DNA of 64,000 nt from positions 1 through 64,000 of the forward strand of contig NZ_CP010683.1 of NCBI RefSeq assembly GCF_002407245.1, written 5' to 3'. Below the pieces are notes generated by a model. The model searched no databases. It had not been told where the DNA came from and was given only the letters and a program-made list of their open reading frames with translations. Origin of the DNA: Phaeobacter piscinae (GTDB lineage Bacteria > Pseudomonadota > Alphaproteobacteria > Rhodobacterales > Rhodobacteraceae). The position numbers and the translations under genes are program-made. Positions 1 to 64,000 of this stretch are shown in pieces; position 1 is the first letter of the stretch, and every line of letters begins with the position of its first letter.

Positions 1-1026
1 TTGAGTGATTATCCTCTATTGCCGGACCGGCACCCGCAGGGAGATTTTTTCGTCTGCGATATTTTCGACGCGGCACCTAAGGGTGACATCGGATCGATGG
101 AGCACCCGATTTTTTCGCTTTCCACAAAGCCTGATCACCGACCCCGGAAATATTCTCACAACGGTATCACAGTTGAGGTCAAGCCAGGACCGGATGGTTT
201 AGCAACTGTGCATGACAGGGACGTTTTGATCTTTTGCATCAGCAACTTGATAAGGGGCATCAATGAGGGGAAAGAGCCGCAGCAGGTCGTGCGGTTCCAC
301 GCATCAGATCTCCTCAAGGCTACCAACAGGATGACCACAGGACGAGGCTATGAACTGCTGAAAGGTGCCATTGAGCGGCTGGCGGGGACGAGGATCAACA
401 CGAACATCACCACGGGCGGTCACGAAGTATTTGAGAACTTCGGTCTGATTGAACGCGCCAGAATAGTGCGGGAAACACGCGATGGCCGGATGCAGGAAGT
501 GGAAATCAAGCTCAGCGATTGGGTTTTCAATGCTGTCCGCGCGCAGGAAGTGCTTACGCTGCACAAAGGTTATTTCCGACTGCGCAAACCTCTGGAACGC
601 CGGATTTATGAGTTGGCTAGAAAGCACTGCGGTCGCCAGAGCGAGTGGAGGATCGGGCTTGATACGCTGCATAAGAAATGCGGTTCCGGATCTTCGTTGC
701 GGGAGTTTCGCAGGCTCGTAGGGGCGATTGCCCAGGAAGACAAAGAGTTCGGTCACATGCCGGACTACCATATCAGGGTGGATGACGAGAAGAATCAGCT
801 GCACGTAGTTAGCCGCGGTACGGTGGCGGTAGAATCTTCAACAGTGGTTGAAATTCCACCTCTTGATCCGGATGTTTACGAAATGGCCCGAGAGGCGGCA
901 CCTGGTTGGGATGTCCGCATGATCGAGCAAGAGTGGAGAGGCTGGGCCAGCGAGCTGCCCAAAAACCCGGAAATGGCGTTTCTGGGTTTCTGCCGTAAGT
1001 GGTTCAAAAAACGCGGTCGGCCTTAA
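1..1026 (+). CDS. repA: Plasmid replication initiator RepA (RPA family)
   Basis: The 341-residue reading frame resembles the RepA/RPA replication initiators of Rhodobacteraceae plasmids, which bind the plasmid origin and start replication. Visible hallmarks are the YSHNGITVEVKPG segment near residue 50, the DRDVLIFCISNLI stretch, and a winged-helix-like central part (FHASDLLKATNR and RRIYELARKHCG). The frame opens with TTG at the first base of the window, so the true start may lie upstream or at the internal ATG at base 97. It ends in a basic tail (RKWFKKRGRP). No parA or parB partner is visible on the right; they could lie to the left of the window. Family call is fairly secure; the start is not. 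Confidence 0.8.
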   Translation: MSDYPLLPDRHPQGDFFVCDIFDAAPKGDIGSMEHPIFSLSTKPDHRPRKYSHNGITVEVKPGPDGLATVHDRDVLIFCISNLIRGINEGKEPQQVVRFHASDLLKATNRMTTGRGYELLKGAIERLAGTRINTNITTGGHEVFENFGLIERARIVRETRDGRMQEVEIKLSDWVFNAVRAQEVLTLHKGYFRLRKPLERRIYELARKHCGRQSEWRIGLDTLHKKCGSGSSLREFRRLVGAIAQEDKEFGHMPDYHIRVDDEKNQLHVVSRGTVAVESSTVVEIPPLDPDVYEMAREAAPGWDVRMIEQEWRGWASELPKNPEMAFLGFCRKWFKKRGRP

Positions 1027-1348
1027 ACAGGGGCGTTACGGCGAATTTTGTGTCAGACCGTCATTTGACTGCAGGCGGCGTTTAGCCTTGCCCGCAGCGC
1101 CGAGCGTTTCACCGCAACGCCCTTCGCTTCTCAGCTAGCGCCTCCTGCACCTCCAGGAGCGATGCCTTCCCGAAGATATTGAGACTCCAGGAAGGCCAAG
1201 GAGAGAAGTCATCAATATTTATGAGCACGGGATCCGTTGCCCAGGAACTTCGCCTGGCTGCAAGTTCCGATGGCAGTTCTGTCTGCAAGCAATCAACGCG
1301 GGCGTTTTTCTGGTCAAAAAACAACTGTGCGCTGAAAGCTGATATTGA

Positions 1349-1367
1349 CACGAATTTGATATTCGTG
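1349..1367. promoter_or_regulatory. Inverted repeat in the repA downstream gap
   Basis: A perfect 7-bp inverted repeat, CACGAAT-ttgat-ATTCGTG, lies in the 422-bp gap (1027-1448) between repA and the next gene. It could be an operator or part of the replication or partition control region. I saw no iteron array in the gap. An 88-codon minus-strand frame (1109-1375) crosses it but has no recognisable motif. Confidence 0.3.
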
Positions 1368-1424
1368 GCAAACAACGTTTACGGGATGCCACGGCTTCTC
1401 GTTAAACAATCATCTTGCTAGGAA

Positions 1425-1446
1425 GTCGTCGCCAACAGGGGACGAC
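1425..1446 (+). promoter_or_regulatory. Hairpin displaying the ribosome-binding site
   Basis: GTCGTC and GACGAC arms (1425-1430, 1441-1446) flank a loop containing AGGG, the likely ribosome-binding site for the ATG at 1449. The stem ends two bases before the start codon, so folding could modulate translation of the downstream gene. The geometry is seen directly; a regulatory role is inferred. Confidence 0.3.
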
Positions 1447-1448
1447 AC

Positions 1449-1829
1449 ATGCCGATAGAGAGATATCAATCCTTGGTCACAATCGCTGGCGTTATTAGCT
1501 GGAAGAAGGCGAGGAAGGTCTTTCAAGTTCGGTACGACCTAGTAAAACTAGGGGTGAAAAGCGGTGCGCCGGCCTACAACTGCACATATATTGTTGACGG
1601 CCAGGAACATGTTTTGGTCCCAACAAATCCTGGACCGAGCGGCTTCATCGAGAAACGCCAGATCAACCTTTGGCCTGGTATTCTCAAAAAGCATCACCTC
1701 GAATTCGGCGACGGTTCGATGCTGGTTTTCAATCCACAGGATCAAACCATCACGACTTGGGTGGTCGGAGCTGATGGGACAGCTGAAGTCGGTACCGTCG
1801 GGAAAGACTGTACGCGTTCAAAAAGCTGA
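1449..1829 (+). CDS. Conserved-looking hypothetical protein, 126 aa
   Basis: I do not recognise this protein. It starts at an ATG preceded by AGGGGA, has no signal peptide or membrane segment, and looks like a small soluble beta-rich protein (YNCTYIVDGQEHVLVPTNPGPSGFI in the middle). It sits between the replication gene and the transfer operon in the transfer-gene orientation, so a plasmid-maintenance or transfer-control role is possible but not shown. Codon use looks like its neighbours. Confidence 0.5.
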   Translation: MPIERYQSLVTIAGVISWKKARKVFQVRYDLVKLGVKSGAPAYNCTYIVDGQEHVLVPTNPGPSGFIEKRQINLWPGILKKHHLEFGDGSMLVFNPQDQTITTWVVGADGTAEVGTVGKDCTRSKS

Positions 1830-1996
1830 TCACTGTACTGCTGAGACGCAGTCTTCCCAAATAGACTTTAAGAACAAGCGCGAGCTGGGTGCCGTTACCT
1901 CCCCGTCGGCAAAGTTTGCGCGGCGCATGTTTGTGGCCCAGCCATGCGTCAAAATTTTCCACGAACATTCTGAATTTCGCCTGCAATGGGCGAGAT

Positions 1997-2018
1997 CCCG
2001 CGGTGTCGGACCCGCGGG
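1997..2018. repeat. GC-rich hairpin upstream of the transfer operon
   Basis: CCCGCGG (1997-2003) and CCGCGGG (2012-2018) form a perfect 7-bp stem with an 8-base loop, followed by TTATTT, about 40 bp before traA. It may be a weak terminator for upstream transcription or a regulatory element for the operon. The rest of 1830-2058 holds no gene I can support. Confidence 0.35.
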
Positions 2019-2058
2019 TTATTTCTGTGCATCTGAAACTACGAAAGGAACGAGGGAT

Positions 2059-2424
2059 ATGCACTTTTCGAAGAACCTGAAGACTGGCGCACTGGCTGCG
2101 GCAGTAGCTGTGGCAGGCACCGGGGCTATGGCAGCCGGTTCGGATACCGGCGTTGAAGCCGGTTTCTATGCACTCGGTCAGGACCTGAACACCATCCTGG
2201 CTGGGGCCGGTGGTTACGTCATCATGATCCTGTCTGTGATCATTGGCGGCGTGACCCTGGCCGTGACCGGTCGCTGGGGCCAGGTCGCTATCGCCGTGGG
2301 TGTGGCAATCTTCCTGGGCTACGGCATCCAGACCCTGACCAGCCTCGGCGGTGTGACCGCAAGCACCGACCTTCTGGAGCTGTCAGCCGTTGAGGCACCC
2401 GTTTCGGAAACCGTCACTCAGTGA
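2059..2424 (+). CDS. traA: Pilin TraA of the F-type transfer system
   Basis: This is a 121-residue precursor with a basic N-terminus, a hydrophobic leader ending near AMAAGSD (cleavage likely after AMA, about residue 30), and two long hydrophobic segments (YVIMILSVIIGGVTLAV and VAIAVGVAIFLGYGI). That is the layout of F-type propilins, which are processed and assembled into the conjugative pilus. It is the first gene of the operon and is followed by traL. The start is the ATG at 2059, just after a purine-rich AAAGGAACGAGGG. A much longer open frame upstream is not used. Sequence is divergent from F TraA, so the call rests on topology and position. Confidence 0.75.
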   Translation: MHFSKNLKTGALAAAVAVAGTGAMAAGSDTGVEAGFYALGQDLNTILAGAGGYVIMILSVIIGGVTLAVTGRWGQVAIAVGVAIFLGYGIQTLTSLGGVTASTDLLELSAVEAPVSETVTQ

Positions 2425-2481
2425 TCTGGACCTGCTTTCCGCGCCTTCGGGTGCGGGAAGCAATCCCTGAAAGGAAGAGGC

Positions 2482-2769
2482 ATGAGCAACGTCGTCAAAG
2501 TGGAACAAAGACTGCAAGACCCGCCGCAGTTCTTTTTCCTGCCCGCCGATGAGGCAGTGGCCGGGTTGTTTCCTGTAGTCATGGGCCTCCTGGGCCGTCA
2601 GGCGTTTCTTGGATTTGCCGCCGGTCTTGCTTTTTATTTCATCTGGAAACGTGTGAAAGGCGAACGCGGATTGCAGGGTTTGCTGGCGCTTCTCTATTGG
2701 ATCACTCCGAAAGAGGTCACCCTTTACCGTTCTTTCCCGGATAGCGCTGTCAGCGCCTGGAGGGCGTGA
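2482..2769 (+). CDS. traL: Transfer pilus assembly protein TraL
   Basis: A 95-residue inner-membrane protein with a hydrophobic central stretch (VVMGLLGRQAFLGFAAGLAFYFIW), matching the size and topology of the TraL/VirB3 family, which anchors the assembly ATPase TraC at the inner membrane. It follows traA by 57 bp, has GGAAGAGG before its ATG, and its stop codon overlaps the start of traE. The typical TraL residues near the C-terminus (LYWITPK...LYRSFPDS) are present. Confidence 0.8.
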   Translation: MSNVVKVEQRLQDPPQFFFLPADEAVAGLFPVVMGLLGRQAFLGFAAGLAFYFIWKRVKGERGLQGLLALLYWITPKEVTLYRSFPDSAVSAWRA

Positions 2770-3323
2770 TGAACTTTCAAAACATGGGCAGAGCCTTGAG
2801 CCGGTCCCGACGCGCAGTGTTTGCACTGGGCGGCCTCACTGTTGCGCTGGTTGCTGCAAATCTGATGCTATCGGCCAAACTTTATTCCCAGTCCAATCAG
2901 GTCGTTCTTGTGCCTACCACAGTCAGCGACGGGATGGTGGCGCGCGGCACCGTGGACAAGGGTTATGTTGAAGTTCTGGCGCTGGATGCAGTCTACGCAA
3001 TGTACAACAGCTCGCCGCGGACCCTTCACTACGGGCGCAGCACCTTGGAACGGCTGAGTGGCCCGGCTGAACGGGCCAGTATTTTGGATACCTACGACCG
3101 GATCTCAAAGGACATCACTGAACGCAAGATCTCGACCGTCTTCTTTCCCCGAAAGATCGAGCACAATTTTGCCAGCTATGAAGTGGTGGTTGAAGGCGAC
3201 CTCGCCACCTACCTGGAAACAACTCAAGTCACCCGCGAAGACCGCCGGATTTTGATCCGGTTCAAGCCGCAGGCCGGTTCAGTCCGGCTCGCCGCTATCG
3301 GGAAAATCTCAGCGGAGGAGTGA
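2769..3323 (+). CDS. traE: Transfer pilus assembly protein TraE
   Basis: About 184 residues: one N-terminal membrane anchor (residues ~17-37) followed by a periplasmic domain of the TraE/VirB8 type, a core component of the type IV secretion channel. The ATG at 2769 overlaps the traL stop; a GTG three bases earlier is an alternative. Motifs such as YVEVLALDAVYAMYNSSP and VFFPRKIEHN fit the family. It overlaps or abuts traK, so translation is probably coupled. Confidence 0.85.
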   Translation: MNFQNMGRALSRSRRAVFALGGLTVALVAANLMLSAKLYSQSNQVVLVPTTVSDGMVARGTVDKGYVEVLALDAVYAMYNSSPRTLHYGRSTLERLSGPAERASILDTYDRISKDITERKISTVFFPRKIEHNFASYEVVVEGDLATYLETTQVTREDRRILIRFKPQAGSVRLAAIGKISAEE

Positions 3324-3331
3324 AGCTGAAC

Positions 3332-4045
3332 ATGTTGAAGTCTATGAAACTGGCTGCGGTCTTCGCAGCCGGGCTGGCGGCGGCTTGCCCGGTGGATGCG
3401 GCAGATCAACGTTTTACCGTCTCTGAGGATGGCCTTGTTCGCTTCAAGGCATCTGTCACCGGCATTACCCGCGTCAGTGTCGTGGGCGACCGGATCACGT
3501 CGATTGTCAACGACAATGAGGCTTCGGTCTATCAGGTCCGCAACGACGAAAAGACCGGGGATCTGTTCCTCAAATACGCAGGCCCGGAAGGGATGCCGGA
3601 AAAGGAAGGCGGCTATCTGGTCACGGAAAAGGGCCTGACGGTTGCTTATGAAATCCTGCCGATCCGCGCGAGCACGCAAACCGCGCTGATCACGGTCAGA
3701 AGCAAGAACCCGGAACCGGAGGCGGCTGCGGGCAGCGGCAGTTTTGCCGAAACCGCTCTTGGCGACGGTGATGGCCTGGCAGCTCAGCTGACAGCCGCGA
3801 CCCGTGACACCATCAGATCGAAGATCCGCAGCCCGCGCCCAGGCAGCGGTCGCCATGGCGCGCTGATCAGCTCGCACCGCACTGGTGAGCTGGTGGGCGA
3901 GGTCCGCGTGGCAGCAGCCGGCAAGTCCGCCCGGCAGGTTCGGGAACAGGAGTTTTACCAGGCTGGCGTGCTGTCGGTCTGGGTTCAGAAAAAAAGCCTC
4001 GCCGCCGGTGAACGGTCCTGGGTTGTTGTTGTGAGGGCGAAGTGA
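3332..4045 (+). CDS. traK: Secretin-like outer-membrane core protein TraK
   Basis: About 237 residues with a signal peptide (MLKSMKLAAVFAAGLAAACPVDA) and a beta-rich periplasmic body, the TraK/VirB9-like component that forms the outer-membrane ring with TraV and TraB. I chose the ATG at 3332 because GGAGGAG at 3314-3320 directly abuts the alternative GTG at 3320 and could not serve it. The stop overlaps the traB start region. The C-terminal FYQAGVLSVWVQKKSLAAGE segment is typical of the family. Confidence 0.8.
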   Translation: MLKSMKLAAVFAAGLAAACPVDAADQRFTVSEDGLVRFKASVTGITRVSVVGDRITSIVNDNEASVYQVRNDEKTGDLFLKYAGPEGMPEKEGGYLVTEKGLTVAYEILPIRASTQTALITVRSKNPEPEAAAGSGSFAETALGDGDGLAAQLTAATRDTIRSKIRSPRPGSGRHGALISSHRTGELVGEVRVAAAGKSARQVREQEFYQAGVLSVWVQKKSLAAGERSWVVVVRAK

Positions 4046-5325
4046 TGGCTCAGAAAGACCGAAAGAAGAACCAAATCATCGCCATCGGTGTTGTAGGCGT
4101 CGTCGTGGTTGGGGGCTTCGTTGTTCTTGGCTCAATGATGAACCGTGGGGCAGGGGGCGCGGGTCTCCCGAACCGCTCCAATCCTACGGTTGACGAGACG
4201 ATCATTTCGGACCGCACGGCTGCGGCCTCACCGGAAATGTCCTGGATCACCTCCGGGCGGCTCCAAATGGAGCGTCTTCAGAAGGAGCTGCAAGAGCAGC
4301 GCAAGCTGGTCGAGCAGTCCCGCCGCGAAGCCGAACAACAGGCTGAGGCAATCCGGCAGGAATACGACGAGCCTATCCTGCAGCTAATCGAAAAGATTTC
4401 GGCGTTGGAAACCCAACTAGAAGAAGCCAAGAGCCGCCCAGCCGCTAACGGGCCGGAGCAGACATTCAATGCAGCGGCGCTATTGCCCGGCAAAGAGCAA
4501 TTGACCCAAGAGCCTGCAGAAATGGGTCCGGGGAGCGATTTCATCGAGCGCCGCACACCCTCCCGTACGCCAACCCGCCGGACGGGGCAAACTGCAGGCG
4601 AAGGCGAAAGCGCGGTTGCTCACGGCAACTTCGGGCAGAGTTTCACCCTCGCCACTATCGAGCAGCCGGAAACCGAAGAACGCGAGGTCCGCCGCCTGGG
4701 AAGCTATCTCCCGGCAGGCAGCTACGCGCCAGCAGTTGTCCTTTCGGGTGCTGATGCGGCCACAAATGTGTCTAACCGGGACAACCCGATTCCGGTTCTG
4801 TTCCGTATTACCGGCTCCGCGGTGACCGCAGCGCTTGGAAACCGTCAGCCCGCACGGGTGAACCTGAAAGGTTGCACGGTGCAGGGCTCCGCCACGGGCG
4901 ATCTGTCGTCGGAACGGGTCAAGGTGCGCCTGATTTCCATGACCTGCGTAAACCGGCAGGGTGAGGTGCTGGAAACCAAAGTTGCAGGCTACATGGCCGG
5001 ATCCGGCAAGGAAGGCGTGCGCGGGCATGTCGTGAGCCGTGAGGGCGCCAACGTCCGGAATGCCGCAATTGCAGGAGCGCTGGGTGGTCTGGGCAAAGGG
5101 CTGAGTGCCGGAGCTACGGCGTCTCTCAGCCAGGAAAACGCCTCGGTCAGCCAGATCCTGCAGAGCGCAGGCGCAGGAACGCTGGCAGGCGGAGCTGAAG
5201 AAGCCGCCAGCACGCTGGCAGATTACTACATCAAACGGGCCGAACAATATCAGCCGGTGGTCTCCCTCTATGGCGGAACCAAGGTCGAGCTCGTGTTTCT
5301 CGAAGGGGTGGAGCTGGGCCAATGA
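4045..5325 (+). CDS. traB: Channel scaffold protein TraB (VirB10-like)
   Basis: A 426-residue protein with a cytoplasmic basic N-terminus, one membrane span (IIAIGVVGVVVVGGFVVLG), a charged coiled-coil (about residues 70-125, rich in Glu/Gln/Arg), a linker, and a C-terminal beta-barrel domain of the TrbI/VirB10 type (residues ~220-426). In F-like systems it spans the envelope and links the inner complex to the TraK/TraV ring. Its ATG overlaps the traK stop and its last codons overlap traV, so the genes are translationally coupled. Confidence 0.88.
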   Translation: MAQKDRKKNQIIAIGVVGVVVVGGFVVLGSMMNRGAGGAGLPNRSNPTVDETIISDRTAAASPEMSWITSGRLQMERLQKELQEQRKLVEQSRREAEQQAEAIRQEYDEPILQLIEKISALETQLEEAKSRPAANGPEQTFNAAALLPGKEQLTQEPAEMGPGSDFIERRTPSRTPTRRTGQTAGEGESAVAHGNFGQSFTLATIEQPETEEREVRRLGSYLPAGSYAPAVVLSGADAATNVSNRDNPIPVLFRITGSAVTAALGNRQPARVNLKGCTVQGSATGDLSSERVKVRLISMTCVNRQGEVLETKVAGYMAGSGKEGVRGHVVSREGANVRNAAIAGALGGLGKGLSAGATASLSQENASVSQILQSAGAGTLAGGAEEAASTLADYYIKRAEQYQPVVSLYGGTKVELVFLEGVELGQ

Positions 5326-5711
5326 AGAAACTCGCAAGCCTGATATTGATCGCGCTGGCCGCCGGTTGCGCCAATTCGAACACGGAAAAAGACTTTCTGT
5401 GTGAAGCGCAAGAAGGGTCGCCCTGTACAACTATCGGTGCCGTGGATGGCACTGGAGCCGCCGCCGTGACCTCTGTTCAAGAGCGCCCGGAAGACACTGC
5501 TGTGAAGAGCCTCGCGCAGAACCCGCTGTTCTCCGGCAAAGGGGCTTTCACCGGCCTACCGGACGGCGGTTTTCCGTACAACGCCGCGGCCTACCGCTCT
5601 CCGGAAGTTGTCGGAACGCTCTGGATTGCGCCGATCCTGGATGAAGGCGGGATCATGCATGAGGCGCGCTTTGTGCATTTCGTGATCCAGGAAGGGAAGT
5701 GGCGTCAGTGA
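5322..5711 (+). CDS. traV: Outer-membrane lipoprotein TraV
   Basis: A 129-residue lipoprotein: signal peptide with lipobox AAGC (Cys at about residue 16), then a Cys-containing segment (FLCEAQEGSPCTTIG), matching TraV, which anchors the TraK-TraB core ring in the outer membrane. The ATG overlaps the traB stop in an ATGA arrangement. Length and position between traB and traC agree with F-type order. Confidence 0.8.
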   Translation: MKKLASLILIALAAGCANSNTEKDFLCEAQEGSPCTTIGAVDGTGAAAVTSVQERPEDTAVKSLAQNPLFSGKGAFTGLPDGGFPYNAAAYRSPEVVGTLWIAPILDEGGIMHEARFVHFVIQEGKWRQ

Positions 5712-5935
5712 TGAGCAAAGCCAACACAAGAGTCCTGAGCGACAAAGCAGCCCGCATGGTTTCGATCAGGCAAGAGCGGCGCAAAGCTGGTTTTGTCGAA
5801 GTGACGGTGTGGCTCCCTGTAGAGCAAGTTCGCCACTTCCGTGACAAGGCTTGGCAAGCAGTTGAAGCCGTCGGCCGTACTTTCCCACGCAACAGCCTAT
5901 TGGGCCAAAAACGCCGTCAGAGGGGCAGAAAATGA
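5711..5935 (+). CDS. Small basic protein between traV and traC
   Basis: A 74-residue basic protein sharing one base with the traV stop and overlapping the traC start by four bases, so it is clearly a member of the operon. The pattern RRKAGFVEVTVWLPVEQVRHFRDKAWQA resembles a ribbon-helix-helix DNA-binding fold (short strand then helix), and the C-terminus is Arg/Lys rich. It might regulate the operon or bind plasmid DNA. The fold assignment is inference from pattern only. Confidence 0.6.
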   Translation: MSKANTRVLSDKAARMVSIRQERRKAGFVEVTVWLPVEQVRHFRDKAWQAVEAVGRTFPRNSLLGQKRRQRGRK

Positions 5936-8418
5936 CATTCTTTCGTGATGTGATGGCAGGGCTGTTCGGTGACGTTCCTTGGACTGAGGACGAGCCGGAT
6001 CTGATGGAGGGCGATGTGCTCTCTGACATTCTGCCGTGGCGGGCCTATGACCCGGAACACAAACTTTATCATTTTACCCATGGCAGCGGCTTCCTGATGG
6101 AAGTGGGGGCGTCGATCGGTCAAAACGATCTGGCGGAGAATATTGGCGGTGTCATCGCCGCAAACCTGCCGTCCGGCGCTACATTTCAGGTGCTGAACTG
6201 GACGTCTCCTGCCATTGAACCGGTTGCCGGGCGCTGGAAATCGGCGCGGCTTGGCCGGTCGGCTCTGATTGACGAAATGGTCAATCAGAGGGTGTCTCAC
6301 CTTCAGAATATGCGGTTCGGCATTGAAGAAGACGGTGCCCGTGCAATCCCGTTCGACAGGCACATCTTTGTCGCCGTCTGGCTGGAATCGGAAGAGCTGG
6401 GCATCGAGGACGAAAAGCGCCTCAAGTCCATGCGCTCGGCCCTCAGGAATGTGTTCAGCACAGCCAGCTGGTCGATGGATGTGGAACCGCCGCGGTTCCT
6501 CGCTCTCCTGCGCGAGCTGTTCCACGCGGCTCGCCCGGAAGGCAGCGGCGAGGACTGGGATCAGGAAGCCTATGACGACAACATGCCGCTCAACTATCAG
6601 CTGCCCGGCGCGTCCCTGCGTGTTGGCAGCCAGGCGCTTCAATTCTCCGGAACACCTGAGCTGGCGGCTACTGTTTCTTCGGTGAATGCCTATCCGCCGG
6701 AATGGGTCTTTGGTCTTGGTATGGCACTCAACGGCGATCCCGCCCGGCTGATGGACCGCCCGCTTGGTCCGGTTCTGACATCGTTCACCCTGAAGGCGAT
6801 GCCAGGCCAGAAGGCCGGGGCGTTCATCCTGAAGAAACGGGGCATGGCGGAACACGCCGCCAACAGTTCCTTTGGCAAGTTCGTCCCGAACTTCGGGGAG
6901 AAAAAGGCAGAGCTGGACGCGCTGGCGGCTGAAATTCAAGCGGGCGAACGCCTCTTTGAAACCCTCTACACCATCGTGGCCTATGCCAGAGGCGGTGCAA
7001 CAGAGGCACAGATGGCGGCAGGCGAGGTGGAATCTATCTACCGGCGCCAGAGGATCAAACTCTCCAAGGACACCTACCTGCAGTTGCCCTTGTTTCTCGC
7101 CAGCCTGCCATTTGGTTGCTCGGGCAAAATGATGTCCGACTTCGGGCGGCAGATGCGTATGCGGCTGATGAAGTCGACCGCCGCGATGGCCTTCCTGCCG
7201 GTGCACGGGGAGTGGATGGGCAATGCCCGTGGATCCGGGATGCTGCTGGCCGGTCGCCAGGGGCAGGTGTTCCAATGGGATAATTTCCGTTCGTCGGGCA
7301 ACTACAATACCGCCGTAGTAGGCAAGTCCGGGGCCGGTAAATCAGTGTTGATGCAGGAACTGGCGGTGGGGATCTACACCTCCGGCGGCAACGTCCTGGT
7401 GATTGACGACGGCTATTCGTTCAAAACCACGGCGGAAATCCTGGGCGGCAAGCACATTGCTTTTGACGGCCAGACCCGCAACCGCCTCAATCCGTTTTCT
7501 CTGCTCGATGCGGGTGCCATGGGGCAGGACGAATACAAAACCGATGCCATCGAGCTGGTTACCCGCGTTGTCGCCTCGATGGCTGACCTCGGCGGCCACA
7601 CTGGCGGACGGGTTGAAGGGGTTGAAGAGGACTATATCCGCGCGGCCATTGCCCAGGTCTGGGATGAAAAAGGCCGGGACGGTGAAATCTCCGATGTGCG
7701 CGACCGGCTGCAGGATGCCGCGTCTGGTGAACCGCGGCTGCCGGATGTGGTGCGCAAACTCAACCGGTACTCACGCGGCGGGGCCTACGGCCACTACTTC
7801 GAAGGCGAGGCCAATATTGCGCTGGATTCGCCGTTCACGGTGGTGGAGCTGAGCGACATCAAGGGTCAGGCCGGTCTTGAGGCGACCATCCTGCAGATCG
7901 TCATGTTCCTTGGCACCGAACTGATGTTCAAAACCTCCCGTTCCACGCCTACAGCCATTGTGATTGATGAGGCTTGGGATTTGCTGAAAGGAACCGGCAC
8001 CGCGGCCTTTATTGAGGGTGTCGTGCGCCGGGCGCGGAAATACACCGGGGCGCTGATCACCGGCACCCAGTCGATGCAGGACTATAAGGCCAACCCCGCC
8101 GCCAGCGTCTGCCTGGAAAACTCCGACTTCCGGATCTTCATGGCCCAGAAACCGGAGAGCATCGACGCGCTGCAGAGCATCGACCCGCCGGTGAAAATGC
8201 TTCTGAAGTCGCTGACATCGGTTCCGGGCCGGTTTTCCGAACTCGCAATCCAGATGCCTGAGGGCTTTGCCTACGGGCGTCTGCTGCTCGATCCGTTTTC
8301 GCTGGCGGTGTTCTCTTCCAAAGGCTCCACGGTTGAACGGATGAACCACTACAAGGCCCAGGGCATGAGCACAGTGGAAGCCATCAAAACCCTTGTTGAG
8401 CGGGAGGAAGTGGCATGA
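5932..8418 (+). CDS. traC: Type IV secretion assembly ATPase TraC
   Basis: An 828-residue cytoplasmic ATPase of the TraC/VirB4 family that powers pilus extension. Walker A is GKSGAGKS (about residue 465) and Walker B is AIVIDEAWDLL (about residue 683), followed by the conserved RRARKYTGALITGTQS segment. The N-terminal half carries the TraC-specific domain (YHFTHGSGFLMEVGA). It overlaps its neighbours on both sides by four bases. All catalytic elements appear intact. Confidence 0.93.
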   Translation: MTFFRDVMAGLFGDVPWTEDEPDLMEGDVLSDILPWRAYDPEHKLYHFTHGSGFLMEVGASIGQNDLAENIGGVIAANLPSGATFQVLNWTSPAIEPVAGRWKSARLGRSALIDEMVNQRVSHLQNMRFGIEEDGARAIPFDRHIFVAVWLESEELGIEDEKRLKSMRSALRNVFSTASWSMDVEPPRFLALLRELFHAARPEGSGEDWDQEAYDDNMPLNYQLPGASLRVGSQALQFSGTPELAATVSSVNAYPPEWVFGLGMALNGDPARLMDRPLGPVLTSFTLKAMPGQKAGAFILKKRGMAEHAANSSFGKFVPNFGEKKAELDALAAEIQAGERLFETLYTIVAYARGGATEAQMAAGEVESIYRRQRIKLSKDTYLQLPLFLASLPFGCSGKMMSDFGRQMRMRLMKSTAAMAFLPVHGEWMGNARGSGMLLAGRQGQVFQWDNFRSSGNYNTAVVGKSGAGKSVLMQELAVGIYTSGGNVLVIDDGYSFKTTAEILGGKHIAFDGQTRNRLNPFSLLDAGAMGQDEYKTDAIELVTRVVASMADLGGHTGGRVEGVEEDYIRAAIAQVWDEKGRDGEISDVRDRLQDAASGEPRLPDVVRKLNRYSRGGAYGHYFEGEANIALDSPFTVVELSDIKGQAGLEATILQIVMFLGTELMFKTSRSTPTAIVIDEAWDLLKGTGTAAFIEGVVRRARKYTGALITGTQSMQDYKANPAASVCLENSDFRIFMAQKPESIDALQSIDPPVKMLLKSLTSVPGRFSELAIQMPEGFAYGRLLLDPFSLAVFSSKGSTVERMNHYKAQGMSTVEAIKTLVEREEVA

Positions 8419-8777
8419 GCTGGCCTAAGATTACCCTCATTGCGCTTTTCCTTGTGGCGATGGCCCAGGTCGCAGTGTTTGCTTTCCTGCTGTTGCCGGA
8501 TTTCTTTGGTGAAGAGCCTCCTGCGGTTGCGGTTTTCGACCCGGAAAAGAGCCTGACCATGTTCGTGGTCTGGTCGAATGGTCGGGTGCCGGACGGGCAA
8601 TTCGGGGACACCCTGCCAGCATTCCAGCAGGCCGTTCAGTTGGAGATTGACCGGCTTTCCAGCCAGACCGGGCAGATTGTCGTCCGTAAGGGCGCGGTGC
8701 TGTCGGCTGCGGACTTTCAGGCCGCCGACGTCACCGGCATCATCATGGAAAAGGTGCTGAGTGATGCGGCGTTCTAA
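8415..8777 (+). CDS. trbI: TrbI-type transfer protein
   Basis: A 120-residue protein with one N-terminal membrane span (ITLIALFLVAMAQVAVFAFLLLP) and a short periplasmic domain, matching F-type TrbI in length, topology and position after traC. F TrbI influences pilus retraction. The C-terminal GQIVVRKGAVLSAADFQAADVT segment fits this family. It overlaps traC by four bases and the peptidase gene by 14 bases. Confidence 0.75.
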   Translation: MSWPKITLIALFLVAMAQVAVFAFLLLPDFFGEEPPAVAVFDPEKSLTMFVVWSNGRVPDGQFGDTLPAFQQAVQLEIDRLSSQTGQIVVRKGAVLSAADFQAADVTGIIMEKVLSDAAF

Positions 8778-9276
8778 GCTGGTTTTGATCCTGCCTGCCT
8801 TGGCTGTGGCGGCTGCCGGTTACTATGGGCTTGCCTGCGGGCGTCTGGTTGTAAATTCAACCAGCAGCCTGAAAGGAAATGCCTACGCAATGGTGACCTG
8901 GCCGCTGATCTTGCGGCCGGGTGCCATCGTCGCGGTTGAAATGCCGGAAGTCCTTGAGGGAAAATTCGGCGGGCATGAGCTTTATCTGACCAAGCGGATT
9001 GCCGGTGTTGCCGGAGATCCGGTCCGCCGCTCGGGCAATAGCCTCTGCATCAATGGCACCTGCGTCGAAGGACAACTGAAGAACGGCGCGCTCGTTGCAC
9101 CGCTCTGGCAGGGCAATGTAGTGCCGGACGGCATGATTGCCGTGTTCGGAGACAGCCCGGACAGCCTGGACAGCCGGTATGCAGTGATCGGCCCGCGGCC
9201 GGTGGCCGAAGTCGTCGCCGCCGGTATTGAAATCCCCTTTCCCCATTGGACAGACCTTGCGGAGCGCTGGAAATGA
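8764..9276 (+). CDS. S26-family conjugative signal peptidase
   Basis: A 170-residue serine peptidase of the S26 family, like TraF of RP4 and TrhF of IncH plasmids, with one N-terminal membrane anchor. The likely catalytic serine is in NSTSSLKG and the lysine in YLTKRIAG; the late conserved box is FGDSPDSLDSRY. Such enzymes process pilin or other transfer proteins, here plausibly TraA. It starts at the ATG 8764 (or GTG 8761) inside the end of trbI and ends in an ATGA overlap with traW. Confidence 0.85.
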   Translation: MRRSKLVLILPALAVAAAGYYGLACGRLVVNSTSSLKGNAYAMVTWPLILRPGAIVAVEMPEVLEGKFGGHELYLTKRIAGVAGDPVRRSGNSLCINGTCVEGQLKNGALVAPLWQGNVVPDGMIAVFGDSPDSLDSRYAVIGPRPVAEVVAAGIEIPFPHWTDLAERWK

Positions 9277-9923
9277 AACATCACCGCCGCCGTCTTCAAG
9301 CTGCCGTTCTGGTTCTCGCTGCTGCCGCAGGGCAGGGGGCGGCCAAGGATCTCGGCACCCACGGCCCTTTGTTCGAGGTAGCTGAACCCCCTCTGCTGGA
9401 CACGATCAAGACCCGGCTTCTGGAAATGGAAGCGGCTGGCGAACTGGATCAGATGCAGCAGGAAATGCAGGACACCACACGGGCCTATGTGAACCGGCCG
9501 CGCCCGGTTCAGGGGCTAGGGAAGGCAGAGGAATATGCGGTTTGGGAGGTCGATATGTCGATCACCCTGAAAGAGGATCTGGCAGACCATCAGGGCCGGG
9601 TCTTCGCCCGCGCTGGCACGGTCGTGAACCCGTTGGCCTATTCCCGCTTTGAAAAGCGCATCGTTCTGCTTGACGGCGACGATCCCGACCAGGTGGCCTT
9701 TGCGCTGGCAGATGGCGGCGAGTTGGACACGCTTCTGGTTCTGGTGAACGGTGATCCGCTGGGCCTGATGCGAGAGCATGGCCGCAGGTTCTATTTCGAC
9801 CAGGATGCTGTGCTGGTGAAACGCTTCGGCATCCGCAATGTCCCTGCCGTGGTACAGCGCGCGGATCCCGTCATGCAGGTGGAAGAAATCGCGCTTGGTA
9901 AGGGCGGGGAGGTGCTGCAATGA
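9273..9923 (+). CDS. traW: Transfer pilus assembly protein TraW
   Basis: A 216-residue periplasmic protein. A basic start and hydrophobic leader (residues 1-25, ending near GAAKDLG) are followed by the TraW core, including YVNRPRP and the late LVNGDP...FYFDQDAVLVKRFGIRNVPAVV segment typical of the family. TraW acts with TraU and TrbC in pilus assembly. The ATG at 9273 overlaps the preceding stop, which favours it over the upstream frame opening. Confidence 0.88.
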   Translation: MKHHRRRLQAAVLVLAAAAGQGAAKDLGTHGPLFEVAEPPLLDTIKTRLLEMEAAGELDQMQQEMQDTTRAYVNRPRPVQGLGKAEEYAVWEVDMSITLKEDLADHQGRVFARAGTVVNPLAYSRFEKRIVLLDGDDPDQVAFALADGGELDTLLVLVNGDPLGLMREHGRRFYFDQDAVLVKRFGIRNVPAVVQRADPVMQVEEIALGKGGEVLQ

Positions 9924-10909
9924 ACCTGCGCGCTCTGATCCTCGCCTTTGCCTTCGCCCTCGCAGCAACCCAAGCGGCAGCAATCTGCAACAAGCGGTTT
10001 CTGAACCCCATCACGGAAGTTTGCTGGGACTGCATTTTTCCTATCTCCATCGGCGGCCTGAGCCTGAGCTTTGGCGCCAGCCGCCCAGATACGAGAAACC
10101 AGACCTTCCCGCTCTGCATTTGCCCCGGCATCCCGCCCCGGCTTGGCCTTTCCATTGGCCTTTGGGAACCGGCCCGGCTGGTCGATGTAGCAAATGAACC
10201 CGGTTGCTTCGTGAACATGGGCTTTGAAATGGATTTCGGGTTGCTATCGCTCGGTAAATCTTCAGCTACCCAGCAAAACGGTGGCAGCACCGGTTCGCGT
10301 TGGCAGGCACATTACTACTTCTACCCGCTGGTTTCCTGGCTTGGTGTAATCGTTGACGGGCTGTGCATGCAGAACGCGCAGTTCGACGTCGCCTATATCT
10401 CGGAGATTGACCCTCTCTGGCAGGATGCGGAGCTGAATAACCTGATCAACCCGGAGGCAATTCTGTTTGCCAACCCGATTGCTCAGGCGGCCTGCGCTGC
10501 AGATTGCACCAAGGCGTCCTCCGGCAATCTGCCGATGGATGCCTTGTTCTGGTGCACCGGTTGCGGCGGCTCGATCTACCCCATCCAAGGCGACGTTGCA
10601 GCCCATGTCGGCGGGGTGATGGCGAGCCAGGTGGTAGCAACCAAATTGGTGGCCCGGATGCACAGGCTGCTGATCGCTCGTCAAACCGCTTCAAAGAAAC
10701 CGCTCTGCCAGACCCGATCGCAACCGGTGATCAAGAAAAGCCAGTACCGGATGCAGGTAACGCGCCCGCGCCCGAAAACGTCGGGACGGTATGGCTGCGG
10801 ACCCATCGGTTTTTCAGCTCAATATGTGGACCGGCTGAGAGAGTTCCCCTTCAAGGGGGAATCCTTTGGCTGGCTGTTCTGGAGGAAGAGAAATTGCTGC
10901 GCACTCTGA
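9920..10909 (+). CDS. traU: Mating-pair protein TraU
   Basis: A 329-residue secreted protein with a signal peptide (to about residue 21, QAAA-IC) and many cysteines spread through CNKRFLNPITEVCWDCIFPI, CICPGIP, CTGCGGSIYP and the terminal FRKRNCC, the TraU signature. It participates in pilus assembly and mating-pair formation, and its disulfides are the likely substrates of the thioredoxin-like proteins in this operon. The last 16 bases overlap the trbC start. It looks full length. Confidence 0.9.
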   Translation: MNLRALILAFAFALAATQAAAICNKRFLNPITEVCWDCIFPISIGGLSLSFGASRPDTRNQTFPLCICPGIPPRLGLSIGLWEPARLVDVANEPGCFVNMGFEMDFGLLSLGKSSATQQNGGSTGSRWQAHYYFYPLVSWLGVIVDGLCMQNAQFDVAYISEIDPLWQDAELNNLINPEAILFANPIAQAACAADCTKASSGNLPMDALFWCTGCGGSIYPIQGDVAAHVGGVMASQVVATKLVARMHRLLIARQTASKKPLCQTRSQPVIKKSQYRMQVTRPRPKTSGRYGCGPIGFSAQYVDRLREFPFKGESFGWLFWRKRNCCAL

Positions 10910-11676
10910 CTTTTTCGCTGTCGATTGGATTGTCAGCAGGATCCGCCTTGACCGTCCTGTCCCAGTCCCTGGGCGCACAGGAGGTCACGGATGAGGTGAT
11001 CGAATACGCTCCGGGTAGCACCGGGCGGATCACCGCGCCGCTGGCGACCATCGTTGACACCGCCAAGCAGCAGGGCGAGGCGCTGCGGCAAACCCTGCGC
11101 CCGCTCGATGAGGCGGAAGGGGCCTTTTCAGATGTCGATTTCGACGGGCTGCGCACCCGCGCACTGTCGGACCCGCGCGTCCGTGCCTTGCTCGGCGCAG
11201 ATACGGCCGGGGGCGGCGCCAGCGAGGCGGAAGAAGTGCGCTATGACGGTGCCACCATCTTCTTGCTGGCCTCCTTCTCGATGCCCAAAGAGTCACTGCG
11301 GCAAATGATGGCTGAAGCCCGGAAATTCGGTTTGCCCATCGTGTTCCGCGGTTTCGTGAACAACTCGGTTTATGAGACGCAAGCCGCTTTGGAAGAGACG
11401 TTCGGCTCTCTGGATGATGCCGTGGGCTTCTCCATCGACCCTACAGTGTTCACCCGGTTCCGGATCACGTCAGTGCCGCAGGTCATTGCCATGAGTGAAG
11501 CGGTCGATGTCTGCGAAACACCTGGTTGCGAAGCGGACCCTGTGCCGCTGCATGACCGGGTGGGCGGCAATGTTCCGGTCGAATTTGCCCTGCGCCTGAT
11601 CGCGGAACAGGGGGAAGCCGGCGCTTTTGAGGCCCGGTGGTTGCTCTCCCAGCAGGAGGCCACAAATGCTGAATAG
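10894..11676 (+). CDS. trbC: TrbC, periplasmic pilus-assembly protein
   Basis: A TTG at 10894, five bases after GGAGGAAG, opens a 260-residue frame with a signal peptide (LSIGLSAGSALTVLSQSLGAQ). The C-terminal half (DGATIFLLASFSMPKESLRQMM to SVPQVIAM) is the F-type TrbC thioredoxin-like domain, where a redox CxxC is absent as is usual. TrbC works with TraW. The open frame extends further upstream inside traU, but the ribosome-binding site and signal peptide place the start here. Confidence 0.83.
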   Translation: MLRTLTFSLSIGLSAGSALTVLSQSLGAQEVTDEVIEYAPGSTGRITAPLATIVDTAKQQGEALRQTLRPLDEAEGAFSDVDFDGLRTRALSDPRVRALLGADTAGGGASEAEEVRYDGATIFLLASFSMPKESLRQMMAEARKFGLPIVFRGFVNNSVYETQAALEETFGSLDDAVGFSIDPTVFTRFRITSVPQVIAMSEAVDVCETPGCEADPVPLHDRVGGNVPVEFALRLIAEQGEAGAFEARWLLSQQEATNAE

Positions 11677-13117
11677 ATCTCTTTCCCTTGCCCTTCTGGC
11701 CGTCCTTCTTGGCAGCGGTGCCAATGCGCAATCCTTCATGGATCGGGCGGCCGCGGCAGCTGATGGGGCCGTGAACACTGGCAGCACATTCCGGGATGAA
11801 ACGATCAACGAGGTGGTGACGCCTTTCGAAACCTCCCGGCCGCCAGAGGCGGGCATGAACCACACCACATTCGAGGACCGCATTCTGGAAACCCGCGATG
11901 CGGACAATGACCAGGGGCGGGTTCTGCGCGCCACAGAAGACAGTGCGATTGTCCGTCCGGACATCGACATCGACGGGCAGGGGGAACTGTTTGATGACGC
12001 CAATTGGGCGCATGAGAATGCAGAGGATATTGCCGGGCGGTATTTCAGCAGCGAAACCGGCAGCTGCACCACACCGGAAGTTCCGGTGTCTGACGTGCGC
12101 GACGAGTTCTGCGAAAGCCTACCTGCGCGGGAAGAAAAGACCTGCCGCCTGATCCGGAAAATCTGGGTGGATCGTACCGACACTTACCGGTGTGACAGAC
12201 GGGCCGCAAACTTTGTAAAGGTTTGCGAGAAAACACAAAGCTATTCCTGTCGTAGGAACGGCTCTGTCGCGGCCTGTATTCGCAGAAACGTCAAAATTGA
12301 GGGGGGCGACGTGACCTGGAATGGTCGGGTTGCGACCATTAGTTTCCCGGCGCCTGGCCGCAAGCCAAAGTTCGCCCATCCTTCAGGCGCTTATCCGGCT
12401 ACCTACAACTACGCAACTCTTGCGAAGCATCAGTTCAATGTAAGGATCTCCGACAGGTTTGCCCCTGATGAGATCGTCTTGAAGCATGTTAGTGCAGCTG
12501 GGCCTGTTCAGATCACAGGGAACGACGGACAACCAATTACGACTGTCGCGGCTTCCGTCCTGAGCAGTTTTGGCACATCAAGTTGGGGGGACACCATTGA
12601 TTGGGATTACCCCAGGACTCCCGAAGACGGGCTTCTAATCCCGTCTACCAACACTTATGGCTGGGAAACAGACAGCGATGGCGGTTCATTACACACGGCT
12701 TTTATCGCAAACTACCCGCAGGTCAGGCAGTGCAATAATTCCAACATTATCTGTTTCAATACACTTGATTACTATGCATCCCAGACAGTGTTTGAATCTG
12801 GCTGGGACTCCGATCAGGAGAGTCTATTAAACAGTGTCGGCTTCAACATGCATACGTGGGATATTAGACAGCCCCACGAATACGCGGATCTAAGACATAA
12901 CACTCAGGTAGAGCGTAATGTAATTCGCCTGCTTGAACTCGACCATTTTGCTACCGCTCGCCCTTCAGGTGGTAAACGGTTCAAGTCCAACAACATGACC
13001 ACGCGTGTCGTTTACAACAACGCTACCCAAGGGGGTGGCGCAGCAGCGCTGCGCATGGAATTTAGCGGTTCTTGCTGTGATCGCTTCGTGGATACGGGGA
13101 GCGAAACATGCGAGTGA
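11666..13117 (+). CDS. TraN-like protein 1, with a distinct C-terminal module
   Basis: AGGAGG precedes the ATG at 11666. The 483-residue product has a signal peptide (ALLAVLLGSGANAQ), a TraN-type N-terminal region, and a Cys-rich segment (residues ~130-215: CTTPE...CESLPAREEKTC...CEKTQSYSC). Residues ~220-480 are unlike normal TraN: a probable beta-rich domain encoded by visibly AT-richer DNA (about 12.3-13.07 kb), ending in GSCCDRFVDTGSETCE. TraN is the outer-membrane mating-pair stabilisation protein whose variable part recognises recipient surface proteins. It overlaps the next gene by 10 bases. Confidence 0.7.
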   Translation: MLNRSLSLALLAVLLGSGANAQSFMDRAAAAADGAVNTGSTFRDETINEVVTPFETSRPPEAGMNHTTFEDRILETRDADNDQGRVLRATEDSAIVRPDIDIDGQGELFDDANWAHENAEDIAGRYFSSETGSCTTPEVPVSDVRDEFCESLPAREEKTCRLIRKIWVDRTDTYRCDRRAANFVKVCEKTQSYSCRRNGSVAACIRRNVKIEGGDVTWNGRVATISFPAPGRKPKFAHPSGAYPATYNYATLAKHQFNVRISDRFAPDEIVLKHVSAAGPVQITGNDGQPITTVAASVLSSFGTSSWGDTIDWDYPRTPEDGLLIPSTNTYGWETDSDGGSLHTAFIANYPQVRQCNNSNIICFNTLDYYASQTVFESGWDSDQESLLNSVGFNMHTWDIRQPHEYADLRHNTQVERNVIRLLELDHFATARPSGGKRFKSNNMTTRVVYNNATQGGGAAALRMEFSGSCCDRFVDTGSETCE

Positions 13118-14421
13118 TTTGCACCCTGTTCCTCATTGTGAGCCTGTTTCAGGCTTGGGCCAGCCCTGTCTCGGCCGAGATTTCCTGCTCTGACCCGTCT
13201 TATGAATGCCTTGAATGGTCAGACGGCACAACCACAGGCGGCGTCAGCCTGGGTCGGTATTGTGTGCGCTACGCAGGCATTCAAGACTGTGTGGACAGTG
13301 ATCCGATGGACGAGTGCTCAGCAGTGCGCGCAAGCCTCAACTGCAACAGGACAGAACGCAGTTGTGTCGATTACCGCAACGGGAAATGCCGTCAGTGGCG
13401 GCTGACCTATTCCTGCCTGAACGAACATGAGGATATGAGCCCTGCGCGGCTTGTGAACACTGAGTTCGGGCCGACACAGGAGAGGATTGTTAACCGCTGC
13501 GGTGCGCTTGCAGGCAATGAGGAATGCGAGCTGACCGGAACCGTGACGTTGGAAGGCGCGGAAGTGCGCGACATCAACGGCAAGGATTTTTCCCGGAGCT
13601 GGTGGAAACGCGAACGTACCTACAGCTGCCTGGCTCCGGGTGAGGGTGACACAACCTGCGGGCCGCTGGAAAGCGATCCAACTTGCATCCTGCAGGGTGA
13701 TACCTGTCTTGCCGAGACCAATGGCGTCTGTACCAACAGGGAGTATCACTACCGTTGCGGCGTCACCTCCGGGGATCTGCAAACCAGCTGCGAGCCGATC
13801 AACGTCTGTGTTGGTGAGAACTGCATCGGGGTTGAACAGGAAACCTCTAGTGATTTTGGCAGATCTGCAGCGTGGTTGAACGTCCTGGCGCAAATGCAAA
13901 AGGAATACCGGGAACAAGCTGCCACTGACCCGGATGATGTGCGCTTTTTCCAAGGCACCAAGATGACCTGCAGCAAGGCACCCGGCCGGAACTGCTGCTC
14001 AACCGGCGGCATTTTCGGCAGTACCTGCCCGGAAACTGCGTCGATCCTGCGGGACAAACGGGAAGCGGGGTCGACCCATTATGTCGGCGTCACCTGCCAG
14101 CAGAAGATTTTGGGCGCTTGCGTAAAGAAGCGCTACCACTATTGCACCTATAACTCGAAGTTCGGCCGGGTCTTCATCGAGGAGTTCAAGAAGCAAGTAG
14201 ATCAAGGTTGGGGCAGCACACTCGTACCGAACTGCGGCTTTGTCACGATTGAAGATTTTGCCAACGTGGACATTGAGGAAATGGATCTGTCGCCTGTCTT
14301 TGGCGACATCATGAGCGACATTCATGTTCCCGTAGCCGAAGACCTGCAGGATTTCTATGAAAACCGGTTCCCAGCGGCCGACAGCCAAGCGCAGGATGCA
14401 TTCGAGGAGTTGGGCCAATGA
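13108..14421 (+). CDS. traN: Mating-pair stabilisation protein TraN
   Basis: A 437-residue secreted Cys-rich protein with its own signal peptide (VICTLFLIVSLFQAWASPVSA). Repeated Cys patterns (RSCVDYRNGKCRQW, DTCLAETNGVCTNREY) and the TraN C-terminal signature (APGRNCCSTGG, CQQKILGACVKKRYHYCTYNSKFGRV) are present. TraN stabilises donor-recipient contact at the outer membrane. The gene appears as a separate, independently secreted half rather than a frameshifted part of the preceding gene, since it has a full leader. Confidence 0.85.
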   Translation: MRVICTLFLIVSLFQAWASPVSAEISCSDPSYECLEWSDGTTTGGVSLGRYCVRYAGIQDCVDSDPMDECSAVRASLNCNRTERSCVDYRNGKCRQWRLTYSCLNEHEDMSPARLVNTEFGPTQERIVNRCGALAGNEECELTGTVTLEGAEVRDINGKDFSRSWWKRERTYSCLAPGEGDTTCGPLESDPTCILQGDTCLAETNGVCTNREYHYRCGVTSGDLQTSCEPINVCVGENCIGVEQETSSDFGRSAAWLNVLAQMQKEYREQAATDPDDVRFFQGTKMTCSKAPGRNCCSTGGIFGSTCPETASILRDKREAGSTHYVGVTCQQKILGACVKKRYHYCTYNSKFGRVFIEEFKKQVDQGWGSTLVPNCGFVTIEDFANVDIEEMDLSPVFGDIMSDIHVPVAEDLQDFYENRFPAADSQAQDAFEELGQ

Positions 14422-14816
14422 ACCGGCGCACCTTCCTTCTCTCCAGCCTCACTGCTGCAGCGGCACCGTCAATGTCCTTTGCTCAGGAAAACCCCGGTGT
14501 TGGTGTGATTTTCATCGGGGCGTCGTGGTGTGCCTTCTGCAAATCCGCCGCGCCTGTGCTGGCGGCGATGACCCAGCCCGCCGGCATTCCGGTCCTGGTT
14601 GCCTCGCATGACGCCCGGCCGATCCCGCCATTTGCCGAGGTGACCGATGCCAGAACCCACCCGGTTGCCGCGCAGATCTCAGAGTTCCCGACCACTCTGA
14701 TTTACTCGCAGGCTGCCGGGGAAGTAACCGGCCAGATCACCGGCTACCGCAATGCGCGCCACTACGCGCAGTCGGTGCGGGCCGCAGTTCTTGCCGCAGC
14801 CGGGAGGACAGGCTGA
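14418..14816 (+). CDS. Periplasmic thioredoxin-like protein (TrbB-like role)
   Basis: A 132-residue protein with an Arg-Arg leader (MNRRTFLLSSLTAAAAPSMSFA, possibly Tat-dependent) and a thioredoxin fold. The WCAFC active site lies near residue 39 and the cis-proline in FPTTLIY. It overlaps traN and traF by four and one bases. By position and fold it probably forms or isomerises disulfides in TraN, TraU and TraH, as F TrbB does. Confidence 0.85.
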   Translation: MNRRTFLLSSLTAAAAPSMSFAQENPGVGVIFIGASWCAFCKSAAPVLAAMTQPAGIPVLVASHDARPIPPFAEVTDARTHPVAAQISEFPTTLIYSQAAGEVTGQITGYRNARHYAQSVRAAVLAAAGRTG

Positions 14817-15640
14817 TGCTGAAACCATTGACCCTTACCGCACTTCTCACCACGGCAGCCTATCCCGCCAGCGCCGGGCTGATCTGCAATGGTGAAGAGG
14901 TAGACGGCTGGCACTTCTATTGCGACCCGGAACCTGAGCCGGAACCGGTCAAACCGGAACCGGCACCAGAGCCGCAACAGGAAGTCAGAGAAGAACCCCA
15001 GGAGCCCAAAGAACCGAAAGAGCTGACGGCCACCGAGGAGATCGAGGCGTTCCGGGAATACGCCGACGAGCTGAAGCACCGCGCCATTCTCGATCCGACC
15101 CCGGAAAACGTGCAGGCGTATATGGAGGTGAACAAGCAGATGGCACAGCAGGCGGCGCGTTTCGCAGCCGTCTGGCAGCGGGTGCTGTTCGGCTCGCCCC
15201 ACCTCGATGCCAATACCCGCCGTCCGCTGACCCAGATGGGAACCAACATCTATCAGGACCAGCGCAATGCGGCGGAGCAGGCGGCTCTGCGCCGGGCGGC
15301 ACAAGAGGCCGGTCTGATCTTTGTCTATGACAATCCCGCGGACTGCCGCTTGTGCCTTGCGCAGGCGCAGATCCTCGACGGCATCCGCAATGCCTATGGC
15401 GTTGAAATTCTGGCGGTGTCCACCGATGGCAGCCCCATCGAGTATTTCCCGGACGCGGTTCAGGACGCGGGCCAGCTTGAGGCCCTTCAGCTCGCGGACA
15501 AGCCGCGCCCCTTCATCGCCATTGTCGATGCCGCCAGCGGGGAAACCCAGCTGATCGGGGGCGGACTGCTGACAGAGGATCAGATCCTGGAGCGCGTCTA
15601 CGTGGTCCGGGAAGTGCCCATGGGCGAACGGTATGAGTGA
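14816..15640 (+). CDS. traF: Pilus assembly protein TraF (F-type)
   Basis: A 274-residue periplasmic protein with a signal peptide, a GWHFYCDP motif after cleavage, and a long Pro-Glu repeat linker (residues ~38-75). A C-terminal thioredoxin-like TraF domain follows (LIFVYDNPADCRLCLAQAQIL), with a CRLC pair that could be redox-active, unlike F TraF where the pair is missing. It acts in pilus assembly with TraH, TraU and TraW. Its start shares a base with the previous stop. Confidence 0.88.
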   Translation: MLKPLTLTALLTTAAYPASAGLICNGEEVDGWHFYCDPEPEPEPVKPEPAPEPQQEVREEPQEPKEPKELTATEEIEAFREYADELKHRAILDPTPENVQAYMEVNKQMAQQAARFAAVWQRVLFGSPHLDANTRRPLTQMGTNIYQDQRNAAEQAALRRAAQEAGLIFVYDNPADCRLCLAQAQILDGIRNAYGVEILAVSTDGSPIEYFPDAVQDAGQLEALQLADKPRPFIAIVDAASGETQLIGGGLLTEDQILERVYVVREVPMGERYE

Positions 15641-15653
15641 AGGAGCAGGCAGA

Positions 15654-16928
15654 ATGGTGTATTTCATCGGCAATATCCCAGTGGATCCGGCAACTGACGA
15701 CGGCCAGAACCTCCTTGGCCGGGCGCATCAGGAACACAGCCGTATTACCTGCGGCTGCCGGAAACCGGCCCCGCAAATGTATGTGGCCTGCGTGAATGGC
15801 CGGTTCATTCTGAAACGGATGCCGGGCACCGGTGCGGAACATGCGCCCGGCTGCGAGTCTTTCCTGCCACCAGAAGACCTCTCGGGCCTCGGCCAGGTGC
15901 AGGGCAGCGCGATCAAGGAAGATCTGGACAGCGGCACCACGACGCTGAAGGTCGATTTCCCTTTGACCATGGGCAGCAAGCGCCCAGCAGCGCCCGCACC
16001 TTCGGGAAAAAAGCCGACAGAGGCCAAGGCCAGCCCGCGCAAGCTCGGCCTGTCGAGCCTGTTGCAATACCTGTGGCATGAGGCGGACCTGGTGAAATGG
16101 CCCCCGGCGATGCAGGGCAAACGCTGGTGGGGGCCGGTGCAGCGCGCGGTTCTGAATGCAGCCGCCGGGAAATCCGCCAAGTCCCGTGACCTGCGGGATA
16201 TTCTCTACGTTCCAGAATACTGGAAGGCGGAGCGGAAAGTCGAGAACGCCGCGCGCCGGGCCAAGCTATTGCGCGGCCTTCAGGCGCCTGCGCGCGGCAC
16301 CGCTCCATTGGGCCTCGTAGTGGCCGAATACAAAAGCCATGAAGCCACCCGCATGGGTGCGCGCTTTCTGTTCAAACACGCGCCGGACTGCGCCTTTTTT
16401 GCGGAAGACGACCTGGTACGGAAATTCGAGAAGGTGTTTGCCGATCAGCTGATGCTCGCGGACACCTTGGGCGACGTGCATGTGATGGTGATCGCGACCT
16501 TCAGCGTTGCCAAAGCCGGATACCCCGTTCTGCGGGAAATCGGCATGATGCTGGTCACTGCAAACTGGATCCCGTTTGAAACCGTTCGCGACTATCAGCT
16601 GATCCGGGCGCTGACAGAAGGCAAGCGCGCTTTCCTCAAATCCCAGCGGTTCACCCTCGACCAGGAAACCCAGATTGCCTGCGCGGTGCTGACCGATCTG
16701 GAATGCCCGGTATCACTGTTTGTTGCTGATCCCGCCGCGGACACCAATGCAGTCGCCGCCCTGCGCGAAGTAGCTGCAGAAGGCACCTATTCTGCCTGGC
16801 TCTGGCTGGATGAGGACGCAATGCCAGACCTGCCGGTGCAGGTGATCCATAGAGAGGACTGGCAAAGCACAAGAACCGAACAACAAGAGGCGAACAACAG
16901 CTATCAGCACGGAAAGGCAGGCCAATGA
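15654..16928 (+). CDS. DUF1173 family protein
   Basis: A 424-residue soluble protein of the DUF1173 family, common in alphaproteobacterial F-type transfer operons and of unknown function. The N-terminal part has a Cys/His cluster (CGCRKPAPQMYVAC, HAPGCESF) that could bind a metal. The middle holds LQYLWHEADLVKWPPAMQGKRWWGPV, typical of the family. The ATG at 15654 is preceded by AAGGAG at good spacing; an ATG at 15633 overlapping traF lacks one. It ends four bases into traH. Confidence 0.8.
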   Translation: MVYFIGNIPVDPATDDGQNLLGRAHQEHSRITCGCRKPAPQMYVACVNGRFILKRMPGTGAEHAPGCESFLPPEDLSGLGQVQGSAIKEDLDSGTTTLKVDFPLTMGSKRPAAPAPSGKKPTEAKASPRKLGLSSLLQYLWHEADLVKWPPAMQGKRWWGPVQRAVLNAAAGKSAKSRDLRDILYVPEYWKAERKVENAARRAKLLRGLQAPARGTAPLGLVVAEYKSHEATRMGARFLFKHAPDCAFFAEDDLVRKFEKVFADQLMLADTLGDVHVMVIATFSVAKAGYPVLREIGMMLVTANWIPFETVRDYQLIRALTEGKRAFLKSQRFTLDQETQIACAVLTDLECPVSLFVADPAADTNAVAALREVAAEGTYSAWLWLDEDAMPDLPVQVIHREDWQSTRTEQQEANNSYQHGKAGQ

Positions 16929-18313
16929 AACGCAATCTTTTGAACCTTTTAAGCGCGGCCCTGCTCACGACCGCAAGTTCTGCAACGGCAGACGTAGGCA
17001 ACGACCTGAAACAGTTTTGGGAACGCACCGGCGGCGGTGTGAACGTCACCAAGCCGACAGCCTACAAGGGGCAGCAGGCGGGCTATGCCACGCTGGGTTC
17101 CCTGTATCTGCGCACCCGCCCGCGCAACAGCCAGCTTGCGGCGATCCAACTGCCCTCCGTTCGCGCGGGCTGCGGCGGCATCGATATTTTCGGCGGCGCC
17201 TTCTCCTTCATTTCAGAGGAGGAGCTGATCGCACTCATGGAAGCAATCATGCAAAACGCAGCCGGGTTTGCCTTTGAGCTGGCGCTGGAGAGCCTGTCGC
17301 CTGCGGTTCAGGAAATCGTCGCCAAGCTCCGGGATCTGATCCAGCAGGTAAACTCGGGCAACATCAACTCCTGTGAAGCCGGGCAGCTTCTCACTGCCTC
17401 GCTCTGGCCCAAAATGGACGGGGCTTCTCAGCATGTCTGCCAAACTATTGGCGGCTATTCCGGCCGGTTTGCAGATCGCGTGGCCTCCCGGCACGGCTGC
17501 GGCACCGGCGGACAGCATAGCTCGACCCTGGGGCGCGCGAGCGGCGCATTGGCAGAGCAGGTGCCAACGGACGTCAACTATGCGTGGCGCGCAGTGAAGA
17601 AGAACAACTTCCTCGCCTCCAACCCGCGCATCGCTGAGTTCTTCATGACCCTCACAGGCACGATCATCACCACTGCCCCGGAAGATGACGATGACAGCAC
17701 CACGCACCGGGCCATTCCGCCGCGCGCCTTGTCGCCGGATGCGGCCAAAGCGCTGGTCGAGGGTGGTGCCTACAAAAGTCTGCGCTGCGATGAGACGAAC
17801 GATTGCCTGAACCCCGCGCTCAGGGACAGAAACCTGTCTGCTTCCGACGCGCTGTTTGCGGTGACAGCTGATGCCATTCAGGGTCTGTCCGATGCGATCA
17901 GCAATGACACCGCACCGCCGGATGAAGCTATTGCCTTGATCAACCTGACCACCATTCCGGTCTATAAGCATCTGGTCACCGCAAAGAGCTACAAATACCA
18001 GTTTGTCCAGGACGACATCAATTCGATGGCGGAATTGGTCGCCGTCGATCTTGCGATTGCCTACATCGACGAAGGGATGAACGAGATCCTGAACTCGGCC
18101 GCCAACGTCGATATTGCCGGTGACATCAACCGGGAGTTTCAGGTCACGGTACGCCAGACCAAAGGCGTGCTGCAGGACCTGCGGGCCTCCGCACAGCGGA
18201 AATACGCGGAAGCCCTGCGCAATCTGGAGCGCCTGAGCCTTGCCAGGGGTGAACTGGCCGCATCGTCCAACGCGATTTTCGGCAACATCATCAATCAGAC
18301 CGGGGGGCAGTGA
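16925..18313 (+). CDS. traH: Pilus assembly protein TraH
   Basis: A 462-residue secreted protein: signal peptide (to about residue 22), then the TraH hallmark LRTRPRNSQLAAIQLPSVRAGCGGIDIFGGAFSF and a second conserved stretch with Cys (NINSCEAGQLL). The C-terminal part is helical (QVTVRQTKGVLQDLRASAQRKYAEALRNLERL). TraH forms a periplasmic complex with TraF, TraU and TrbI. It sits three bases before traG. Confidence 0.92.
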   Translation: MKRNLLNLLSAALLTTASSATADVGNDLKQFWERTGGGVNVTKPTAYKGQQAGYATLGSLYLRTRPRNSQLAAIQLPSVRAGCGGIDIFGGAFSFISEEELIALMEAIMQNAAGFAFELALESLSPAVQEIVAKLRDLIQQVNSGNINSCEAGQLLTASLWPKMDGASQHVCQTIGGYSGRFADRVASRHGCGTGGQHSSTLGRASGALAEQVPTDVNYAWRAVKKNNFLASNPRIAEFFMTLTGTIITTAPEDDDDSTTHRAIPPRALSPDAAKALVEGGAYKSLRCDETNDCLNPALRDRNLSASDALFAVTADAIQGLSDAISNDTAPPDEAIALINLTTIPVYKHLVTAKSYKYQFVQDDINSMAELVAVDLAIAYIDEGMNEILNSAANVDIAGDINREFQVTVRQTKGVLQDLRASAQRKYAEALRNLERLSLARGELAASSNAIFGNIINQTGGQ

Positions 18314-18316
18314 TCG

Positions 18317-21300
18317 ATGCCCGAACTCGAAATCCACACGGTTGGCGGCGGCTACTATCTCTATGACGTCTTCAACTACCTCGCTGCCTTCACCGGCTCG
18401 GGAAACTTTGGAGCACTGATCTATGGCGGCATCGTCGCTGGCGTGCTGGCGGCGGGTCTCCATCTGGCGGTCTTTGGCGCGGCGCGGCAAGCGGTGACCT
18501 ATTTTATCGGCGTCATGCTGGTGGTCACTGTCGGCCTCGGCCCCAAGGCGCGGGTGATCATCATGGATTCCACCGTGCCGCTTGGCATCTACGGCACCGT
18601 GGACAATGTGCCTTGGTCCGTTGCCTGGGTTGGCTCTCTGACATCGAGGGCCAGCGCTTCACTCACCGACGTGATGGAAACACTGCTCGCTGCGCCGGAT
18701 AACCTGACCTACCAGAAGTCCGGTATGCTCTTTGGCTCCACCATTCTGAGCCAGGCGGCCCGCTGGCGCTCGGTCACTCCGGTTGTTCAGGAAACCCTCG
18801 TGAACTTCATGGAAAACTGCATGGTCGATGGCTCGAACATTGGCATTGTCGATGTGGGTGAGCTGGGGCAGGCAGGCAATCTGGTGGCATACATCGGCGC
18901 CAATGTCCCGCAATCTCTGGCCTATTACGATCCGGTTCTGGAAGAAACCACGACCTGCGCAGACGGCTGGCCGCAGATCTCGACCCGTCTCAACAACGAA
19001 GTGCAGAACGTCCTCTTTCAAAAGGCCGCGGCGATGGATCAGAGCCATTTCGCAGCAGATCCCGCGCTCTCGGCCGCCGATATGCGTCAGACACTCAACG
19101 AGTTTCAGACCTTCATTGGCATGACCTCGGCCGGTGCCCAGCAGACCATCCGTCAAACCATGCTGGTCAATTCTCTGGATGGCGCGGTGCAGCGGCTGAT
19201 TGCCTCCTCGGGCAACAACGCGGCGATGACCGCCTATCAGGCGGCGAGGGCGGAAGCCCAGACCTCGGCCAGCTACAGCTCCGTGGGGATTACCGCCCTG
19301 AAATGGGTGCCGCTCCTGAAAATCGTGTTTGAATCGCTCTACTATGCGGCTTTCCCGCTGGCGATGGTCATGATGATGACGCCTCTGGTCTGGAATGTCA
19401 TGAAAGGATACTTCGGGGGCTTCCTCTGGCTGGCTGCCTGGGATCCGCTGTCCGCCATCCTGCATTCCATCGTCATGAAAGCCAGCTCCGGCTATTACCG
19501 GGAGGCAATGGGCTCTTATAGCACTGGTGCGCTCGACTATTCCCTGACCTTCGCCAACTACCTGGGCGTCCGCGCGGTCGAACAGGATGTGGGCACCATC
19601 GCGGGTTACCTGATGATGTCGGTGCCGTTCGTTTCCACTGTGATCCTGTTCGGCGCGAGCCGAATGGCTGGCCTTGCGACCTCGATGCTGAACGTCGGGC
19701 AGGGGGCTGCAATTGAATCGGGCCGCGAAGCGGCCACCGGAAATATCTCTCTCTCCAATGCCAGCATGAATAACTTCGCGGCCAACAAGTGGAACACTTC
19801 CTCGGTGCATGATGCAGGGGCCGCCACTGTGCGGATGGCAAATGGCGCGATGCGGACCGTCAACGCGGACGGATCTTCGACCTTCGCCACCGGCACCGCC
19901 CAATCGACCGGCGGCATGTCGGCACGGGTGGGTCAGACGATCCGGGAAGAGGTTTCGGACCGGAAAGAGGCCGCGATCCGCAATGCAACGTCGCTGCGCG
20001 ATGAGTGGAGCACCGCGCTTAACCAGACCGCCGCAAACTATGCGAATTTCGGCCGGTCCTTGGCCACTGGCACCAGCACCGCTAGCGACAGCTCTACCTC
20101 TCAGAGCCACCGATGGACTGAAGAGGCCAGGAAGGCACATACAGCGGTTGAGAAATTCGCCAAGGAACACGGGATCTCAGTGGACGCTGCATACAAAGTT
20201 GCACTAGCAGCGGGCGCGAAGGGTGGCCTCGGTGCTGGTAAGAAAGAAATTTCAGTTGGTCTTGATGGAAGTATCATCGGAACCGGCTTGGACAGTGATG
20301 CCTACCGCCGTGTTGCTTCCGCCGCGCGAGACTCCGGCTTGACAGAAACCGTTGCCAAATACGGCGATGCAGTGAACTCGATCAGGGCAAGCGAGACCAG
20401 CAGCCTGACCAATACCGAAGACGGTGGAGAACGCTGGAGCATCGACAATGCGCAGCGCAAAGGCAACGCATATGCAGAGGCTCGAGAGGAAGCCGAAACT
20501 CTGGCCTCAGCAGAAAGCAACCTCTATTCGCACGGCATCAGCTATGACGGCCAGCTGACCGACGCGGTGATCGGCGAATGGCGTGAGGCTGGATACAGTG
20601 AGCAGCAGATCTCCGGCTTCCTCAATCCGAAGTCCACCGCTGGTGTGAAAGCCCAAGAGGCCGCCGTGGAGAAAGTCCTGCCCGGGTTGCTTCAGGAGCT
20701 TGGCCTGGATCGGCCGAACCCGGGCTTAGCCGAAGCTCATACGCTTTCCCGCCCAAAGGAAGAAATCACCACCCAGCGCCTGCCATCGAGCGGCATGGAC
20801 CATCACAAAGAGTTTGGCCGGATCACCGAGGCTACCACCAAGGTTCAAGGGGCCATGGAAAACCATAGGACTGCCTTGTCTGAGCAGGCAACCTCCAAAG
20901 CGACAGAAAATGAGCGCGCAGTGGTAGACGGTCAGGATTTCGGAGTGGTTCCGGGCGCGCTTCAGAAGGTTTGGACGACCGGAGAGGACATCGTGGACAG
21001 CGTTCTCGACGCAGGCTCGGCTGTATCCTCTGCGATCACCGGCACACCTCAGCTCTCCAACTACGACCGGGATGTGATGATCCGGACCATCGCCGGAGAA
21101 GCTGGACGGGAAAGTGACACTGGGCAGGCCGCTGTGGCGCATGTGATCATGAACCGGGTTGCAGATGAGCGTTGGGGAGACAATCCGGCCGAGGTCAGCC
21201 TGCAGCTCAAACAGTTCTCTGCCTGGAACAACGGCGTTGGCGGAAACAGCCTGCCCCTAAATCTCGAAGAAGGCAGCGCCGAATATGAGCGGATCGGCCG

Positions 21301-21514
21301 GATTGTCGATGGCGTTGCCGCCGGACAGATCCCCGACGTGACCGGCGGTGCGACACACTATTACTCACCAAAAGGTATGGCCGCGCATGTGGCCGCCGGG
21401 GAGCAAACCAATGAGGTGCCCACTTGGCTCTCACGAGAATCACAGGCGCGCGGGCGCCAGAATATTCAGATCGGCGGTCACATTTTCACCGGTCTCAGAA
21501 GGGAAGGCGAATGA
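18317..21514 (+). CDS. traG: TraG with a C-terminal SleB-type cell-wall hydrolase domain
   Basis: A 1065-residue protein. Residues 1-480 are the TraG N-terminal membrane domain (several spans, e.g. AMVMMMTPLVWNVMKGYFGGFLWLAAWDPL). A polar, low-complexity helical region rich in Ala/Ser/Thr follows (to ~910). Residues ~915-1065 form a cell wall hydrolase domain of the SleB/Hydrolase_2 type (DRDVMIRTIAGEAGRESDTGQAAVAHVIMNR, later GATHYYSP). TraG functions in mating-pair stabilisation and entry exclusion. The appended hydrolase presumably opens peptidoglycan for the channel, a job usually given to a separate lytic transglycosylase. The last gene of the main tra operon. Confidence 0.9.
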   Translation: MPELEIHTVGGGYYLYDVFNYLAAFTGSGNFGALIYGGIVAGVLAAGLHLAVFGAARQAVTYFIGVMLVVTVGLGPKARVIIMDSTVPLGIYGTVDNVPWSVAWVGSLTSRASASLTDVMETLLAAPDNLTYQKSGMLFGSTILSQAARWRSVTPVVQETLVNFMENCMVDGSNIGIVDVGELGQAGNLVAYIGANVPQSLAYYDPVLEETTTCADGWPQISTRLNNEVQNVLFQKAAAMDQSHFAADPALSAADMRQTLNEFQTFIGMTSAGAQQTIRQTMLVNSLDGAVQRLIASSGNNAAMTAYQAARAEAQTSASYSSVGITALKWVPLLKIVFESLYYAAFPLAMVMMMTPLVWNVMKGYFGGFLWLAAWDPLSAILHSIVMKASSGYYREAMGSYSTGALDYSLTFANYLGVRAVEQDVGTIAGYLMMSVPFVSTVILFGASRMAGLATSMLNVGQGAAIESGREAATGNISLSNASMNNFAANKWNTSSVHDAGAATVRMANGAMRTVNADGSSTFATGTAQSTGGMSARVGQTIREEVSDRKEAAIRNATSLRDEWSTALNQTAANYANFGRSLATGTSTASDSSTSQSHRWTEEARKAHTAVEKFAKEHGISVDAAYKVALAAGAKGGLGAGKKEISVGLDGSIIGTGLDSDAYRRVASAARDSGLTETVAKYGDAVNSIRASETSSLTNTEDGGERWSIDNAQRKGNAYAEAREEAETLASAESNLYSHGISYDGQLTDAVIGEWREAGYSEQQISGFLNPKSTAGVKAQEAAVEKVLPGLLQELGLDRPNPGLAEAHTLSRPKEEITTQRLPSSGMDHHKEFGRITEATTKVQGAMENHRTALSEQATSKATENERAVVDGQDFGVVPGALQKVWTTGEDIVDSVLDAGSAVSSAITGTPQLSNYDRDVMIRTIAGEAGRESDTGQAAVAHVIMNRVADERWGDNPAEVSLQLKQFSAWNNGVGGNSLPLNLEEGSAEYERIGRIVDGVAAGQIPDVTGGATHYYSPKGMAAHVAAGEQTNEVPTWLSRESQARGRQNIQIGGHIFTGLRREGE

Positions 21515-21516
21515 GG

Positions 21517-21747
21517 TCAATACCGATGATTATACGCCGAAAAGGCGCCGAAAAGGCCCCGCGAGTCGCTCAGGTCATGCTCAACGGTATGACTGCCGTC
21601 GTTGTTCCGCAGCAGCCAGACAACAACCCAGATTGCACCTGCGCCGAGATAGAACAATCCGATGGTTTCGAGCTGCAGGACAACAAGCACGGCGAAGCCC
21701 ACCAGGTAGGCGATTTCTTTCCAAAATTTCGTCATCAGGCGTCGCAT
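21517..21747 (-). CDS. Small two-span membrane protein, convergent to traG
   Basis: Read on the opposite strand, the ATG at 21747 has AAGGAG eight bases upstream and encodes 76 residues with a hydrophobic hairpin (IAYLVGFAVLVVLQLETIGLFYLGAGAIWVVVWLL). It ends two bases after the traG stop, so the genes converge. I do not recognise it. Small membrane proteins next to traG include entry-exclusion proteins (TraS-like), which is a reasonable but untested guess. Confidence 0.5.
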   Translation of the reverse strand: MRRLMTKFWKEIAYLVGFAVLVVLQLETIGLFYLGAGAIWVVVWLLRNNDGSHTVEHDLSDSRGLFGAFSAYNHRY

Positions 21748-21841
21748 AGGGGCTTCTCCTTTAGGGCGAACAAGCATAGCAAAACACTCCTAAACAGGCA
21801 ATGAAACCGCAGCAATTCTAAGAACAGAAAGGAAACGGGCA

Positions 21842-22591
21842 ATGATTTTGAGCAACACAACATGGGGCAAGGCAGTTTTGGCGGCAGCAGTGGGTCTCAC
21901 CATGACCACGGCCCCTGCCGCCGCTGAAACGCCGCAGGCCGATTTCGAGTTTGATCAGCGCGTGCGTGACGCACTTCTTCGCAATCCGGACATCATCCTG
22001 GAAGTGTTCGCTCTGCTGGAAGCAAAGGAAGAAGCCGCCAAAGCCGTGAAAGACCAGGAACTGATCGCCAATGTGACTGACGAGCTGTTTGAAGGGCTCG
22101 ATCCGGAAAAGCCGATCCTGGTGGAATTTCAGGACTACAACTGCGGGTATTGCCGCCGGGCGCACCCCGTTGTCGCCTCTCTGAAGGAAACCATGCCTGA
22201 CCTGCAGCTGGTGATCATGGAAACACCTGTCCTGGGCAAGGAATCGGAGTTCACCGCCAAGGTGGCTTTGGCGCTGAAAGCGCTGAAGGGCATGGACGCC
22301 TACCGCGAATTTTCCGATGCCATGATGTCGGTACAGGGAAAGGCCAGCGCCGCAACTTCTATCCGCCTGCTGGTGGAGCTGGGCCATGAACCGGAAGAAA
22401 TCACCGCTGCGGTGAATGAAGGCATCGGCGCAGATGATCTGGAAAAGGCCAAGCGCCTGGCCGCTGCACTCGGCGCAACCGGCACCCCGTACTTTGTGGG
22501 GCCCGGCGGCATCATCCGCGGCGCGGCTCCGGCCGACCGGCTGCAGGCTATCACAACTGCGTCGGCAACCGATGACTCCACTGGAAACTGA
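21842..22591 (+). CDS. DsbA-family thiol:disulfide interchange protein
   Basis: A 249-residue periplasmic protein with a signal peptide (to about residue 28, AAAETP) and a helical N-terminal extension like Com1/BdbD proteins. A DsbA-type thioredoxin domain follows, with active site YNCGYCRRAHP near residue 100 and cis-Pro segment TGTPYFVG. It should oxidise or isomerise cysteines of secreted transfer proteins such as TraN, TraU and TraH. It is the third thioredoxin-fold protein of the region. A purine-rich GGAAACGGGCA precedes the ATG. Confidence 0.9.
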   Translation: MILSNTTWGKAVLAAAVGLTMTTAPAAAETPQADFEFDQRVRDALLRNPDIILEVFALLEAKEEAAKAVKDQELIANVTDELFEGLDPEKPILVEFQDYNCGYCRRAHPVVASLKETMPDLQLVIMETPVLGKESEFTAKVALALKALKGMDAYREFSDAMMSVQGKASAATSIRLLVELGHEPEEITAAVNEGIGADDLEKAKRLAAALGATGTPYFVGPGGIIRGAAPADRLQAITTASATDDSTGN

Positions 22592-22739
22592 GAAAGGTGT
22601 CGCGGCGGGCCATGGCAGCAATACCTCTGCAAAGGATGAGGCCCACAGCCGGGCATAGCAAAGCCCACCGCTGACAAACAAGTTAAGCAAAAAGGCCCAT
22701 GAGTAAAGGCGGCCACACAATTCGAAAAGGGATTTTCCA

Positions 22740-23228
22740 GTGAAAACGATCAAGCGAGCAGTTGCAGTTGCGGGCCTGATGGGCCTGGCCGGTTGCATGG
22801 GAAACACCTCCCAGACCTCGGCCAATATCATGGGGCTGCAATCTATGGCAGGCGTCCAGCGCGCGGCCCAGGCCCAGCCTTCGGAAAAGGATCTCGCCAT
22901 GAGCTGCAGCGAGGTTAAGGAAGAGTTGGGCACGCTCTACGCGCGCAGCGAGGCGATCAACAAGGCAGAACGGAAACGAGAGCGCAAAGCCAACTTGACC
23001 GGCGGCCTCATGGAGGCGGGCCTGTCTGTCCTCGGCGCCGGTGCCATCGCCAACGCGGGATCAGCCCAGTCAATTTCCAACGTGGGCACAGCCACCGCTG
23101 TAGCCGGCACCGCAGCCAGCGGCGTGCGCGGATCCGGCGGCCCTGACGCCCAAACCTACAATACGGCACTAGCGATCGCAGAACGCAGCGCGCTCCTGGA
23201 GCGCGTAAAACTCGCCAACGGCTGCTGA
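22740..23228 (+). CDS. Lipoprotein of unknown function at the end of the tra region
   Basis: A GTG start opens a 162-residue lipoprotein with lipobox LAGC (Cys ~19), a helical charged segment (ARSEAINKAERKRERKANLTGG) and a Gly/Ala-rich middle (GLSVLGAGAIANAGSAQSI) resembling a membrane-active hairpin. The C-terminus is LERVKLANGC. Not recognised by name. Its last codons and downstream leader are repeated in decayed form at 34.4 kb. Confidence 0.65.
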   Translation: MKTIKRAVAVAGLMGLAGCMGNTSQTSANIMGLQSMAGVQRAAQAQPSEKDLAMSCSEVKEELGTLYARSEAINKAERKRERKANLTGGLMEAGLSVLGAGAIANAGSAQSISNVGTATAVAGTAASGVRGSGGPDAQTYNTALAIAERSALLERVKLANGC

Positions 23229-23266
23229 AGCCCCGCAACTGTCTCATGAAAAGAGGAAACCACGAG
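23169..23266 (+). repeat. Lipoprotein gene tail plus leader, copy A of a dispersed repeat
   Basis: This stretch (end of the lipoprotein gene, then CCCCGCAA, then AGAGGAAACCACGAG at 23252-23266) aligns with 34390-34487. The last 15 bases are identical and sit the same distance, within one base, after CCCCGCAA in both. Sequence after base 23266 differs completely, marking the left edge of the accessory island. Confidence 0.6.
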
Positions 23267-23509
23267 AGCCCATGCTTTTAGCGTATGGCGGCACGTGGAT
23301 CCTGAAACCAGAGGACGCAAAGAGAAAATCGCGCACGAGATCGGTTTCTCGACGAACCGCGCAGCGCAGCATCTGCGAACCGGGCGGTCCGGGATGCTCG
23401 CGCTCGCGTCATCAATGCTCTTCTCGGTGGCGGCGGGCTCGAAGCCGACATGCGGCGTCGCGGCGGCAGGTTTGCAGCGCTTCCCGAGTTGGTCACCGCC
23501 GCAGTATGA
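23267..23509 (+). pseudogene. Remnant of a gene 3' end (frameshifted)
   Basis: One frame reads AFSVWRHVDPETRGRKEKIA; near base 23355 the sense continues in another frame (DEPRSAA then RDARARVINALLGGGG) and ends with a clean stop after ALPELVTAAV. That pattern is what a single frameshift in a decayed coding sequence produces. I cannot name the family. The remaining 23510-23861 shows fragments of open frame on the minus strand but nothing recognisable. Confidence 0.35.
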
Positions 23510-23861
23510 CGCCAGCCAGCCCAAACGCGACCTTCATATCAGGCGCAGCGATTGCTTCGCTGCGGGTGCGAAGCATTTTGGCCAATTCCCCAAACCGGCC
23601 ATCCAGCAGGTGGTGGCGGCACCGGCTGATGCTACGCTCCACACCAAGTGACGCGATGCGCAGGAAGCCGCCGCTGCAAAGTTGCGATCCGTCTTCGCCC
23701 TTCGGAGCCTGACCGGCCCAATGCTGCCGTTCATAGAGGATATGGACTGCTGCGATGCGACCTGACATTCTGGACTTTCGCCGCGCATGCAAAGTCTAGC
23801 GGCCAACAGCTCACGATGCTCCAGCAGATCGGCATTGATAATCATGCCTACCAGAACGCAG

Positions 23862-24641
23862 TTAGCTGGCGAAGTTGTCAAATAGAGACAATTGCCGCGT
23901 GGGTAGCCACTGAAATGCAGTGCTTTGGTCCCACTCCAAAGCTCTGGCCCTCATGTCTGCCAGCAACGTTTCTGACAGCCTCTTGCGGGAGAAGCTATTT
24001 GCTTCGTAGGACAATATCTCCTCATTGGAGATGTCCTTAAGCCGAGCTACAACGAATGCAGAAAGCCTTGGCCCGGTCTGAATTTCATCAGACAAGCAAA
24101 TTGTTCGGAGTGTGCGGACTAGTGCGCCAACTGCGTTCGGGTTGTCCTCCAGTATGAGCTCCAAATACTTCTGAGAAAGATCAGAAAAATAATCCTGGCC
24201 GTGGTGAAGCGAACTAGAGCGCCAGTCATATAGAATTGCGTCCCAATTGAAGAAGGTGGTTTCAAGAAGGGACAAAGGACTGTGAGCTTCGACTACACCT
24301 TCTGCAAAAGCCCAAGTTCGCGAGACCTCCCACACATCAAAGTTCCATCGCCCAAAACGAACACGATGCCCACCAAACTTGTTTTGAACTGCTTCGTACC
24401 GCCCCAAGGTGTCCATGAAGGTTTCACGATCATGAACCTGAACAACCGTATCTACATCGCTGGCGAAGCTCGGCGCACCTAAAAGGGAGATGTCCCTGAG
24501 CGCTCCACCGAAGATAAAAATATCTGCACAAACAGATACTTCGTCAATGAAGCGCCCAACGGCACTACGTTCAGCAATCGGCTCATCAAAGAAGCGACGG
24601 ATACGCTTCTTGGCGGCTTTCTGGTCAAGTGCAGGTTTCAT
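23862..24641 (-). CDS. Pol-beta-type nucleotidyltransferase of the accessory operon
   Basis: A 259-residue soluble protein. The head resembles the tRNA nucleotidyltransferase/poly(A) polymerase fold: FIFGGALRDISLLG (GG-x-x-RD) at ~43, SDVDTVV (DxD metal ligands) at ~62, and a third acidic strand NFDVWEV at ~100. No CCA-enzyme tail is evident, and the C-terminal half is helical. It lies eight bases after the dGTPase-like gene, last in a four-gene minus-strand operon. Such enzymes transfer nucleotides to RNA or protein; with a dNTP hydrolase upstream, a defence or toxin-like role is plausible but inferred. Confidence 0.75.
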   Translation of the reverse strand: MKPALDQKAAKKRIRRFFDEPIAERSAVGRFIDEVSVCADIFIFGGALRDISLLGAPSFASDVDTVVQVHDRETFMDTLGRYEAVQNKFGGHRVRFGRWNFDVWEVSRTWAFAEGVVEAHSPLSLLETTFFNWDAILYDWRSSSLHHGQDYFSDLSQKYLELILEDNPNAVGALVRTLRTICLSDEIQTGPRLSAFVVARLKDISNEEILSYEANSFSRKRLSETLLADMRARALEWDQSTAFQWLPTRQLSLFDNFAS

Positions 24642-24649
24642 CTTTTTCC

Positions 24650-26092
24650 TTAGCAGCGAAGCTCTCTAAGTTCCCGCTCGAAGCTTAGTGCGAAGCCGTC
24701 TGTCATACCAGAGATCATGTCTGTGAGCAATTGACAGCGGCGATAACCCAACGGAAGGTCTTCGTTCGGGCTTTCGAAAACTCGCCGGTAATTCTCCGAG
24801 ATGCGTCCGTAGGCGTACTTCTCAAAAGGAGTTCCGGGATGTCCTTTGGTCTCCTTCTGGGGGTCGCCACGGCTAACGATGGCAGGCCAAAGCATATCCA
24901 TGATTGAATGGATAACTTTGTGCCCTTCCAGTTCCAGCTCAAGAACACTTCGGTGCTTGTAGGCGTTCTCGAACGCAAAACCTTTAAGTTTTTTGCAAAG
25001 CAATGCAGCACTCGACACGGAAATGAGATCGTCTTTCAAAGCGCCTTTCTCGATATCGGATTGCCTCTCTAGGAAAGCTTCAATGACCGCAGAAACCATG
25101 TTTCCGATGGCAAACACCCGGAACATCTGGGTTGAAAGATCATTTACTTCGTTCGGCGATAGTTTCGCGTCTTTGTGCTTTTTGTGCTGTGCGTCCGCTC
25201 GCTCGCAGACATCTTTGATCACAGCGTCGGTTTCAGGTTCTCCGTCCGCCCCAGCTTCGAGATAGCTGATCAAATCTCTGTAGGAAACCAGCCCTTTCTT
25301 TACCGCATCTTCCACATCCAAAACCGAATAAGCAATGTCGTCGCTTGCTTCCATCAAAAACGTTAACGGATGCCGCACCCCCTCTTTCAGACCGGTCTCT
25401 TTCCAAACGTCCGCCACCACATCCAGTTCGGAATGAAAGCACCCGAACTTTTTGGTCGCAATATTCGACTTATCCTGTTGCTCCGAGGTCCCAGGGTACT
25501 TCATTAGGGCAGCCAACGCGCCGCACGTAAGGTTGAGCCCAAAGTTGTCGTTCATAATCTGGAGCTTGGTGAGCACGCGAAGCGCTTGGGCATTACCTTC
25601 AAACTTTTCAAAGTCCCGACGCATACGCAACTTCACATCGGAAGAAATATCCAGGTTCTCGCAATCAAGGAACTTAAATGCCTTAGCCTCGTTTTTTTTG
25701 AACCAGTCTCCTATGGCATACTCACCTTGATGGCCGAATGGCGGGTTGCCGATATCATGCGCGAGCCCCACTGTCGCGAGAATTGAGGGCAGATCGCGCT
25801 TATGCTCAGCTAATTTAAAATTGCCCCCCCCGCGATGAGCGAGTGAAACACCAATACTCCGTGCAATATTGGACACCTCATGGGAATGAGTAAGGCGCGT
25901 TCTAACGCTGTCGTTTTTCTCCAAAGGGAATACTTGGGTTTTGTCCGCTAACCGCCGAACAGGAGTGCTAAAAAGAACTCGGTCATAATCGCGCTCAATT
26001 TCCGTTCTATCGCCGCCTGCATTTAGCGGCTGCCCGTCTTTCTTGTGCATGTCCTTACGCCGGGTTGCGGACATAAGTTTTTTCCAATCCAT
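24650..26092 (-). CDS. dgt: dGTPase-like HD-domain dNTP triphosphohydrolase
   Basis: 480 residues of the deoxyguanosinetriphosphate triphosphohydrolase family, which cleaves dNTPs to nucleosides and triphosphate. The ATG at 26092 (MDWKKLMSATRRK) follows GGAG, and residues 1-70 match the usual start (ERDYDRVLFSTPVRRLADKTQVFPL). Metal ligands: His in RTRLTHSHEV, His-Asp in LAHDIGNPPFGHQGE, and the late Asp in SDDIAYSVLDVEDA. All are intact. dGTPases occur as housekeeping enzymes and as anti-phage dNTP-depleting effectors; the operon context favours the latter by inference. Gap to TcmP is 38 bp. Confidence 0.88.
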   Translation of the reverse strand: MDWKKLMSATRRKDMHKKDGQPLNAGGDRTEIERDYDRVLFSTPVRRLADKTQVFPLEKNDSVRTRLTHSHEVSNIARSIGVSLAHRGGGNFKLAEHKRDLPSILATVGLAHDIGNPPFGHQGEYAIGDWFKKNEAKAFKFLDCENLDISSDVKLRMRRDFEKFEGNAQALRVLTKLQIMNDNFGLNLTCGALAALMKYPGTSEQQDKSNIATKKFGCFHSELDVVADVWKETGLKEGVRHPLTFLMEASDDIAYSVLDVEDAVKKGLVSYRDLISYLEAGADGEPETDAVIKDVCERADAQHKKHKDAKLSPNEVNDLSTQMFRVFAIGNMVSAVIEAFLERQSDIEKGALKDDLISVSSAALLCKKLKGFAFENAYKHRSVLELELEGHKVIHSIMDMLWPAIVSRGDPQKETKGHPGTPFEKYAYGRISENYRRVFESPNEDLPLGYRRCQLLTDMISGMTDGFALSFERELRELRC

Positions 26093-26130
26093 TACATTCT
26101 CCAAAATATTCGGTTGCCATCCGCTTCGGA

Positions 26131-27342
26131 TCAAAGAAAGTGAAATGACCTTTGAGGCGTCAGTCGTATTGTGTCTGTTCGTTTTATCATCTGTGGCTTC
26201 CGCCGTCTTCCGCCCGTTGCGGTCAAAACCTCTACTTCTGGTGATTTGATTAGCGCGCTGTTGAGATCGTCGGAGTGCGCAGGGGTTTGGTTGTATGTTT
26301 GATCGAAAAAGTCTGCGACGGATAGAGTAGCCTCAGGAGTGCAATCTCTGAGGAACTTAGGTATGTCACCCAAAAGCTCTTCTCTTGCTCCTCGCCGCGA
26401 GTTCGCATCAAACAGGTACAGCGAAGCATCCTCGATAGAGTTATACCTCAACATTTGTAGACCGGACCGACCGACATGCGCTTGCGAGTTCTTTTTCCGG
26501 TGCAATATATCGTTGTAAACCTGTCGGGCCCGGAAAGAATTTGCGAAATGTACTAGCCAGTACTCCCACCCACTTTGGTTGTTAATCGAGAACGGGCTCA
26601 CGAAGTTTGCCAGCGTTTGAAACTCCTCAAATACAACCTTTTCGACGGCCGCAAGCCACTCCTTCTTGGTCTTGTGTAGGGAGATTTCTGAAATCTGTCC
26701 GTCAAACAATCTCTTGTCTTGCCTTCTCGTGGGACTGATGAATGCCAAGAAGGATTTGATAGAAAATGTTAGGAACACTTCGGAAGATCGCGTCAACGAA
26801 AGAGCTGTGCGAAGATGGCCTTCCGATACATCAGCATGACCATACTGATCGAGGTTGAAGATGGTGTTTCGAACCCTTGAGGCCAAAACCATTTGCGCAA
26901 TACTTGAGAGATTTCTCCCGAAATCGCCTTCGAAGTACTTCACGCGAAACATGGCACCGTTGTGCTCGTCTTGGTGTTCCAGCAAGAATGTATTAACACT
27001 ACTTTGCAGGGCCAGTATAGCAACAGGGGAAAGATCATTGAAATACATGAAGAACTCGAAGGAAATCGGTTTGAACCCGTCTATTTTCCTTCTGAGATTC
27101 ACCTCGGCGCTCACTGATTTAAGCGTTTGAAGCACCATCAGGGGGGAACCGAGCGTACCACATTCGTATGCGCCGGCCCCGCAGAACCCATCCACAAAAG
27201 ACAGCCGAAATCTCTCTTGCTGAGGCAAACTGCATCTTACGCGAACGTACTCGTGAAGGTACTCTTTAATAATCTCAAGTTTGATCTTGGAGTGCGGCCC
27301 AATCTTAGCACCGTTTTCCCAGTCATACTGTCTCTTAACCAT
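26131..27342 (-). CDS. tcmP: Three-Cys-motif partner protein TcmP
   Basis: A 403-residue soluble protein recognisable as TcmP, the family found beside three-Cys-motif DUF5131 proteins. A methyltransferase-like nucleotide-binding loop, FVDGFCGAGAYECGTLGSPL (about residues 48-67), is followed by a second acidic strand (FNLDQYGHADVS, ~168). The C-terminal half is helical and basic. GGAG lies nine bases before the ATG. It sits 21 bp after the DUF5131 gene, so the two are surely co-expressed. Function is unknown; the Rossmann-like motif suggests a SAM-dependent reaction on nucleic acid or nucleotide, which is inference. Confidence 0.85.
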   Translation of the reverse strand: MVKRQYDWENGAKIGPHSKIKLEIIKEYLHEYVRVRCSLPQQERFRLSFVDGFCGAGAYECGTLGSPLMVLQTLKSVSAEVNLRRKIDGFKPISFEFFMYFNDLSPVAILALQSSVNTFLLEHQDEHNGAMFRVKYFEGDFGRNLSSIAQMVLASRVRNTIFNLDQYGHADVSEGHLRTALSLTRSSEVFLTFSIKSFLAFISPTRRQDKRLFDGQISEISLHKTKKEWLAAVEKVVFEEFQTLANFVSPFSINNQSGWEYWLVHFANSFRARQVYNDILHRKKNSQAHVGRSGLQMLRYNSIEDASLYLFDANSRRGAREELLGDIPKFLRDCTPEATLSVADFFDQTYNQTPAHSDDLNSALIKSPEVEVLTATGGRRRKPQMIKRTDTIRLTPQRSFHFL

Positions 27343-27363
27343 GCTGAAGGCGCTCCAGTAACC

Positions 27364-28149
27364 CTATGGAGACACCGAAAATGTTGGCATTTCTTCCCAA
27401 ACTTTCCCCCGAAACAGCCGCCCGTTGGCTTTCTTAGAGCGTTTCTTGTTGTCTTTTCCCCACGTTCCCCATTGCTTGAAAAAAAACGCAGTTCCGTAGC
27501 GCTTGCACAAAGAATGGATTTCATCAATCCATTCCTCTTTGATAGGCCGCGCTTGCGACCCACTTTCGCCTCCAACGATGGCCCAGTGTATATTGCTTAG
27601 ATCGACCTCTCCGACCGGCGCGATTAACGGTTCAAAGGAAATAAATCGGATTATCGCAGGGGTGACAGAAAGGGCGTCAATTCTTGCGACTGTTTCTGCG
27701 CTTTCAACACTAGTTCCCAGCCAAACATTTGGAAGAACCGCATCGAGATGATCTCTCGTGAACTCAAGCATACGCTCAGGTCTTTTAGTCAAGATCTGAT
27801 ACTGGTGGCGTGGCGTTTTCTTCATTACTTGCCAAACTCTTTCGACAAAATCGAATGGAACTCTTTCATGAAAGAGATCGCTCATGGAGTTAACAAAAAT
27901 TTTTCGGGGCTTCCTCCATTTCAGTGGTGCCTCTAAAGACCTTTCGTCCAGATTGATGGCGCCTGTCCAAACGGTTCTCTTACCCGAGCGCCGCGCGAGC
28001 CCTTGATACTTCTCCATACCCATTGCTTCCAGCCGAAGAGCCATATGCATCGCATAACAGTTCGTGCATCCGCTCGACGCCGCTGCACACCCTGCAACTG
28101 GGTTCCAAGTTGTGTCAGTCCATTCAATCTCTGACAAAACAGTCTCCAT
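27364..28149 (-). CDS. DUF5131 (phage Gp37/Gp68-type) three-Cys-motif protein
   Basis: A 261-residue protein of the DUF5131 family. Near the N-terminus WTDTTWNPVAGC is followed by a C-x6-C-x2-C cluster (Cys21, Cys28, Cys31) like a radical-SAM iron-sulfur site, then NCYA. Barrel-type segments follow (FVNSMSDLFHE, YQILTKRPERM, VWLGTSVES, ISFEPLI, WAIVGGESG), and the end is FFFKQWGTWG. First gene of a four-gene operon. The family occurs in phages and in bacterial genomic islands next to TcmP; the reaction is not known to me. Confidence 0.88.
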   Translation of the reverse strand: METVLSEIEWTDTTWNPVAGCAAASSGCTNCYAMHMALRLEAMGMEKYQGLARRSGKRTVWTGAINLDERSLEAPLKWRKPRKIFVNSMSDLFHERVPFDFVERVWQVMKKTPRHQYQILTKRPERMLEFTRDHLDAVLPNVWLGTSVESAETVARIDALSVTPAIIRFISFEPLIAPVGEVDLSNIHWAIVGGESGSQARPIKEEWIDEIHSLCKRYGTAFFFKQWGTWGKDNKKRSKKANGRLFRGKVWEEMPTFSVSP

Positions 28150-28164
28150 GGGTCAAAAAGCCAT

Positions 28165-28183
28165 CTATATCTCCGAGATATAG
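28165..28183. promoter_or_regulatory. Palindrome 15 bp upstream of the DUF5131 operon
   Basis: CTATATCTC-C-GAGATATAG is a perfect 9-bp inverted repeat with one central base, lying just before the first codon of the four-gene operon. It fits a dimeric repressor operator or a 5' hairpin in the message. No regulator gene is present in the cluster. The remaining upstream gap to 28669 shows no gene I can support. Confidence 0.5.
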
Positions 28184-28669
28184 CGCGAGAGCGGAAACCC
28201 TGCATCCCTGACAAGAGGTGGATTCTGATCGCTGAAGCGTACCTCCCGGAGAGGACGACGGTGCCATGTTCGCAAACAGGAACCAAGTCGCACGCGCGAA
28301 CAATCGCCGAATGCCGCCGAAGTTGCAAGTTTGTTGACAGGTCGTCGAACAAGTGAAAGACTTGCCCATCGTCGTCAAAACGGATCGGTCTCGTGTTGGG
28401 AATGCAAGCGTTGGCGTCGCAGGATGGATCGGTCGCGTCCTATCACGGTCTGAGGGACTCCTCTCAGCCCGCTTTGAATGTCAGCTTCCGACCAGGAATT
28501 CTTCGATACCGCTTCTGCGGCGAATTTCGGCAATCGCTCTTACTTCATGCGAACCAGCCGTGGATATGCGACAAGACGGAGGTCTGCTTCGGGCTGGCAG
28601 CGGCCAACTGCAGCTGCAGCATCTCGTCTGATGGGAATCGGTGGCTCTGGGCTCTCCTGTAACCTTCCC

Positions 28670-28754
28670 TGGAACCTTCGCCGCGATCTGCGCGGATGGC
28701 AGGTTCAGGAAATCACGCCGTTCGCTGCGCCTTGTTCGAACTGGAAGGGCGCGG
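28670..28754 (+). repeat. Direct repeat flanking the efflux gene, copy 1
   Basis: An 85-base stretch, including GCAGGTTCAG and TTCGAACTGGAAGGGCGCGG, recurs at 30227-30311 in the same orientation with about five mismatches. The two copies bracket the MFS transporter gene and its attenuator. The repeat is noncoding and does not look like a known IS end. Confidence 0.7.
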
Positions 28755-28793
28755 ACAAAGAGTGAATTCGCTGCGACCGCATGAACGACCGCT

Positions 28794-29996
28794 TTACTCA
28801 CTCGCGCATTGCATTTCTCTTTGCTTGAGCCACGATGCCCAGATGGCGAAACCCAAGCCCAAGCCCGTTGCCACAAGCATCAATGTAAGCAGCGTTTGCG
28901 CGGCATTGGTTTCGACCACGGCTGTGCCTGTCGCCGCAGTCAAAATGGCACCTCCAGCAACAATCAACGCGCCACTTAGCCCTGCGGCACTGCCCGCGAG
29001 TTCCGGTCGCACGGACATCGCGCCAGCATTGCTACCGGGCATTGTAATCCCATTTCCAAGGCCCACGAATATCGTGCTCGCAAAGAAGATTTGTGGCGAT
29101 GTGATGCCCAAAGCCAAGACGAACAGACCTCCAACAAGCCCGATACAGGCTATGATCCGGCCCGCAATCATCATGGTTGTTGGCTCAAACCCTTTGCCAA
29201 AACGCCCGGCAATGAAGCCACCCAACATGAACCCGACCGTTATTGTTCCTATGTAGAATCCAAGCTCCGCCGTGGAAATTTCAAATACGGTTTGAGCCAC
29301 AAGCGGAGCGCCCGTCAGGAAGATGTAGAACGCACCAACCGAGAAAGTGCCGCACAGTGCGTAAGCCCAGAACAGCGGTTCGCGCAAAAGAGATGTCGTG
29401 CCAAGCACTGGCGTGCCGGGATCACTGTCCCGATCCCGCTTGGTTTCGCCCAAGTCCAGCCAACACAAAATTAGCAGGCCAAATCCTGAAGCGGCAAAGA
29501 AAGCGAAGATGGATCGCCACCCCAGAAATGTGTCCAGCACACCTCCTAACATCGGTCCAACCATCGGAGCGATTGCCATGGTCATTCCGATGTAACCGAT
29601 CAAGCTCACAGCCTCTCGCTCTGATCTTGTGTCCCGGACGATGGCGAGAGACAGGGCGTATCCGCCGATTATTCCGCCTTGAAGCATCCGGGAAAACAAA
29701 AATACCTCAATGCTTTGAGCAAGAACGCAGCCCACCGACGCAAATGCAAAGACCAGCAACGCTCCCAAAAGGACTGGCCGTCTGCCAATCCGGTCTGACA
29801 GAGGGCCAATGATCAGTTGAATGATGGCAGTTATCGCAAGATACCCGGAGACCGCCCAGCTCACCGTCCCATAGTCTGTTTCAAGATCGACAGCGATGTT
29901 CGCCAATGAAGGCAAAAACATATTGAGAGACATGGGCGAAAACCCAGTCAGAAGTATCAGCGTGAGCAAATGCGGCGGTGCTTTTGGATAGTACAT
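28794..29996 (-). CDS. Bcr/CflA-family multidrug efflux MFS transporter
   Basis: A 400-residue inner-membrane transporter of the drug:H+ antiporter (12-span) type. The MFS loop motif is GPLSDRIGRRPVLLGALL at ~65-82, and the antiporter motif region GYIGMTMAIAPMVGPMLGG lies at ~130. Bcr/CflA proteins export drugs such as bicyclomycin and chloramphenicol; the substrate here is unknown. The gene is preceded by a leader peptide, antiterminator and terminator, so expression is probably induced by ribosome stalling. It is flanked by 85-bp direct repeats, suggesting it moved as a unit. Confidence 0.88.
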   Translation of the reverse strand: MYYPKAPPHLLTLILLTGFSPMSLNMFLPSLANIAVDLETDYGTVSWAVSGYLAITAIIQLIIGPLSDRIGRRPVLLGALLVFAFASVGCVLAQSIEVFLFSRMLQGGIIGGYALSLAIVRDTRSEREAVSLIGYIGMTMAIAPMVGPMLGGVLDTFLGWRSIFAFFAASGFGLLILCWLDLGETKRDRDSDPGTPVLGTTSLLREPLFWAYALCGTFSVGAFYIFLTGAPLVAQTVFEISTAELGFYIGTITVGFMLGGFIAGRFGKGFEPTTMMIAGRIIACIGLVGGLFVLALGITSPQIFFASTIFVGLGNGITMPGSNAGAMSVRPELAGSAAGLSGALIVAGGAILTAATGTAVVETNAAQTLLTLMLVATGLGLGFAIWASWLKQREMQCASE

Positions 29997-30020
29997 TTTG
30001 AAGTTCTCAGCTCTAGAAAC

Positions 30021-30047
30021 AAAAAAGCCCCCGAAAATTTCGGAGGC
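30021..30047 (-). terminator. Attenuator terminator in the efflux-gene leader
   Basis: Reading the minus strand, GCCTCCGA, a five-base loop and TCGGGGGC form an 8-bp GC-rich stem (one T-G pair) followed directly by six T residues. It lies 25 bp before the transporter start codon, in the transcript leader, so it would stop transcription before the gene unless prevented. Confidence 0.75.
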
Positions 30048-30092
30048 GCATGGAAACGGTTATGGAAAACCCTTATCGGACCATGCACCTCC
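30042..30092 (-). promoter_or_regulatory. Antiterminator pairing in the efflux-gene leader
   Basis: On the minus strand GGAGGTGCATGG (30092-30081, inside the leader-peptide codons) can pair with CCATGCGCCTCC (30053-30042): 12 consecutive pairs with one G-U. The second arm includes the first six bases of the terminator stem, so the two structures exclude each other. A ribosome stalled early in the leader peptide would leave the first arm free and favour read-through. Confidence 0.7.
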
Positions 30093-30123
30093 TGCTGACT
30101 ACGACGACGAATTTTACGGACAT
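30073..30123 (-). CDS. Leader peptide MSVKFVVVVSRRCMVR of the efflux gene
   Basis: A 16-codon frame with AAGGAG seven bases upstream of its ATG lies between a promoter-like sequence and the attenuator. Four consecutive valines are followed by SRRCM; the AGG AGG TGC ATG codons form one arm of the antiterminator. The arrangement is that of leader peptides controlling antibiotic-resistance genes, where drug-bound ribosomes stall. Not an entry I recognise by name. Confidence 0.7.
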   Translation of the reverse strand: MSVKFVVVVSRRCMVR

Positions 30124-30144
30124 GGCTTTTCTCCTTTGAAGCCG

Positions 30145-30173
30145 AGCCTAGTCAGACAGTTCTTCTATGGCAA
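30145..30173 (-). promoter_or_regulatory. Candidate promoter of the attenuated efflux gene
   Basis: On the minus strand TTGCCA, a 17-bp spacer, then TAGGCT, about 9 bp before the leader's ribosome-binding site. The spacing is ideal and the -35 is good; the -10 matches consensus only partly. Confidence 0.4.
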
Positions 30174-30226
30174 TGTAAAAAGCCGCCATTTATGCGTCGC
30201 GCAGAATCTGGAAATCTGGGCTCTCT

Positions 30227-30311
30227 TGGAACCTTGGCCGCGATCTGCACGGATGGCAGGTTCAGGGAATCACGCCGTTCGTTGCGCCTTTTTCGAACTG
30301 GAAGGGCGCGG
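30227..30311 (+). repeat. Direct repeat flanking the efflux gene, copy 2
   Basis: Counterpart of the repeat at 28670-28754, same orientation. It lies just upstream of the efflux promoter. From here to 30820 no gene is supported; the sequence is GC-rich and looks like decayed intergenic DNA, then becomes AT-richer before the caspase gene. Confidence 0.7.
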
Positions 30312-30820
30312 GACCTTGCTGCCGTTCGCTGCAGGCGCAGCAAGAACGACCTGGGGCGGTCGCACTGCGCAGGAAGTGACCTTTGCAAAGTCGACAGATC
30401 TTGCGGCTTTGCGGGCGATCCATGCCCCAGGCGCAATAAGAAGAGCTGACCTTCGCCGCAGGTGCAGCTGCCGACCACCTTCGAACGTCAGCGGCGCCGG
30501 ACTTTCCAGACTTTCGCTGCAACTGAAATTTAGGCAGCTCCAAAGGTCAGCATTGGGCTAACTGTCTCTCGGCATGTATGGAAAACTTGCGCTGAATACA
30601 GCGCTAGGTATTCGTGCAGGCTTGGCTCCATTCCCGTACCTCACATGACCAATGTCGAAAACACAGAGGTGGGAAAATCAGGTCTTCATGATCAGATTTG
30701 TAGTTGTTCCCTAGTGGAACCGTGCGTCGACGCGGTCTACAATCGTCTTCCAACGGTGGCGACATTTCCAAAGCACTCTACTATTCTGTGAAGCGAATTC
30801 TGTTCTTACAGTTGGTAATC

Positions 30821-32620
30821 ATGATGATCCTTTTGTCGCGCTTGGCAGCATCCATAGCTTGTATAGTCATGTGTTCGTCTGCTCTGATGGCGGAGAATGA
30901 AACCGAGCGGCGTGTTGCTCTGGTAATCGGGAATTCGAGTTATCAGCACGTTACTCGGTTGCCTAACCCTGAGAACGATGCAAGAGACATCGCAAATGTC
31001 CTGAAGAAAATCGGATTTGAAGTCACATCTGGTTTCGACTTGGATTTCCGCTCGATGCGCTTGGCAGTTCGTGATTTTTCCGAGCAAGCTGAAGAGGCTG
31101 ATATTGTTGTGGTTTACTATGCTGGCCATGGCATAGAAGTTGGCGGTGAGAACTATCTTATTCCAGTTAACGCCGAGCTAAAACGCGATCGTGACGTAGA
31201 TTTTGAGGCCATTCGACTACAGGCATTGCTTGCATCTCTAGAGACCGTTGATGGGTTGAAAATCGTTCTCGTTGACGCGTGCCGAAACAACCCATTTTCA
31301 GTGCAAATGGCTAGTCGGAATGCAACTCGATCGATCGGCCGCGGCCTAGCCAGAATTGAGCCAAGCGGCGTCCTTGTCGGGTATGCAGCCAAAGGAGGAA
31401 CGTTTGCATTGGATGGCAAGGGGCGTAACAGCCCGTATGCCTCAGCGCTTCTCAAGCACCTAACAGAACCCGGTCTGGAACTTGGAAAGCTGTTCAGGAA
31501 GGTAAGGGACACCGTCTATGCAGCAACAGGAGGAGAGCAAGAGCCTTTTGTATACGGATCACTGCCGGGAAGGGATATCTTTCTCGTTCCGCCCAAAGTA
31601 GAGGTCCCAGCAGAAGCACCAGTCCGAACAGCGGCACTGCCGGGAACTGACAGCAAGATTCAGAAGGATTACTCTCGAGCTGTATCCATGAACAGCGTTT
31701 GGGGGTGGAAGAATTTTGTAACAAAGTATTCAGACATGCCCGACCATTGGCTTGTAATGCTTGCGGAGGAAAGGCTGGCAAATGCTGTAGCTGAACGAGA
31801 CGTCCGTAGGGGGTTTTCTGAGCGGGAGCCCTGGTTGACTTCAGCAATAGGTTCAGATGGCAAAACCGTAAGCCTGTCACGTAATGATAGAGTTCTTGTG
31901 CAAAAAGCCCTGAATATGATGGGCTTTGACGTGGGGTCCTTTGATGGACAATTTGGTCCCAGAACCAAGCAAGCAATTGCAGCCGCCAGAATTCGAGCAG
32001 GTCTTTTTCGTGGTGTTAAGGTCGACCATTCCTTTCTGAGAGTCCTGCCGAACGTCCACGCTATCGAAGCGCTGCAAACCGACAAGGCCAAGATTTACTC
32101 TACTGATGTCTTTTCTGAGGACCTTGAGCCACGGTTGCGCAAGGCTCTTAGCGTCTACTCCCATATACCAATAAAATTCGATTACTTTAGAGGGCACCTA
32201 TACCTTGCTGTGCAAACGACCTCAGGTGATTGGGACTATGCAAATAAAACGGCTCAGAGAGCTGGTGGGTATCTCGCAACCATCAGTAGCTCAGAAGAAA
32301 ACAACTTTCTGCTGAAGCTCTTTTCGACTGACGAGCGCTTCATCACAGGGTCTGGCGACGGCGGGCTGCATGGTCCAATGATTGGTCTTTTCCAAGCCGA
32401 CCGCAGCCGCGAGCCGAGTGGAGGTTGGGTTTGGGTGACTGGTGAACCCATGACGTTTCGCGGATGGAGTCCCGGGAACCCCGACAACAGTAGAAATCGA
32501 CAACACTGGGCAAGATTCTACAGGTCGCGAAACTTTGCGGGCACGAGTGTTCCTGTCAAGTACTGGGACGACACTACTTCTTCGCTATGGAGTGGTGGGT
32601 ATCTTGTCGAGATAGAATGA
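30821..32620 (+). CDS. Secreted caspase-like protease with C-type-lectin-like domain
   Basis: About 599 residues from the ATG at 30821 (a longer in-frame opening exists from 30704). The N-terminus is a signal peptide (LAASIACIVMCSSALMA). Residues ~27-260 are a caspase/metacaspase p20-type domain: RVALVIGNSSYQ, catalytic His in VVYYAGHGIEVGGENYL, catalytic Cys in VLVDACRNNPF. Residues ~350-400 hold a peptidoglycan-binding-like repeat (VQKALNMMGFDVGSFDGQFGPRTKQAI). The C-terminal ~145 residues form a C-type-lectin-like domain (GGYLATISSSEEN, GGWVWVTGEPMTFRGWSPGNP). A secreted or periplasmic protease with a ligand-binding tail; target unknown. Base composition is AT-richer than the tra region. 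Confidence 0.85.
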   Translation: MMILLSRLAASIACIVMCSSALMAENETERRVALVIGNSSYQHVTRLPNPENDARDIANVLKKIGFEVTSGFDLDFRSMRLAVRDFSEQAEEADIVVVYYAGHGIEVGGENYLIPVNAELKRDRDVDFEAIRLQALLASLETVDGLKIVLVDACRNNPFSVQMASRNATRSIGRGLARIEPSGVLVGYAAKGGTFALDGKGRNSPYASALLKHLTEPGLELGKLFRKVRDTVYAATGGEQEPFVYGSLPGRDIFLVPPKVEVPAEAPVRTAALPGTDSKIQKDYSRAVSMNSVWGWKNFVTKYSDMPDHWLVMLAEERLANAVAERDVRRGFSEREPWLTSAIGSDGKTVSLSRNDRVLVQKALNMMGFDVGSFDGQFGPRTKQAIAAARIRAGLFRGVKVDHSFLRVLPNVHAIEALQTDKAKIYSTDVFSEDLEPRLRKALSVYSHIPIKFDYFRGHLYLAVQTTSGDWDYANKTAQRAGGYLATISSSEENNFLLKLFSTDERFITGSGDGGLHGPMIGLFQADRSREPSGGWVWVTGEPMTFRGWSPGNPDNSRNRQHWARFYRSRNFAGTSVPVKYWDDTTSSLWSGGYLVEIE

Positions 32621-32678
32621 CTTTTATACTCCAGGGCATAAATTCGTGTGAAAGAATACCTTTTAAGGTTTCACTTCA

Positions 32679-33035
32679 CTAAGTCACTTCGTATCCGTCG
32701 CCAAAATATATGTGCCCTATTTTCACTCCCCCCTTCTTCTTTTGTGAGGCCTTGCCTATTTTCCCCTGTTCGTCTCGGTGCGGATCATGAAAGTGTTCAA
32801 AATAGATCTCACCTTTTTTGCCATTTTTAATGTGATTCTCCTTTAAGGTGTAGTCGCCGTCCTTGTTTTTCCTACCTCCACCAAGTGCCTTTGAGAGCGC
32901 CTTTGCATAGGCCTTAGTGCAATAAACGCTCTTTCCGCTCTTGAGGCGTCGAATAGCCGCAGGCTTATCGATTTCATTACCATCTGATTTCAAATTTTTC
33001 CCAGCTAGGCGCACTGGCTTGTAGTCCTTCCCCAT
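32679..33035 (-). CDS. Small basic His-rich protein, possible toxin-like domain
   Basis: From an ATG at 33035 (GGAG eight bases upstream) this encodes 118 residues, strongly basic, ending with EHFHDPHRDEQGKIG and GHIYFGDGYEVT. The clustered His/Asp and terminal GHIYFGD remind me of C-terminal toxin or nuclease modules of polymorphic toxins, but no family is certain. It converges on the caspase-like gene with a 58-bp gap containing an imperfect hairpin. Confidence 0.5.
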   Translation of the reverse strand: MGKDYKPVRLAGKNLKSDGNEIDKPAAIRRLKSGKSVYCTKAYAKALSKALGGGRKNKDGDYTLKENHIKNGKKGEIYFEHFHDPHRDEQGKIGKASQKKKGGVKIGHIYFGDGYEVT

Positions 33036-33197
33036 GATCACACTCCGATACCCTCTGAAAAATAGCGCTCTCCTTAAGCAAAGTGTAATGCAGGCAACTG
33101 GCCCTTCAAGTTGCAAGGCCACCTTTTCAAGGTCCCCCTTCGAATGGGGTCACGTCCGTCAAGCTGGTATAATTTCCCAGATGGCCTGAGGTCATGG

Positions 33198-33581
33198 TCA
33201 GGCGGCTTGGGATGATAGGCTGAGAATGGGATCGGTCTCCTCTGCGTCGATTTCGGCGAAGGCCTCGACCATCATGTAGTAGCTGGCGGTTTGCCATTCG
33301 TCATTCTGCTCGAACAGCACCGCGCCGATCAGGCGGATGATGGACGCCTCGTTCGGAAAGACCCCGACGACATCGGCGCGCCGCTTCACTTCCTTGTTCA
33401 GGCGTTCGATGGGATTGGTGCTATTCAATTTGGTGCGTTGCTGGCGCGGGAAGGCCATATAGGCCAGCACATCGTGCTCGCTTTCGTCCATAAGAGCGGT
33501 CGGCTTGGGCCATCGCCCGCGGAGTTGGTCGGCCACGCGGCTGCCAGGTTTCCCCGGCGGATGCGCGGTCAGGCTGATCAA
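33198..33581 (-). pseudogene. IS256-family (mutator) transposase, C-terminal fragment
   Basis: Reads as the last ~125 residues of an IS256-type transposase (KLNSTNPIERLNKEVKRRADVVGVFPNE, then DEWQTASYYMMVEAF). The catalytic DDE region is absent; the upstream end is cut near 33581, where IS5-like sequence begins. Inactive remnant. Confidence 0.85.
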
Positions 33582-33602
33582 AAGCCTGCCGGATTTCCGA
33601 TG

Positions 33603-34177
33603 CCGCCATTCAGTTCTGTCTGTCGATCAAAGTGCTGTTCAAGCTTCCACTACGCAAGACCGCCGGGATGGTGGCGAGCTTGTTGAAGCTGGCGGGGCTG
33701 GACTGGCCGGTGCCGGATTTCTCCACCCTGTGCCGCAGGCAGAAGATCCTTGCCGTTCAGGTCCCGTATCGCCGCGCGGATGGCCCGCTGAACCTGCTCG
33801 TGGACAGCACCGGGATCAAGTTCTTCGGCGATGGCGAATGGCAGGCACGCAAGCACGGCGTGCAGGGGCGACGCCAGTGGCGCAAAGTACACTTGGCCAT
33901 GGACCCGGCCACATCCGACATCCGTGCTGTGGAGTTCACGCCAAGCCGCGACGGCGACAACCCCGTGCTGCCCGACCTGCTGGGCCAGATCCCCGAGAGC
34001 GAACTGATCGGCACAGTGACCGCGGATGGTGCATACGACACGCGTCGCTGCCACAAGGCTATCATCGAGCGCGACGCAGTTCCGATCATCCCGATCCGCA
34101 AGAACGGGCGGCTATTGAAAGAAGACTGCCCGGCGGCACGCGTCCGCAACGATACCCTGCGCGCGACGCGATACTAA
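33603..34177 (+). pseudogene. IS5-family transposase fragment
   Basis: Starts mid-protein (QFCLSIKVLFKLPLRKTAG), with a DDE-type core: LNLLVDSTGIKFFGDGEW and GTVTADGAYDTRRCHKAI. It stops after RNDTLRATRY, so both the N-terminus and the region with the final catalytic Glu are missing. It abuts the IS256 remnant on the left. Confidence 0.85.
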
Positions 34178-34389
34178 CTGCCGCGATAATCGTACAGGCA
34201 ATGGGATTTCAAAGCCGTATCTTGGATCACTCCGGCTTCGCTCTGAAGACAATCGCTCGCCCAATTGCCGGGGTAGGGAGGACAGGGCAAGACAGCGCCC
34301 AGCCGCATCTCCACGGTTTCATTATTCCCGGTCCGAGCTCTGGTCTCCTTGAGCCGGAGGCCAGAACTTTCTGTCCGCAGGGAAATCGC

Positions 34390-34487
34390 CTGTACATCCA
34401 GAAAAGCGGCAGGTCTCGAGCGTGTGTAACTTGCCAACAGCTGCTGACGTCCCCGCAAAAGCCTGCCGGAATAGAGGAAACCACGAG
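34390..34487 (+). repeat. Decayed copy B of the lipoprotein tail and leader
   Basis: Aligns with 23169-23266: GAGCG, CTTGCCAACAGCTGCTGA against CTCGCCAACGGCTGCTGA, then CCCCGCAA, then the identical AGAGGAAACCACGAG (34473-34487). Here the reading frame is broken by a TAA within the tail. It marks the right edge of the accessory island. 34178-34389 holds no supported gene. Confidence 0.6.
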
Positions 34488-34489
34488 CA

Positions 34490-34920
34490 TGAAGCGCAAG
34501 CACTTTATCCCCGCTATCGCCGCAACGGCGCTTGTCGGCTGCCTGTACGACGGTTCCGTGCCGAACAAGCATACAATCACTTTCGAGAAACCTGTTTCGG
34601 CTGGTGGGCCTTCCAATGCCCAAAGCATGGCAGCCCTGCGGCAGTGGCTGGTTGCAAATGTCCCGGAAGGCGACACCGCCAAGGATGTGAGCGTGGGACC
34701 GGTCCGCTATGCCGCCGTCCTGTGGCCGTTCCCGGAAAAGGACTTCGTCGTCTGCGCCCGATTCACCGCCAAAAACCGTTTCGGCACATACGAGCAGCCG
34801 CAATACGCCCTGATGACCATGCGCGTCTATGACCCCGCGAAAGGTTGGGAACCCGCGCTGGTCAAAGGCGTAGAGCACGATGCGTACCGGCAATATCGCA
34901 TCAGCCAGCCGCACGCTTAG
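34490..34920 (+). CDS. Lipoprotein of unknown function
   Basis: A 143-residue protein starting at an ATG two bases after the shared GAGGAAACCACGAG leader, which supplies its ribosome-binding site. Lipobox VGC (Cys ~18) after a short signal peptide, then a soluble domain (ALRQWLVANVPEGDTAKDVSVGPVRYAAVLWPFPEKDFVVCARF). Not recognised. Codon use resembles the tra genes, and the leader is shared with the end of the tra region, so it probably belongs to the plasmid backbone displaced by the island. Confidence 0.65.
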
Positions 34921-35023
34921 CAGGCGCAATTTAGGTCAGATAAACCAATTTATTTAACATAAGCATGATTACACGGTTTTTGTTTGTAGCAGGGGCACAT
35001 TCTAAACTGATGGATTGGATGCC

Positions 35024-35084
35024 CCTCCTGCCGGTTCATTATTGAACCGTCCGAGCTGCTTCAGCTCGTGGATTTTGCAGGAGG
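35024..35084 (+). promoter_or_regulatory. Three-way-junction leader of the IS110 transposase gene
   Basis: CCTCCTGC (35024-35031) pairs with GCAGGAGG (35077-35084) and encloses two perfect hairpins: CGGTTCA/TGAACCG and CGAGCTG/CAGCTCG. The outer 3' arm is the ribosome-binding site for the ATG at 35090, so folding would block translation. It may also be part of the element's noncoding RNA. Confidence 0.55.
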
Positions 35085-35089
35085 ATAAA

Positions 35090-36115
35090 ATGTCTGAAGT
35101 TTTCATTGTCGGCGTCGATTTGGCGAAGCGCGTCTTTCAAGTCCATGGTGCGACAGCAACCGGTGACGTGCTTTTCCGAAAGAAGCTGAGCCGCGCTCAG
35201 TTCGCCAAGTTTCTTGGTGATTTGCCAGCGTGTATAGTCGCGATGGAGGCATGTGCTTCAGCGCACTACTGGGGTCGAGAGGCCCAGTTGGCAGGTCACG
35301 AGGTGCGTTTGGTGCCGGCTGCTTACGTGAAGCCGTTCGTCAAACGGCACAAGAGCGATGTGGTTGATGCCGAAGCCATCACCGAAGCAGCGCTGAGACC
35401 ATCCATGCGGTTTGTACAGGTAAAGACGCCAGAGCAACAATCTCAGGCCATGCTGTTCCGAACCAGAGAGATGTTTGTTCGCCAGCGAACCCAGACGATC
35501 AACGCGATCCGGGCACATCTTGCCGAGTTTGGAATTGTCCTGCGGCTCAGGATTCGCAATCCAGATACCTTTGCTCACGAGATCGAAGAAAGAGCTGCAG
35601 GGTTGCCAGAACTGGCTCGGTCTTTGGCGCAACGCCTACTGGAACAGATCGCAACAATCAGCGAACAGGTCTCTGCGCTCGATGTGGAAATCAAGGTACA
35701 TGCCAGGTCTTCGCATGATGCGCGATTGATGCAGACTATGCCCGGTGTGGGCCCAATGTCAGCGATGGCAGTTGGAGCTTTCTGCCCTCCCGCCAAGAAC
35801 TTTCGTAGTGGGCGCGACTTTGCTGCTTGGCTGGGTCTTGTTCCCAGACAACATTCGACCGGCGGTAAAGAGCGGCTCGGCCGCGTCACGAAGATGGGCC
35901 AAAAGGATGTGCGGCGATTGCTCATCATCGCTGCGATGTCCGTGATCAACTCAATTGAACGACGAAAGCGTTGTGTCGAGCCCTGGCTCACCCGTATGCT
36001 TGAAACGCGCCCCAGAATGGTTGTGGCCGTCGCATTGGCAAATCGAATGGCACGCCGGCTTTGGGCGATGTTGGCAACAGGCCAACAATATCGAATTCCG
36101 GGCGCTGCTGCGTAG
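35090..36115 (+). CDS. IS110-family transposase (first type)
   Basis: A 341-residue DEDD recombinase. The N-terminal RuvC-like domain has FIVGVDLAKRVFQVHG and HKSDVVDAEAITEA; the C-terminal Tnp_IS110 domain has MPGVGPMSAMAVGAFCP, AWLGLVPRQHSTGGKERLG and the catalytic-Ser neighbourhood. The start is the ATG at 35090 after GGAGG. It looks intact. 36116-36422 downstream is noncoding: the right end of this IS, then the left end of the IS30 copy. Confidence 0.92.
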   Translation: MSEVFIVGVDLAKRVFQVHGATATGDVLFRKKLSRAQFAKFLGDLPACIVAMEACASAHYWGREAQLAGHEVRLVPAAYVKPFVKRHKSDVVDAEAITEAALRPSMRFVQVKTPEQQSQAMLFRTREMFVRQRTQTINAIRAHLAEFGIVLRLRIRNPDTFAHEIEERAAGLPELARSLAQRLLEQIATISEQVSALDVEIKVHARSSHDARLMQTMPGVGPMSAMAVGAFCPPAKNFRSGRDFAAWLGLVPRQHSTGGKERLGRVTKMGQKDVRRLLIIAAMSVINSIERRKRCVEPWLTRMLETRPRMVVAVALANRMARRLWAMLATGQQYRIPGAAA

Positions 36116-36422
36116 GGCAAAACCCGGATACCGGCAGGTATGTGAGGACGAAAGGATCGAATAAGGAAAGCGGATCGACGAGATCGAATTTGGGAAAACC
36201 AGTGCAACCCTTCGTGGCTATGAGCCCGATAAACTGATTTGGACCCAGGTTCGCGCATCTCCATAAGGGCCAGCGGTCACATGCGCCGCACAAACAGGCC
36301 GGACACGTGACAGCACCCGATCATGCTATCCAGACCTCGAGACATCCCTCTCATAGACCGGGGCATCCACACGTGGGTTGCGACAAATTCCCTATCTTGC
36401 TGGAAAGCAAGGAGAATGGAAG

Positions 36423-37280
36423 ATGGCCCATACGGAGCTGGATTTGCGTGAACGGCGCACAATCGAAGATATGCTGAACGCAAAGATGCCGGTGAGCAAG
36501 ATCGCGGCCGCGCTCGGCAGGCACCGCTCCTCCGTCTATCGCGAGATCAAACGCAACCGCTTCGAGGATCGTGAGCTGCCGTATCTGAACGGCTACTACG
36601 GTGTGAATGCGCAGAGAACTGCGGAAGCCAGACGAGCGCGCCGCCGCAAGCTGGTGCGATTAGCAGACCTGCGCAAAGCAGTGATTTCCCAGTTGAAGGA
36701 AGGCTGGTCGCCAGAGCAGATCGCCGGCCGTCTTGGCTTTGAAGGCCAGCCGGTGCGTGTGAGCTACGAGACAATTTACGCCTACATTTACGGTCCCGAT
36801 GGCCAATCTGAAGAACTGGCGCGCCATCTGCCGAGCCGGCGCAAGAAGCGGCAGCCGCGGTATGCACGCAGGCCGCGAGGCCTTGTTTTCCCGCCAGAGC
36901 GGTCAATTCATCAGCGCCCGGAGCATGTGAAGTCCCGCGAGACATTCGGCGAATGGGAAGGCGATCTGATGATCTTCGAACGCGCTCTGGGCAATGCCAA
37001 CGTTGCCACGCTTGTAGAGCGAAAGACGCGGTATGCCGTCTTGTTCAGGAACCACGACAGAAGCACCACGCACCTGATGAACCGGCTGATGGACGTCATG
37101 GAACCCCTGCCCCAACCGGCAAGGCGCTCCATTACCTTCGACCGAGGGATCGAGTTCAGGAGCTGGCGCAAACTTAAGCCTGGGATTGGAACGGAGGCGT
37201 GGTTCTGCGATCCCCAAGCACCCTGGCAAAAAGGATCCGTCGAGAACCTTAACAAACAGGCGCGCCGGTACAGAGGGCAG
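36423..37280 (+). pseudogene. IS30-family transposase truncated by IS66
   Basis: The N-terminal HTH (MPVSKIAAALGRHRSSVYREIKRN), the retroviral-type core (FGEWEGDLMIF, SITFDRGIEF) and the final Glu (APWQKGSVENLNKQARR) are present. The frame then runs into IS66 sequence near 37265-37280 and continues as an unrelated 29-residue tail to 37370. The element is a left part only. Confidence 0.88.
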
Positions 37281-37825
37281 TGGTCCGCATATTTGCTGAC
37301 CAGGACATGGGCCAGGAGACCCGGACTGGGACGTCCGCGCTTGATGGGACGCGATGGAAGTGCTGATTGAATGATCAGGTCGCAATCCCGGCAGGCCATG
37401 GGCGGACGGACAATCCGGTTCACGATAAAGCGGCCAGGGACGTATTCCAGCTCCTCGGTGACATCTTCCGAAAGAGTTCGCAGCATGCCGCCGCATTTGC
37501 AGGTCTCGCCCGGTGTCAGCTCTTGGTCGAACCGGGGCAGCTCCGGCGGCAGAGGCTTGCGTTTAGGCTTGGCCTTCTGGCTCTTTGCATCACCATCAGG
37601 AGCATCTTCGATGGCAACCTGCGCCGCCGCTGTCTCTTCCTCCTCCAGCCGGAGTTGAAGCTGATCCAGGCTTTCCGACTTTGATCCGAACCGGTGCCGG
37701 TTATGGCCAGCAAGCTGGTGTTCCAGTTTGGCAATCTTCAGCGCCTGCGCCTTCACCAGATCGAGCAAATCTTCCGCTGTGTCGCGGAGCTCGCCGGGAT
37801 CAGAAGGCAGTGTTTTTGGGCGCAT
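37275..37825 (-). pseudogene. tnpC: IS66 TnpC, N-terminal part only
   Basis: Residues 1-185 of the IS66 transposase: coiled-coil start (LVKAQALKIAKLEHQL), GSKSESLDQLQL, and the zinc-finger-like CKCGG...CRDC segment. It stops at KYADHCPLYRR where it meets the IS30 remnant, losing the catalytic domain. The junction base is ambiguous over about 10 bp because the two elements share the sequence there. Confidence 0.88.
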
Positions 37826-37870
37826 CCAGCATGGGCCGAAATATACCCTGGCTATGGCGGGATGGGAATC

Positions 37871-38242
37871 CTACGGCTCTGCTATCGCGGGAAAATTACC
37901 AGCCGTCAGTGGCTTCCAGGTCTTCTGCGGCAATCGCCAATCGATTCCTTCCAGCAGCATCGACAGCTGAGCCGGTGTCAGGCTGATCTTGCCGTCTTTC
38001 GCAGAAGGCCAGACAAACCGGCCCCGCTCGAGCCGCTTGGAAAACAGGCACGCCCCCTGGCCATCCCACCAAATGACCTTCAGCAGGTCCCCCCGCCGTC
38101 CCCGGAATACGAATAAGTGCCCGCAGAACGGATCTTCCGCCAGCACCTTCTCAGCCAGTGCCGACAGCCCGCCGAACCCTTTGCGCATGTCCGTGACCCC
38201 GGCGGCCAGCCAGATCTTCGTGGTTGCCGGAACCGGGATCAC
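37871..38242 (-). CDS. tnpB: IS66 accessory protein TnpB
   Basis: A 123-residue protein with the TnpB signature: [22 protein letters not shown] and [21 protein letters not shown]. It overlaps tnpA by four bases and precedes truncated tnpC. Intact, but the element is not autonomous. Confidence 0.92.
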
Positions 38243-38592
38243 GCCGAAAGTTTCCGGATCAGTGCGGCAATCGCATCGGGATCAAATCCGCCCTGAACCT
38301 TCAGGGGGTGGCCGTTGGCAAGCTCCACCTCGATCTGCGCCCCGGCATCTGGCGGGGCTGAAGCAGGCTCAGCATCTAAAACTTCGACCGGCAGGAACCG
38401 GGTGACGGGTTCTTCTTCAGCCTCGGCCGCAAACCGGGGTTCTTTCAGCCAGTTGAAGACCTGATTGGCATTCACATCGTAGCGCCGTGCAATCTGGGCA
38501 ACCGATACACCGGGCACCCGCGTCTGCGCGCAAACCATACGCTTCTCGTCTTCAGACCAATTCCGACGTCTGCGCCGCTTTGCCATGCCCAA
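38239..38592 (-). CDS. tnpA: IS66 accessory protein TnpA
   Basis: A 117-residue protein with an N-terminal HTH ([41 protein letters not shown]), the DNA-binding TnpA of IS66. The 316-bp gap beyond it (38593-38908) contains the IS end and then AT-rich DNA with no gene. Confidence 0.92.
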
Positions 38593-38908
38593 CCTCGATA
38601 ATGTCCACTTGTTCGCTAATGGACATTATCCCTCACTAACGAGGGCCGTCAGTGCGGGCAGGCCGGACGGTTACTACGCTGGCTATTGCCACACTTTTTG
38701 AAGGTTCCAGTTCCGCGAACAGGTGTGAAAGCATTGTCAAGTTCACAGTTGCGGTCGTTTAGAGATTGATTTCCTCCCTGTTTTGTTGATCATTTTCTTT
38801 ATACCCCATATCAGCACGCACGATTAAAAAACACACCAATATATCCAGATTGTGCAACAGCTAGTTAAGGTGATCAAGAAGACGGTTTTGCACTGACACA
38901 AGTATATC

Positions 38909-40216
38909 TTAATGATCTTGATTGTGTTCGCTGTGCGATTTTTGAATGCGTCTTACACTCCACCAAATAGCTATGACTATAACGGGCACAAACGCAGTAA
39001 TTGCCAATTCCGGGGCTACGATGCTGTATAGTCCCGGTATCCCCTTAATGAAATAGGCGAGGAGGCCGATTACATAGTAGGAAATCGCCGCCACGGACAA
39101 ACCCTCTACAGTTTGTTGCAACCTTAACTGCAGTCTCACTCTTTCGTTCATTGAGGCTAAGAGGTCGCCATTCTGGCGCTCAAGTTGTACATCTATCCAA
39201 GAGCGAAGTAGTGAAGTCGTGCGCGCCAGTTTGTCGGATAGGTTTGCCTGCCTCTCTTCTACCGAGCGGCAAGCGCGCATTGCCGGTGCAATGCGACGAT
39301 GCAGGAAGTTACGCCATCTATAGCATCCAGGTACAAAGGTTTCGCCCAAGGCGGTCAACCTTTCTTCTACAATTTCGTAATACGCTTTGCTTGCGCCAAA
39401 CCGATAGAGGCTCGCAGCTGTTTCAGCCTCAAGTTCGGCTGACAGATCCGTGAGCTCCGACAACAGTTCTTCACTCTTTTGACGTGCCGAAAGACGCATC
39501 TCGGCAGTTACGGTAGAAAGGCGCTTCTCCATACGACGCAATCGAGGAGTGATTTCTCTGCTCATAGGGATGCCCAAAAGAGAAAGAGTGCGGTATGTTT
39601 CGATCTCCAACAACCGTTGGGCCAACGCTCCAAGTCTCGAAGGTGATAGGCCATGATCTAGGATCAACATTCGAGTAAGACCGTCCCGATCTTGCTGGAA
39701 ATCTGTGACAATATCCGCCATGCCCTCTTCGACCAAAGAGTGGCAGCGACTTGTCGGATTAAAGGTTTCAATAAGTTTCGCGTTCTCTTCAGACCAAGGC
39801 AAAACATCGAGGCGAATGCCACAAACGACAGGGCCGGGCGCTTTAAACCCCATCTTGAAAGGATCTTGCCCCTTCAGTTTTCCGGTTTTTTCATCGATTG
39901 GTGCACGCCAAAGATAGGTCGAAAACTCGGTGTGTTTTTCGCAATGAAGCCCGCTTTGATTCCACGTTAGTCCGTGATGGGGAGTTTCGTGGTCTGGATT
40001 TTCAGTTCCCAAACGACGAGAAATTTCTGCTAGTGTAGCTCGATCTTTCTCGAGATTTCCTTCGTTCATGAAGGCCAATTGGGTCAGGGCGCTGGAAGCC
40101 TGTACAATAGGAAAAGGGCGAGCATGGACTTCCTCGACAGCCACAAGCCTATCTTCATGAGATTCCATTCCGTAGACCCTGGCTCGAACCTCGCCGACGT
40201 TGCCATTCATGCTCAC
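38909..40216 (-). CDS. DUF3422 family membrane protein
   Basis: A 435-residue DUF3422 protein: N-terminal ESHEDRLVAVEEVHARPFPIV, long helical middle, coiled-coil (ERQANLSDKLARTTSLLRSWIDVQLERQNGDLLASMNERV), and two C-terminal membrane spans (VAAISYYVIGLLAYFIKGI and ELAITAFVPVIVIAIWW). Function unknown. A GTG at 40216 has GGAGG eight bases upstream; an ATG at 40210 is the alternative. It directly follows copy 1 of the formaldehyde module, in the place cydA takes in copy 2. Confidence 0.88.
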   Translation of the reverse strand: MSMNGNVGEVRARVYGMESHEDRLVAVEEVHARPFPIVQASSALTQLAFMNEGNLEKDRATLAEISRRLGTENPDHETPHHGLTWNQSGLHCEKHTEFSTYLWRAPIDEKTGKLKGQDPFKMGFKAPGPVVCGIRLDVLPWSEENAKLIETFNPTSRCHSLVEEGMADIVTDFQQDRDGLTRMLILDHGLSPSRLGALAQRLLEIETYRTLSLLGIPMSREITPRLRRMEKRLSTVTAEMRLSARQKSEELLSELTDLSAELEAETAASLYRFGASKAYYEIVEERLTALGETFVPGCYRWRNFLHRRIAPAMRACRSVEERQANLSDKLARTTSLLRSWIDVQLERQNGDLLASMNERVRLQLRLQQTVEGLSVAAISYYVIGLLAYFIKGIPGLYSIVAPELAITAFVPVIVIAIWWSVRRIQKSHSEHNQDH

Positions 40217-40233
40217 GCTATTTCCCTCCGCTT

Positions 40234-41586
40234 CTATTGTTTGATATCTGTGTCTGCCTTCTGGTCGGCGTAAGTTATGAGACGGGAGCTTCGGTAGCCG
40301 ATGCTATGCGTCCATGTCCAACTTAAGGCTACGCTGAGCCTGTTCTGTACGCCAATAAGAAAGTAAATATGGATCAACTTCCACATCCACCAAGCGAATG
40401 TCCCGCGCAACTTGAGACGCCCTATGTCGACAACCGCTAGGCGTCGACCGATGGTGGCGAGGTTGCCCTGGTGGCGATAACGGAACGGCGCGGGTGGTTT
40501 TTTCTGCTTTATGCGCCGGCTGATTAGATCGGCAACGTATTGGCCTTGCTGTTTGGCAGCTGGTGCCAATCCCGGCACGGTTTTCCCATCTTCACCTGTT
40601 GCCGCTGCAGTGTCTCCGATCACAAAGATGTTCGGATTGTCCGGGATTGTGAGGTCGGGGCCGACAATAGCACGTCCTGCACGATCAGCTTCGGTATTTA
40701 GCCATCGAGCTGCTGGCGATGCCTGAACGCCTGCGGCCCAGAGTATTGTTTCAGCTGGGAGGTGCTTGCCGTCGACCGTAACTCCCTCTGAAGAACATTC
40801 TGTCACGGGTTTCCCGAGTCGGATCTCAACGCCAAGTTTCTTGAGAGCTTTACGAGTGTAATCTGAGAGCTTCTCCGTAAAGACAGGCAAGAGACGTGGA
40901 CCAGCCTCAATCAATATAACCTTGGTCGCATCCGGATCGATAGACCGGAAGTCTTGCTTCAAGGTCAAGTGGGCGAGTTCCGCGATTGTACCGGCCAGCT
41001 CAACCCCTGTCGGGCCACCGCCGATCACGACAAAGGTTTGCAAGGCAGCCCGGCGAGCGGGGTCTGGCTCACGCTCGGCCTTCTCGAATGCGAGCAATAC
41101 GCGTCGACGTATCGTCACTGCATCCTCAAGGGACTTCAGCCCGGGCGCGTAGGGCTCCCAAGCATCATTGCCAAAGTAGGAATGCCGAGCTCCGGTGGCC
41201 AGTACGAGGATATCGTAGGGTATGGTCGTTCCATCAGTGAGCAAGACGCTCTGCGTCTGGGCATCGACCCCGTCCACTTCGGCAAGGAGCGTTCGTACGT
41301 CCTTGCGTTTGCTGAACAAAGCGCGAATAGGCCAGGCAATTTCCGAAGTAGAAAGCGAAGCGCTTGCCACCTGGTACAACAAGGGCTGGAACAGGTGATG
41401 ATTGCGCCGATCAATGATCGTCACATCTGCCCCCTTCTTGGCTAGGCTCTGCACAACTTCAAGGCCACCAAATCCTGCGCCGACCACCACAACGCGTGGG
41501 CGCGCGTTGGAGTAATCCGACTTAGCCTCTGTGGAATGACCACCCGACGGTCCCAGCTGGCTATCGTTGCTTGTGTCCTGTCGCAT
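40234..41586 (-). CDS. NADH dehydrogenase-like FAD oxidoreductase, copy 1
   Basis: A 450-residue type II NADH dehydrogenase-like flavoprotein: FAD site VVVVGAGFGGLEVVQSL, NAD site FVVIGGGPTGVELAG, and second FAD site NIFVIGDTAA. The C-terminus is amphipathic and hydrophobic (GTFAWWMWKLIHIYFLIGVQNRL), as in NDH-2 enzymes that feed electrons from NADH to quinone without proton pumping. It has GGAG upstream of its ATG and follows fghA by 21 bp. It would reoxidise NADH made by formaldehyde oxidation. Protein identical to copy 2. Confidence 0.9.
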   Translation of the reverse strand: MRQDTSNDSQLGPSGGHSTEAKSDYSNARPRVVVVGAGFGGLEVVQSLAKKGADVTIIDRRNHHLFQPLLYQVASASLSTSEIAWPIRALFSKRKDVRTLLAEVDGVDAQTQSVLLTDGTTIPYDILVLATGARHSYFGNDAWEPYAPGLKSLEDAVTIRRRVLLAFEKAEREPDPARRAALQTFVVIGGGPTGVELAGTIAELAHLTLKQDFRSIDPDATKVILIEAGPRLLPVFTEKLSDYTRKALKKLGVEIRLGKPVTECSSEGVTVDGKHLPAETILWAAGVQASPAARWLNTEADRAGRAIVGPDLTIPDNPNIFVIGDTAAATGEDGKTVPGLAPAAKQQGQYVADLISRRIKQKKPPAPFRYRHQGNLATIGRRLAVVDIGRLKLRGTFAWWMWKLIHIYFLIGVQNRLSVALSWTWTHSIGYRSSRLITYADQKADTDIKQ

Positions 41587-41607
41587 GTTCTCTACTCCGG
41601 TTTTTGC

Positions 41608-42435
41608 TCAAGACAATGCTTCAGCATGGTGGGCGAGATGGTCGCCTATAAAACTCTCGATAAAGTAGTAGCTGTGGTCGTAGCCCGCCCGCTGGTTAAG
41701 AGTCAGCGGATGGCCAACCTCATCACAAGCAGCCTTGAGCAGGTTGGGGCGGAGTTGAACGGCCAGGAACTCATCGTCTCCACCTTGATCTACCAAGATG
41801 GGGAGGCGCTCCTGCGCGGTTTTTATCAGTTCGACCGTATCGTACTGTTTCCAGGCTTCGGGGTCGTTGCCAAGATAGGCTGCAAAGGCCTTCTTGCCCC
41901 ATGGAACTTGAGTTGGAGCAACGATGGGGGAAAACGCAGAAACGCTTTTGTAGCGACCGGGGTTCTTCAGCGCTATCGTCAATGCACCGTGCCCACCCAT
42001 CGAGTGACCAGAGATAGATCTTCGATCAGTCGCAGGGAGGGAGCTTTCGATTAGCGCGGGCAATTCATCAACCACGTAATCGTACATTTTGAAGTGCGAA
42101 CTCCACGGCGCCTGCGATGCATTCAGGTAAAAGCCAGCACCCTGCCCCAGATCATACGCTTCATCGTCAGCGACACCTTCGCCTCTCGGGCTGGTGTCAG
42201 GAGCGACCAGGATAATACCATGCTGGGCTGCGAACCGCTGCGCAGAAGCTTTGGTGATAAAGTTCTGTTCAGTGCAGGTTAGTCCAGAGAGCCAGTACAG
42301 CACCGGCGCCTTGCCGCCTTCAACTTGTGGCGGCAAATAGACGCCAAATTTCATCGAGCACCCCAGGCTAATCGAGTCATGTTGATAGACGTCCTGCCAA
42401 CCGCCGAAGCTGGCGTGATGTTCGACACGTTCCAT
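41608..42435 (-). CDS. fghA: S-formylglutathione hydrolase, copy 1
   Basis: A 275-residue esterase D-type serine hydrolase that cleaves S-formylglutathione to formate and glutathione. Nucleophile motif SGHSMGGHG (Ser ~ residue 146); the cofactor-side YWLSGLTCTEQNFITKA motif and DQGGDDEF acid site are intact, and the catalytic His is in YDHSYYF. The ATG at 42435 (MERVEHHASFGGWQ) follows AAGGAAACC; the frame opens 12 codons earlier. Second step of the glutathione pathway after AdhC. Confidence 0.93.
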   Translation of the reverse strand: MERVEHHASFGGWQDVYQHDSISLGCSMKFGVYLPPQVEGGKAPVLYWLSGLTCTEQNFITKASAQRFAAQHGIILVAPDTSPRGEGVADDEAYDLGQGAGFYLNASQAPWSSHFKMYDYVVDELPALIESSLPATDRRSISGHSMGGHGALTIALKNPGRYKSVSAFSPIVAPTQVPWGKKAFAAYLGNDPEAWKQYDTVELIKTAQERLPILVDQGGDDEFLAVQLRPNLLKAACDEVGHPLTLNQRAGYDHSYYFIESFIGDHLAHHAEALS

Positions 42436-42519
42436 GTTGGTTTCCTTGCTCTGAGGACCACAGGAGGGCATAGCAATCCCATTAAAAGCCTGCGGCTTGA
42501 CTTCAGGGAGTTGGGAAGC

Positions 42520-42549
42520 GTCGCCGACGCTGAAAGAAGCGTCGGCGAC
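42520..42549 (-). promoter_or_regulatory. Strong intercistronic hairpin between VOC gene and fghA
   Basis: GTCGCCGACGC and GCGTCGGCGAC form a perfect 11-bp stem with an 8-base loop, between the VOC stop and the fghA start. There is no T-run, so an RNA processing or stabilising element is more likely than a terminator. The same hairpin is at 58502-58531. Confidence 0.6.
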
Positions 42550-42592
42550 AATTACTCATTGGTCAGCGAGGACCGCCGTAACCTTCAGTTCT

Positions 42593-42991
42593 TCAAACGA
42601 AAGTGTACGTGCAAATTTTGTTCCCCGCCGGATCGCGCAGGTATGCCGCATAGGCACCCGGCAGGTGATCCCGGGGACCGGGCTTACCTTCATCGGTCCC
42701 CCCAGCCTTCAGGCCCGCCGCGTGGAACGCATCCACTTCGGCCGGAGAGGCCGCAGCAAAGCCCACCGTGATACCATTGCTGGAAGGCGCATTGCCGTTG
42801 CCAGGTCGCGCGATGATAAAGGCCGGCTTGTCGCGCCCATACAGAATCCAATCATTACCGAAAGGACCGAGGTTGCTGATACCTAGCGCACCCAGTGCCG
42901 CGTCGTAGAAGGCGACCGACTTTTCCATGTCGGCGGCGCCGAGAAAGACGTGCGAGAAGATGCCGTCACCAGAGATTACGGGATTAGCCAT
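42593..42991 (-). CDS. VOC-family (glyoxalase-like) protein, copy 1
   Basis: A 132-residue vicinal-oxygen-chelate protein: GIFSHVFLGAADMEKSVAFYDAALGALG at the start and the paired metal-binding strand RDHLPGAYAAYLRDPAGNKICTY at the end. Substrate unknown; its place inside the adhC-fghA operon suggests a role with glutathione adducts. The left part is identical to copy 2, the right part (protein N-terminus) differs by several residues, so a recombination boundary lies inside the gene. Confidence 0.88.
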   Translation of the reverse strand: MANPVISGDGIFSHVFLGAADMEKSVAFYDAALGALGISNLGPFGNDWILYGRDKPAFIIARPGNGNAPSSNGITVGFAAASPAEVDAFHAAGLKAGGTDEGKPGPRDHLPGAYAAYLRDPAGNKICTYTFV

Positions 42992-43042
42992 AGAGAACTT
43001 CCTTGATGTTTGGTGTTGATAGTAAAGATTGCAACCCGCTGA

Positions 43043-44152
43043 TTAGTAGCGGATCACCGTGCGGATCGATTTGCCTTGGTGCATCAGATCGAAGGCTTCG
43101 TTTATGTCTTCGATGCCCATGGTGTGGGTGACAAAGGGTGCCAGGTCGATTTCACCTTTCATGGCGTCTTCGACCATGCCCGGCAGCTGACTCCGTCCTT
43201 TGACCCCCCCGAAAGCAGAGCCCTTCCACACACGGCCGGTGACCAACTGGAATGGCCGCGTCGAGATTTCCTGGCCAGCGCCAGCGACCCCAATGACGAT
43301 CGATTGACCCCAGCCGCGGTGAGCCGCCTCCAAGGCAGCCCGCATGACGTGGACGTTGCCGATACACTCGAAGGTATGGTCAATACCCCAACCCGTCATT
43401 TCAATGAGGACTTCTTGAATCGGCTTTTCGTAGTCTTTCGGGTTGATGCATTCGGTGGCCCCGAACTGACGTGCCAACTCGAACTTGTCCGGGTTGGTAT
43501 CGATTGCGATAATGCGCCCAGCTTTCGCCTGGCGCGCCCCCTGAATGGCGGCAAGGCCGATGCCTCCGAGACCAAAGACGGCAACGGAGTCGCCCGGCTG
43601 CACTTTGGCGGTATTGTGAACAGCGCCGATACCGGTGGTCACGCCGCACCCGAGCAGACATACATGCTCATGGTTGGCTTCGGGGTTGATCTTGGCAAGG
43701 GAAACCTCTGCCACAACCGTGTACTCAGAGAATGTCGAGCAACCCATATAGTGAAAGAGGGGCTGACCATTATACGAGAAGCGGGTGGTTCCGTCAGGCA
43801 TCAAGCCCTTACCTTGGGTCGCGCGTACCGCGACGCAGAGATTGGTCTTACCGGACTTGCAGAACTCACACTCACCGCATTCAGCGGTATAGAGCGGGAT
43901 GACGTGGTCGCCTGGCTTGACGCTCGTGACTCCTTCACCCACCTCGACTACGACACCAGCGCCCTCATGGCCCAGAACCACGGGGAAAATCCCCTCCGGA
44001 TCATTGCCGGACAAAGTGAACGCATCAGTGTGGCAAACACCGGTGTGGGAAACTTTAATGAGGACCTCGCCCTTCCGGGGAGGCGCGACATCGATTTCTA
44101 CGATTTCAAGCGGTTTACCTGCTTCAAAGGCTACGGCGGCACGTGACTTCAT
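43043..44152 (-). CDS. frmA: S-(hydroxymethyl)glutathione dehydrogenase (class III ADH), copy 1
   Basis: A 369-residue zinc alcohol dehydrogenase oxidising S-hydroxymethylglutathione with NAD+. Catalytic Zn site [12 protein letters not shown] and GHEGAGVV; structural Zn cysteines in [18 protein letters not shown] site [13 protein letters not shown]. The start is the ATG at 44152 ([15 protein letters not shown]); an open frame extends 51 codons further. First gene of the operon adhC-VOC-fghA-NDH2-DUF3422. Differs from copy 2 at about five residues. Confidence 0.95.
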
Positions 44153-44269
44153 TTTCGTATTCCTTGTTGGTTGAAACGGAACCTTTGGGAGCATGCGAAC
44201 ATGCTGGAGTGCGCGTTCCGGACTGATGTCATCAGCGGGGATCGAAGCGTCTCTCACTCCTTGAACGAT

Positions 44270-44298
44270 TAGATAGCATACTCCACTATAGTATGCAA
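44270..44298 (-). promoter_or_regulatory. adhC promoter with FrmR-like operator, copy 1
   Basis: On the minus strand TTGCAT, 17 bp, TATCTA. The spacer plus ends contain a perfect inverted repeat GCATACT-ccactat-AGTATGC (44276-44296). Binding by a FrmR/RcnR-type repressor there would block RNA polymerase. The TACT...AGTA half-sites fit operators of that family; a FrmR-like gene is 3 kb away. Confidence 0.7.
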
Positions 44299-44401
44299 GT
44301 GACATCTCCTTTTTATAGCGCCCGACGCCAACACCTCATGAACCCCGAAAGAATAGGCTCAATATTTTTGTTGTTTTTCAAAATGATGTCGAAAGACACC
44401 G

Positions 44402-44899
44402 TCACGGGAGCTGAGGCCTCATCCCGGAAGAACAAGTGCTGAAGGCTCGCTCATTCCGCCCTATGATCTTGCCGTCTTGCCAGAACTCGACCCGCTCGGC
44501 ATAGGCGCGGATCTCGACTGGCCGACCGACGGCGCGGCCATCCACCGAGTAGCGGTTCTTGTCTAACCGGACGAGACAGGTCTTCGAGACTGATGCCGGA
44601 ATAGCGTGGAATCCATCAAAGGGGCCGACATATGGCACCAGACTCGCCCACTCGCCCTCGAAGACCTCCCAGATCGTGCGGTCTCGAAGCCCCTAATGCG
44701 GATGAGATTTGGACCAAGCAACGCAGCGGTCCTCGAGCCAGGCGTTGAGTTCGGCGTAGCTCTTAAACTTGGGCCTGGGCACGAAGAAGCGCCGACGGAC
44801 AACACCGACATGGATCTCGACCTGCCCTTTCTCCCAGCCAAACAATTCGATAACGCTGATGTCAGCACTTCGGCAACCGCCGCCGAGTTCATGTGGCAA
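44402..44899 (-). pseudogene. IS21-family IstA transposase fragment, frameshifted
   Basis: Two frames give consecutive pieces of IstA: GWEKGQVEIHVGVVRRRFFVPRPKFKSY (44693-44899) then SKTCLVRLDKNRYSVDGRAVGRPVEIRAYAERVEFWQDG (44402-44638). The N-terminus, C-terminus and istB are missing. Inactive. Confidence 0.8.
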
Positions 44900-45003
44900 A
44901 ACCAGCCAGGAAGATCGAAGTACGAGTTCATCCCATCAGGGAGAACAGCGCCCCGCTGGCCTGACCAATTCTGCGGCCTGCAAAACAGTCACAGAGACTT
45001 GGT

Positions 45004-45435
45004 TCACTGCCATGTGAGTTTGTGCTTTGTTAGAAGGATGTAAAAGGTGTCGTCGGGAACTAATCCCAAGTTTTGGATTAGTTCGAGGTAATCCATCGTT
45101 GAGTAAAACTCGGTGAACCTTTCATTTTCCACTTTGGCGAATATTTGAGCTGGGGCATCGAAATCAAGACCATTTGATGGGTTTTTAAGATGGAAGACTA
45201 AACGCGCCGAGACCCACAGGCCCTGCTCTATGATATGCGTCACGGAGATCCGCCTTGGTCCGAGTAAGTGTTGTAGCGCTTCTGCCACATCGCGATGTGT
45301 TACTCCGGGCTCCAAGTAGGGTGAACTCACTCCGACCAAAACGGCCTCATGGGAAAGGAGCTGGTCAATCACCTCTAGGTCTCCGTCCTCCCAGATGGCT
45401 TTTAGCCAAGCGAGGACAAGTTCAGTGTGCGTCAT
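45004..45435 (-). CDS. SnoaL/NTF2-like protein
   Basis: A 143-residue protein with the small alpha+beta barrel layout of NTF2-like/SnoaL proteins: helix start THTELVLAWLKAIWEDGDLEVIDQLLSHEAVLVG, then strands VTHIIEQGLWVSARLVFHLKN and ERFTEFYSTMDYLELI. Function unknown. An ATG at 45435 follows GAGATGAG; a GTG eight codons upstream is possible. Flanked by IS debris on both sides, with no obvious partner. Confidence 0.7.
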   Translation of the reverse strand: MTHTELVLAWLKAIWEDGDLEVIDQLLSHEAVLVGVSSPYLEPGVTHRDVAEALQHLLGPRRISVTHIIEQGLWVSARLVFHLKNPSNGLDFDAPAQIFAKVENERFTEFYSTMDYLELIQNLGLVPDDTFYILLTKHKLTWQ

Positions 45436-45780
45436 TATCTCATCTCGTTGTTTGGTCACGAGCCAGCGCAGGTTATGCCTCCGGCGGACTTCGTCAGCAG
45501 TTCTACGTTGAGGCTTTCAAGCGCCCATAAGCTTCAGGCTTCGCAGGCCTAAGAGGGCCTGATGTCACATTTGAAGGAGGTGCCACCGCCAGGTTATTAT
45601 CTCCGTCCCATCCACACATGCTATTGTGGATGGGACGGAGCGACGTGCCGCCAATCCAAGCCAATGAACTATTTTATTAGGTTCTACTTTCGTTCCGTTC
45701 GGCAATTGGCAACATCGCTATTCATTTGACACCTGCGGCCATCAGCAGATGCCTGATGCGAGTGGCCTTCAGGCTCGTCC

Positions 45781-45803
45781 CGCATACTGCCATACAGTAT
45801 GCG
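45781..45803. repeat. FrmR-operator-like inverted repeat, orphan
   Basis: CGCATACT-gccatac-AGTATGCG has the same arms and the same 7-base spacing as the adhC copy-1 operator, but no promoter-like hexamers frame it. It lies in a stretch (45460-46005) with no convincing gene; an 81-codon minus-strand frame crosses it. Confidence 0.4.
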
Positions 45804-46005
45804 AATAGTTTGCTCAATGGCCTGCTCTTTGTGTAGCGACTGTATTTTTGAGGTGTCTGGGCCCCATTCCTGACGTCTTTTGCACACGGCATTGGCGACG
45901 GTGACAAGCCTACGAGCGACTTCAGTCACAATGCCCTCCGTTCGGCTCCCATAAAACCATCATGGCATAAAAGATGTCGTTGGGGGGGACATCCACCGCA
46001 TCGGG

Positions 46006-46600
46006 TCACATTTCTAAAATGGCGTATCTGCATGGAAGTCCCGATTCAGCAGGTTGGACGCGATGGTGAAGGCGCGGTTGCTGTCGGTCGTCACCTTGTA
46101 TTCCTTGGATCATGCGACGTGCATGCCATACTCTCGCGTCAATCGGCAAACACGACGATGACCAACGTTTAGGCCAAGTTTGTTTTAGCTCCCTCGGCTC
46201 TTCTGTCATCCTTGGACGATCGTAGCTGCCCAGACTGAGACGGGACTGTCCTAGATGGGGCTAGGAGCACCAGGTCGGTTTGACGTGCTCCCTTTAGAGT
46301 CCGCGTTTTTCAGTTAGCTCTGTTCAGGGTTTGATGTGCTACCCAACGTGCCCTCGGCCGTTGTTAGAATTTCCGCGGTTCCATCAGGTTCACGGGCTGG
46401 TGTAGTGAACTGATTTCATCAGGTCTGCCGGGACCTTGTTCCCGGTAGCCACGTGCGGGCGTTCTTCATTGCAGTCTCTACGCCAAGCCTCCAACTTTTC
46501 GGCTGCATCTTCAAGGCTCATGAACCAGTGCGCGTTCACACTTATGCTTGGCGCAGAACGCATCGCGATGCTCTTCAGAGAGAGTTGGTACATGGGCCGG
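46006..46600 (-). pseudogene. Degenerate IS3-family OrfB remnants
   Basis: Short stretches of the IS3 integrase are readable on the minus strand: a TTDSNRAF-like piece near 46060-46110, and the C-terminus SVNAHWFMSLEDAAEKLEAWRRDCNEERPHVATG (46400-46520). Frames are broken throughout. From 46600 to 47248 I see no gene I can support. Confidence 0.65.
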
Positions 46601-47248
46601 TCTGACGCCTGCGCGCAACCAATCCGACGAACGTGATGTACCAGGCGGTATTACAAGAGCGGGAGATGCCTATCCGAGGCGGGCGCAGCGCCAGGCCGCA
46701 ACGGTTATGACGAACCGGGGCAGATCGACATGGCTGAGGAATTAGGGAGCCCACCTCGCACGACGCTGTGGTTTCAAGTACGCGATGGTTGCTCTGGCTC
46801 GCCATATTGCGGTGATACCCCATCTGATCTGGGTCGATAGCTCAGTATTCCAGCCGGATACCCCTCCGAACATGGCCTGACTGAATGTTCTTCTGCCCTC
46901 TGCCTGCTTGATCGCAGGTCTTCGAGGTCTCGTAGGGACGTGGTTCCGATGATGCCGTAATCTGGACTGTCGCTGACTTCCGGAAAACACGCCAATTAAA
47001 TGGGCACATCGAAATTGCATCGAACCAGCATCATGTTGGCAGCCAGCGCGCCGACCACGGACCGAAGCATATACCCGAATGACCTCAATCCAAAGCCGCC
47101 GCAGAATGCTGGACGGGCAAGAATAGAGCTGGTTAAGCCGCTTTGGCGGACCAATTTGCCTGCCAAAATGGCTTGACTGAAACGGCCTCGTTTCCGACGG
47201 TCGGCCCCTAGTTCATCGTGAAGCTCAGACATGGAGCGAAAAAGATCT

Positions 47249-47539
47249 TCACTTCAGGTATGTCTTAAGAATTTTCATTATCTCAGCAATTTCATCATCG
47301 ACGCTGCGCAGCGTGCGAGAAGACGTTGCGGCGGCATCCAAGCTAAAGGTTTCCTTCAGATGGCTTTGCATTACCTCTGCCATCAGGCCGTTTGCTGCGC
47401 CCCGCATGGCAACAATCTGTTGCAGTAGGGCAGCACAACCAGTCCCGCTGTCAATCGCTCTTTCGAGGGCTTCTGCTTGACCTTTAATGCGTCGAAGGCG
47501 TGTGATCGTACGCTTCTTCTCTTCCGGAGTCTGCAGCAT
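47249..47539 (-). CDS. frmR: FrmR/RcnR-family transcriptional repressor
   Basis: A 96-residue four-helix repressor of the DUF156 family. The ATG at 47539 (MLQTPEEKKRTITRLRRIKGQAEALERAI) follows AAAGGA. Family residues are present: RIKGQ, the effector Cys in DSGTGCAALLQQI, and His in MQSHLKETF. With the N-terminal position occupied by Thr/Pro and the Cys present, it resembles formaldehyde-sensing FrmR more than metal sensors. It lies between the two adhC operons, whose promoters carry matching inverted repeats. Confidence 0.85.
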   Translation of the reverse strand: MLQTPEEKKRTITRLRRIKGQAEALERAIDSGTGCAALLQQIVAMRGAANGLMAEVMQSHLKETFSLDAAATSSRTLRSVDDEIAEIMKILKTYLK

Positions 47540-47847
47540 CAAGCTATCCTTTATTCTAGTGGCAACATACAATACAATAGTAGAGCTTCAAGAAGCTAGG
47601 TTGAAGATTCGGTGCACCCCTTCAGGTGGAGCTATCTTGACGCCATCTTGACTTTTAGTTGCGCGCTCATCAGAACCATAAAGACCATAGTGGATTGAAG
47701 GGCTTACGCAAGCTATAAGTGGATATGTGCGGCGCCTAGGTCACCTCGTAAGTGAGTTCGAGAGATGAGTGCTCTGCCCACAGAAAACTGGACCGTATGA
47801 AGCTGGAGTTTTCCGCTAAGCTTCCCTGTCTGGGAGAGGAGCGGAAT

Positions 47848-48130
47848 CACATGAAAGCATCGAAGTTCACGGAGGTGCAGAAGGCCTTCGTCCTGAAGCA
47901 GGGCGAGCAAGGCACTCCGGTCGCGTAGATCTGCCGCAAGGCGGGGATCAGAGGTGGTCGCAGGATTTCGGACCAGTTGCTAAGCTGTAGCGCCTGACGA
48001 AGGAACGACCACATATGACGAAGCGGAAACGCTATTCGACGGAGTTCAAGGCTAAGGTTGCACTTGAGGCCATCCGTGAAGAACTGACGACGGCCGAGCT
48101 GGCCAAGCCGGTCTTTCGTACGGTCGAGAT
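47848..48130 (+). pseudogene. Two IS3-family OrfA N-terminal remnants
   Basis: 47851-47937 reads MKASKFTEVQKAFVLKQG then a stop within the HTH. 48015-48130 reads MTKRKRYSTEFKAKVALEAI and decays after ELAKPVFRTVE. They come from two different IS3 elements, both cut short. Confidence 0.7.
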
Positions 48131-48430
48131 GCATCAAGACCGATCGCGCTCCGTGGATTAGAAGCGTTCGGAGATAGCGGCTCCCTCGCTTCGCAATGCC
48201 ATGAAGTGTCTGCTTGCCCACAGTGGAATGCTGCCGCGGCACAAGACCCAGCCATGCGGCCACGTCTCGTGCTTTCCTGAAACGCGCAGGATCACCAATG
48301 AATGCAAGGATGGCAGTCGCTCCGAGAGGACCGACTCCCGGAATGGTCATCAGCCGACGCGCGGTCTCATCCCTGTCCGCGATGTTCTTGATCTCGGCTG
48401 ACACGCTGCAGATAGCCGGTCTCCTCAGCA
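48131..48430 (-). pseudogene. IS110-family transposase C-terminal fragment
   Basis: The minus strand encodes RRLMTIPGVGPLGATAILAF, ARDVAAWLGLVPRQHSTVGKQ and RYLRTLLIHGARSVL, the Tnp_IS110 C-terminal domain. It lies between IS3 remnants, and the RuvC-like N-terminal half is gone. Confidence 0.8.
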
Positions 48431-48549
48431 GTGTGGTTCTGCAAAACCACTGTTGAGACCTGAGGCCGGTTATGGCCACACGCTGCGCTATTTGGGGGGC
48501 TACGCGCGTGGCCATAGCCTTAATACAGCGCTTCTTTCCGACGTGCTAC

Positions 48550-48845
48550 GGCAGCGAGTTCATTTCTCGCTATCTGGATCTTTGGGGCTACGCCAACCAT
48601 GTCACGCTGGACTTCTCACGGCCCGTAAAACCCACGGGCAGCGGAATGCCGGAACGCCCATTGGTTCATGAGCCTTGCGGACGCTCGCGAAAAGCTGGAG
48701 GATTGGCGTAGACACTATAACGACGACAGACCTCTCAGTGCGATCAGATGCAACGTACCGATCGCCATGCACTATCCCGATGGCGTCACCAGCCCGTCAT
48801 CGTGAAACAGCCCGGAAATTCCAGCTTACGGTAGTCCAAGGTTGG
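48550..48845 (+). pseudogene. IS3-family OrfB C-terminal remnant and IS end
   Basis: Reads YGSEFISRYLDLWGYANHVTLDFSRP, shifts frame, then FMSLADAREKLEDWRRHYNDDRPLSAI and ends MHYPDGVTSPSS. The DNA after the stop (ending GTCCAAGGTTGGGT) recurs inverted near 53.1 kb, so it is the IS terminus. The cyclase gene begins right after it. Confidence 0.75.
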
Positions 48846-48896
48846 GTCGCAGAGAAACTTGTTATCAAGTCGAATGGTGAGTGGAGGAAACGACGA

Positions 48897-50069
48897 TTGA
48901 ACAACGCGAGGCGAGAAAGCTGTAAAATACGAGAACTAGCAGTCTGCTTGGCTGAAGTTTCAGAACGGCCATTAAAGCTGAAGGCTCTATTTGAGCACTA
49001 TTGCAACAAGTTAGAGAAGCTAGAACTACCCGTAGATAGAGCGTCTCTAGGTTTAGAATTATTGCACCCAAATATCACCGGATGGCAATATATATGGAAT
49101 TCACAATCCTCAACCTCAACTTCTCTTGAATGCCCGATTAGTTCCAATGTGGATTATACGAACAGTCCCGCGCTCCAGGTTAGTCTAGCAGGCCAGCCTA
49201 TCAGGTATCCTCTGATTTCTAAGCAATGTGAGCTCCCGATGTTGGAAAGACTTAGAAAGGACGGGGCTACCGATTACTACATAGTTCCTTTACCGTTTCT
49301 TGACAGGTGCCGAACTGCGTTCATCTCGTACGCTACGCATCGTACTAACGGATTTCGTCAAGAACAGCTTATAGATCTTCACCTTGCAACAATTCTGATT
49401 AGCCCATGGATCGAACGACACGTGTTGCGTCGAATATCTAAGGATATCCTGGAAGTTTATGTAGGACGTAGATCGGGTGCACAGGTTTACGAGGGGGTAA
49501 TTAAGAGAGGAGCTGCGGAAGTTGTTGATGCCGTCATTTTTTTTGCTGATCTTCGAGATTTCACAAAGCGCTCTAATAGCCAAAACCTACCTACTGTATT
49601 GGAAGATTTAAATCAATGGCTGGAGCTTTTGGTTGCGGCCGTAGTTAATAATGGTGGCGAGGTTCTAAAATTTGTTGGTGACGGAATCTTGGCGATGTTT
49701 CCAGTGGGGGAGGAGGGTTTGGAAAACGCAAGCCAATCTGCTCTACTTGCCTGTAGAGAGGCGTTATCAACAGTTTCGAACCTCAATGTTCAGAGGGAAA
49801 ACTTGGGACAGCAGAAGATGTTTTTTGTTATGGGCCTCGATGCAGGAGAAGTAGCATATGGAAATGTCGGCGGGATCGAGAGGCTTGATTTTACAGCAAT
49901 TGGGAGAACTGTAAATCGTGCGAGCAGACTAGTTGATCTAGCCAAGGATCTTGAAATTACTGTTGCAATATCAAGCACATGCGCTGGCAACTTATCATGT
50001 GAGCTAAGTCATGTTGGCTCTCATTTTTTGCGCGGCTTTGACGAAGCTATCGAAGTTTATTCGCTTTGA
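48897..50069 (+). CDS. Class III adenylate/guanylate cyclase
   Basis: About 390 residues if the TTG at 48897 (GGAGG nine bases upstream) is the start; the frame stays open back into the IS3 remnant, so the original start may have been lost. Residues ~35-200 form the sensor-like domain common upstream of these cyclases (LELPVDRASLGLELLHPN). The catalytic domain has both metal Asp residues (FFADLRDFTKRS, FVGDGILAMFP), the base-selecting Asp in LDFTAIGRTVNRASR, and the Asn/Arg pair. It should make cAMP. No partner gene nearby. Confidence 0.85.
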   Translation: MNNARRESCKIRELAVCLAEVSERPLKLKALFEHYCNKLEKLELPVDRASLGLELLHPNITGWQYIWNSQSSTSTSLECPISSNVDYTNSPALQVSLAGQPIRYPLISKQCELPMLERLRKDGATDYYIVPLPFLDRCRTAFISYATHRTNGFRQEQLIDLHLATILISPWIERHVLRRISKDILEVYVGRRSGAQVYEGVIKRGAAEVVDAVIFFADLRDFTKRSNSQNLPTVLEDLNQWLELLVAAVVNNGGEVLKFVGDGILAMFPVGEEGLENASQSALLACREALSTVSNLNVQRENLGQQKMFFVMGLDAGEVAYGNVGGIERLDFTAIGRTVNRASRLVDLAKDLEITVAISSTCAGNLSCELSHVGSHFLRGFDEAIEVYSL

Positions 50070-50300
50070 TATTGAGCAAGAGGAATATTCGGTTCTCAGA
50101 GGTGTCCAGCTTTCGACGAACCCGGTTGTTGATTTCCGCCTCTCTATTCGGCGGGTGCAAGTCAAGCGTCACCGAGGAAGGTTCCGAGGCGGTAATCTTT
50201 GTCTTCCGCGGGGTCTCGCTTCTCTTCGGGATCGGCACACGGGCCCTCCCATGATGGGATAATGGACCTGTCACGCTTTGATGCCGCTCCGATTTCTCAC

Positions 50301-51158
50301 TTATGCAGCTTTAGCCTCGAAGGCCAAGGGACTTTTCCAGCCGAGAGCTGAATGCTTACGGCGCGGATTGTAGAAGCCGTTGATGTATTCGAAGATTGCC
50401 AGTTCGGCAGCCCGCCGTGTCGGCCATGAACGACGCCAGATCAACTCGGCCTTGATGGTCTTGAAGAATGTTTCGACCGCTGCGTTGTCGTAGCAGTTGC
50501 CTTTCCCGCTCATCGAGACCTCAAAGCCAGGCTGACGCAGGATCTTCTGGTAGTCGTGAGAACAATACTGGCTTCCACGATCCGTGTGATGGATGCATCC
50601 CTCGGGCGGTTGCCGCAAAGCAGTGGCCATCTTCAATGCCCGGATTGCCAGATCACGCTTCATCCGGTTGCTCACCGCCCAGCCGACGACACGCCGGGAA
50701 TGCAGGTCGAGGATCACGGCGAGATAGAGCCAGCCTTCCTGTGTCCAGACATAGCTGATGTCGCCCGCCCATTTCTGGTTCGGGCGATCCGCCGAGAAGT
50801 CACGATCCAGCAGGTTTGGCGCGATGTTGAAGCTGTGATTGCTGTCGGTTGTCGCCTTGAACCTCTTGCTCCGCTTCACGGAAATACCGTTCTGGCGCAT
50901 CAGCCTGCCAACACGACGATGGCCGACATCGATGCCCAGTTCCTTCAACTCCTCGGTCATCCGCGGACGGCCATAGCTGCCCAGGGACAGGGCGAACTGC
51001 TCGCGAATGTGGGCCAGGACCACCACGTCCTTGCGCTGGCTGTCACTGAGCGGACGACTGCGCCAGGCTCGATATCCCCGAGAGCTGACATCCATAATCT
51101 CGCAGAGCCGGTTCACCGGGATTTCGTTGCGGTGTTCTTCAACGAAGGCAAACCTCAT
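50301..51158 (-). CDS. IS3 transposase OrfB
   Basis: Residues from MRFAFVEEHRNEIPVNRLCE onward form the HTH_21 plus integrase core: NQKWAGDISYVWTQEGWLYLAVILDLHSRRVVGW, HHTDRGSQYCSHDYQ, and SGKGNCYDNAAVETFFKTIKAEL, a complete DDE set. Normally OrfB is made by frameshift from orfA; here orfA is separated by the IS110 insert, so the active fusion cannot form. Confidence 0.9.
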   Translation of the reverse strand: MRFAFVEEHRNEIPVNRLCEIMDVSSRGYRAWRSRPLSDSQRKDVVVLAHIREQFALSLGSYGRPRMTEELKELGIDVGHRRVGRLMRQNGISVKRSKRFKATTDSNHSFNIAPNLLDRDFSADRPNQKWAGDISYVWTQEGWLYLAVILDLHSRRVVGWAVSNRMKRDLAIRALKMATALRQPPEGCIHHTDRGSQYCSHDYQKILRQPGFEVSMSGKGNCYDNAAVETFFKTIKAELIWRRSWPTRRAAELAIFEYINGFYNPRRKHSALGWKSPLAFEAKAA

Positions 51159-51244
51159 TTGCTTCTCTCCGCGAAGAACACCGTTGCCTTTTTTAGAACG
51201 TCCCTCTTGTCTTAGAGATTTTGATGACATGTGGCACATCAGAG

Positions 51245-51390
51245 CTATCCCCCGGCACGGCATTTATGCCGGGGGATAGCGGGGGTCGGATCGGTTCCCT
51301 CTGGGTTTTGAGGAACCGTGGAGGAGTAGGATCGCCCCCGCGCTTTTTACTGGCCTGAACGGATACTGAGGCACCGTTTTGCGCGGGGGC
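51245..51390 (+). ncRNA. Candidate bridge RNA of the IS110 element, copy 1
   Basis: The noncoding left end folds into three stem-loops. SL1: CTATCCCCCGGCA/TGCCGGGGGATAG (51245-51279, 13 bp). SL2: CGGTTCC/GGAACCG (51292-51318), whose loop side includes TCCCTCT, the sequence of the left insertion junction. SL3: GCCCCCGCGC/GCGCGGGGGC (51334-51390), with a 37-base loop containing ACGGATACT, also found at the right end of the element (52359-52367). IS110 recombinases use such an RNA to match donor and target; the assignment here is from structure and matches only. Confidence 0.65.
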
Positions 51391-51420
51391 CTGAATGACA
51401 AGAAGAGGTGGGAAAGAGCT

Positions 51421-52353
51421 ATGACGAAGAGCATTGGGATAGACGTCTCCAAAGAGACGCTGGATGCGCATAGGACGGACGACGGCGCTCATGCGCAGTT
51501 CCAGAATGACAGTAAGGGTCGCCGCGCACTCTTGCGGTGGATTGGAGACAAGGTATCGCTCGTCGTCTTTGAAGCAACTGGTGCTTATCATCGTGGATTG
51601 GAGCTAGATTTGGCCGGTGCATCAGTGCCATTTGCCAAAGTTAACCCCAAACAAGCGCGACGCTTTGCACAAGCAATCGGAAAGCTGGCCAAGACGGATC
51701 GCGTCGATGCCGCGATGCTCGCCAAAATGGGGGCTGTCCTCGATTTATCGCCGCAAACGCCAGCAACCCCGGAATTGCACGATATGCGGGAGTTACTCAC
51801 AGCAAGGCGGGCGCTCATCAAAGATCAAACCGCTGCACGAACTCGATTGGCGACAGCATCTGTAGGTTCTGTTCAAACGATCCTAAAGCGCCGATTGAAG
51901 CAGATCGTCAAAGACATCGATCAGATTGACGACGCCCTGCGCAACTTGTCTGGCCGGGATATGACATTCGCTCGGAAGGTCGCAATTCTTGCCAGTATAC
52001 CGGGGATCGGTCAGCTGACGGCCATTACGCTTTTGATCGACATGCCTGAGATCGGGGGCATGGACAACAAGCAGGCCGCCAGCCTGGCTGGGCTTGCACC
52101 GGTCTCGCAGAGTTCCGGGAAATGGCAGGGAAAAGAAAGGATCCAGGGCGGTCGGGCACAACTGCGCAAAGCTCTGTACATGCCGGCCCTCGTTGCCACA
52201 CGTGTGAACCCGGATATGACAAGAAAGTACAATCAGCTCATCGAAGCTGGAAAAGAGAAAAAGGTCGCGCTGACCGCCATCATGCGGAAGCTGCTGGTCA
52301 TGGCAAACGCCTTGCTACGCAGCAATCGAATGTGGACCAAAGCTCGGCCTTGA
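51421..52353 (+). CDS. IS110-family transposase (second type), copy 1
   Basis: A 310-residue DEDD recombinase: SIGIDVSKETLDAHRTDDG, VVFEATGAYHRGLE and AKTDRVDAAMLAKMG in the RuvC-like domain; ASIPGIGQLTAITLLIDMPEIG, AGLAPVSQSSGKWQGKERIQGGRAQLRKALYM in the Tnp domain. Start ATG at 51421 after GTGGGAAAG. Intact. Distinct from the IS110 at 35.1 kb. Confidence 0.92.
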   Translation: MTKSIGIDVSKETLDAHRTDDGAHAQFQNDSKGRRALLRWIGDKVSLVVFEATGAYHRGLELDLAGASVPFAKVNPKQARRFAQAIGKLAKTDRVDAAMLAKMGAVLDLSPQTPATPELHDMRELLTARRALIKDQTAARTRLATASVGSVQTILKRRLKQIVKDIDQIDDALRNLSGRDMTFARKVAILASIPGIGQLTAITLLIDMPEIGGMDNKQAASLAGLAPVSQSSGKWQGKERIQGGRAQLRKALYMPALVATRVNPDMTRKYNQLIEAGKEKKVALTAIMRKLLVMANALLRSNRMWTKARP

Positions 52354-52367
52354 CCAAGACGGATACT

Positions 52368-52590
52368 CCTCCCGGAGCTGCCGGTTCTCTCTGCGCAGTT
52401 CTGCGACCTCGCGCTCAAGGTCGGTTTGCGCTGTCGGATTCTCGGGGTTCTTGCGTTCCTGCTGGATCCACCGGCTCAGCGTTGAAAAGCCAACACCGAA
52501 GTCAGCGGCAACCTGCTTGCGGGAAAGTCCGCTCGTCAATGCGACCCGAACCGCTTCTGCGCGGAACTCCGGGCTCGGTCGTGATGCCAT
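52368..52590 (-). pseudogene. IS3 OrfA, 3' end separated by IS110 insertion
   Basis: From the ATG at 52590 (AAAGGAG upstream) this gives MASRPSPEFRAEAVRVALTS, an HTH (LSRKQVAADFGVGFSTLSRWIQQ) and the leucine-zipper start LEREVAELRRENRQLREE, then runs into the IS110 end. The rest of the zipper lies beyond the insert. To the right, 52654-52850 carries another short IS3 OrfA piece (MTFTLKELKRL near 52785). Confidence 0.8.
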
Positions 52591-52850
52591 GTCTGTTCTC
52601 CTTTGCGACACGATACGTGATCAAAGGAGCGGCACAATTCCGCGACAGGTCCATAAGAGGAACAAAGCGGCTCGATCTGAGAAACGTCATGGCGGCATGG
52701 GCGTCGCCGGCACCGCGGAAATCACGAGCTCACTTCATCCACCGTCCCGCGAAGGACGTCTTGCCGCCTTGGGCGGACCTCAGATGACGTTTACGTTGAA
52801 AGAGCTGAAGCGGCTCTAGAAGGAGAACGAGCGGCTCACAATGAGCTTGC

Positions 52851-52982
52851 CTATCTTTCTACGTTTCCCGAGAGGATTAGCCGCAATAAACCTGCCACTA
52901 AGACGAGCACGACAACACTTAATATCCATATAATCGTCATCCAGCGCAGTCGCTTCCATAAGGTGGCTGACACTTTCTTCAT
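52851..52982 (-). CDS. DUF2474 small membrane protein (bd-oxidase partner)
   Basis: A 43-residue single-span protein, MKKVSATLWKRLRWMTIIW then a hydrophobic run (ILSVVVLVLVAGLLRLIL), matching the DUF2474 family usually encoded immediately after cydB of cyanide-insensitive bd oxidases and likely a small subunit. Here it is ~750 bp from cydB, separated by IS debris. Start ATG 52982. Confidence 0.65.
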   Translation of the reverse strand: MKKVSATLWKRLRWMTIIWILSVVVLVLVAGLLRLILSGNVER

Positions 52983-53082
52983 TCCTCTTCCTCCGTCATG
53001 TTTACAGTCTCGAATAGGAGGTTGCATTCCCTGCGATTGCGTGTCTTCGGTAGACAGATAACATGGTACAGGCAATATTTTG

Positions 53083-53735
53083 GCGGTGCTCCGCTACCCA
53101 ACCTTGGACCGCCAGGAGCTGGCTTTTTCTGGCTCTGTCACAATGATGGGCTGGTAACGCCATCGGGATAATGCATGGTAATCATAACGTTCTATCCGAT
53201 TGCCCTGCGGGGTCCTTCTTCATTTTAGTGCCGACGCCAATCCTCCGGTTTATCGCGGGCATCTGCAACGCTCATGAACCGGTTAGCGTTCAGGTAGCCA
53301 GCGCCAGTAGACTTTAGTCCATCCCTTCCTCTCGGGATAGACCAGGCTATGCCGCAGCGGGAAACTCTCAAGAAGCTGCCCCGGCAATCCTCCCCGACTT
53401 GCCCAACAGCTTCATTGCCACGCCCCAACCCAGTGATCTGCCAGTGCAGACCATATCCGAGGGCCTGCTCCAAAGAAGAAAAGCAGCTGTCGGGTTCTTC
53501 TACTGAGCCTTTAAAAAATGATTGGGGCGGTGGGCAATGTTGACTTCGTCGCCGCGTTCTCCGCCCGCAGCCGAAACGGTGGCTTTGTGGCGGTCCAGGC
53601 CTGTGTATATGATATCCTGCATTTGGCCTCTACCCAATCTTTTGACACTACGCCAGCCAATCTGGCGCAACCCTCGTACGGAGAATGCCTCTGGAGAGAC
53701 CACCGGCCCAGTCAACTGGTGACCCCGATCATCCG
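53083..53735 (-). pseudogene. IS3 and IS110 debris between cydB and the DUF2474 gene
   Basis: Minus strand: an IS110 N-terminus (IIYTGLDRHKATVSAAGGE, ~53500-53620), an IS3 OrfB tail (NANRFMSVADARDKPEDWRRH, ~53225-53290) and the IS3 terminus (MHYPDGVTSPSL, then GTCCAAGGTTGGGT near 53.1 kb). All frames are broken. Confidence 0.7.
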
Positions 53736-53737
53736 CT

Positions 53738-54742
53738 CTAGTGATACCCTTCATCACTGACCTTTCCGCGGAAAACCCAATATGCCCAAGCGGAATAGGT
53801 TAGTATGATTGGAACAATGAAAACAGTACCCACCAACAGGAACTTTTGGCTTTCTCTCGGTGCTGCAGCGTCCCAAATCGTAACTGACGGGGGTACTGAA
53901 TAAGGCAAGACACTGATACCCAGGCCCACAAAACCCAGGAAGAACAATAGCAAAGCCATAAAAAATGGAATTCGGTCTGATCCACTCTTTATCCCACGGA
54001 AGAACACCACAGAGCTTAATGCAACAAGTATCGGAACTGGTGCGGTAAACAACATGTGGGGTAGAGCGAACCATTTCTGCCAATATTCAATGCTCAGAAA
54101 CGGCGTAGCTATACTTACCAGAACCAATGCCACAAGCGTTGCCACCCCGAGAGAAAGAGCCATCTTCCTCGCGTGCTCTTGAGCTTCCCCCTCGGTTTTC
54201 CAGATCAGCCAAGTTGAGCCTAGAAGGCTATATCCAACCACAACCGATACGCCTGTCAGAACGCTAAAGGGTGTCAGCCAATCCAACCAGTTTCCCGCAT
54301 ACATATTCTCTTCTACGCGCACTCCCTGCAGGATCGCACCTAGAGTCATACCCTGGCATAGTGCTGCAACCAACGAACCTGTCGTAAAAGCCAAATCCCA
54401 GAACCCTCTATGCCGAGGGTCTCGCCAACGAAACTCAAATGCAACTCCTCGAAAAACGAGACCCAAAAGCATCGCAACCATAAGCGGATAGGTTGCCGGC
54501 AACAGGATCGAAAAGGCCAAAGGAAACATTGCCATAAGCCCTCCCCCACCAAGCACCAACCATGTTTCGTTCCCGTCCCATACAGGAGCAATAGAATTCA
54601 TTGCTTGATCGCGCTCGGCGCCAACTTTTAGACTCGGAAACAATATCCCAATCCCCAAATCGAAACCGTCCATCACGACATATGCGAAAACCGCAAATCC
54701 AATAATGCAGGCCCACATGACGGTTAAATCCATGTTTTCCAT
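53738..54742 (-). CDS. cydB: Cytochrome bd-type quinol oxidase subunit II (CioB/CydB)
   Basis: A 334-residue membrane protein with the CydB start (MDLTVMWACIIGFAVFAYVVMDGFDLGIGILFP), the conserved APVWDGNETWLVLGGGGLMAMFP, RGVAFEFRW, and the end YWVFRGKVSDEGYH. It pairs with CydA three bases upstream. Complete and apparently functional; base composition is AT-richer than the tra operon. Confidence 0.95.
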   Translation of the reverse strand: MENMDLTVMWACIIGFAVFAYVVMDGFDLGIGILFPSLKVGAERDQAMNSIAPVWDGNETWLVLGGGGLMAMFPLAFSILLPATYPLMVAMLLGLVFRGVAFEFRWRDPRHRGFWDLAFTTGSLVAALCQGMTLGAILQGVRVEENMYAGNWLDWLTPFSVLTGVSVVVGYSLLGSTWLIWKTEGEAQEHARKMALSLGVATLVALVLVSIATPFLSIEYWQKWFALPHMLFTAPVPILVALSSVVFFRGIKSGSDRIPFFMALLLFFLGFVGLGISVLPYSVPPSVTIWDAAAPRESQKFLLVGTVFIVPIILTYSAWAYWVFRGKVSDEGYH

Positions 54743-54745
54743 GCC

Positions 54746-56158
54746 TTATCTCCTATTTGAAGGGTTCGATTTAATGGAAGTTGCTGGCGTAATGCCGGCC
54801 GAGCGCTGAGGAGTATTGGATGGCAGTTCTTCTTTCCTTTGAGGAACGTTTGCCCAGAGTCGGAAAATATAGTACACGCCGGCTCCGAAGACACAAAAAT
54901 ATACAATCACAAAGGCGAGTAGAGATGCCGCTAAAGCGGGGGCGTCAAGCGGCGAGGAGGACTCCGCTGTTCGCATCAAGCCGTAAATAGTGAACGGCTG
55001 ACGCCCGACTTCCGTTGTCACCCAACCAGCAATCACAGCGACTAGTCCTGAAGGGCCCATAAGAACCACTGTTCGGTGAAGCCATACGTGGTCGAATAGA
55101 CGGTCGCGATATCTAGCGATTAGACTCCAAACACCCACGCCCAACATCGCAAGTCCTATACCCACCATGATCCGAAAGGACCAAAAGACAACTCCGACTG
55201 GAGGCCAATCCTCTCGAGGGTATTCCGTCAAACCTGGAAGTGGAGCAAAAGGATCATGTTTGAGAATCAATGACCCGAGGTACGGAATGGACACCTCATG
55301 CCGAATGCGAGCATTTTCAGAATCCGGAAGCCCAAATAAGATTAAGGGAGCTCCTTCTGGGCTAGGGTGATAGTGCCCTTCCATTGCCAACACTTTTATT
55401 GGCTGGTGTTCCAGAGTGTTCAACCCGTGCTGGTCACCAACCATAATTTGCAGAGGTGTAACAAGGACGGCCATCCACATCGCCATCGAGAACATTATTT
55501 GAGAGCCTAAATTCGACCTATCCCGCAGCAAATGCCATGCGCCGACCGCACCAACAATGAAAGCCGTTGTCAGATATGAGGCAAGGACAGTATGTACCAA
55601 GCGGTATGGGAAACTAGGATTAAACACAATTTCCCACCACGAACCTGAAGGGATGAACTGCCCCTGGTCATTTATTGCGTATCCAACAGGAGTGTGCATC
55701 CAGCTGTTAACAGAAATAATCCACGTTGCAGAAATCAAGGTACCTACTGCGACCATGCATGTGGCAAAGAAGTGCAAACCTTTCCCAACCTTGTTAGCGC
55801 CAAACAACATGACGCCAAGAAAGCCTGCCTCAAGAAAGAATGCCGTCATCACCTCGTAGGCCATTAATGGCCCCACGATCGGACCTGCCCTACGTGAAAA
55901 CTCGGACCAGTTAGTTCCGAATTGATATGACATGACAATACCGGAAACAACTCCCATGCCAAAAACTACAGCGAATACCTTCAGCCAGTAACGGAAAAGG
56001 TTGGCGTAGACGCCACGTCCCGTTTTTAGCCACAGCGCTTCCAAAACCGCGAGATAGCTCGCTAACCCGATAGAGAATGACGGAAATATGAAATGGAATG
56101 AAACCGTGAAGGCAAACTGAGCACGCGCCAACAGCAATGGGTCAAAGTAGCTAGACAT
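54746..56158 (-). CDS. cydA: Cytochrome bd-type quinol oxidase subunit I (CioA/CydA)
   Basis: A 470-residue haem-bearing subunit of a quinol oxidase reducing O2 to water. The N-terminal haem region is LLARAQFAFTVSFHFIFPSFSIGLA (His ligand), followed by SYQFGTNW, AYEVMTAFFLEAGFLGVMLFG and VTTEVGRQPFTIYG. The Q-loop is short, which with the DUF2474 partner marks the cyanide-insensitive (Cio) type. It follows copy 2 of the formaldehyde module and would take electrons from quinol, for example produced by the NDH-2-like enzyme upstream. Confidence 0.95.
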   Translation of the reverse strand: MSSYFDPLLLARAQFAFTVSFHFIFPSFSIGLASYLAVLEALWLKTGRGVYANLFRYWLKVFAVVFGMGVVSGIVMSYQFGTNWSEFSRRAGPIVGPLMAYEVMTAFFLEAGFLGVMLFGANKVGKGLHFFATCMVAVGTLISATWIISVNSWMHTPVGYAINDQGQFIPSGSWWEIVFNPSFPYRLVHTVLASYLTTAFIVGAVGAWHLLRDRSNLGSQIMFSMAMWMAVLVTPLQIMVGDQHGLNTLEHQPIKVLAMEGHYHPSPEGAPLILFGLPDSENARIRHEVSIPYLGSLILKHDPFAPLPGLTEYPREDWPPVGVVFWSFRIMVGIGLAMLGVGVWSLIARYRDRLFDHVWLHRTVVLMGPSGLVAVIAGWVTTEVGRQPFTIYGLMRTAESSSPLDAPALAASLLAFVIVYFCVFGAGVYYIFRLWANVPQRKEELPSNTPQRSAGITPATSIKSNPSNRR

Positions 56159-56215
56159 TTCGTCCCCGCTTTCGCAAGAGTTCGATGATTTTAGAATGGA
56201 AGCAAGAGGCCGCTT

Positions 56216-57568
56216 CTATTGTTTGATATCTGTGTCTGCCTTCTGGTCGGCGTAAGTTATGAGACGGGAGCTTCGGTAGCCGATGCTATGCGTCCATGTC
56301 CAACTTAAGGCTACGCTGAGCCTGTTCTGTACGCCAATAAGAAAGTAAATATGGATCAACTTCCACATCCACCAAGCGAATGTCCCGCGCAACTTGAGAC
56401 GCCCTATGTCGACAACCGCTAGGCGTCGACCGATGGTGGCGAGGTTGCCCTGGTGGCGATAACGGAACGGCGCGGGTGGTTTTTTCTGCTTTATGCGCCG
56501 GCTGATTAGATCGGCAACGTATTGGCCTTGCTGTTTGGCAGCTGGTGCCAATCCCGGCACGGTTTTCCCATCTTCACCTGTTGCCGCTGCAGTGTCTCCG
56601 ATCACAAAGATGTTCGGATTGTCCGGGATTGTGAGGTCGGGGCCGACAATAGCACGTCCTGCACGATCAGCTTCGGTATTTAGCCATCGAGCTGCTGGCG
56701 ATGCCTGAACGCCTGCGGCCCAGAGTATTGTTTCAGCTGGGAGGTGCTTGCCGTCGACCGTAACTCCCTCTGAAGAACATTCTGTCACGGGTTTCCCGAG
56801 TCGGATCTCAACGCCAAGTTTCTTGAGAGCTTTACGAGTGTAATCTGAGAGCTTCTCCGTAAAGACAGGCAAGAGACGTGGACCAGCCTCAATCAATATA
56901 ACCTTGGTCGCATCCGGATCGATAGACCGGAAGTCTTGCTTCAAGGTCAAGTGGGCGAGTTCCGCGATTGTACCGGCCAGCTCAACCCCTGTCGGGCCAC
57001 CGCCGATCACGACAAAGGTTTGCAAGGCAGCCCGGCGAGCGGGGTCTGGCTCACGCTCGGCCTTCTCGAATGCGAGCAATACGCGTCGACGTATCGTCAC
57101 TGCATCCTCAAGGGACTTCAGCCCGGGCGCGTAGGGCTCCCAAGCATCATTGCCAAAGTAGGAATGCCGAGCTCCGGTGGCCAGTACGAGGATATCGTAG
57201 GGTATGGTCGTTCCATCAGTGAGCAAGACGCTCTGCGTCTGGGCATCGACCCCGTCCACTTCGGCAAGGAGCGTTCGTACGTCCTTGCGTTTGCTGAACA
57301 AAGCGCGAATAGGCCAGGCAATTTCCGAAGTAGAAAGCGAAGCGCTTGCCACCTGGTACAACAAGGGCTGGAACAGGTGATGATTGCGCCGATCAATGAT
57401 CGTCACATCTGCCCCCTTCTTGGCTAGGCTCTGCACAACTTCAAGGCCACCAAATCCTGCGCCGACCACCACAACGCGTGGGCGCGCGTTGGAGTAATCC
57501 GACTTAGCCTCTGTGGAATGACCACCCGACGGTCCCAGCTGGCTATCGTTGCTTGTGTCCTGTCGCAT
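56216..57568 (-). CDS. NADH dehydrogenase-like FAD oxidoreductase, copy 2
   Basis: Protein identical over all 450 residues to the gene at 40234-41586. In this copy it is followed by cydA after 57 bp, so NADH from formaldehyde oxidation could pass through this enzyme to quinone and on to the bd oxidase within one transcription unit. That electron route is inference from order and families. Confidence 0.9.
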   Translation of the reverse strand: MRQDTSNDSQLGPSGGHSTEAKSDYSNARPRVVVVGAGFGGLEVVQSLAKKGADVTIIDRRNHHLFQPLLYQVASASLSTSEIAWPIRALFSKRKDVRTLLAEVDGVDAQTQSVLLTDGTTIPYDILVLATGARHSYFGNDAWEPYAPGLKSLEDAVTIRRRVLLAFEKAEREPDPARRAALQTFVVIGGGPTGVELAGTIAELAHLTLKQDFRSIDPDATKVILIEAGPRLLPVFTEKLSDYTRKALKKLGVEIRLGKPVTECSSEGVTVDGKHLPAETILWAAGVQASPAARWLNTEADRAGRAIVGPDLTIPDNPNIFVIGDTAAATGEDGKTVPGLAPAAKQQGQYVADLISRRIKQKKPPAPFRYRHQGNLATIGRRLAVVDIGRLKLRGTFAWWMWKLIHIYFLIGVQNRLSVALSWTWTHSIGYRSSRLITYADQKADTDIKQ

Positions 57569-57589
57569 GTTCTCTACTCCGGTTTTTGC

Positions 57590-58417
57590 TCAAGACAATG
57601 CTTCAGCATGGTGGGCGAGATGGTCGCCTATAAAACTCTCGATAAAGTAGTAGCTGTGGTCGTAGCCCGCCCGCTGGTTAAGAGTCAGCGGATGGCCAAC
57701 CTCATCACAAGCAGCCTTGAGCAGGTTGGGGCGGAGTTGAACGGCCAGGAACTCATCGTCTCCACCTTGATCTACCAAGATGGGGAGGCGCTCCTGCGCG
57801 GTTTTTATCAGTTCGACCGTATCGTACTGTTTCCAGGCTTCGGGGTCGTTGCCAAGATAGGCTGCAAAGGCCTTCTTGCCCCATGGAACTTGAGTTGGAG
57901 CAACGATGGGGGAAAACGCAGAAACGCTTTTGTAGCGACCGGGGTTCTTCAGCGCTATCGTCAATGCACCGTGCCCACCCATCGAGTGACCAGAGATAGA
58001 TCTTCGATCAGTCGCAGGGAGGGAGCTTTCGATTAGCGCGGGCAATTCATCAACCACGTAATCGTACATTTTGAAGTGCGAACTCCACGGCGCCTGCGAT
58101 GCATTCAGGTAAAAGCCAGCACCCTGCCCCAGATCATACGCTTCATCGTCAGCGACACCTTCGCCTCTCGGGCTGGTGTCAGGAGCGACCAGGATAATAC
58201 CATGCTGGGCTGCGAACCGCTGCGCAGAAGCTTTGGTGATAAAGTTCTGTTCAGTGCAGGTTAGTCCAGAGAGCCAGTACAGCACCGGCGCCTTGCCGCC
58301 TTCAACTTGTGGCGGCAAATAGACGCCAAATTTCATCGAGCACCCCAGGCTAATCGAGTCATGTTGATAGACGTCCTGCCAACCGCCGAAGCTGGCGTGA
58401 TGTTCGACACGTTCCAT
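57590..58417 (-). CDS. fghA: S-formylglutathione hydrolase, copy 2
   Basis: Identical in sequence to the enzyme at 41608-42435, including the GHSMGGHG nucleophile site. Same AAGGAAACC-ATG start at 58417. The intercistronic hairpin before it (58502-58531) is also conserved. Confidence 0.93.
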   Translation of the reverse strand: MERVEHHASFGGWQDVYQHDSISLGCSMKFGVYLPPQVEGGKAPVLYWLSGLTCTEQNFITKASAQRFAAQHGIILVAPDTSPRGEGVADDEAYDLGQGAGFYLNASQAPWSSHFKMYDYVVDELPALIESSLPATDRRSISGHSMGGHGALTIALKNPGRYKSVSAFSPIVAPTQVPWGKKAFAAYLGNDPEAWKQYDTVELIKTAQERLPILVDQGGDDEFLAVQLRPNLLKAACDEVGHPLTLNQRAGYDHSYYFIESFIGDHLAHHAEALS

Positions 58418-58574
58418 GTTGGTTTCCTTGCTCTGAGGACCACAGGAGGGCATAGCAATCCCATTAAAAGCCTGCGGCTTGACTTCAGGGAGTTGGGAAG
58501 CGTCGCCGACGCTGAAAGAAGCGTCGGCGACAATTACTCATTGGTCAGCGAGGACCGCCGTAACCTTCAGTTCT

Positions 58575-58973
58575 TCAAACGAAAGTGTACGTGCAAATTT
58601 TGTTCCCCGCCGGATCGCGCAGGTATGCCGCATAGGCACCCGGCAGGTGATCCCGGGGACCGGGCTTACCTTCATCGGTCCCCCCAGCCTTCAGGCCCGC
58701 CGCGTGGAACGCATCCACTTCGGCCGGAGAGGCCGCAGCAAAGCCCACGGTAGCGCCGTTGCTGGAGGGCTCATCGCCGTTGCCCGGTCGCGCGATGAGG
58801 AAGGCCGGCTTGTCGCGACCATACAAGTTCCATCCGTTACCGAAGGGACCAAGATTACTGATACCTAGCGCACCCAGTGCAGCGTCGTAGAAGGTGATCG
58901 ACTTTTCCATGTCGGCGGCGCCGAGAAAGACGTGCGAGAAGATGCCGTCACCAGAGATTACGGGATTAGCCAT
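58575..58973 (-). CDS. VOC-family (glyoxalase-like) protein, copy 2
   Basis: 132 residues, same fold as copy 1. Differences cluster in the first 75 residues (KSITFYD, FGNGWNLYGRDKPAFLIARPGNGDEPSSNGATV), while the last part is identical, matching the recombination boundary at about 58749. Confidence 0.88.
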   Translation of the reverse strand: MANPVISGDGIFSHVFLGAADMEKSITFYDAALGALGISNLGPFGNGWNLYGRDKPAFLIARPGNGDEPSSNGATVGFAAASPAEVDAFHAAGLKAGGTDEGKPGPRDHLPGAYAAYLRDPAGNKICTYTFV

Positions 58974-59024
58974 AGAGAACTTCCTTGATGTTTGGTGTTG
59001 ATAGTAAAGATTGCGACCCGCTGA

Positions 59025-60236
<1,212 letters not shown>

Positions 60237-60252
60237 TCACTCCTCCTACGAT

Positions 60253-60281
60253 TTTCTAGCATACTCCTGGGGAGTATGCAA
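60253..60281 (-). promoter_or_regulatory. adhC promoter with FrmR-like operator, copy 2
   Basis: On the minus strand TTGCAT, 17 bp, TAGAAA. The spacer holds GCATACTCC-tgg-GGAGTATGC (60259-60279), a perfect 9-bp inverted repeat with the TACT...GGGGAGTA form of RcnR/FrmR operators. Same geometry as copy 1, while surrounding bases have diverged, so the site is conserved by selection. The rest of 60282-60858 holds no gene I can support. Confidence 0.75.
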
Positions 60282-60858
60282 GTGGCTTCTCCTTTTCACA
60301 ACACTCGACGCCGACACCTCATGAACCTCGAATGTTTGGGATCAATATTTTCGTTGTTTTTCAGCGTTATGGTCGAGTGGCTCCGTCACGGGAGCTGAGG
60401 TTACATCTCGGAAGAACAGCCTGGCTCCCAGATTAGGTGCTCTCGTATGAGCATCCCCCACAGAGCGAGCCTCCAATCAAAGATCATGCGCGGCTCAACG
60501 ATGATCAGAAAGACAAAGCGCACTCTCCCATCCGGCATCGATCAAAGGATCGACGCACCAAAGACGCCCCCGAACTTAGGCAAGTCGAAATCTAATGGCA
60601 GTCTTAGGTAATCAGGATCGCGTTCCGCATGAGCTGCGAAATCCACCCCTCCAACCGAGGCACAACATCACGTACGTCAATGATCCCAACGTCACAATAC
60701 CCTGCGCCGAAGGCGAAGAAGTGTGTCGTCTTCGTCCAAAAGCTTTGGCTTCAGACCTTCATCAAAGCTCCCAACCCCCGGGATCATCATCTCCTTGCGG
60801 CCCGAGAACAGCTATTCAAGCCGCAAGTCAGTTTCCATCAGGATGTACTTTTATGGCT

Positions 60859-62055
60859 TTAGGAGGCCAATAAACCGTGAGGATCAATCACAAATTTCGA
60901 CGGGGATCCTTGATCAAACTTCGCGTAGCCGTCAGGCGCCTGATCCAAAGTAATGACCTCGATGCTCAACGCCTTGGAGAGATATGGCATCCGATCCCAA
61001 AGGATTGCTTCCGTCAGGTGGCGATTGTAGTTTGTCACTGGCGCCATACCAGTCATCAACCGGATAGACTTGGTCCACATCTTTCCCCAGTCGAGACGAA
61101 GACGCCCAGCTCCGGCATCTGCATCGACAGGATCAGGATCGCTGCCAACGTAAATCCCCGGGACGCCGATCGCACCGCCCGCGCGCACAACGTCGAATAG
61201 GCTGTTCAACGCCCCATGCGGAAGCTCTGTATCGGCCTCATCGCCAAGACCATGAGCCTCGAACCCAACCGCATCGACGCCGCAATCAACCTCGGGACTC
61301 CCGAGGATCTGCTCGATCTGATCCCGTAGCGGAGCTGTATTTCTGAGGTCGATAGTTTCAAAGCCAGCATCGGATAGAAGCTTGAGGCGTTCCGGATTTT
61401 GATCTCCGACGATCACACAGGCTGCACCAAGCAATCGTGCGCCGGCAGCAGCACATCTGCCCACTGGCCCGGCGCCCGCAATGTAAACATGGCTTCCCGG
61501 CTTTACACCAGCCGAAACGCAACCGTGAAAGCCGGTTGGAAGAATGTCCGAAATCAACGTTAAGTCCCGGATCTTCTCCATTGCCTGCGCCTTGTCGCGA
61601 AATTTCATCAACATGTAGTCGGCATATGGAACCAGGACGTATTCGGCTTGGCCGCCAGACCACCCCTTCAGATCGAAGCCAAAAGCGCCAAGATCTGCAT
61701 CAGGATTAACAAGATCATTTTCACAAACGTCAGAGCGAGCTTCCTTACAGTTGCGACAGCGTCCACAAGCGACATTGAAAGGAACAGAGACCAGATCTCC
61801 AATGTCTATCATTTCAACATCGGATCCTTTCTCAACGACCTCACCAGTAATTTCATGACCAAGAACATGCCCCTGAGGAACCACAAACCGGCCTCGATAG
61901 ATATGCTGGTCTGAACCGCAGATATTAGTAGAGACCACCTTCAGGATCACAGCGTGCTCGAGCTTTCGACCGTCGTGCTCCAACTTGGGGTACGGGACAG
62001 TCTCAACCCTTAAATCGCGGGTACCGTGATAAACTACGCTTTTGTTTCCAGACAT
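60859..62055 (-). CDS. fdhA: Glutathione-independent formaldehyde dehydrogenase
   Basis: A 398-residue zinc-dependent dehydrogenase of the FdhA type, oxidising free formaldehyde to formate with tightly bound NAD. Catalytic Zn site STNICGSDQHIYRG and GHEITGEVV; structural Zn cysteines CGRCRNCKEARSDVC; NAD site GAGPVGRCAAAGARLLG. The family-specific long insert DAVGFEAHGLGDEADTELPHGALN is present. The ATG at 62055 follows GGAGAG. It adds a third formaldehyde-oxidising enzyme to the region. Confidence 0.95.
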   Translation of the reverse strand: MSGNKSVVYHGTRDLRVETVPYPKLEHDGRKLEHAVILKVVSTNICGSDQHIYRGRFVVPQGHVLGHEITGEVVEKGSDVEMIDIGDLVSVPFNVACGRCRNCKEARSDVCENDLVNPDADLGAFGFDLKGWSGGQAEYVLVPYADYMLMKFRDKAQAMEKIRDLTLISDILPTGFHGCVSAGVKPGSHVYIAGAGPVGRCAAAGARLLGAACVIVGDQNPERLKLLSDAGFETIDLRNTAPLRDQIEQILGSPEVDCGVDAVGFEAHGLGDEADTELPHGALNSLFDVVRAGGAIGVPGIYVGSDPDPVDADAGAGRLRLDWGKMWTKSIRLMTGMAPVTNYNRHLTEAILWDRMPYLSKALSIEVITLDQAPDGYAKFDQGSPSKFVIDPHGLLAS

Positions 62056-62134
62056 AGTACTCTCTCCTTTGACCAGGAATTGGCTCAAGGGTATCGGCAC
62101 GACACACTAGGTTCGCGACCGAACCCTCAAATGA

Positions 62135-62163
62135 TGGTGACTGATCACCACCCCATTTGTCAA
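62135..62163 (-). promoter_or_regulatory. Candidate fdhA promoter and operator
   Basis: A consensus -35 TTGACA (62158-62163, minus strand) is followed within the spacer by the inverted repeat TGGTGA-ctga-TCACCA (62135-62150). A clear -10 is not evident. It differs from the adhC operators, so fdhA may be under another regulator. The 331-bp gap 62056-62386 shows no convincing gene. Confidence 0.35.
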
Positions 62164-62386
62164 CTTCAAGATCCACCCCTCCCCAGTATGAGAAATATTT
62201 GAGCGATGAGCGAAGGGGATGAACCGCCTTCCCACCAACCGCTGCTACCGTGGCGGGCATAGGTGGAGAGTTGAGCATCAGATGGACATCAATGCCCAGA
62301 ACTGCGACCTCCATCAGAATGATCCTTCCTCTCCGCTGATCTTCACGACAATAGCCGTGGTCTCTGCGGGAAAGCAGTTCATCCCA

Positions 62387-63292
62387 TTATTTCAGGACGT
62401 AGTTAATGGGTGACAAGTTGTCTGGTGTAGGTTTGCCTAAAGCTTCTAGAACTGAAATTTCTATTGTTCGGCACATAGCATCAAGTGGCAATCCATTTTG
62501 CACATCTTTGAACGGAAGCTCTAGTTCGTGCGTAATCTCGAGCAATCCAAAAAAGACATATGCAACCACAGAAGTGATCAGCGGCGCAAACCAATCTGTG
62601 GAATCGATCAGACCAAAGGGAAGCAGCCAGCAGTAAATATAAGTCGTCCTCCTCACAAGGAGTGAATAAACATATGGAAGCGGCGCCGTTGCAATACGTT
62701 CGCAGCTCGCCTGATGCAAGCCAAGCGACGAAACAATTTCCGAAATTCGCAACTGTCCGACATCACTTATTTCACCTTTACTAATTGCTGTCTTTATTTG
62801 ATCCGCCATGGACCTTAAGGCTGCATCGGCAGGACTCTTGAATGCCGCCATTGCGACAGCCTTCTCCTTTCCAACCCAACCAGAAACACTATCATTGACA
62901 TTTACTCCACGCAGATTTCCACGATGGAGGTGCACAAATGCGACGGCGCAAGATAGGATTTTCTCGCGAGTGCTTTCATCATTAGCGAAAATACAAAGAA
63001 ATCGCCCAAGCGTTCTAACGTCTGCTATCATACCCCCCCATAGTTTCCTAGCCTCCCACCACCTTTCATAAGCTGCGTTATTTCTAAATCCTAAAAACAA
63101 GGAAATTGCCAAGCCAAATACGCCCATAGCTGAAATAGATAGTCCAGGCAGGCGAAACACGTACTTATCAACAGATATCACAATGAACGATAAAGCCGCT
63201 ACGCCGACGACCTTCCAGATTATTTTAGGCACCACAGAGCCTTGCATTACAAAAAACAATTGGAATGTACTAGGGATCTCTCTAACTATCAT
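62387..63292 (-). CDS. Bestrophin-family ion channel
   Basis: A 301-residue membrane protein of the bestrophin/UPF0187 family: IIWKVVGVAALSFIVISVDKYVF, then LAISLFLGFRNNAAYERWWEARKLWGGMIADVRTLGR, the family signature, and YCWLLPFGLIDSTDWFAPLITSVVAYVFFGLLEITHELELPF. It probably conducts ions across the inner membrane. AT-richer than most of the window and not obviously linked to its neighbours. 63293-63517 to its right holds no gene. Confidence 0.92.
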   Translation of the reverse strand: MIVREIPSTFQLFFVMQGSVVPKIIWKVVGVAALSFIVISVDKYVFRLPGLSISAMGVFGLAISLFLGFRNNAAYERWWEARKLWGGMIADVRTLGRFLCIFANDESTREKILSCAVAFVHLHRGNLRGVNVNDSVSGWVGKEKAVAMAAFKSPADAALRSMADQIKTAISKGEISDVGQLRISEIVSSLGLHQASCERIATAPLPYVYSLLVRRTTYIYCWLLPFGLIDSTDWFAPLITSVVAYVFFGLLEITHELELPFKDVQNGLPLDAMCRTIEISVLEALGKPTPDNLSPINYVLK

Positions 63293-63561
63293 CTATAGCG
63301 CCACTACTGCTCTTTGCTCCAATGACATGTTGAGGTGCGAGCTCAAAAAAGAAACCATATTATCCAGAGCAGAACTCTGGATTCTGATTGGAACTCAGCT
63401 CAACCACGGCCCAGCCACATACACAGCATAATCTAATGCAGTATACCAGTCTAGCGTGACCTATTGTGACTGTAGCGAAGTGGTCTCAGCAACCGCGTCA
63501 CCTTGGAATGGATATTTTCCCTCTTGTCTTAGAGATTTTGATGACATGTGGCACATCAGAG

Positions 63562-63707
63562 CTATCCCCCGGCACGGCATTTATGCCGGGGGATAGCGGG
63601 GGTCGGATCGGTTCCCTCTGGGTTTTGAAGAACCGTGGAGGAGTAGGATCGCCCCCGCGCTTTTTACTGGCCTGAACGGATACTGAGGCACCGTTTTACG
63701 CGGGGGC
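63562..63707 (+). ncRNA. Candidate bridge RNA, copy 2
   Basis: The same three stem-loops as at 51245-51390. The two base changes fall at stem positions (one closing pair each in SL2 and SL3) and leave the loops with TCCCTCT and ACGGATACT unchanged. Confidence 0.6.
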
Positions 63708-63737
63708 CTGAATGACAAGAAGAGGTGGGAAAGAGCT

Positions 63738-64000
63738 ATGACGAAGAGCATTGGGATAGACGTCTCCAAAGAGACGCTGGATGCGCATAGGACGGACGAC
63801 GGCGCTCATGCGCAGTTCCAGAATGACAGTAAGGGTCGCCGCGCACTCTTGCGGTGGATTGGAGACAAGGTATCGCTCGTCGTCTTTGAAGCAACTGGTG
63901 CTTATCATCGTGGATTGGAGCTAGATTTGGCCGGTGCATCAGTGCCATTTGCCAAAGTTAACCCCAAACAAGCGCGACGCTTTGCACAAGCAATCGGAAA
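63738..64000 (+). CDS. IS110-family transposase (second type), copy 2, partial
   Basis: The first 87 residues are in view (SIGIDVSKETLDAHRTDDG to KQARRFAQAIG), identical to copy 1; the gene continues beyond the window. Confidence 0.9.
   Translation, partial: MTKSIGIDVSKETLDAHRTDDGAHAQFQNDSKGRRALLRWIGDKVSLVVFEATGAYHRGLELDLAGASVPFAKVNPKQARRFAQAIG

What the first reader, a model, noticed from the sequence alone, without database searches (positions are those of the whole stretch)
23862..28149. Four-gene operon: DUF5131 three-Cys protein, TcmP, dGTPase-like hydrolase and pol-beta nucleotidyltransferase
Seen: four minus-strand genes with gaps of 21, 38 and 8 bp. The Cys cluster (C-x6-C-x2-C), the methyltransferase-like loop of TcmP, the HD metal ligands and the GG..RD/DxD nucleotidyltransferase motif are all intact. 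Known: DUF5131 and TcmP are a recurring pair of unknown function, and dGTPases can be anti-phage dNTP-depleting enzymes. Inference: this is a modification- or nucleotide-directed defence system in which DUF5131/TcmP senses or modifies nucleic acid and the dGTPase and nucleotidyltransferase act as effectors. I know of no described system with this exact gene set.
Basis: partly seen in the sequence, partly recalled or inferred. Interest (0 to 1): 0.85.

Follow-up and report, generated by a model that had tools for sequence, protein, structure and literature searches.

The report
Clover phage-defence operon with two extras
Two of these four bacterial genes are a recently described virus-defence pair that destroys a DNA building block when a virus attacks, and the other two, of unknown role, look like nucleic-acid-modifying enzymes that have travelled with that pair between distantly related bacteria.

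Summary
The dGTPase and nucleotidyltransferase are not an undescribed combination: they are CloA and CloB of the Clover anti-phage system (preprint PMC12265719). The dGTPase scores 467 bits against solved Salmonella CloA, the next dGTPase 195, and keeps allosteric residues (N75, Q311, K256) that seven control dGTPases lack; the nucleotidyltransferase is homologous to CloB of an E. coli H5 record. By homology CloB is a suppressor, not a second effector. What the preprint's text does not mention is the upstream pair, DUF5131 (probable radical-SAM enzyme, nearest solved fold spore photoproduct lyase) and TcmP (nearest fold RlmJ, an RNA adenine methyltransferase). The four-gene set recurs in six other genomes of five families, one of them split over contig ends. 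Linked TcmP genes are one clade whose branching equals CloA's, while DUF5131 was exchanged at least once. Most likely: a Clover variant that gained a TcmP/DUF5131 module once and then spread as one cassette, here on a conjugative Phaeobacter plasmid. What TcmP/DUF5131 do is inferred, not shown.

The parts
27364..28149 (-). DUF5131 (phage Gp37/Gp68 family), probable radical-SAM enzyme with C-x6-C-x2-C
26131..27342 (-). TcmP, methyltransferase-like protein with a C-terminal winged-helix-like region
24650..26092 (-). CloA, Clover dGTPase (ATG start at 26092, as in the RefSeq record)
   Evidence: 467 bits to Salmonella CloA chains 9p8s/9p8t; allosteric residues; annotated start
23862..24641 (-). 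CloB, Clover nucleotidyltransferase (p3diT synthase by homology)
   Evidence: 30% identity over 254 aa, E 2.5e-38, to the CloB of an E. coli H5 record; family profile gives that CloB 225 bits
23267..34414 (.). about 11-kb cargo insert in a conjugative-plasmid backbone that holds the operon; an imperfect direct repeat of about 73 bases is found at its two borders
   Evidence: backbone collinear without the insert in two Leisingera plasmids

Best explanation
It is a four-gene variant of the Clover anti-phage system. Core, by close homology to tested members: CloA senses the rise of dTTP that phage infection causes and then destroys dGTP, starving phage replication; CloB makes the thymidine dinucleotide p3diT, which sits in a neighbouring pocket of CloA and keeps it off in healthy cells. 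Added layer, inferred: DUF5131 (radical SAM) and TcmP (methyltransferase fold) form a nucleic-acid-modifying pair that is also found without Clover, in several cases beside other defence genes; an ancestor of this lineage placed it upstream of cloA once, and the four genes have since moved between bacterial orders as one cassette, with TcmP loyal to CloA and DUF5131 replaceable. I think the pair most likely acts in parallel on nucleic acid as a second layer, not as an obligatory part of the dTTP/p3diT switch. The confidence given is for Clover identity plus single recruitment of TcmP; rivals 1 and 2 below concern what the pair does and overlap with it.
For: CloA: 467 bits to Salmonella CloA, next dGTPase 195. 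p3diT-site residues R29, R34, D37, R38, F41, N75, N181, Q311, R314 and dTTP-site residues R47, D61, Q172, K256, S418, N420, T449 kept; Q311 in 15 of 16 Clover rows and 0 of 7 control dGTPases. CloB. CloB homologues lie directly downstream of a CloA or CloA fragment in 18 of 18 loci and in both further loci. Four-gene order in L015, L017, L019, L021, L023, plus Sphingomonas SRS2 split over two contig ends. Linked TcmP one clade, 100/100; four-gene CloA one clade, 87/99; identical branching order, though one TcmP node has only 85/77. Purifying selection on all four. Folds of TcmP and DUF5131.
Against: Co-inheritance does not prove joint function. DUF5131 is not loyal. Eleven of 18 Clover genomes searched show no TcmP and one has it unlinked, so Clover does not need it; TcmP/DUF5131 pairs elsewhere had no dGTPase beside them (0 of 8 plasmid loci and 0 of 10 genome loci examined). 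Window CloA differs at dTTP-site positions A444 (M) and Y452 (F) and at p3diT-site T25 (A); several contact residues (R38, R314, R47, T449) occur in all 7 controls as well and so say nothing. TcmP lacks the DPPY motif of N6-adenine methyltransferases; Foldseek ranks small-molecule methyltransferases first for it, and gives no match at E <= 0.001 for DUF5131. Pfam finds no radical-SAM family in DUF5131. Of 10 larger flanking ORFs of four-gene loci only 1 had a PADLOC match.
Confidence: 0.8

Rival explanations
1. Two independent defence systems that merely sit together: Clover, plus the stand-alone TcmP/DUF5131 candidate system (PADLOC PDC-M30/M41), linked by defence-island clustering and hitch-hiking on the same cassette, with no biochemical contact.
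For: TcmP/DUF5131 and CloA/CloB each occur without the other in many genomes; the pair sits beside other defence genes in several plasmids (CBASS, type IIG restriction, BovA, AbiE by annotation, a helicase that I infer to be Hna).
Against: One TcmP clade only, same branching order as CloA, same gene order with short gaps over five families; a loose neighbourhood should be re-made many times.
Confidence: 0.4
2. TcmP/DUF5131 is a functional part of the Clover switch: it senses infection or tailors or removes the thymidine dinucleotide p3diT, or modifies CloA, and so sets the threshold.
For: TcmP is loyal to CloA; the nearest solved fold of DUF5131 is spore photoproduct lyase, solved with a dinucleoside spore photoproduct (titles; that this is a thymine pair is recalled), and p3diT is a thymidyl-thymidine.
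Against: The same DUF5131 family occurs without Clover, and a stand-alone-type DUF5131 replaced the Clover-linked one in Amylibacter; tested Clover systems need only CloA and CloB.
Confidence: 0.15
3. Ordinary metabolism: a housekeeping dGTPase operon with an RNA-modification pair, not defence.
For: All four genes are under purifying selection.
Against: A second dGTPase lies on another contig, C1, of the host genome; sporadic presence (CloB in 3 of 390 genomes of the order, the window's own included); cargo of a conjugative plasmid; nearest characterised relatives are tested anti-phage proteins.
Confidence: 0.04

Closest known systems
Clover (CloA-CloB) anti-phage system, preprint PMC12265719 (seen: abstract, part 1 of 8 of the text, sections 3, 4, 5, 7 and 23)
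   Same: dGTPase followed directly by a Pol-beta-type nucleotidyltransferase; catalytic, p3diT-site and most dTTP-site residues; CloB acidic triad
   Different: Two upstream genes (TcmP, DUF5131) not mentioned in the preprint's main text; Y452F, A444M, T25A in CloA; only 30% identity of CloB to the E. coli H5 CloB
PADLOC candidate systems PDC-M30 / PDC-M41 (TcmP + DUF5131)
   Same: Both proteins match these models
   Different: Here joined to CloA-CloB; PDC models are candidates. The one passage seen reports prediction of PDC-M30 in 32 P. aeruginosa strains, 68.8% of them phage-resistant, not a test of function (PMC10855318)
Stand-alone anti-phage dGTPase (NF041026)
   Same: HD dGTPase fold and motif
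   Different: 203 bits against a cut-off of 400; CloA carries allosteric sites and a CloB partner
Spore photoproduct lyase
   Different: C-x6-C-x2-C, not C-x3-C-x2-C (lyase motif recalled); 10-12% identity; no sequence-level match
RlmJ, 23S rRNA A2030 N6-methyltransferase
   Different: No DPPY; the invariant D165-Q166 is followed by Y or C in the rows shown; extra C-terminal region; no sequence-level match; not among the 50 listed Foldseek rows

Membership tests
Clover | dNTPase gene directly followed by an NTase gene | tested here: met
   8-base gap; adjacent CloA or CloA fragment in 18 of 18 other loci
Clover | CloA HD motif and HE dyad | tested here: met
   H69, H117, D118, H126, E129, D242; these are also in all 7 control dGTPases
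Clover | CloA p3diT pocket | tested here: met
   9 of 10 listed residues kept, T25 is A
Clover | CloA dTTP pocket | tested here: met
   7 of 9 listed contact residues kept (plus R66); A444 (main-chain contact) is M, Y452 is F
Clover | CloB acidic triad and homology to a tested CloB | tested here: met
   D62, D64, D102 invariant; E 2.5e-38 to the CloB of NZ_CP010169.1, E. coli strain H5; that this is the tested locus is inferred from the strain name and 85% CloA identity to Salmonella CloA
Clover | CloB makes p3diT; CloA is activated by dTTP; phage restriction | not testable with these tools
   needs bench work
Stand-alone anti-phage dGTPase NF041026 | score over the curated cut-off | tested here: not met
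   203 of 400 bits
TcmP family TIGR04474 | score over the curated cut-off | tested here: met
   180 bits, cut-off 53
Radical SAM superfamily (DUF5131) | three-Cys cluster in a partial TIM-barrel fold | tested here: met
   C21, C28, C31 invariant; the top rows are radical-SAM enzymes, though Foldseek alone gave no match at E <= 0.001 and Pfam no radical-SAM family
Radical SAM superfamily (DUF5131) | [4Fe-4S] and SAM-dependent chemistry | not testable with these tools
   needs purified protein
Spore photoproduct lyase | C-x3-C-x2-C motif (recalled) | tested here: not met
   C-x6-C-x2-C in the window and all 36 aligned DUF5131
RlmJ-type N6-adenine methyltransferase | [DNS]PP[YFW] catalytic motif (recalled) | tested here: not met
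   D165-Q166 invariant in 44 rows, then Y or C in the rows shown

The most novel reading that the evidence does not exclude
The DUF5131/TcmP pair acts on the Clover signal itself: a radical-SAM enzyme with a spore-photoproduct-lyase-like fold that binds thymine dinucleotides, working with an RlmJ-like methyltransferase, modifies or removes p3diT (or the thymidines of phage DNA) on infection. This would be radical-SAM editing of an immune nucleotide signal, and would turn the dTTP-only Clover trigger into a two-input switch.
Probability: 0.07. Interest if true: 0.92.

Novelty: new variant of a known kind. Interest (0 to 1): 0.6.

Why it matters
Clover is a recent example of immunity restrained by an inhibitory nucleotide. 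A four-gene form that has kept a methyltransferase-fold partner through transfer between bacterial orders suggests a further input or a second layer, and makes a testable handle on TcmP/DUF5131, a widespread pair of unknown function that is found beside several other defence systems.

Tried and rejected
Rejected: the nucleotidyltransferase as a CCA-adding enzyme or a second effector. Its profile finds CCA/poly(A) polymerases only at E 0.05 or worse, whereas the E. coli H5 CloB is a clear homologue. Rejected: a stand-alone anti-phage dGTPase and the sole dGTPase of its genome. Rejected: spore photoproduct lyase or RlmJ as family membership (motifs not met); kept only as fold resemblance.

Led nowhere: CloB in viral contigs (7 stretches matched a pattern, none a relative); promoter and terminator scan (no more than the shuffles); PDB by sequence for TcmP and DUF5131 (a biotin synthase at E 0.31 and chance rows); PADLOC on 10 larger flanking ORFs of four-gene loci (one mad2 match of 43.5 bits) and Pfam on 8 such ORFs and 2 of two-gene loci (integrases on both sides of L017, otherwise ordinary genes or nothing); a first paper search swamped by unrelated meanings of TcmP. 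A residue named Q377 in the preprint is E in the PDB chain at that number; I did not resolve this.

Rows left out: CloA of L006, L016, L018, L020, L025 and L044 (truncated, interrupted or cut) were not in the residue table or CloA tree. The CloA tree used 4 of the 7 controls. The first TcmP and DUF5131 trees (21 rows each) gave TcmP one clade at 88/83; the second added Sphingomonas SRS2 and left out distant rows (L013, L038, L040, L041 for TcmP; L013, L040, L041 for DUF5131). L014, L037 and L039 were in neither tree. L023 DNA has masked bases inside cloB.
Full report
What is there. The window is the start of plasmid pP18_c of Phaeobacter piscinae P18, 103,699 bases, typed as conjugative. The record calls them phage Gp37/Gp68 family protein, TcmP, dGTP triphosphohydrolase and hypothetical protein. 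They lie in an insert of about 11 kb: two Leisingera plasmids carry the same transfer-gene backbone with the genes on both sides of the insert next to each other, and an imperfect direct repeat of about 73 bases is found at its two borders. The operon is poorer in G+C (0.48-0.50) than the transfer-gene backbone before it (mostly 0.58-0.62).

The dGTPase and nucleotidyltransferase are Clover. A search for dGTPase, nucleotidyltransferase and anti-phage listed 6 papers, of which I opened one, the preprint PMC12265719 (seen: abstract, part 1 of 8 of the text, and sections 3, 4, 5, 7 and 23). It shows that CloA is a dGTPase switched on by dTTP and that CloB makes p3diT, a thymidine dinucleotide that holds CloA off; mutating the CloB active site was toxic to the cells. 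The window dGTPase scores 467 bits against the solved Salmonella CloA; the next dGTPase scores 195; identity is 50% over 486 columns. On an alignment of 16 Clover rows and 7 control dGTPases (six from plasmids and the one on contig C1 of the window's genome), the window keeps 9 of 10 listed p3diT contacts and 7 of 9 dTTP contacts. Q311 occurs in 15 of 16 Clover rows and 0 of 7 controls; N75 in 13 of 14 rows with a letter and 0 of 7; K256 in 15 of 16 and 0 of 7. Other contacts are shared with controls (R38, R314, R47 and T449 in 7 of 7) and say nothing. Exceptions in the window are T25A, A444M and Y452F. The nucleotidyltransferase is 30% identical over 254 residues (E 2.5e-38) to the CloB of NZ_CP010169.1, E. 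coli strain H5, and the family profile gives that CloB 225 bits. The preprint tested a system from E. coli H5; that this is the same locus I infer from the strain name and 85% CloA identity to Salmonella CloA. The catalytic residues are invariant in 36 of 36 rows.

How often the parts meet. CloB relatives were found in 16 loci of genome contigs and 2 of an order sample besides the window; in 18 of 18 a CloA or CloA fragment lies directly upstream, as in two more from a phylum sample. Complete DUF5131-TcmP-CloA-CloB order is seen in 5 of the 18 (Rhodovulum, Maritalea, Hoeflea, Amylibacter, Robiginitomaculum). In Sphingomonas sp. SRS2, DUF5131, TcmP and the start of CloA stand at one contig end, and the rest of CloA with CloB at another; the start of CloA there runs into a stop, so whether the gene is merely split by the assembly or interrupted is open. 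Of 18 Clover genomes searched whole (those of 14 of the 16 genome-contig loci and of 4 sample loci; L016 and L018 were not searched), 6 have TcmP beside Clover, 1 has it elsewhere and 11 show none. In the other direction, TcmP occurs in 11 of 385 genomes of a class sample; in the 10 besides the window's own, DUF5131 is adjacent in 9 and a dGTPase in 0, within held flanks of about 1.5 kb or less. CloB is in 1 of 72,556 plasmid records, this one; TcmP is in 60, this one included, of which I opened 8 others, none with a dGTPase within 6 kb.

One recruitment, then travel as a unit. In the CloA tree the seven four-gene members are one clade (87/99); in the TcmP tree the seven linked TcmPs are one clade (100/100; 88/83 in the first tree with six linked and more distant rows); the branching order is the same in both, one TcmP node being weak (85/77). 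It is not the species order: Amylibacter (Rhodobacterales) branches outside Maritalea and Hoeflea (Hyphomicrobiales), so the cassette has moved between orders (orders recalled; families). Pairwise distances of TcmP and CloA over six loci correlate at 0.98; of DUF5131 and CloA at 0.87. DUF5131 behaves differently: holding the linked ones together as one clade is rejected (p-AU 0.027), and the Amylibacter one groups with the DUF5131 of a Roseibium plasmid whose opened stretch has no dGTPase (99/98). So TcmP is the loyal partner and DUF5131 can be exchanged. All four genes are under purifying selection against Rhodovulum and Maritalea (dN/dS 0.05-0.12); synonymous change to Hoeflea was saturated.

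Mechanism. Shown elsewhere and transferred by homology: dTTP-triggered dGTP destruction by CloA, and restraint by CloB's p3diT. Inferred: TcmP/DUF5131 is a second, nucleic-acid-directed layer that became part of the cassette. The pairing of a spore-photoproduct-lyase-like fold with a thymidine dinucleotide signal is striking, but the exchange of DUF5131 for a stand-alone type speaks against a DUF5131 specialised for p3diT.

Print status. Besides the Clover preprint, searches for TcmP or DUF5131 (393 papers, 30 listed, none of those with DUF5131), three-Cys-motif partner (3 papers; passages of 2 read), p3diT/CloB (the preprint alone), radical SAM with phage and TcmP terms (none) and spore photoproduct lyase with phage terms (20 papers, 10 listed, not opened) showed no description of the four-gene set. 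The library lacks most subscription journals. The preprint's main text holds none of DUF5131, TcmP, radical SAM, methyltransferase or Gp37; its figures and supplements were not read, and its Extended Data Fig. 1a legend says that effectors adjacent to CloB were classified, so the authors may have seen this arrangement.

Noticed in passing
window 23267-34414: About 11-kb cargo insert absent from two Leisingera plasmids with the same backbone; an imperfect direct repeat of about 73 bases, matching the end of the gene at 22740-23228 and the spacer after it, is found at its two borders. No integrase gene is annotated inside.
   Followed up: partly
window 28670-28754 and 30227-30311: A direct repeat of 85 bases, 94% identical, flanks the MFS efflux gene at 28794-29996; window 28750-30190 is 89% identical to DNA of a Roseobacter denitrificans plasmid.
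   Followed up: no
window 30821-32620: Caspase-family protein with peptidoglycan-binding and lectin-like regions in the same insert; only a weak PADLOC caspase match.
   Followed up: no
L066 6254-11882 (Sinorhizobium meliloti pSymA 1248000-1264000): A DUF5131-TcmP pair lies beside a second, short TcmP and a helicase 94% identical to the PDC-S28 helicase of L009, probably Hna.
   Followed up: partly
L052 3680-5909 (E. coli SMS-3-5): A Clover-like pair between flhB and cheZ: the dGTPase is 62% identical to Salmonella CloA, with a CloB homologue next to it.
   Followed up: no
L021 and L012: The DUF5131 of the Amylibacter four-gene operon groups with a Roseibium plasmid copy that has no dGTPase beside it, a sign of gene replacement inside the operon.
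   Followed up: yes
L016: A contig binned as Campylobacterales carries a CloB 85% identical to the Phaeobacter one behind a short CloA remnant; probably a misbinned alphaproteobacterial contig.
   Followed up: no
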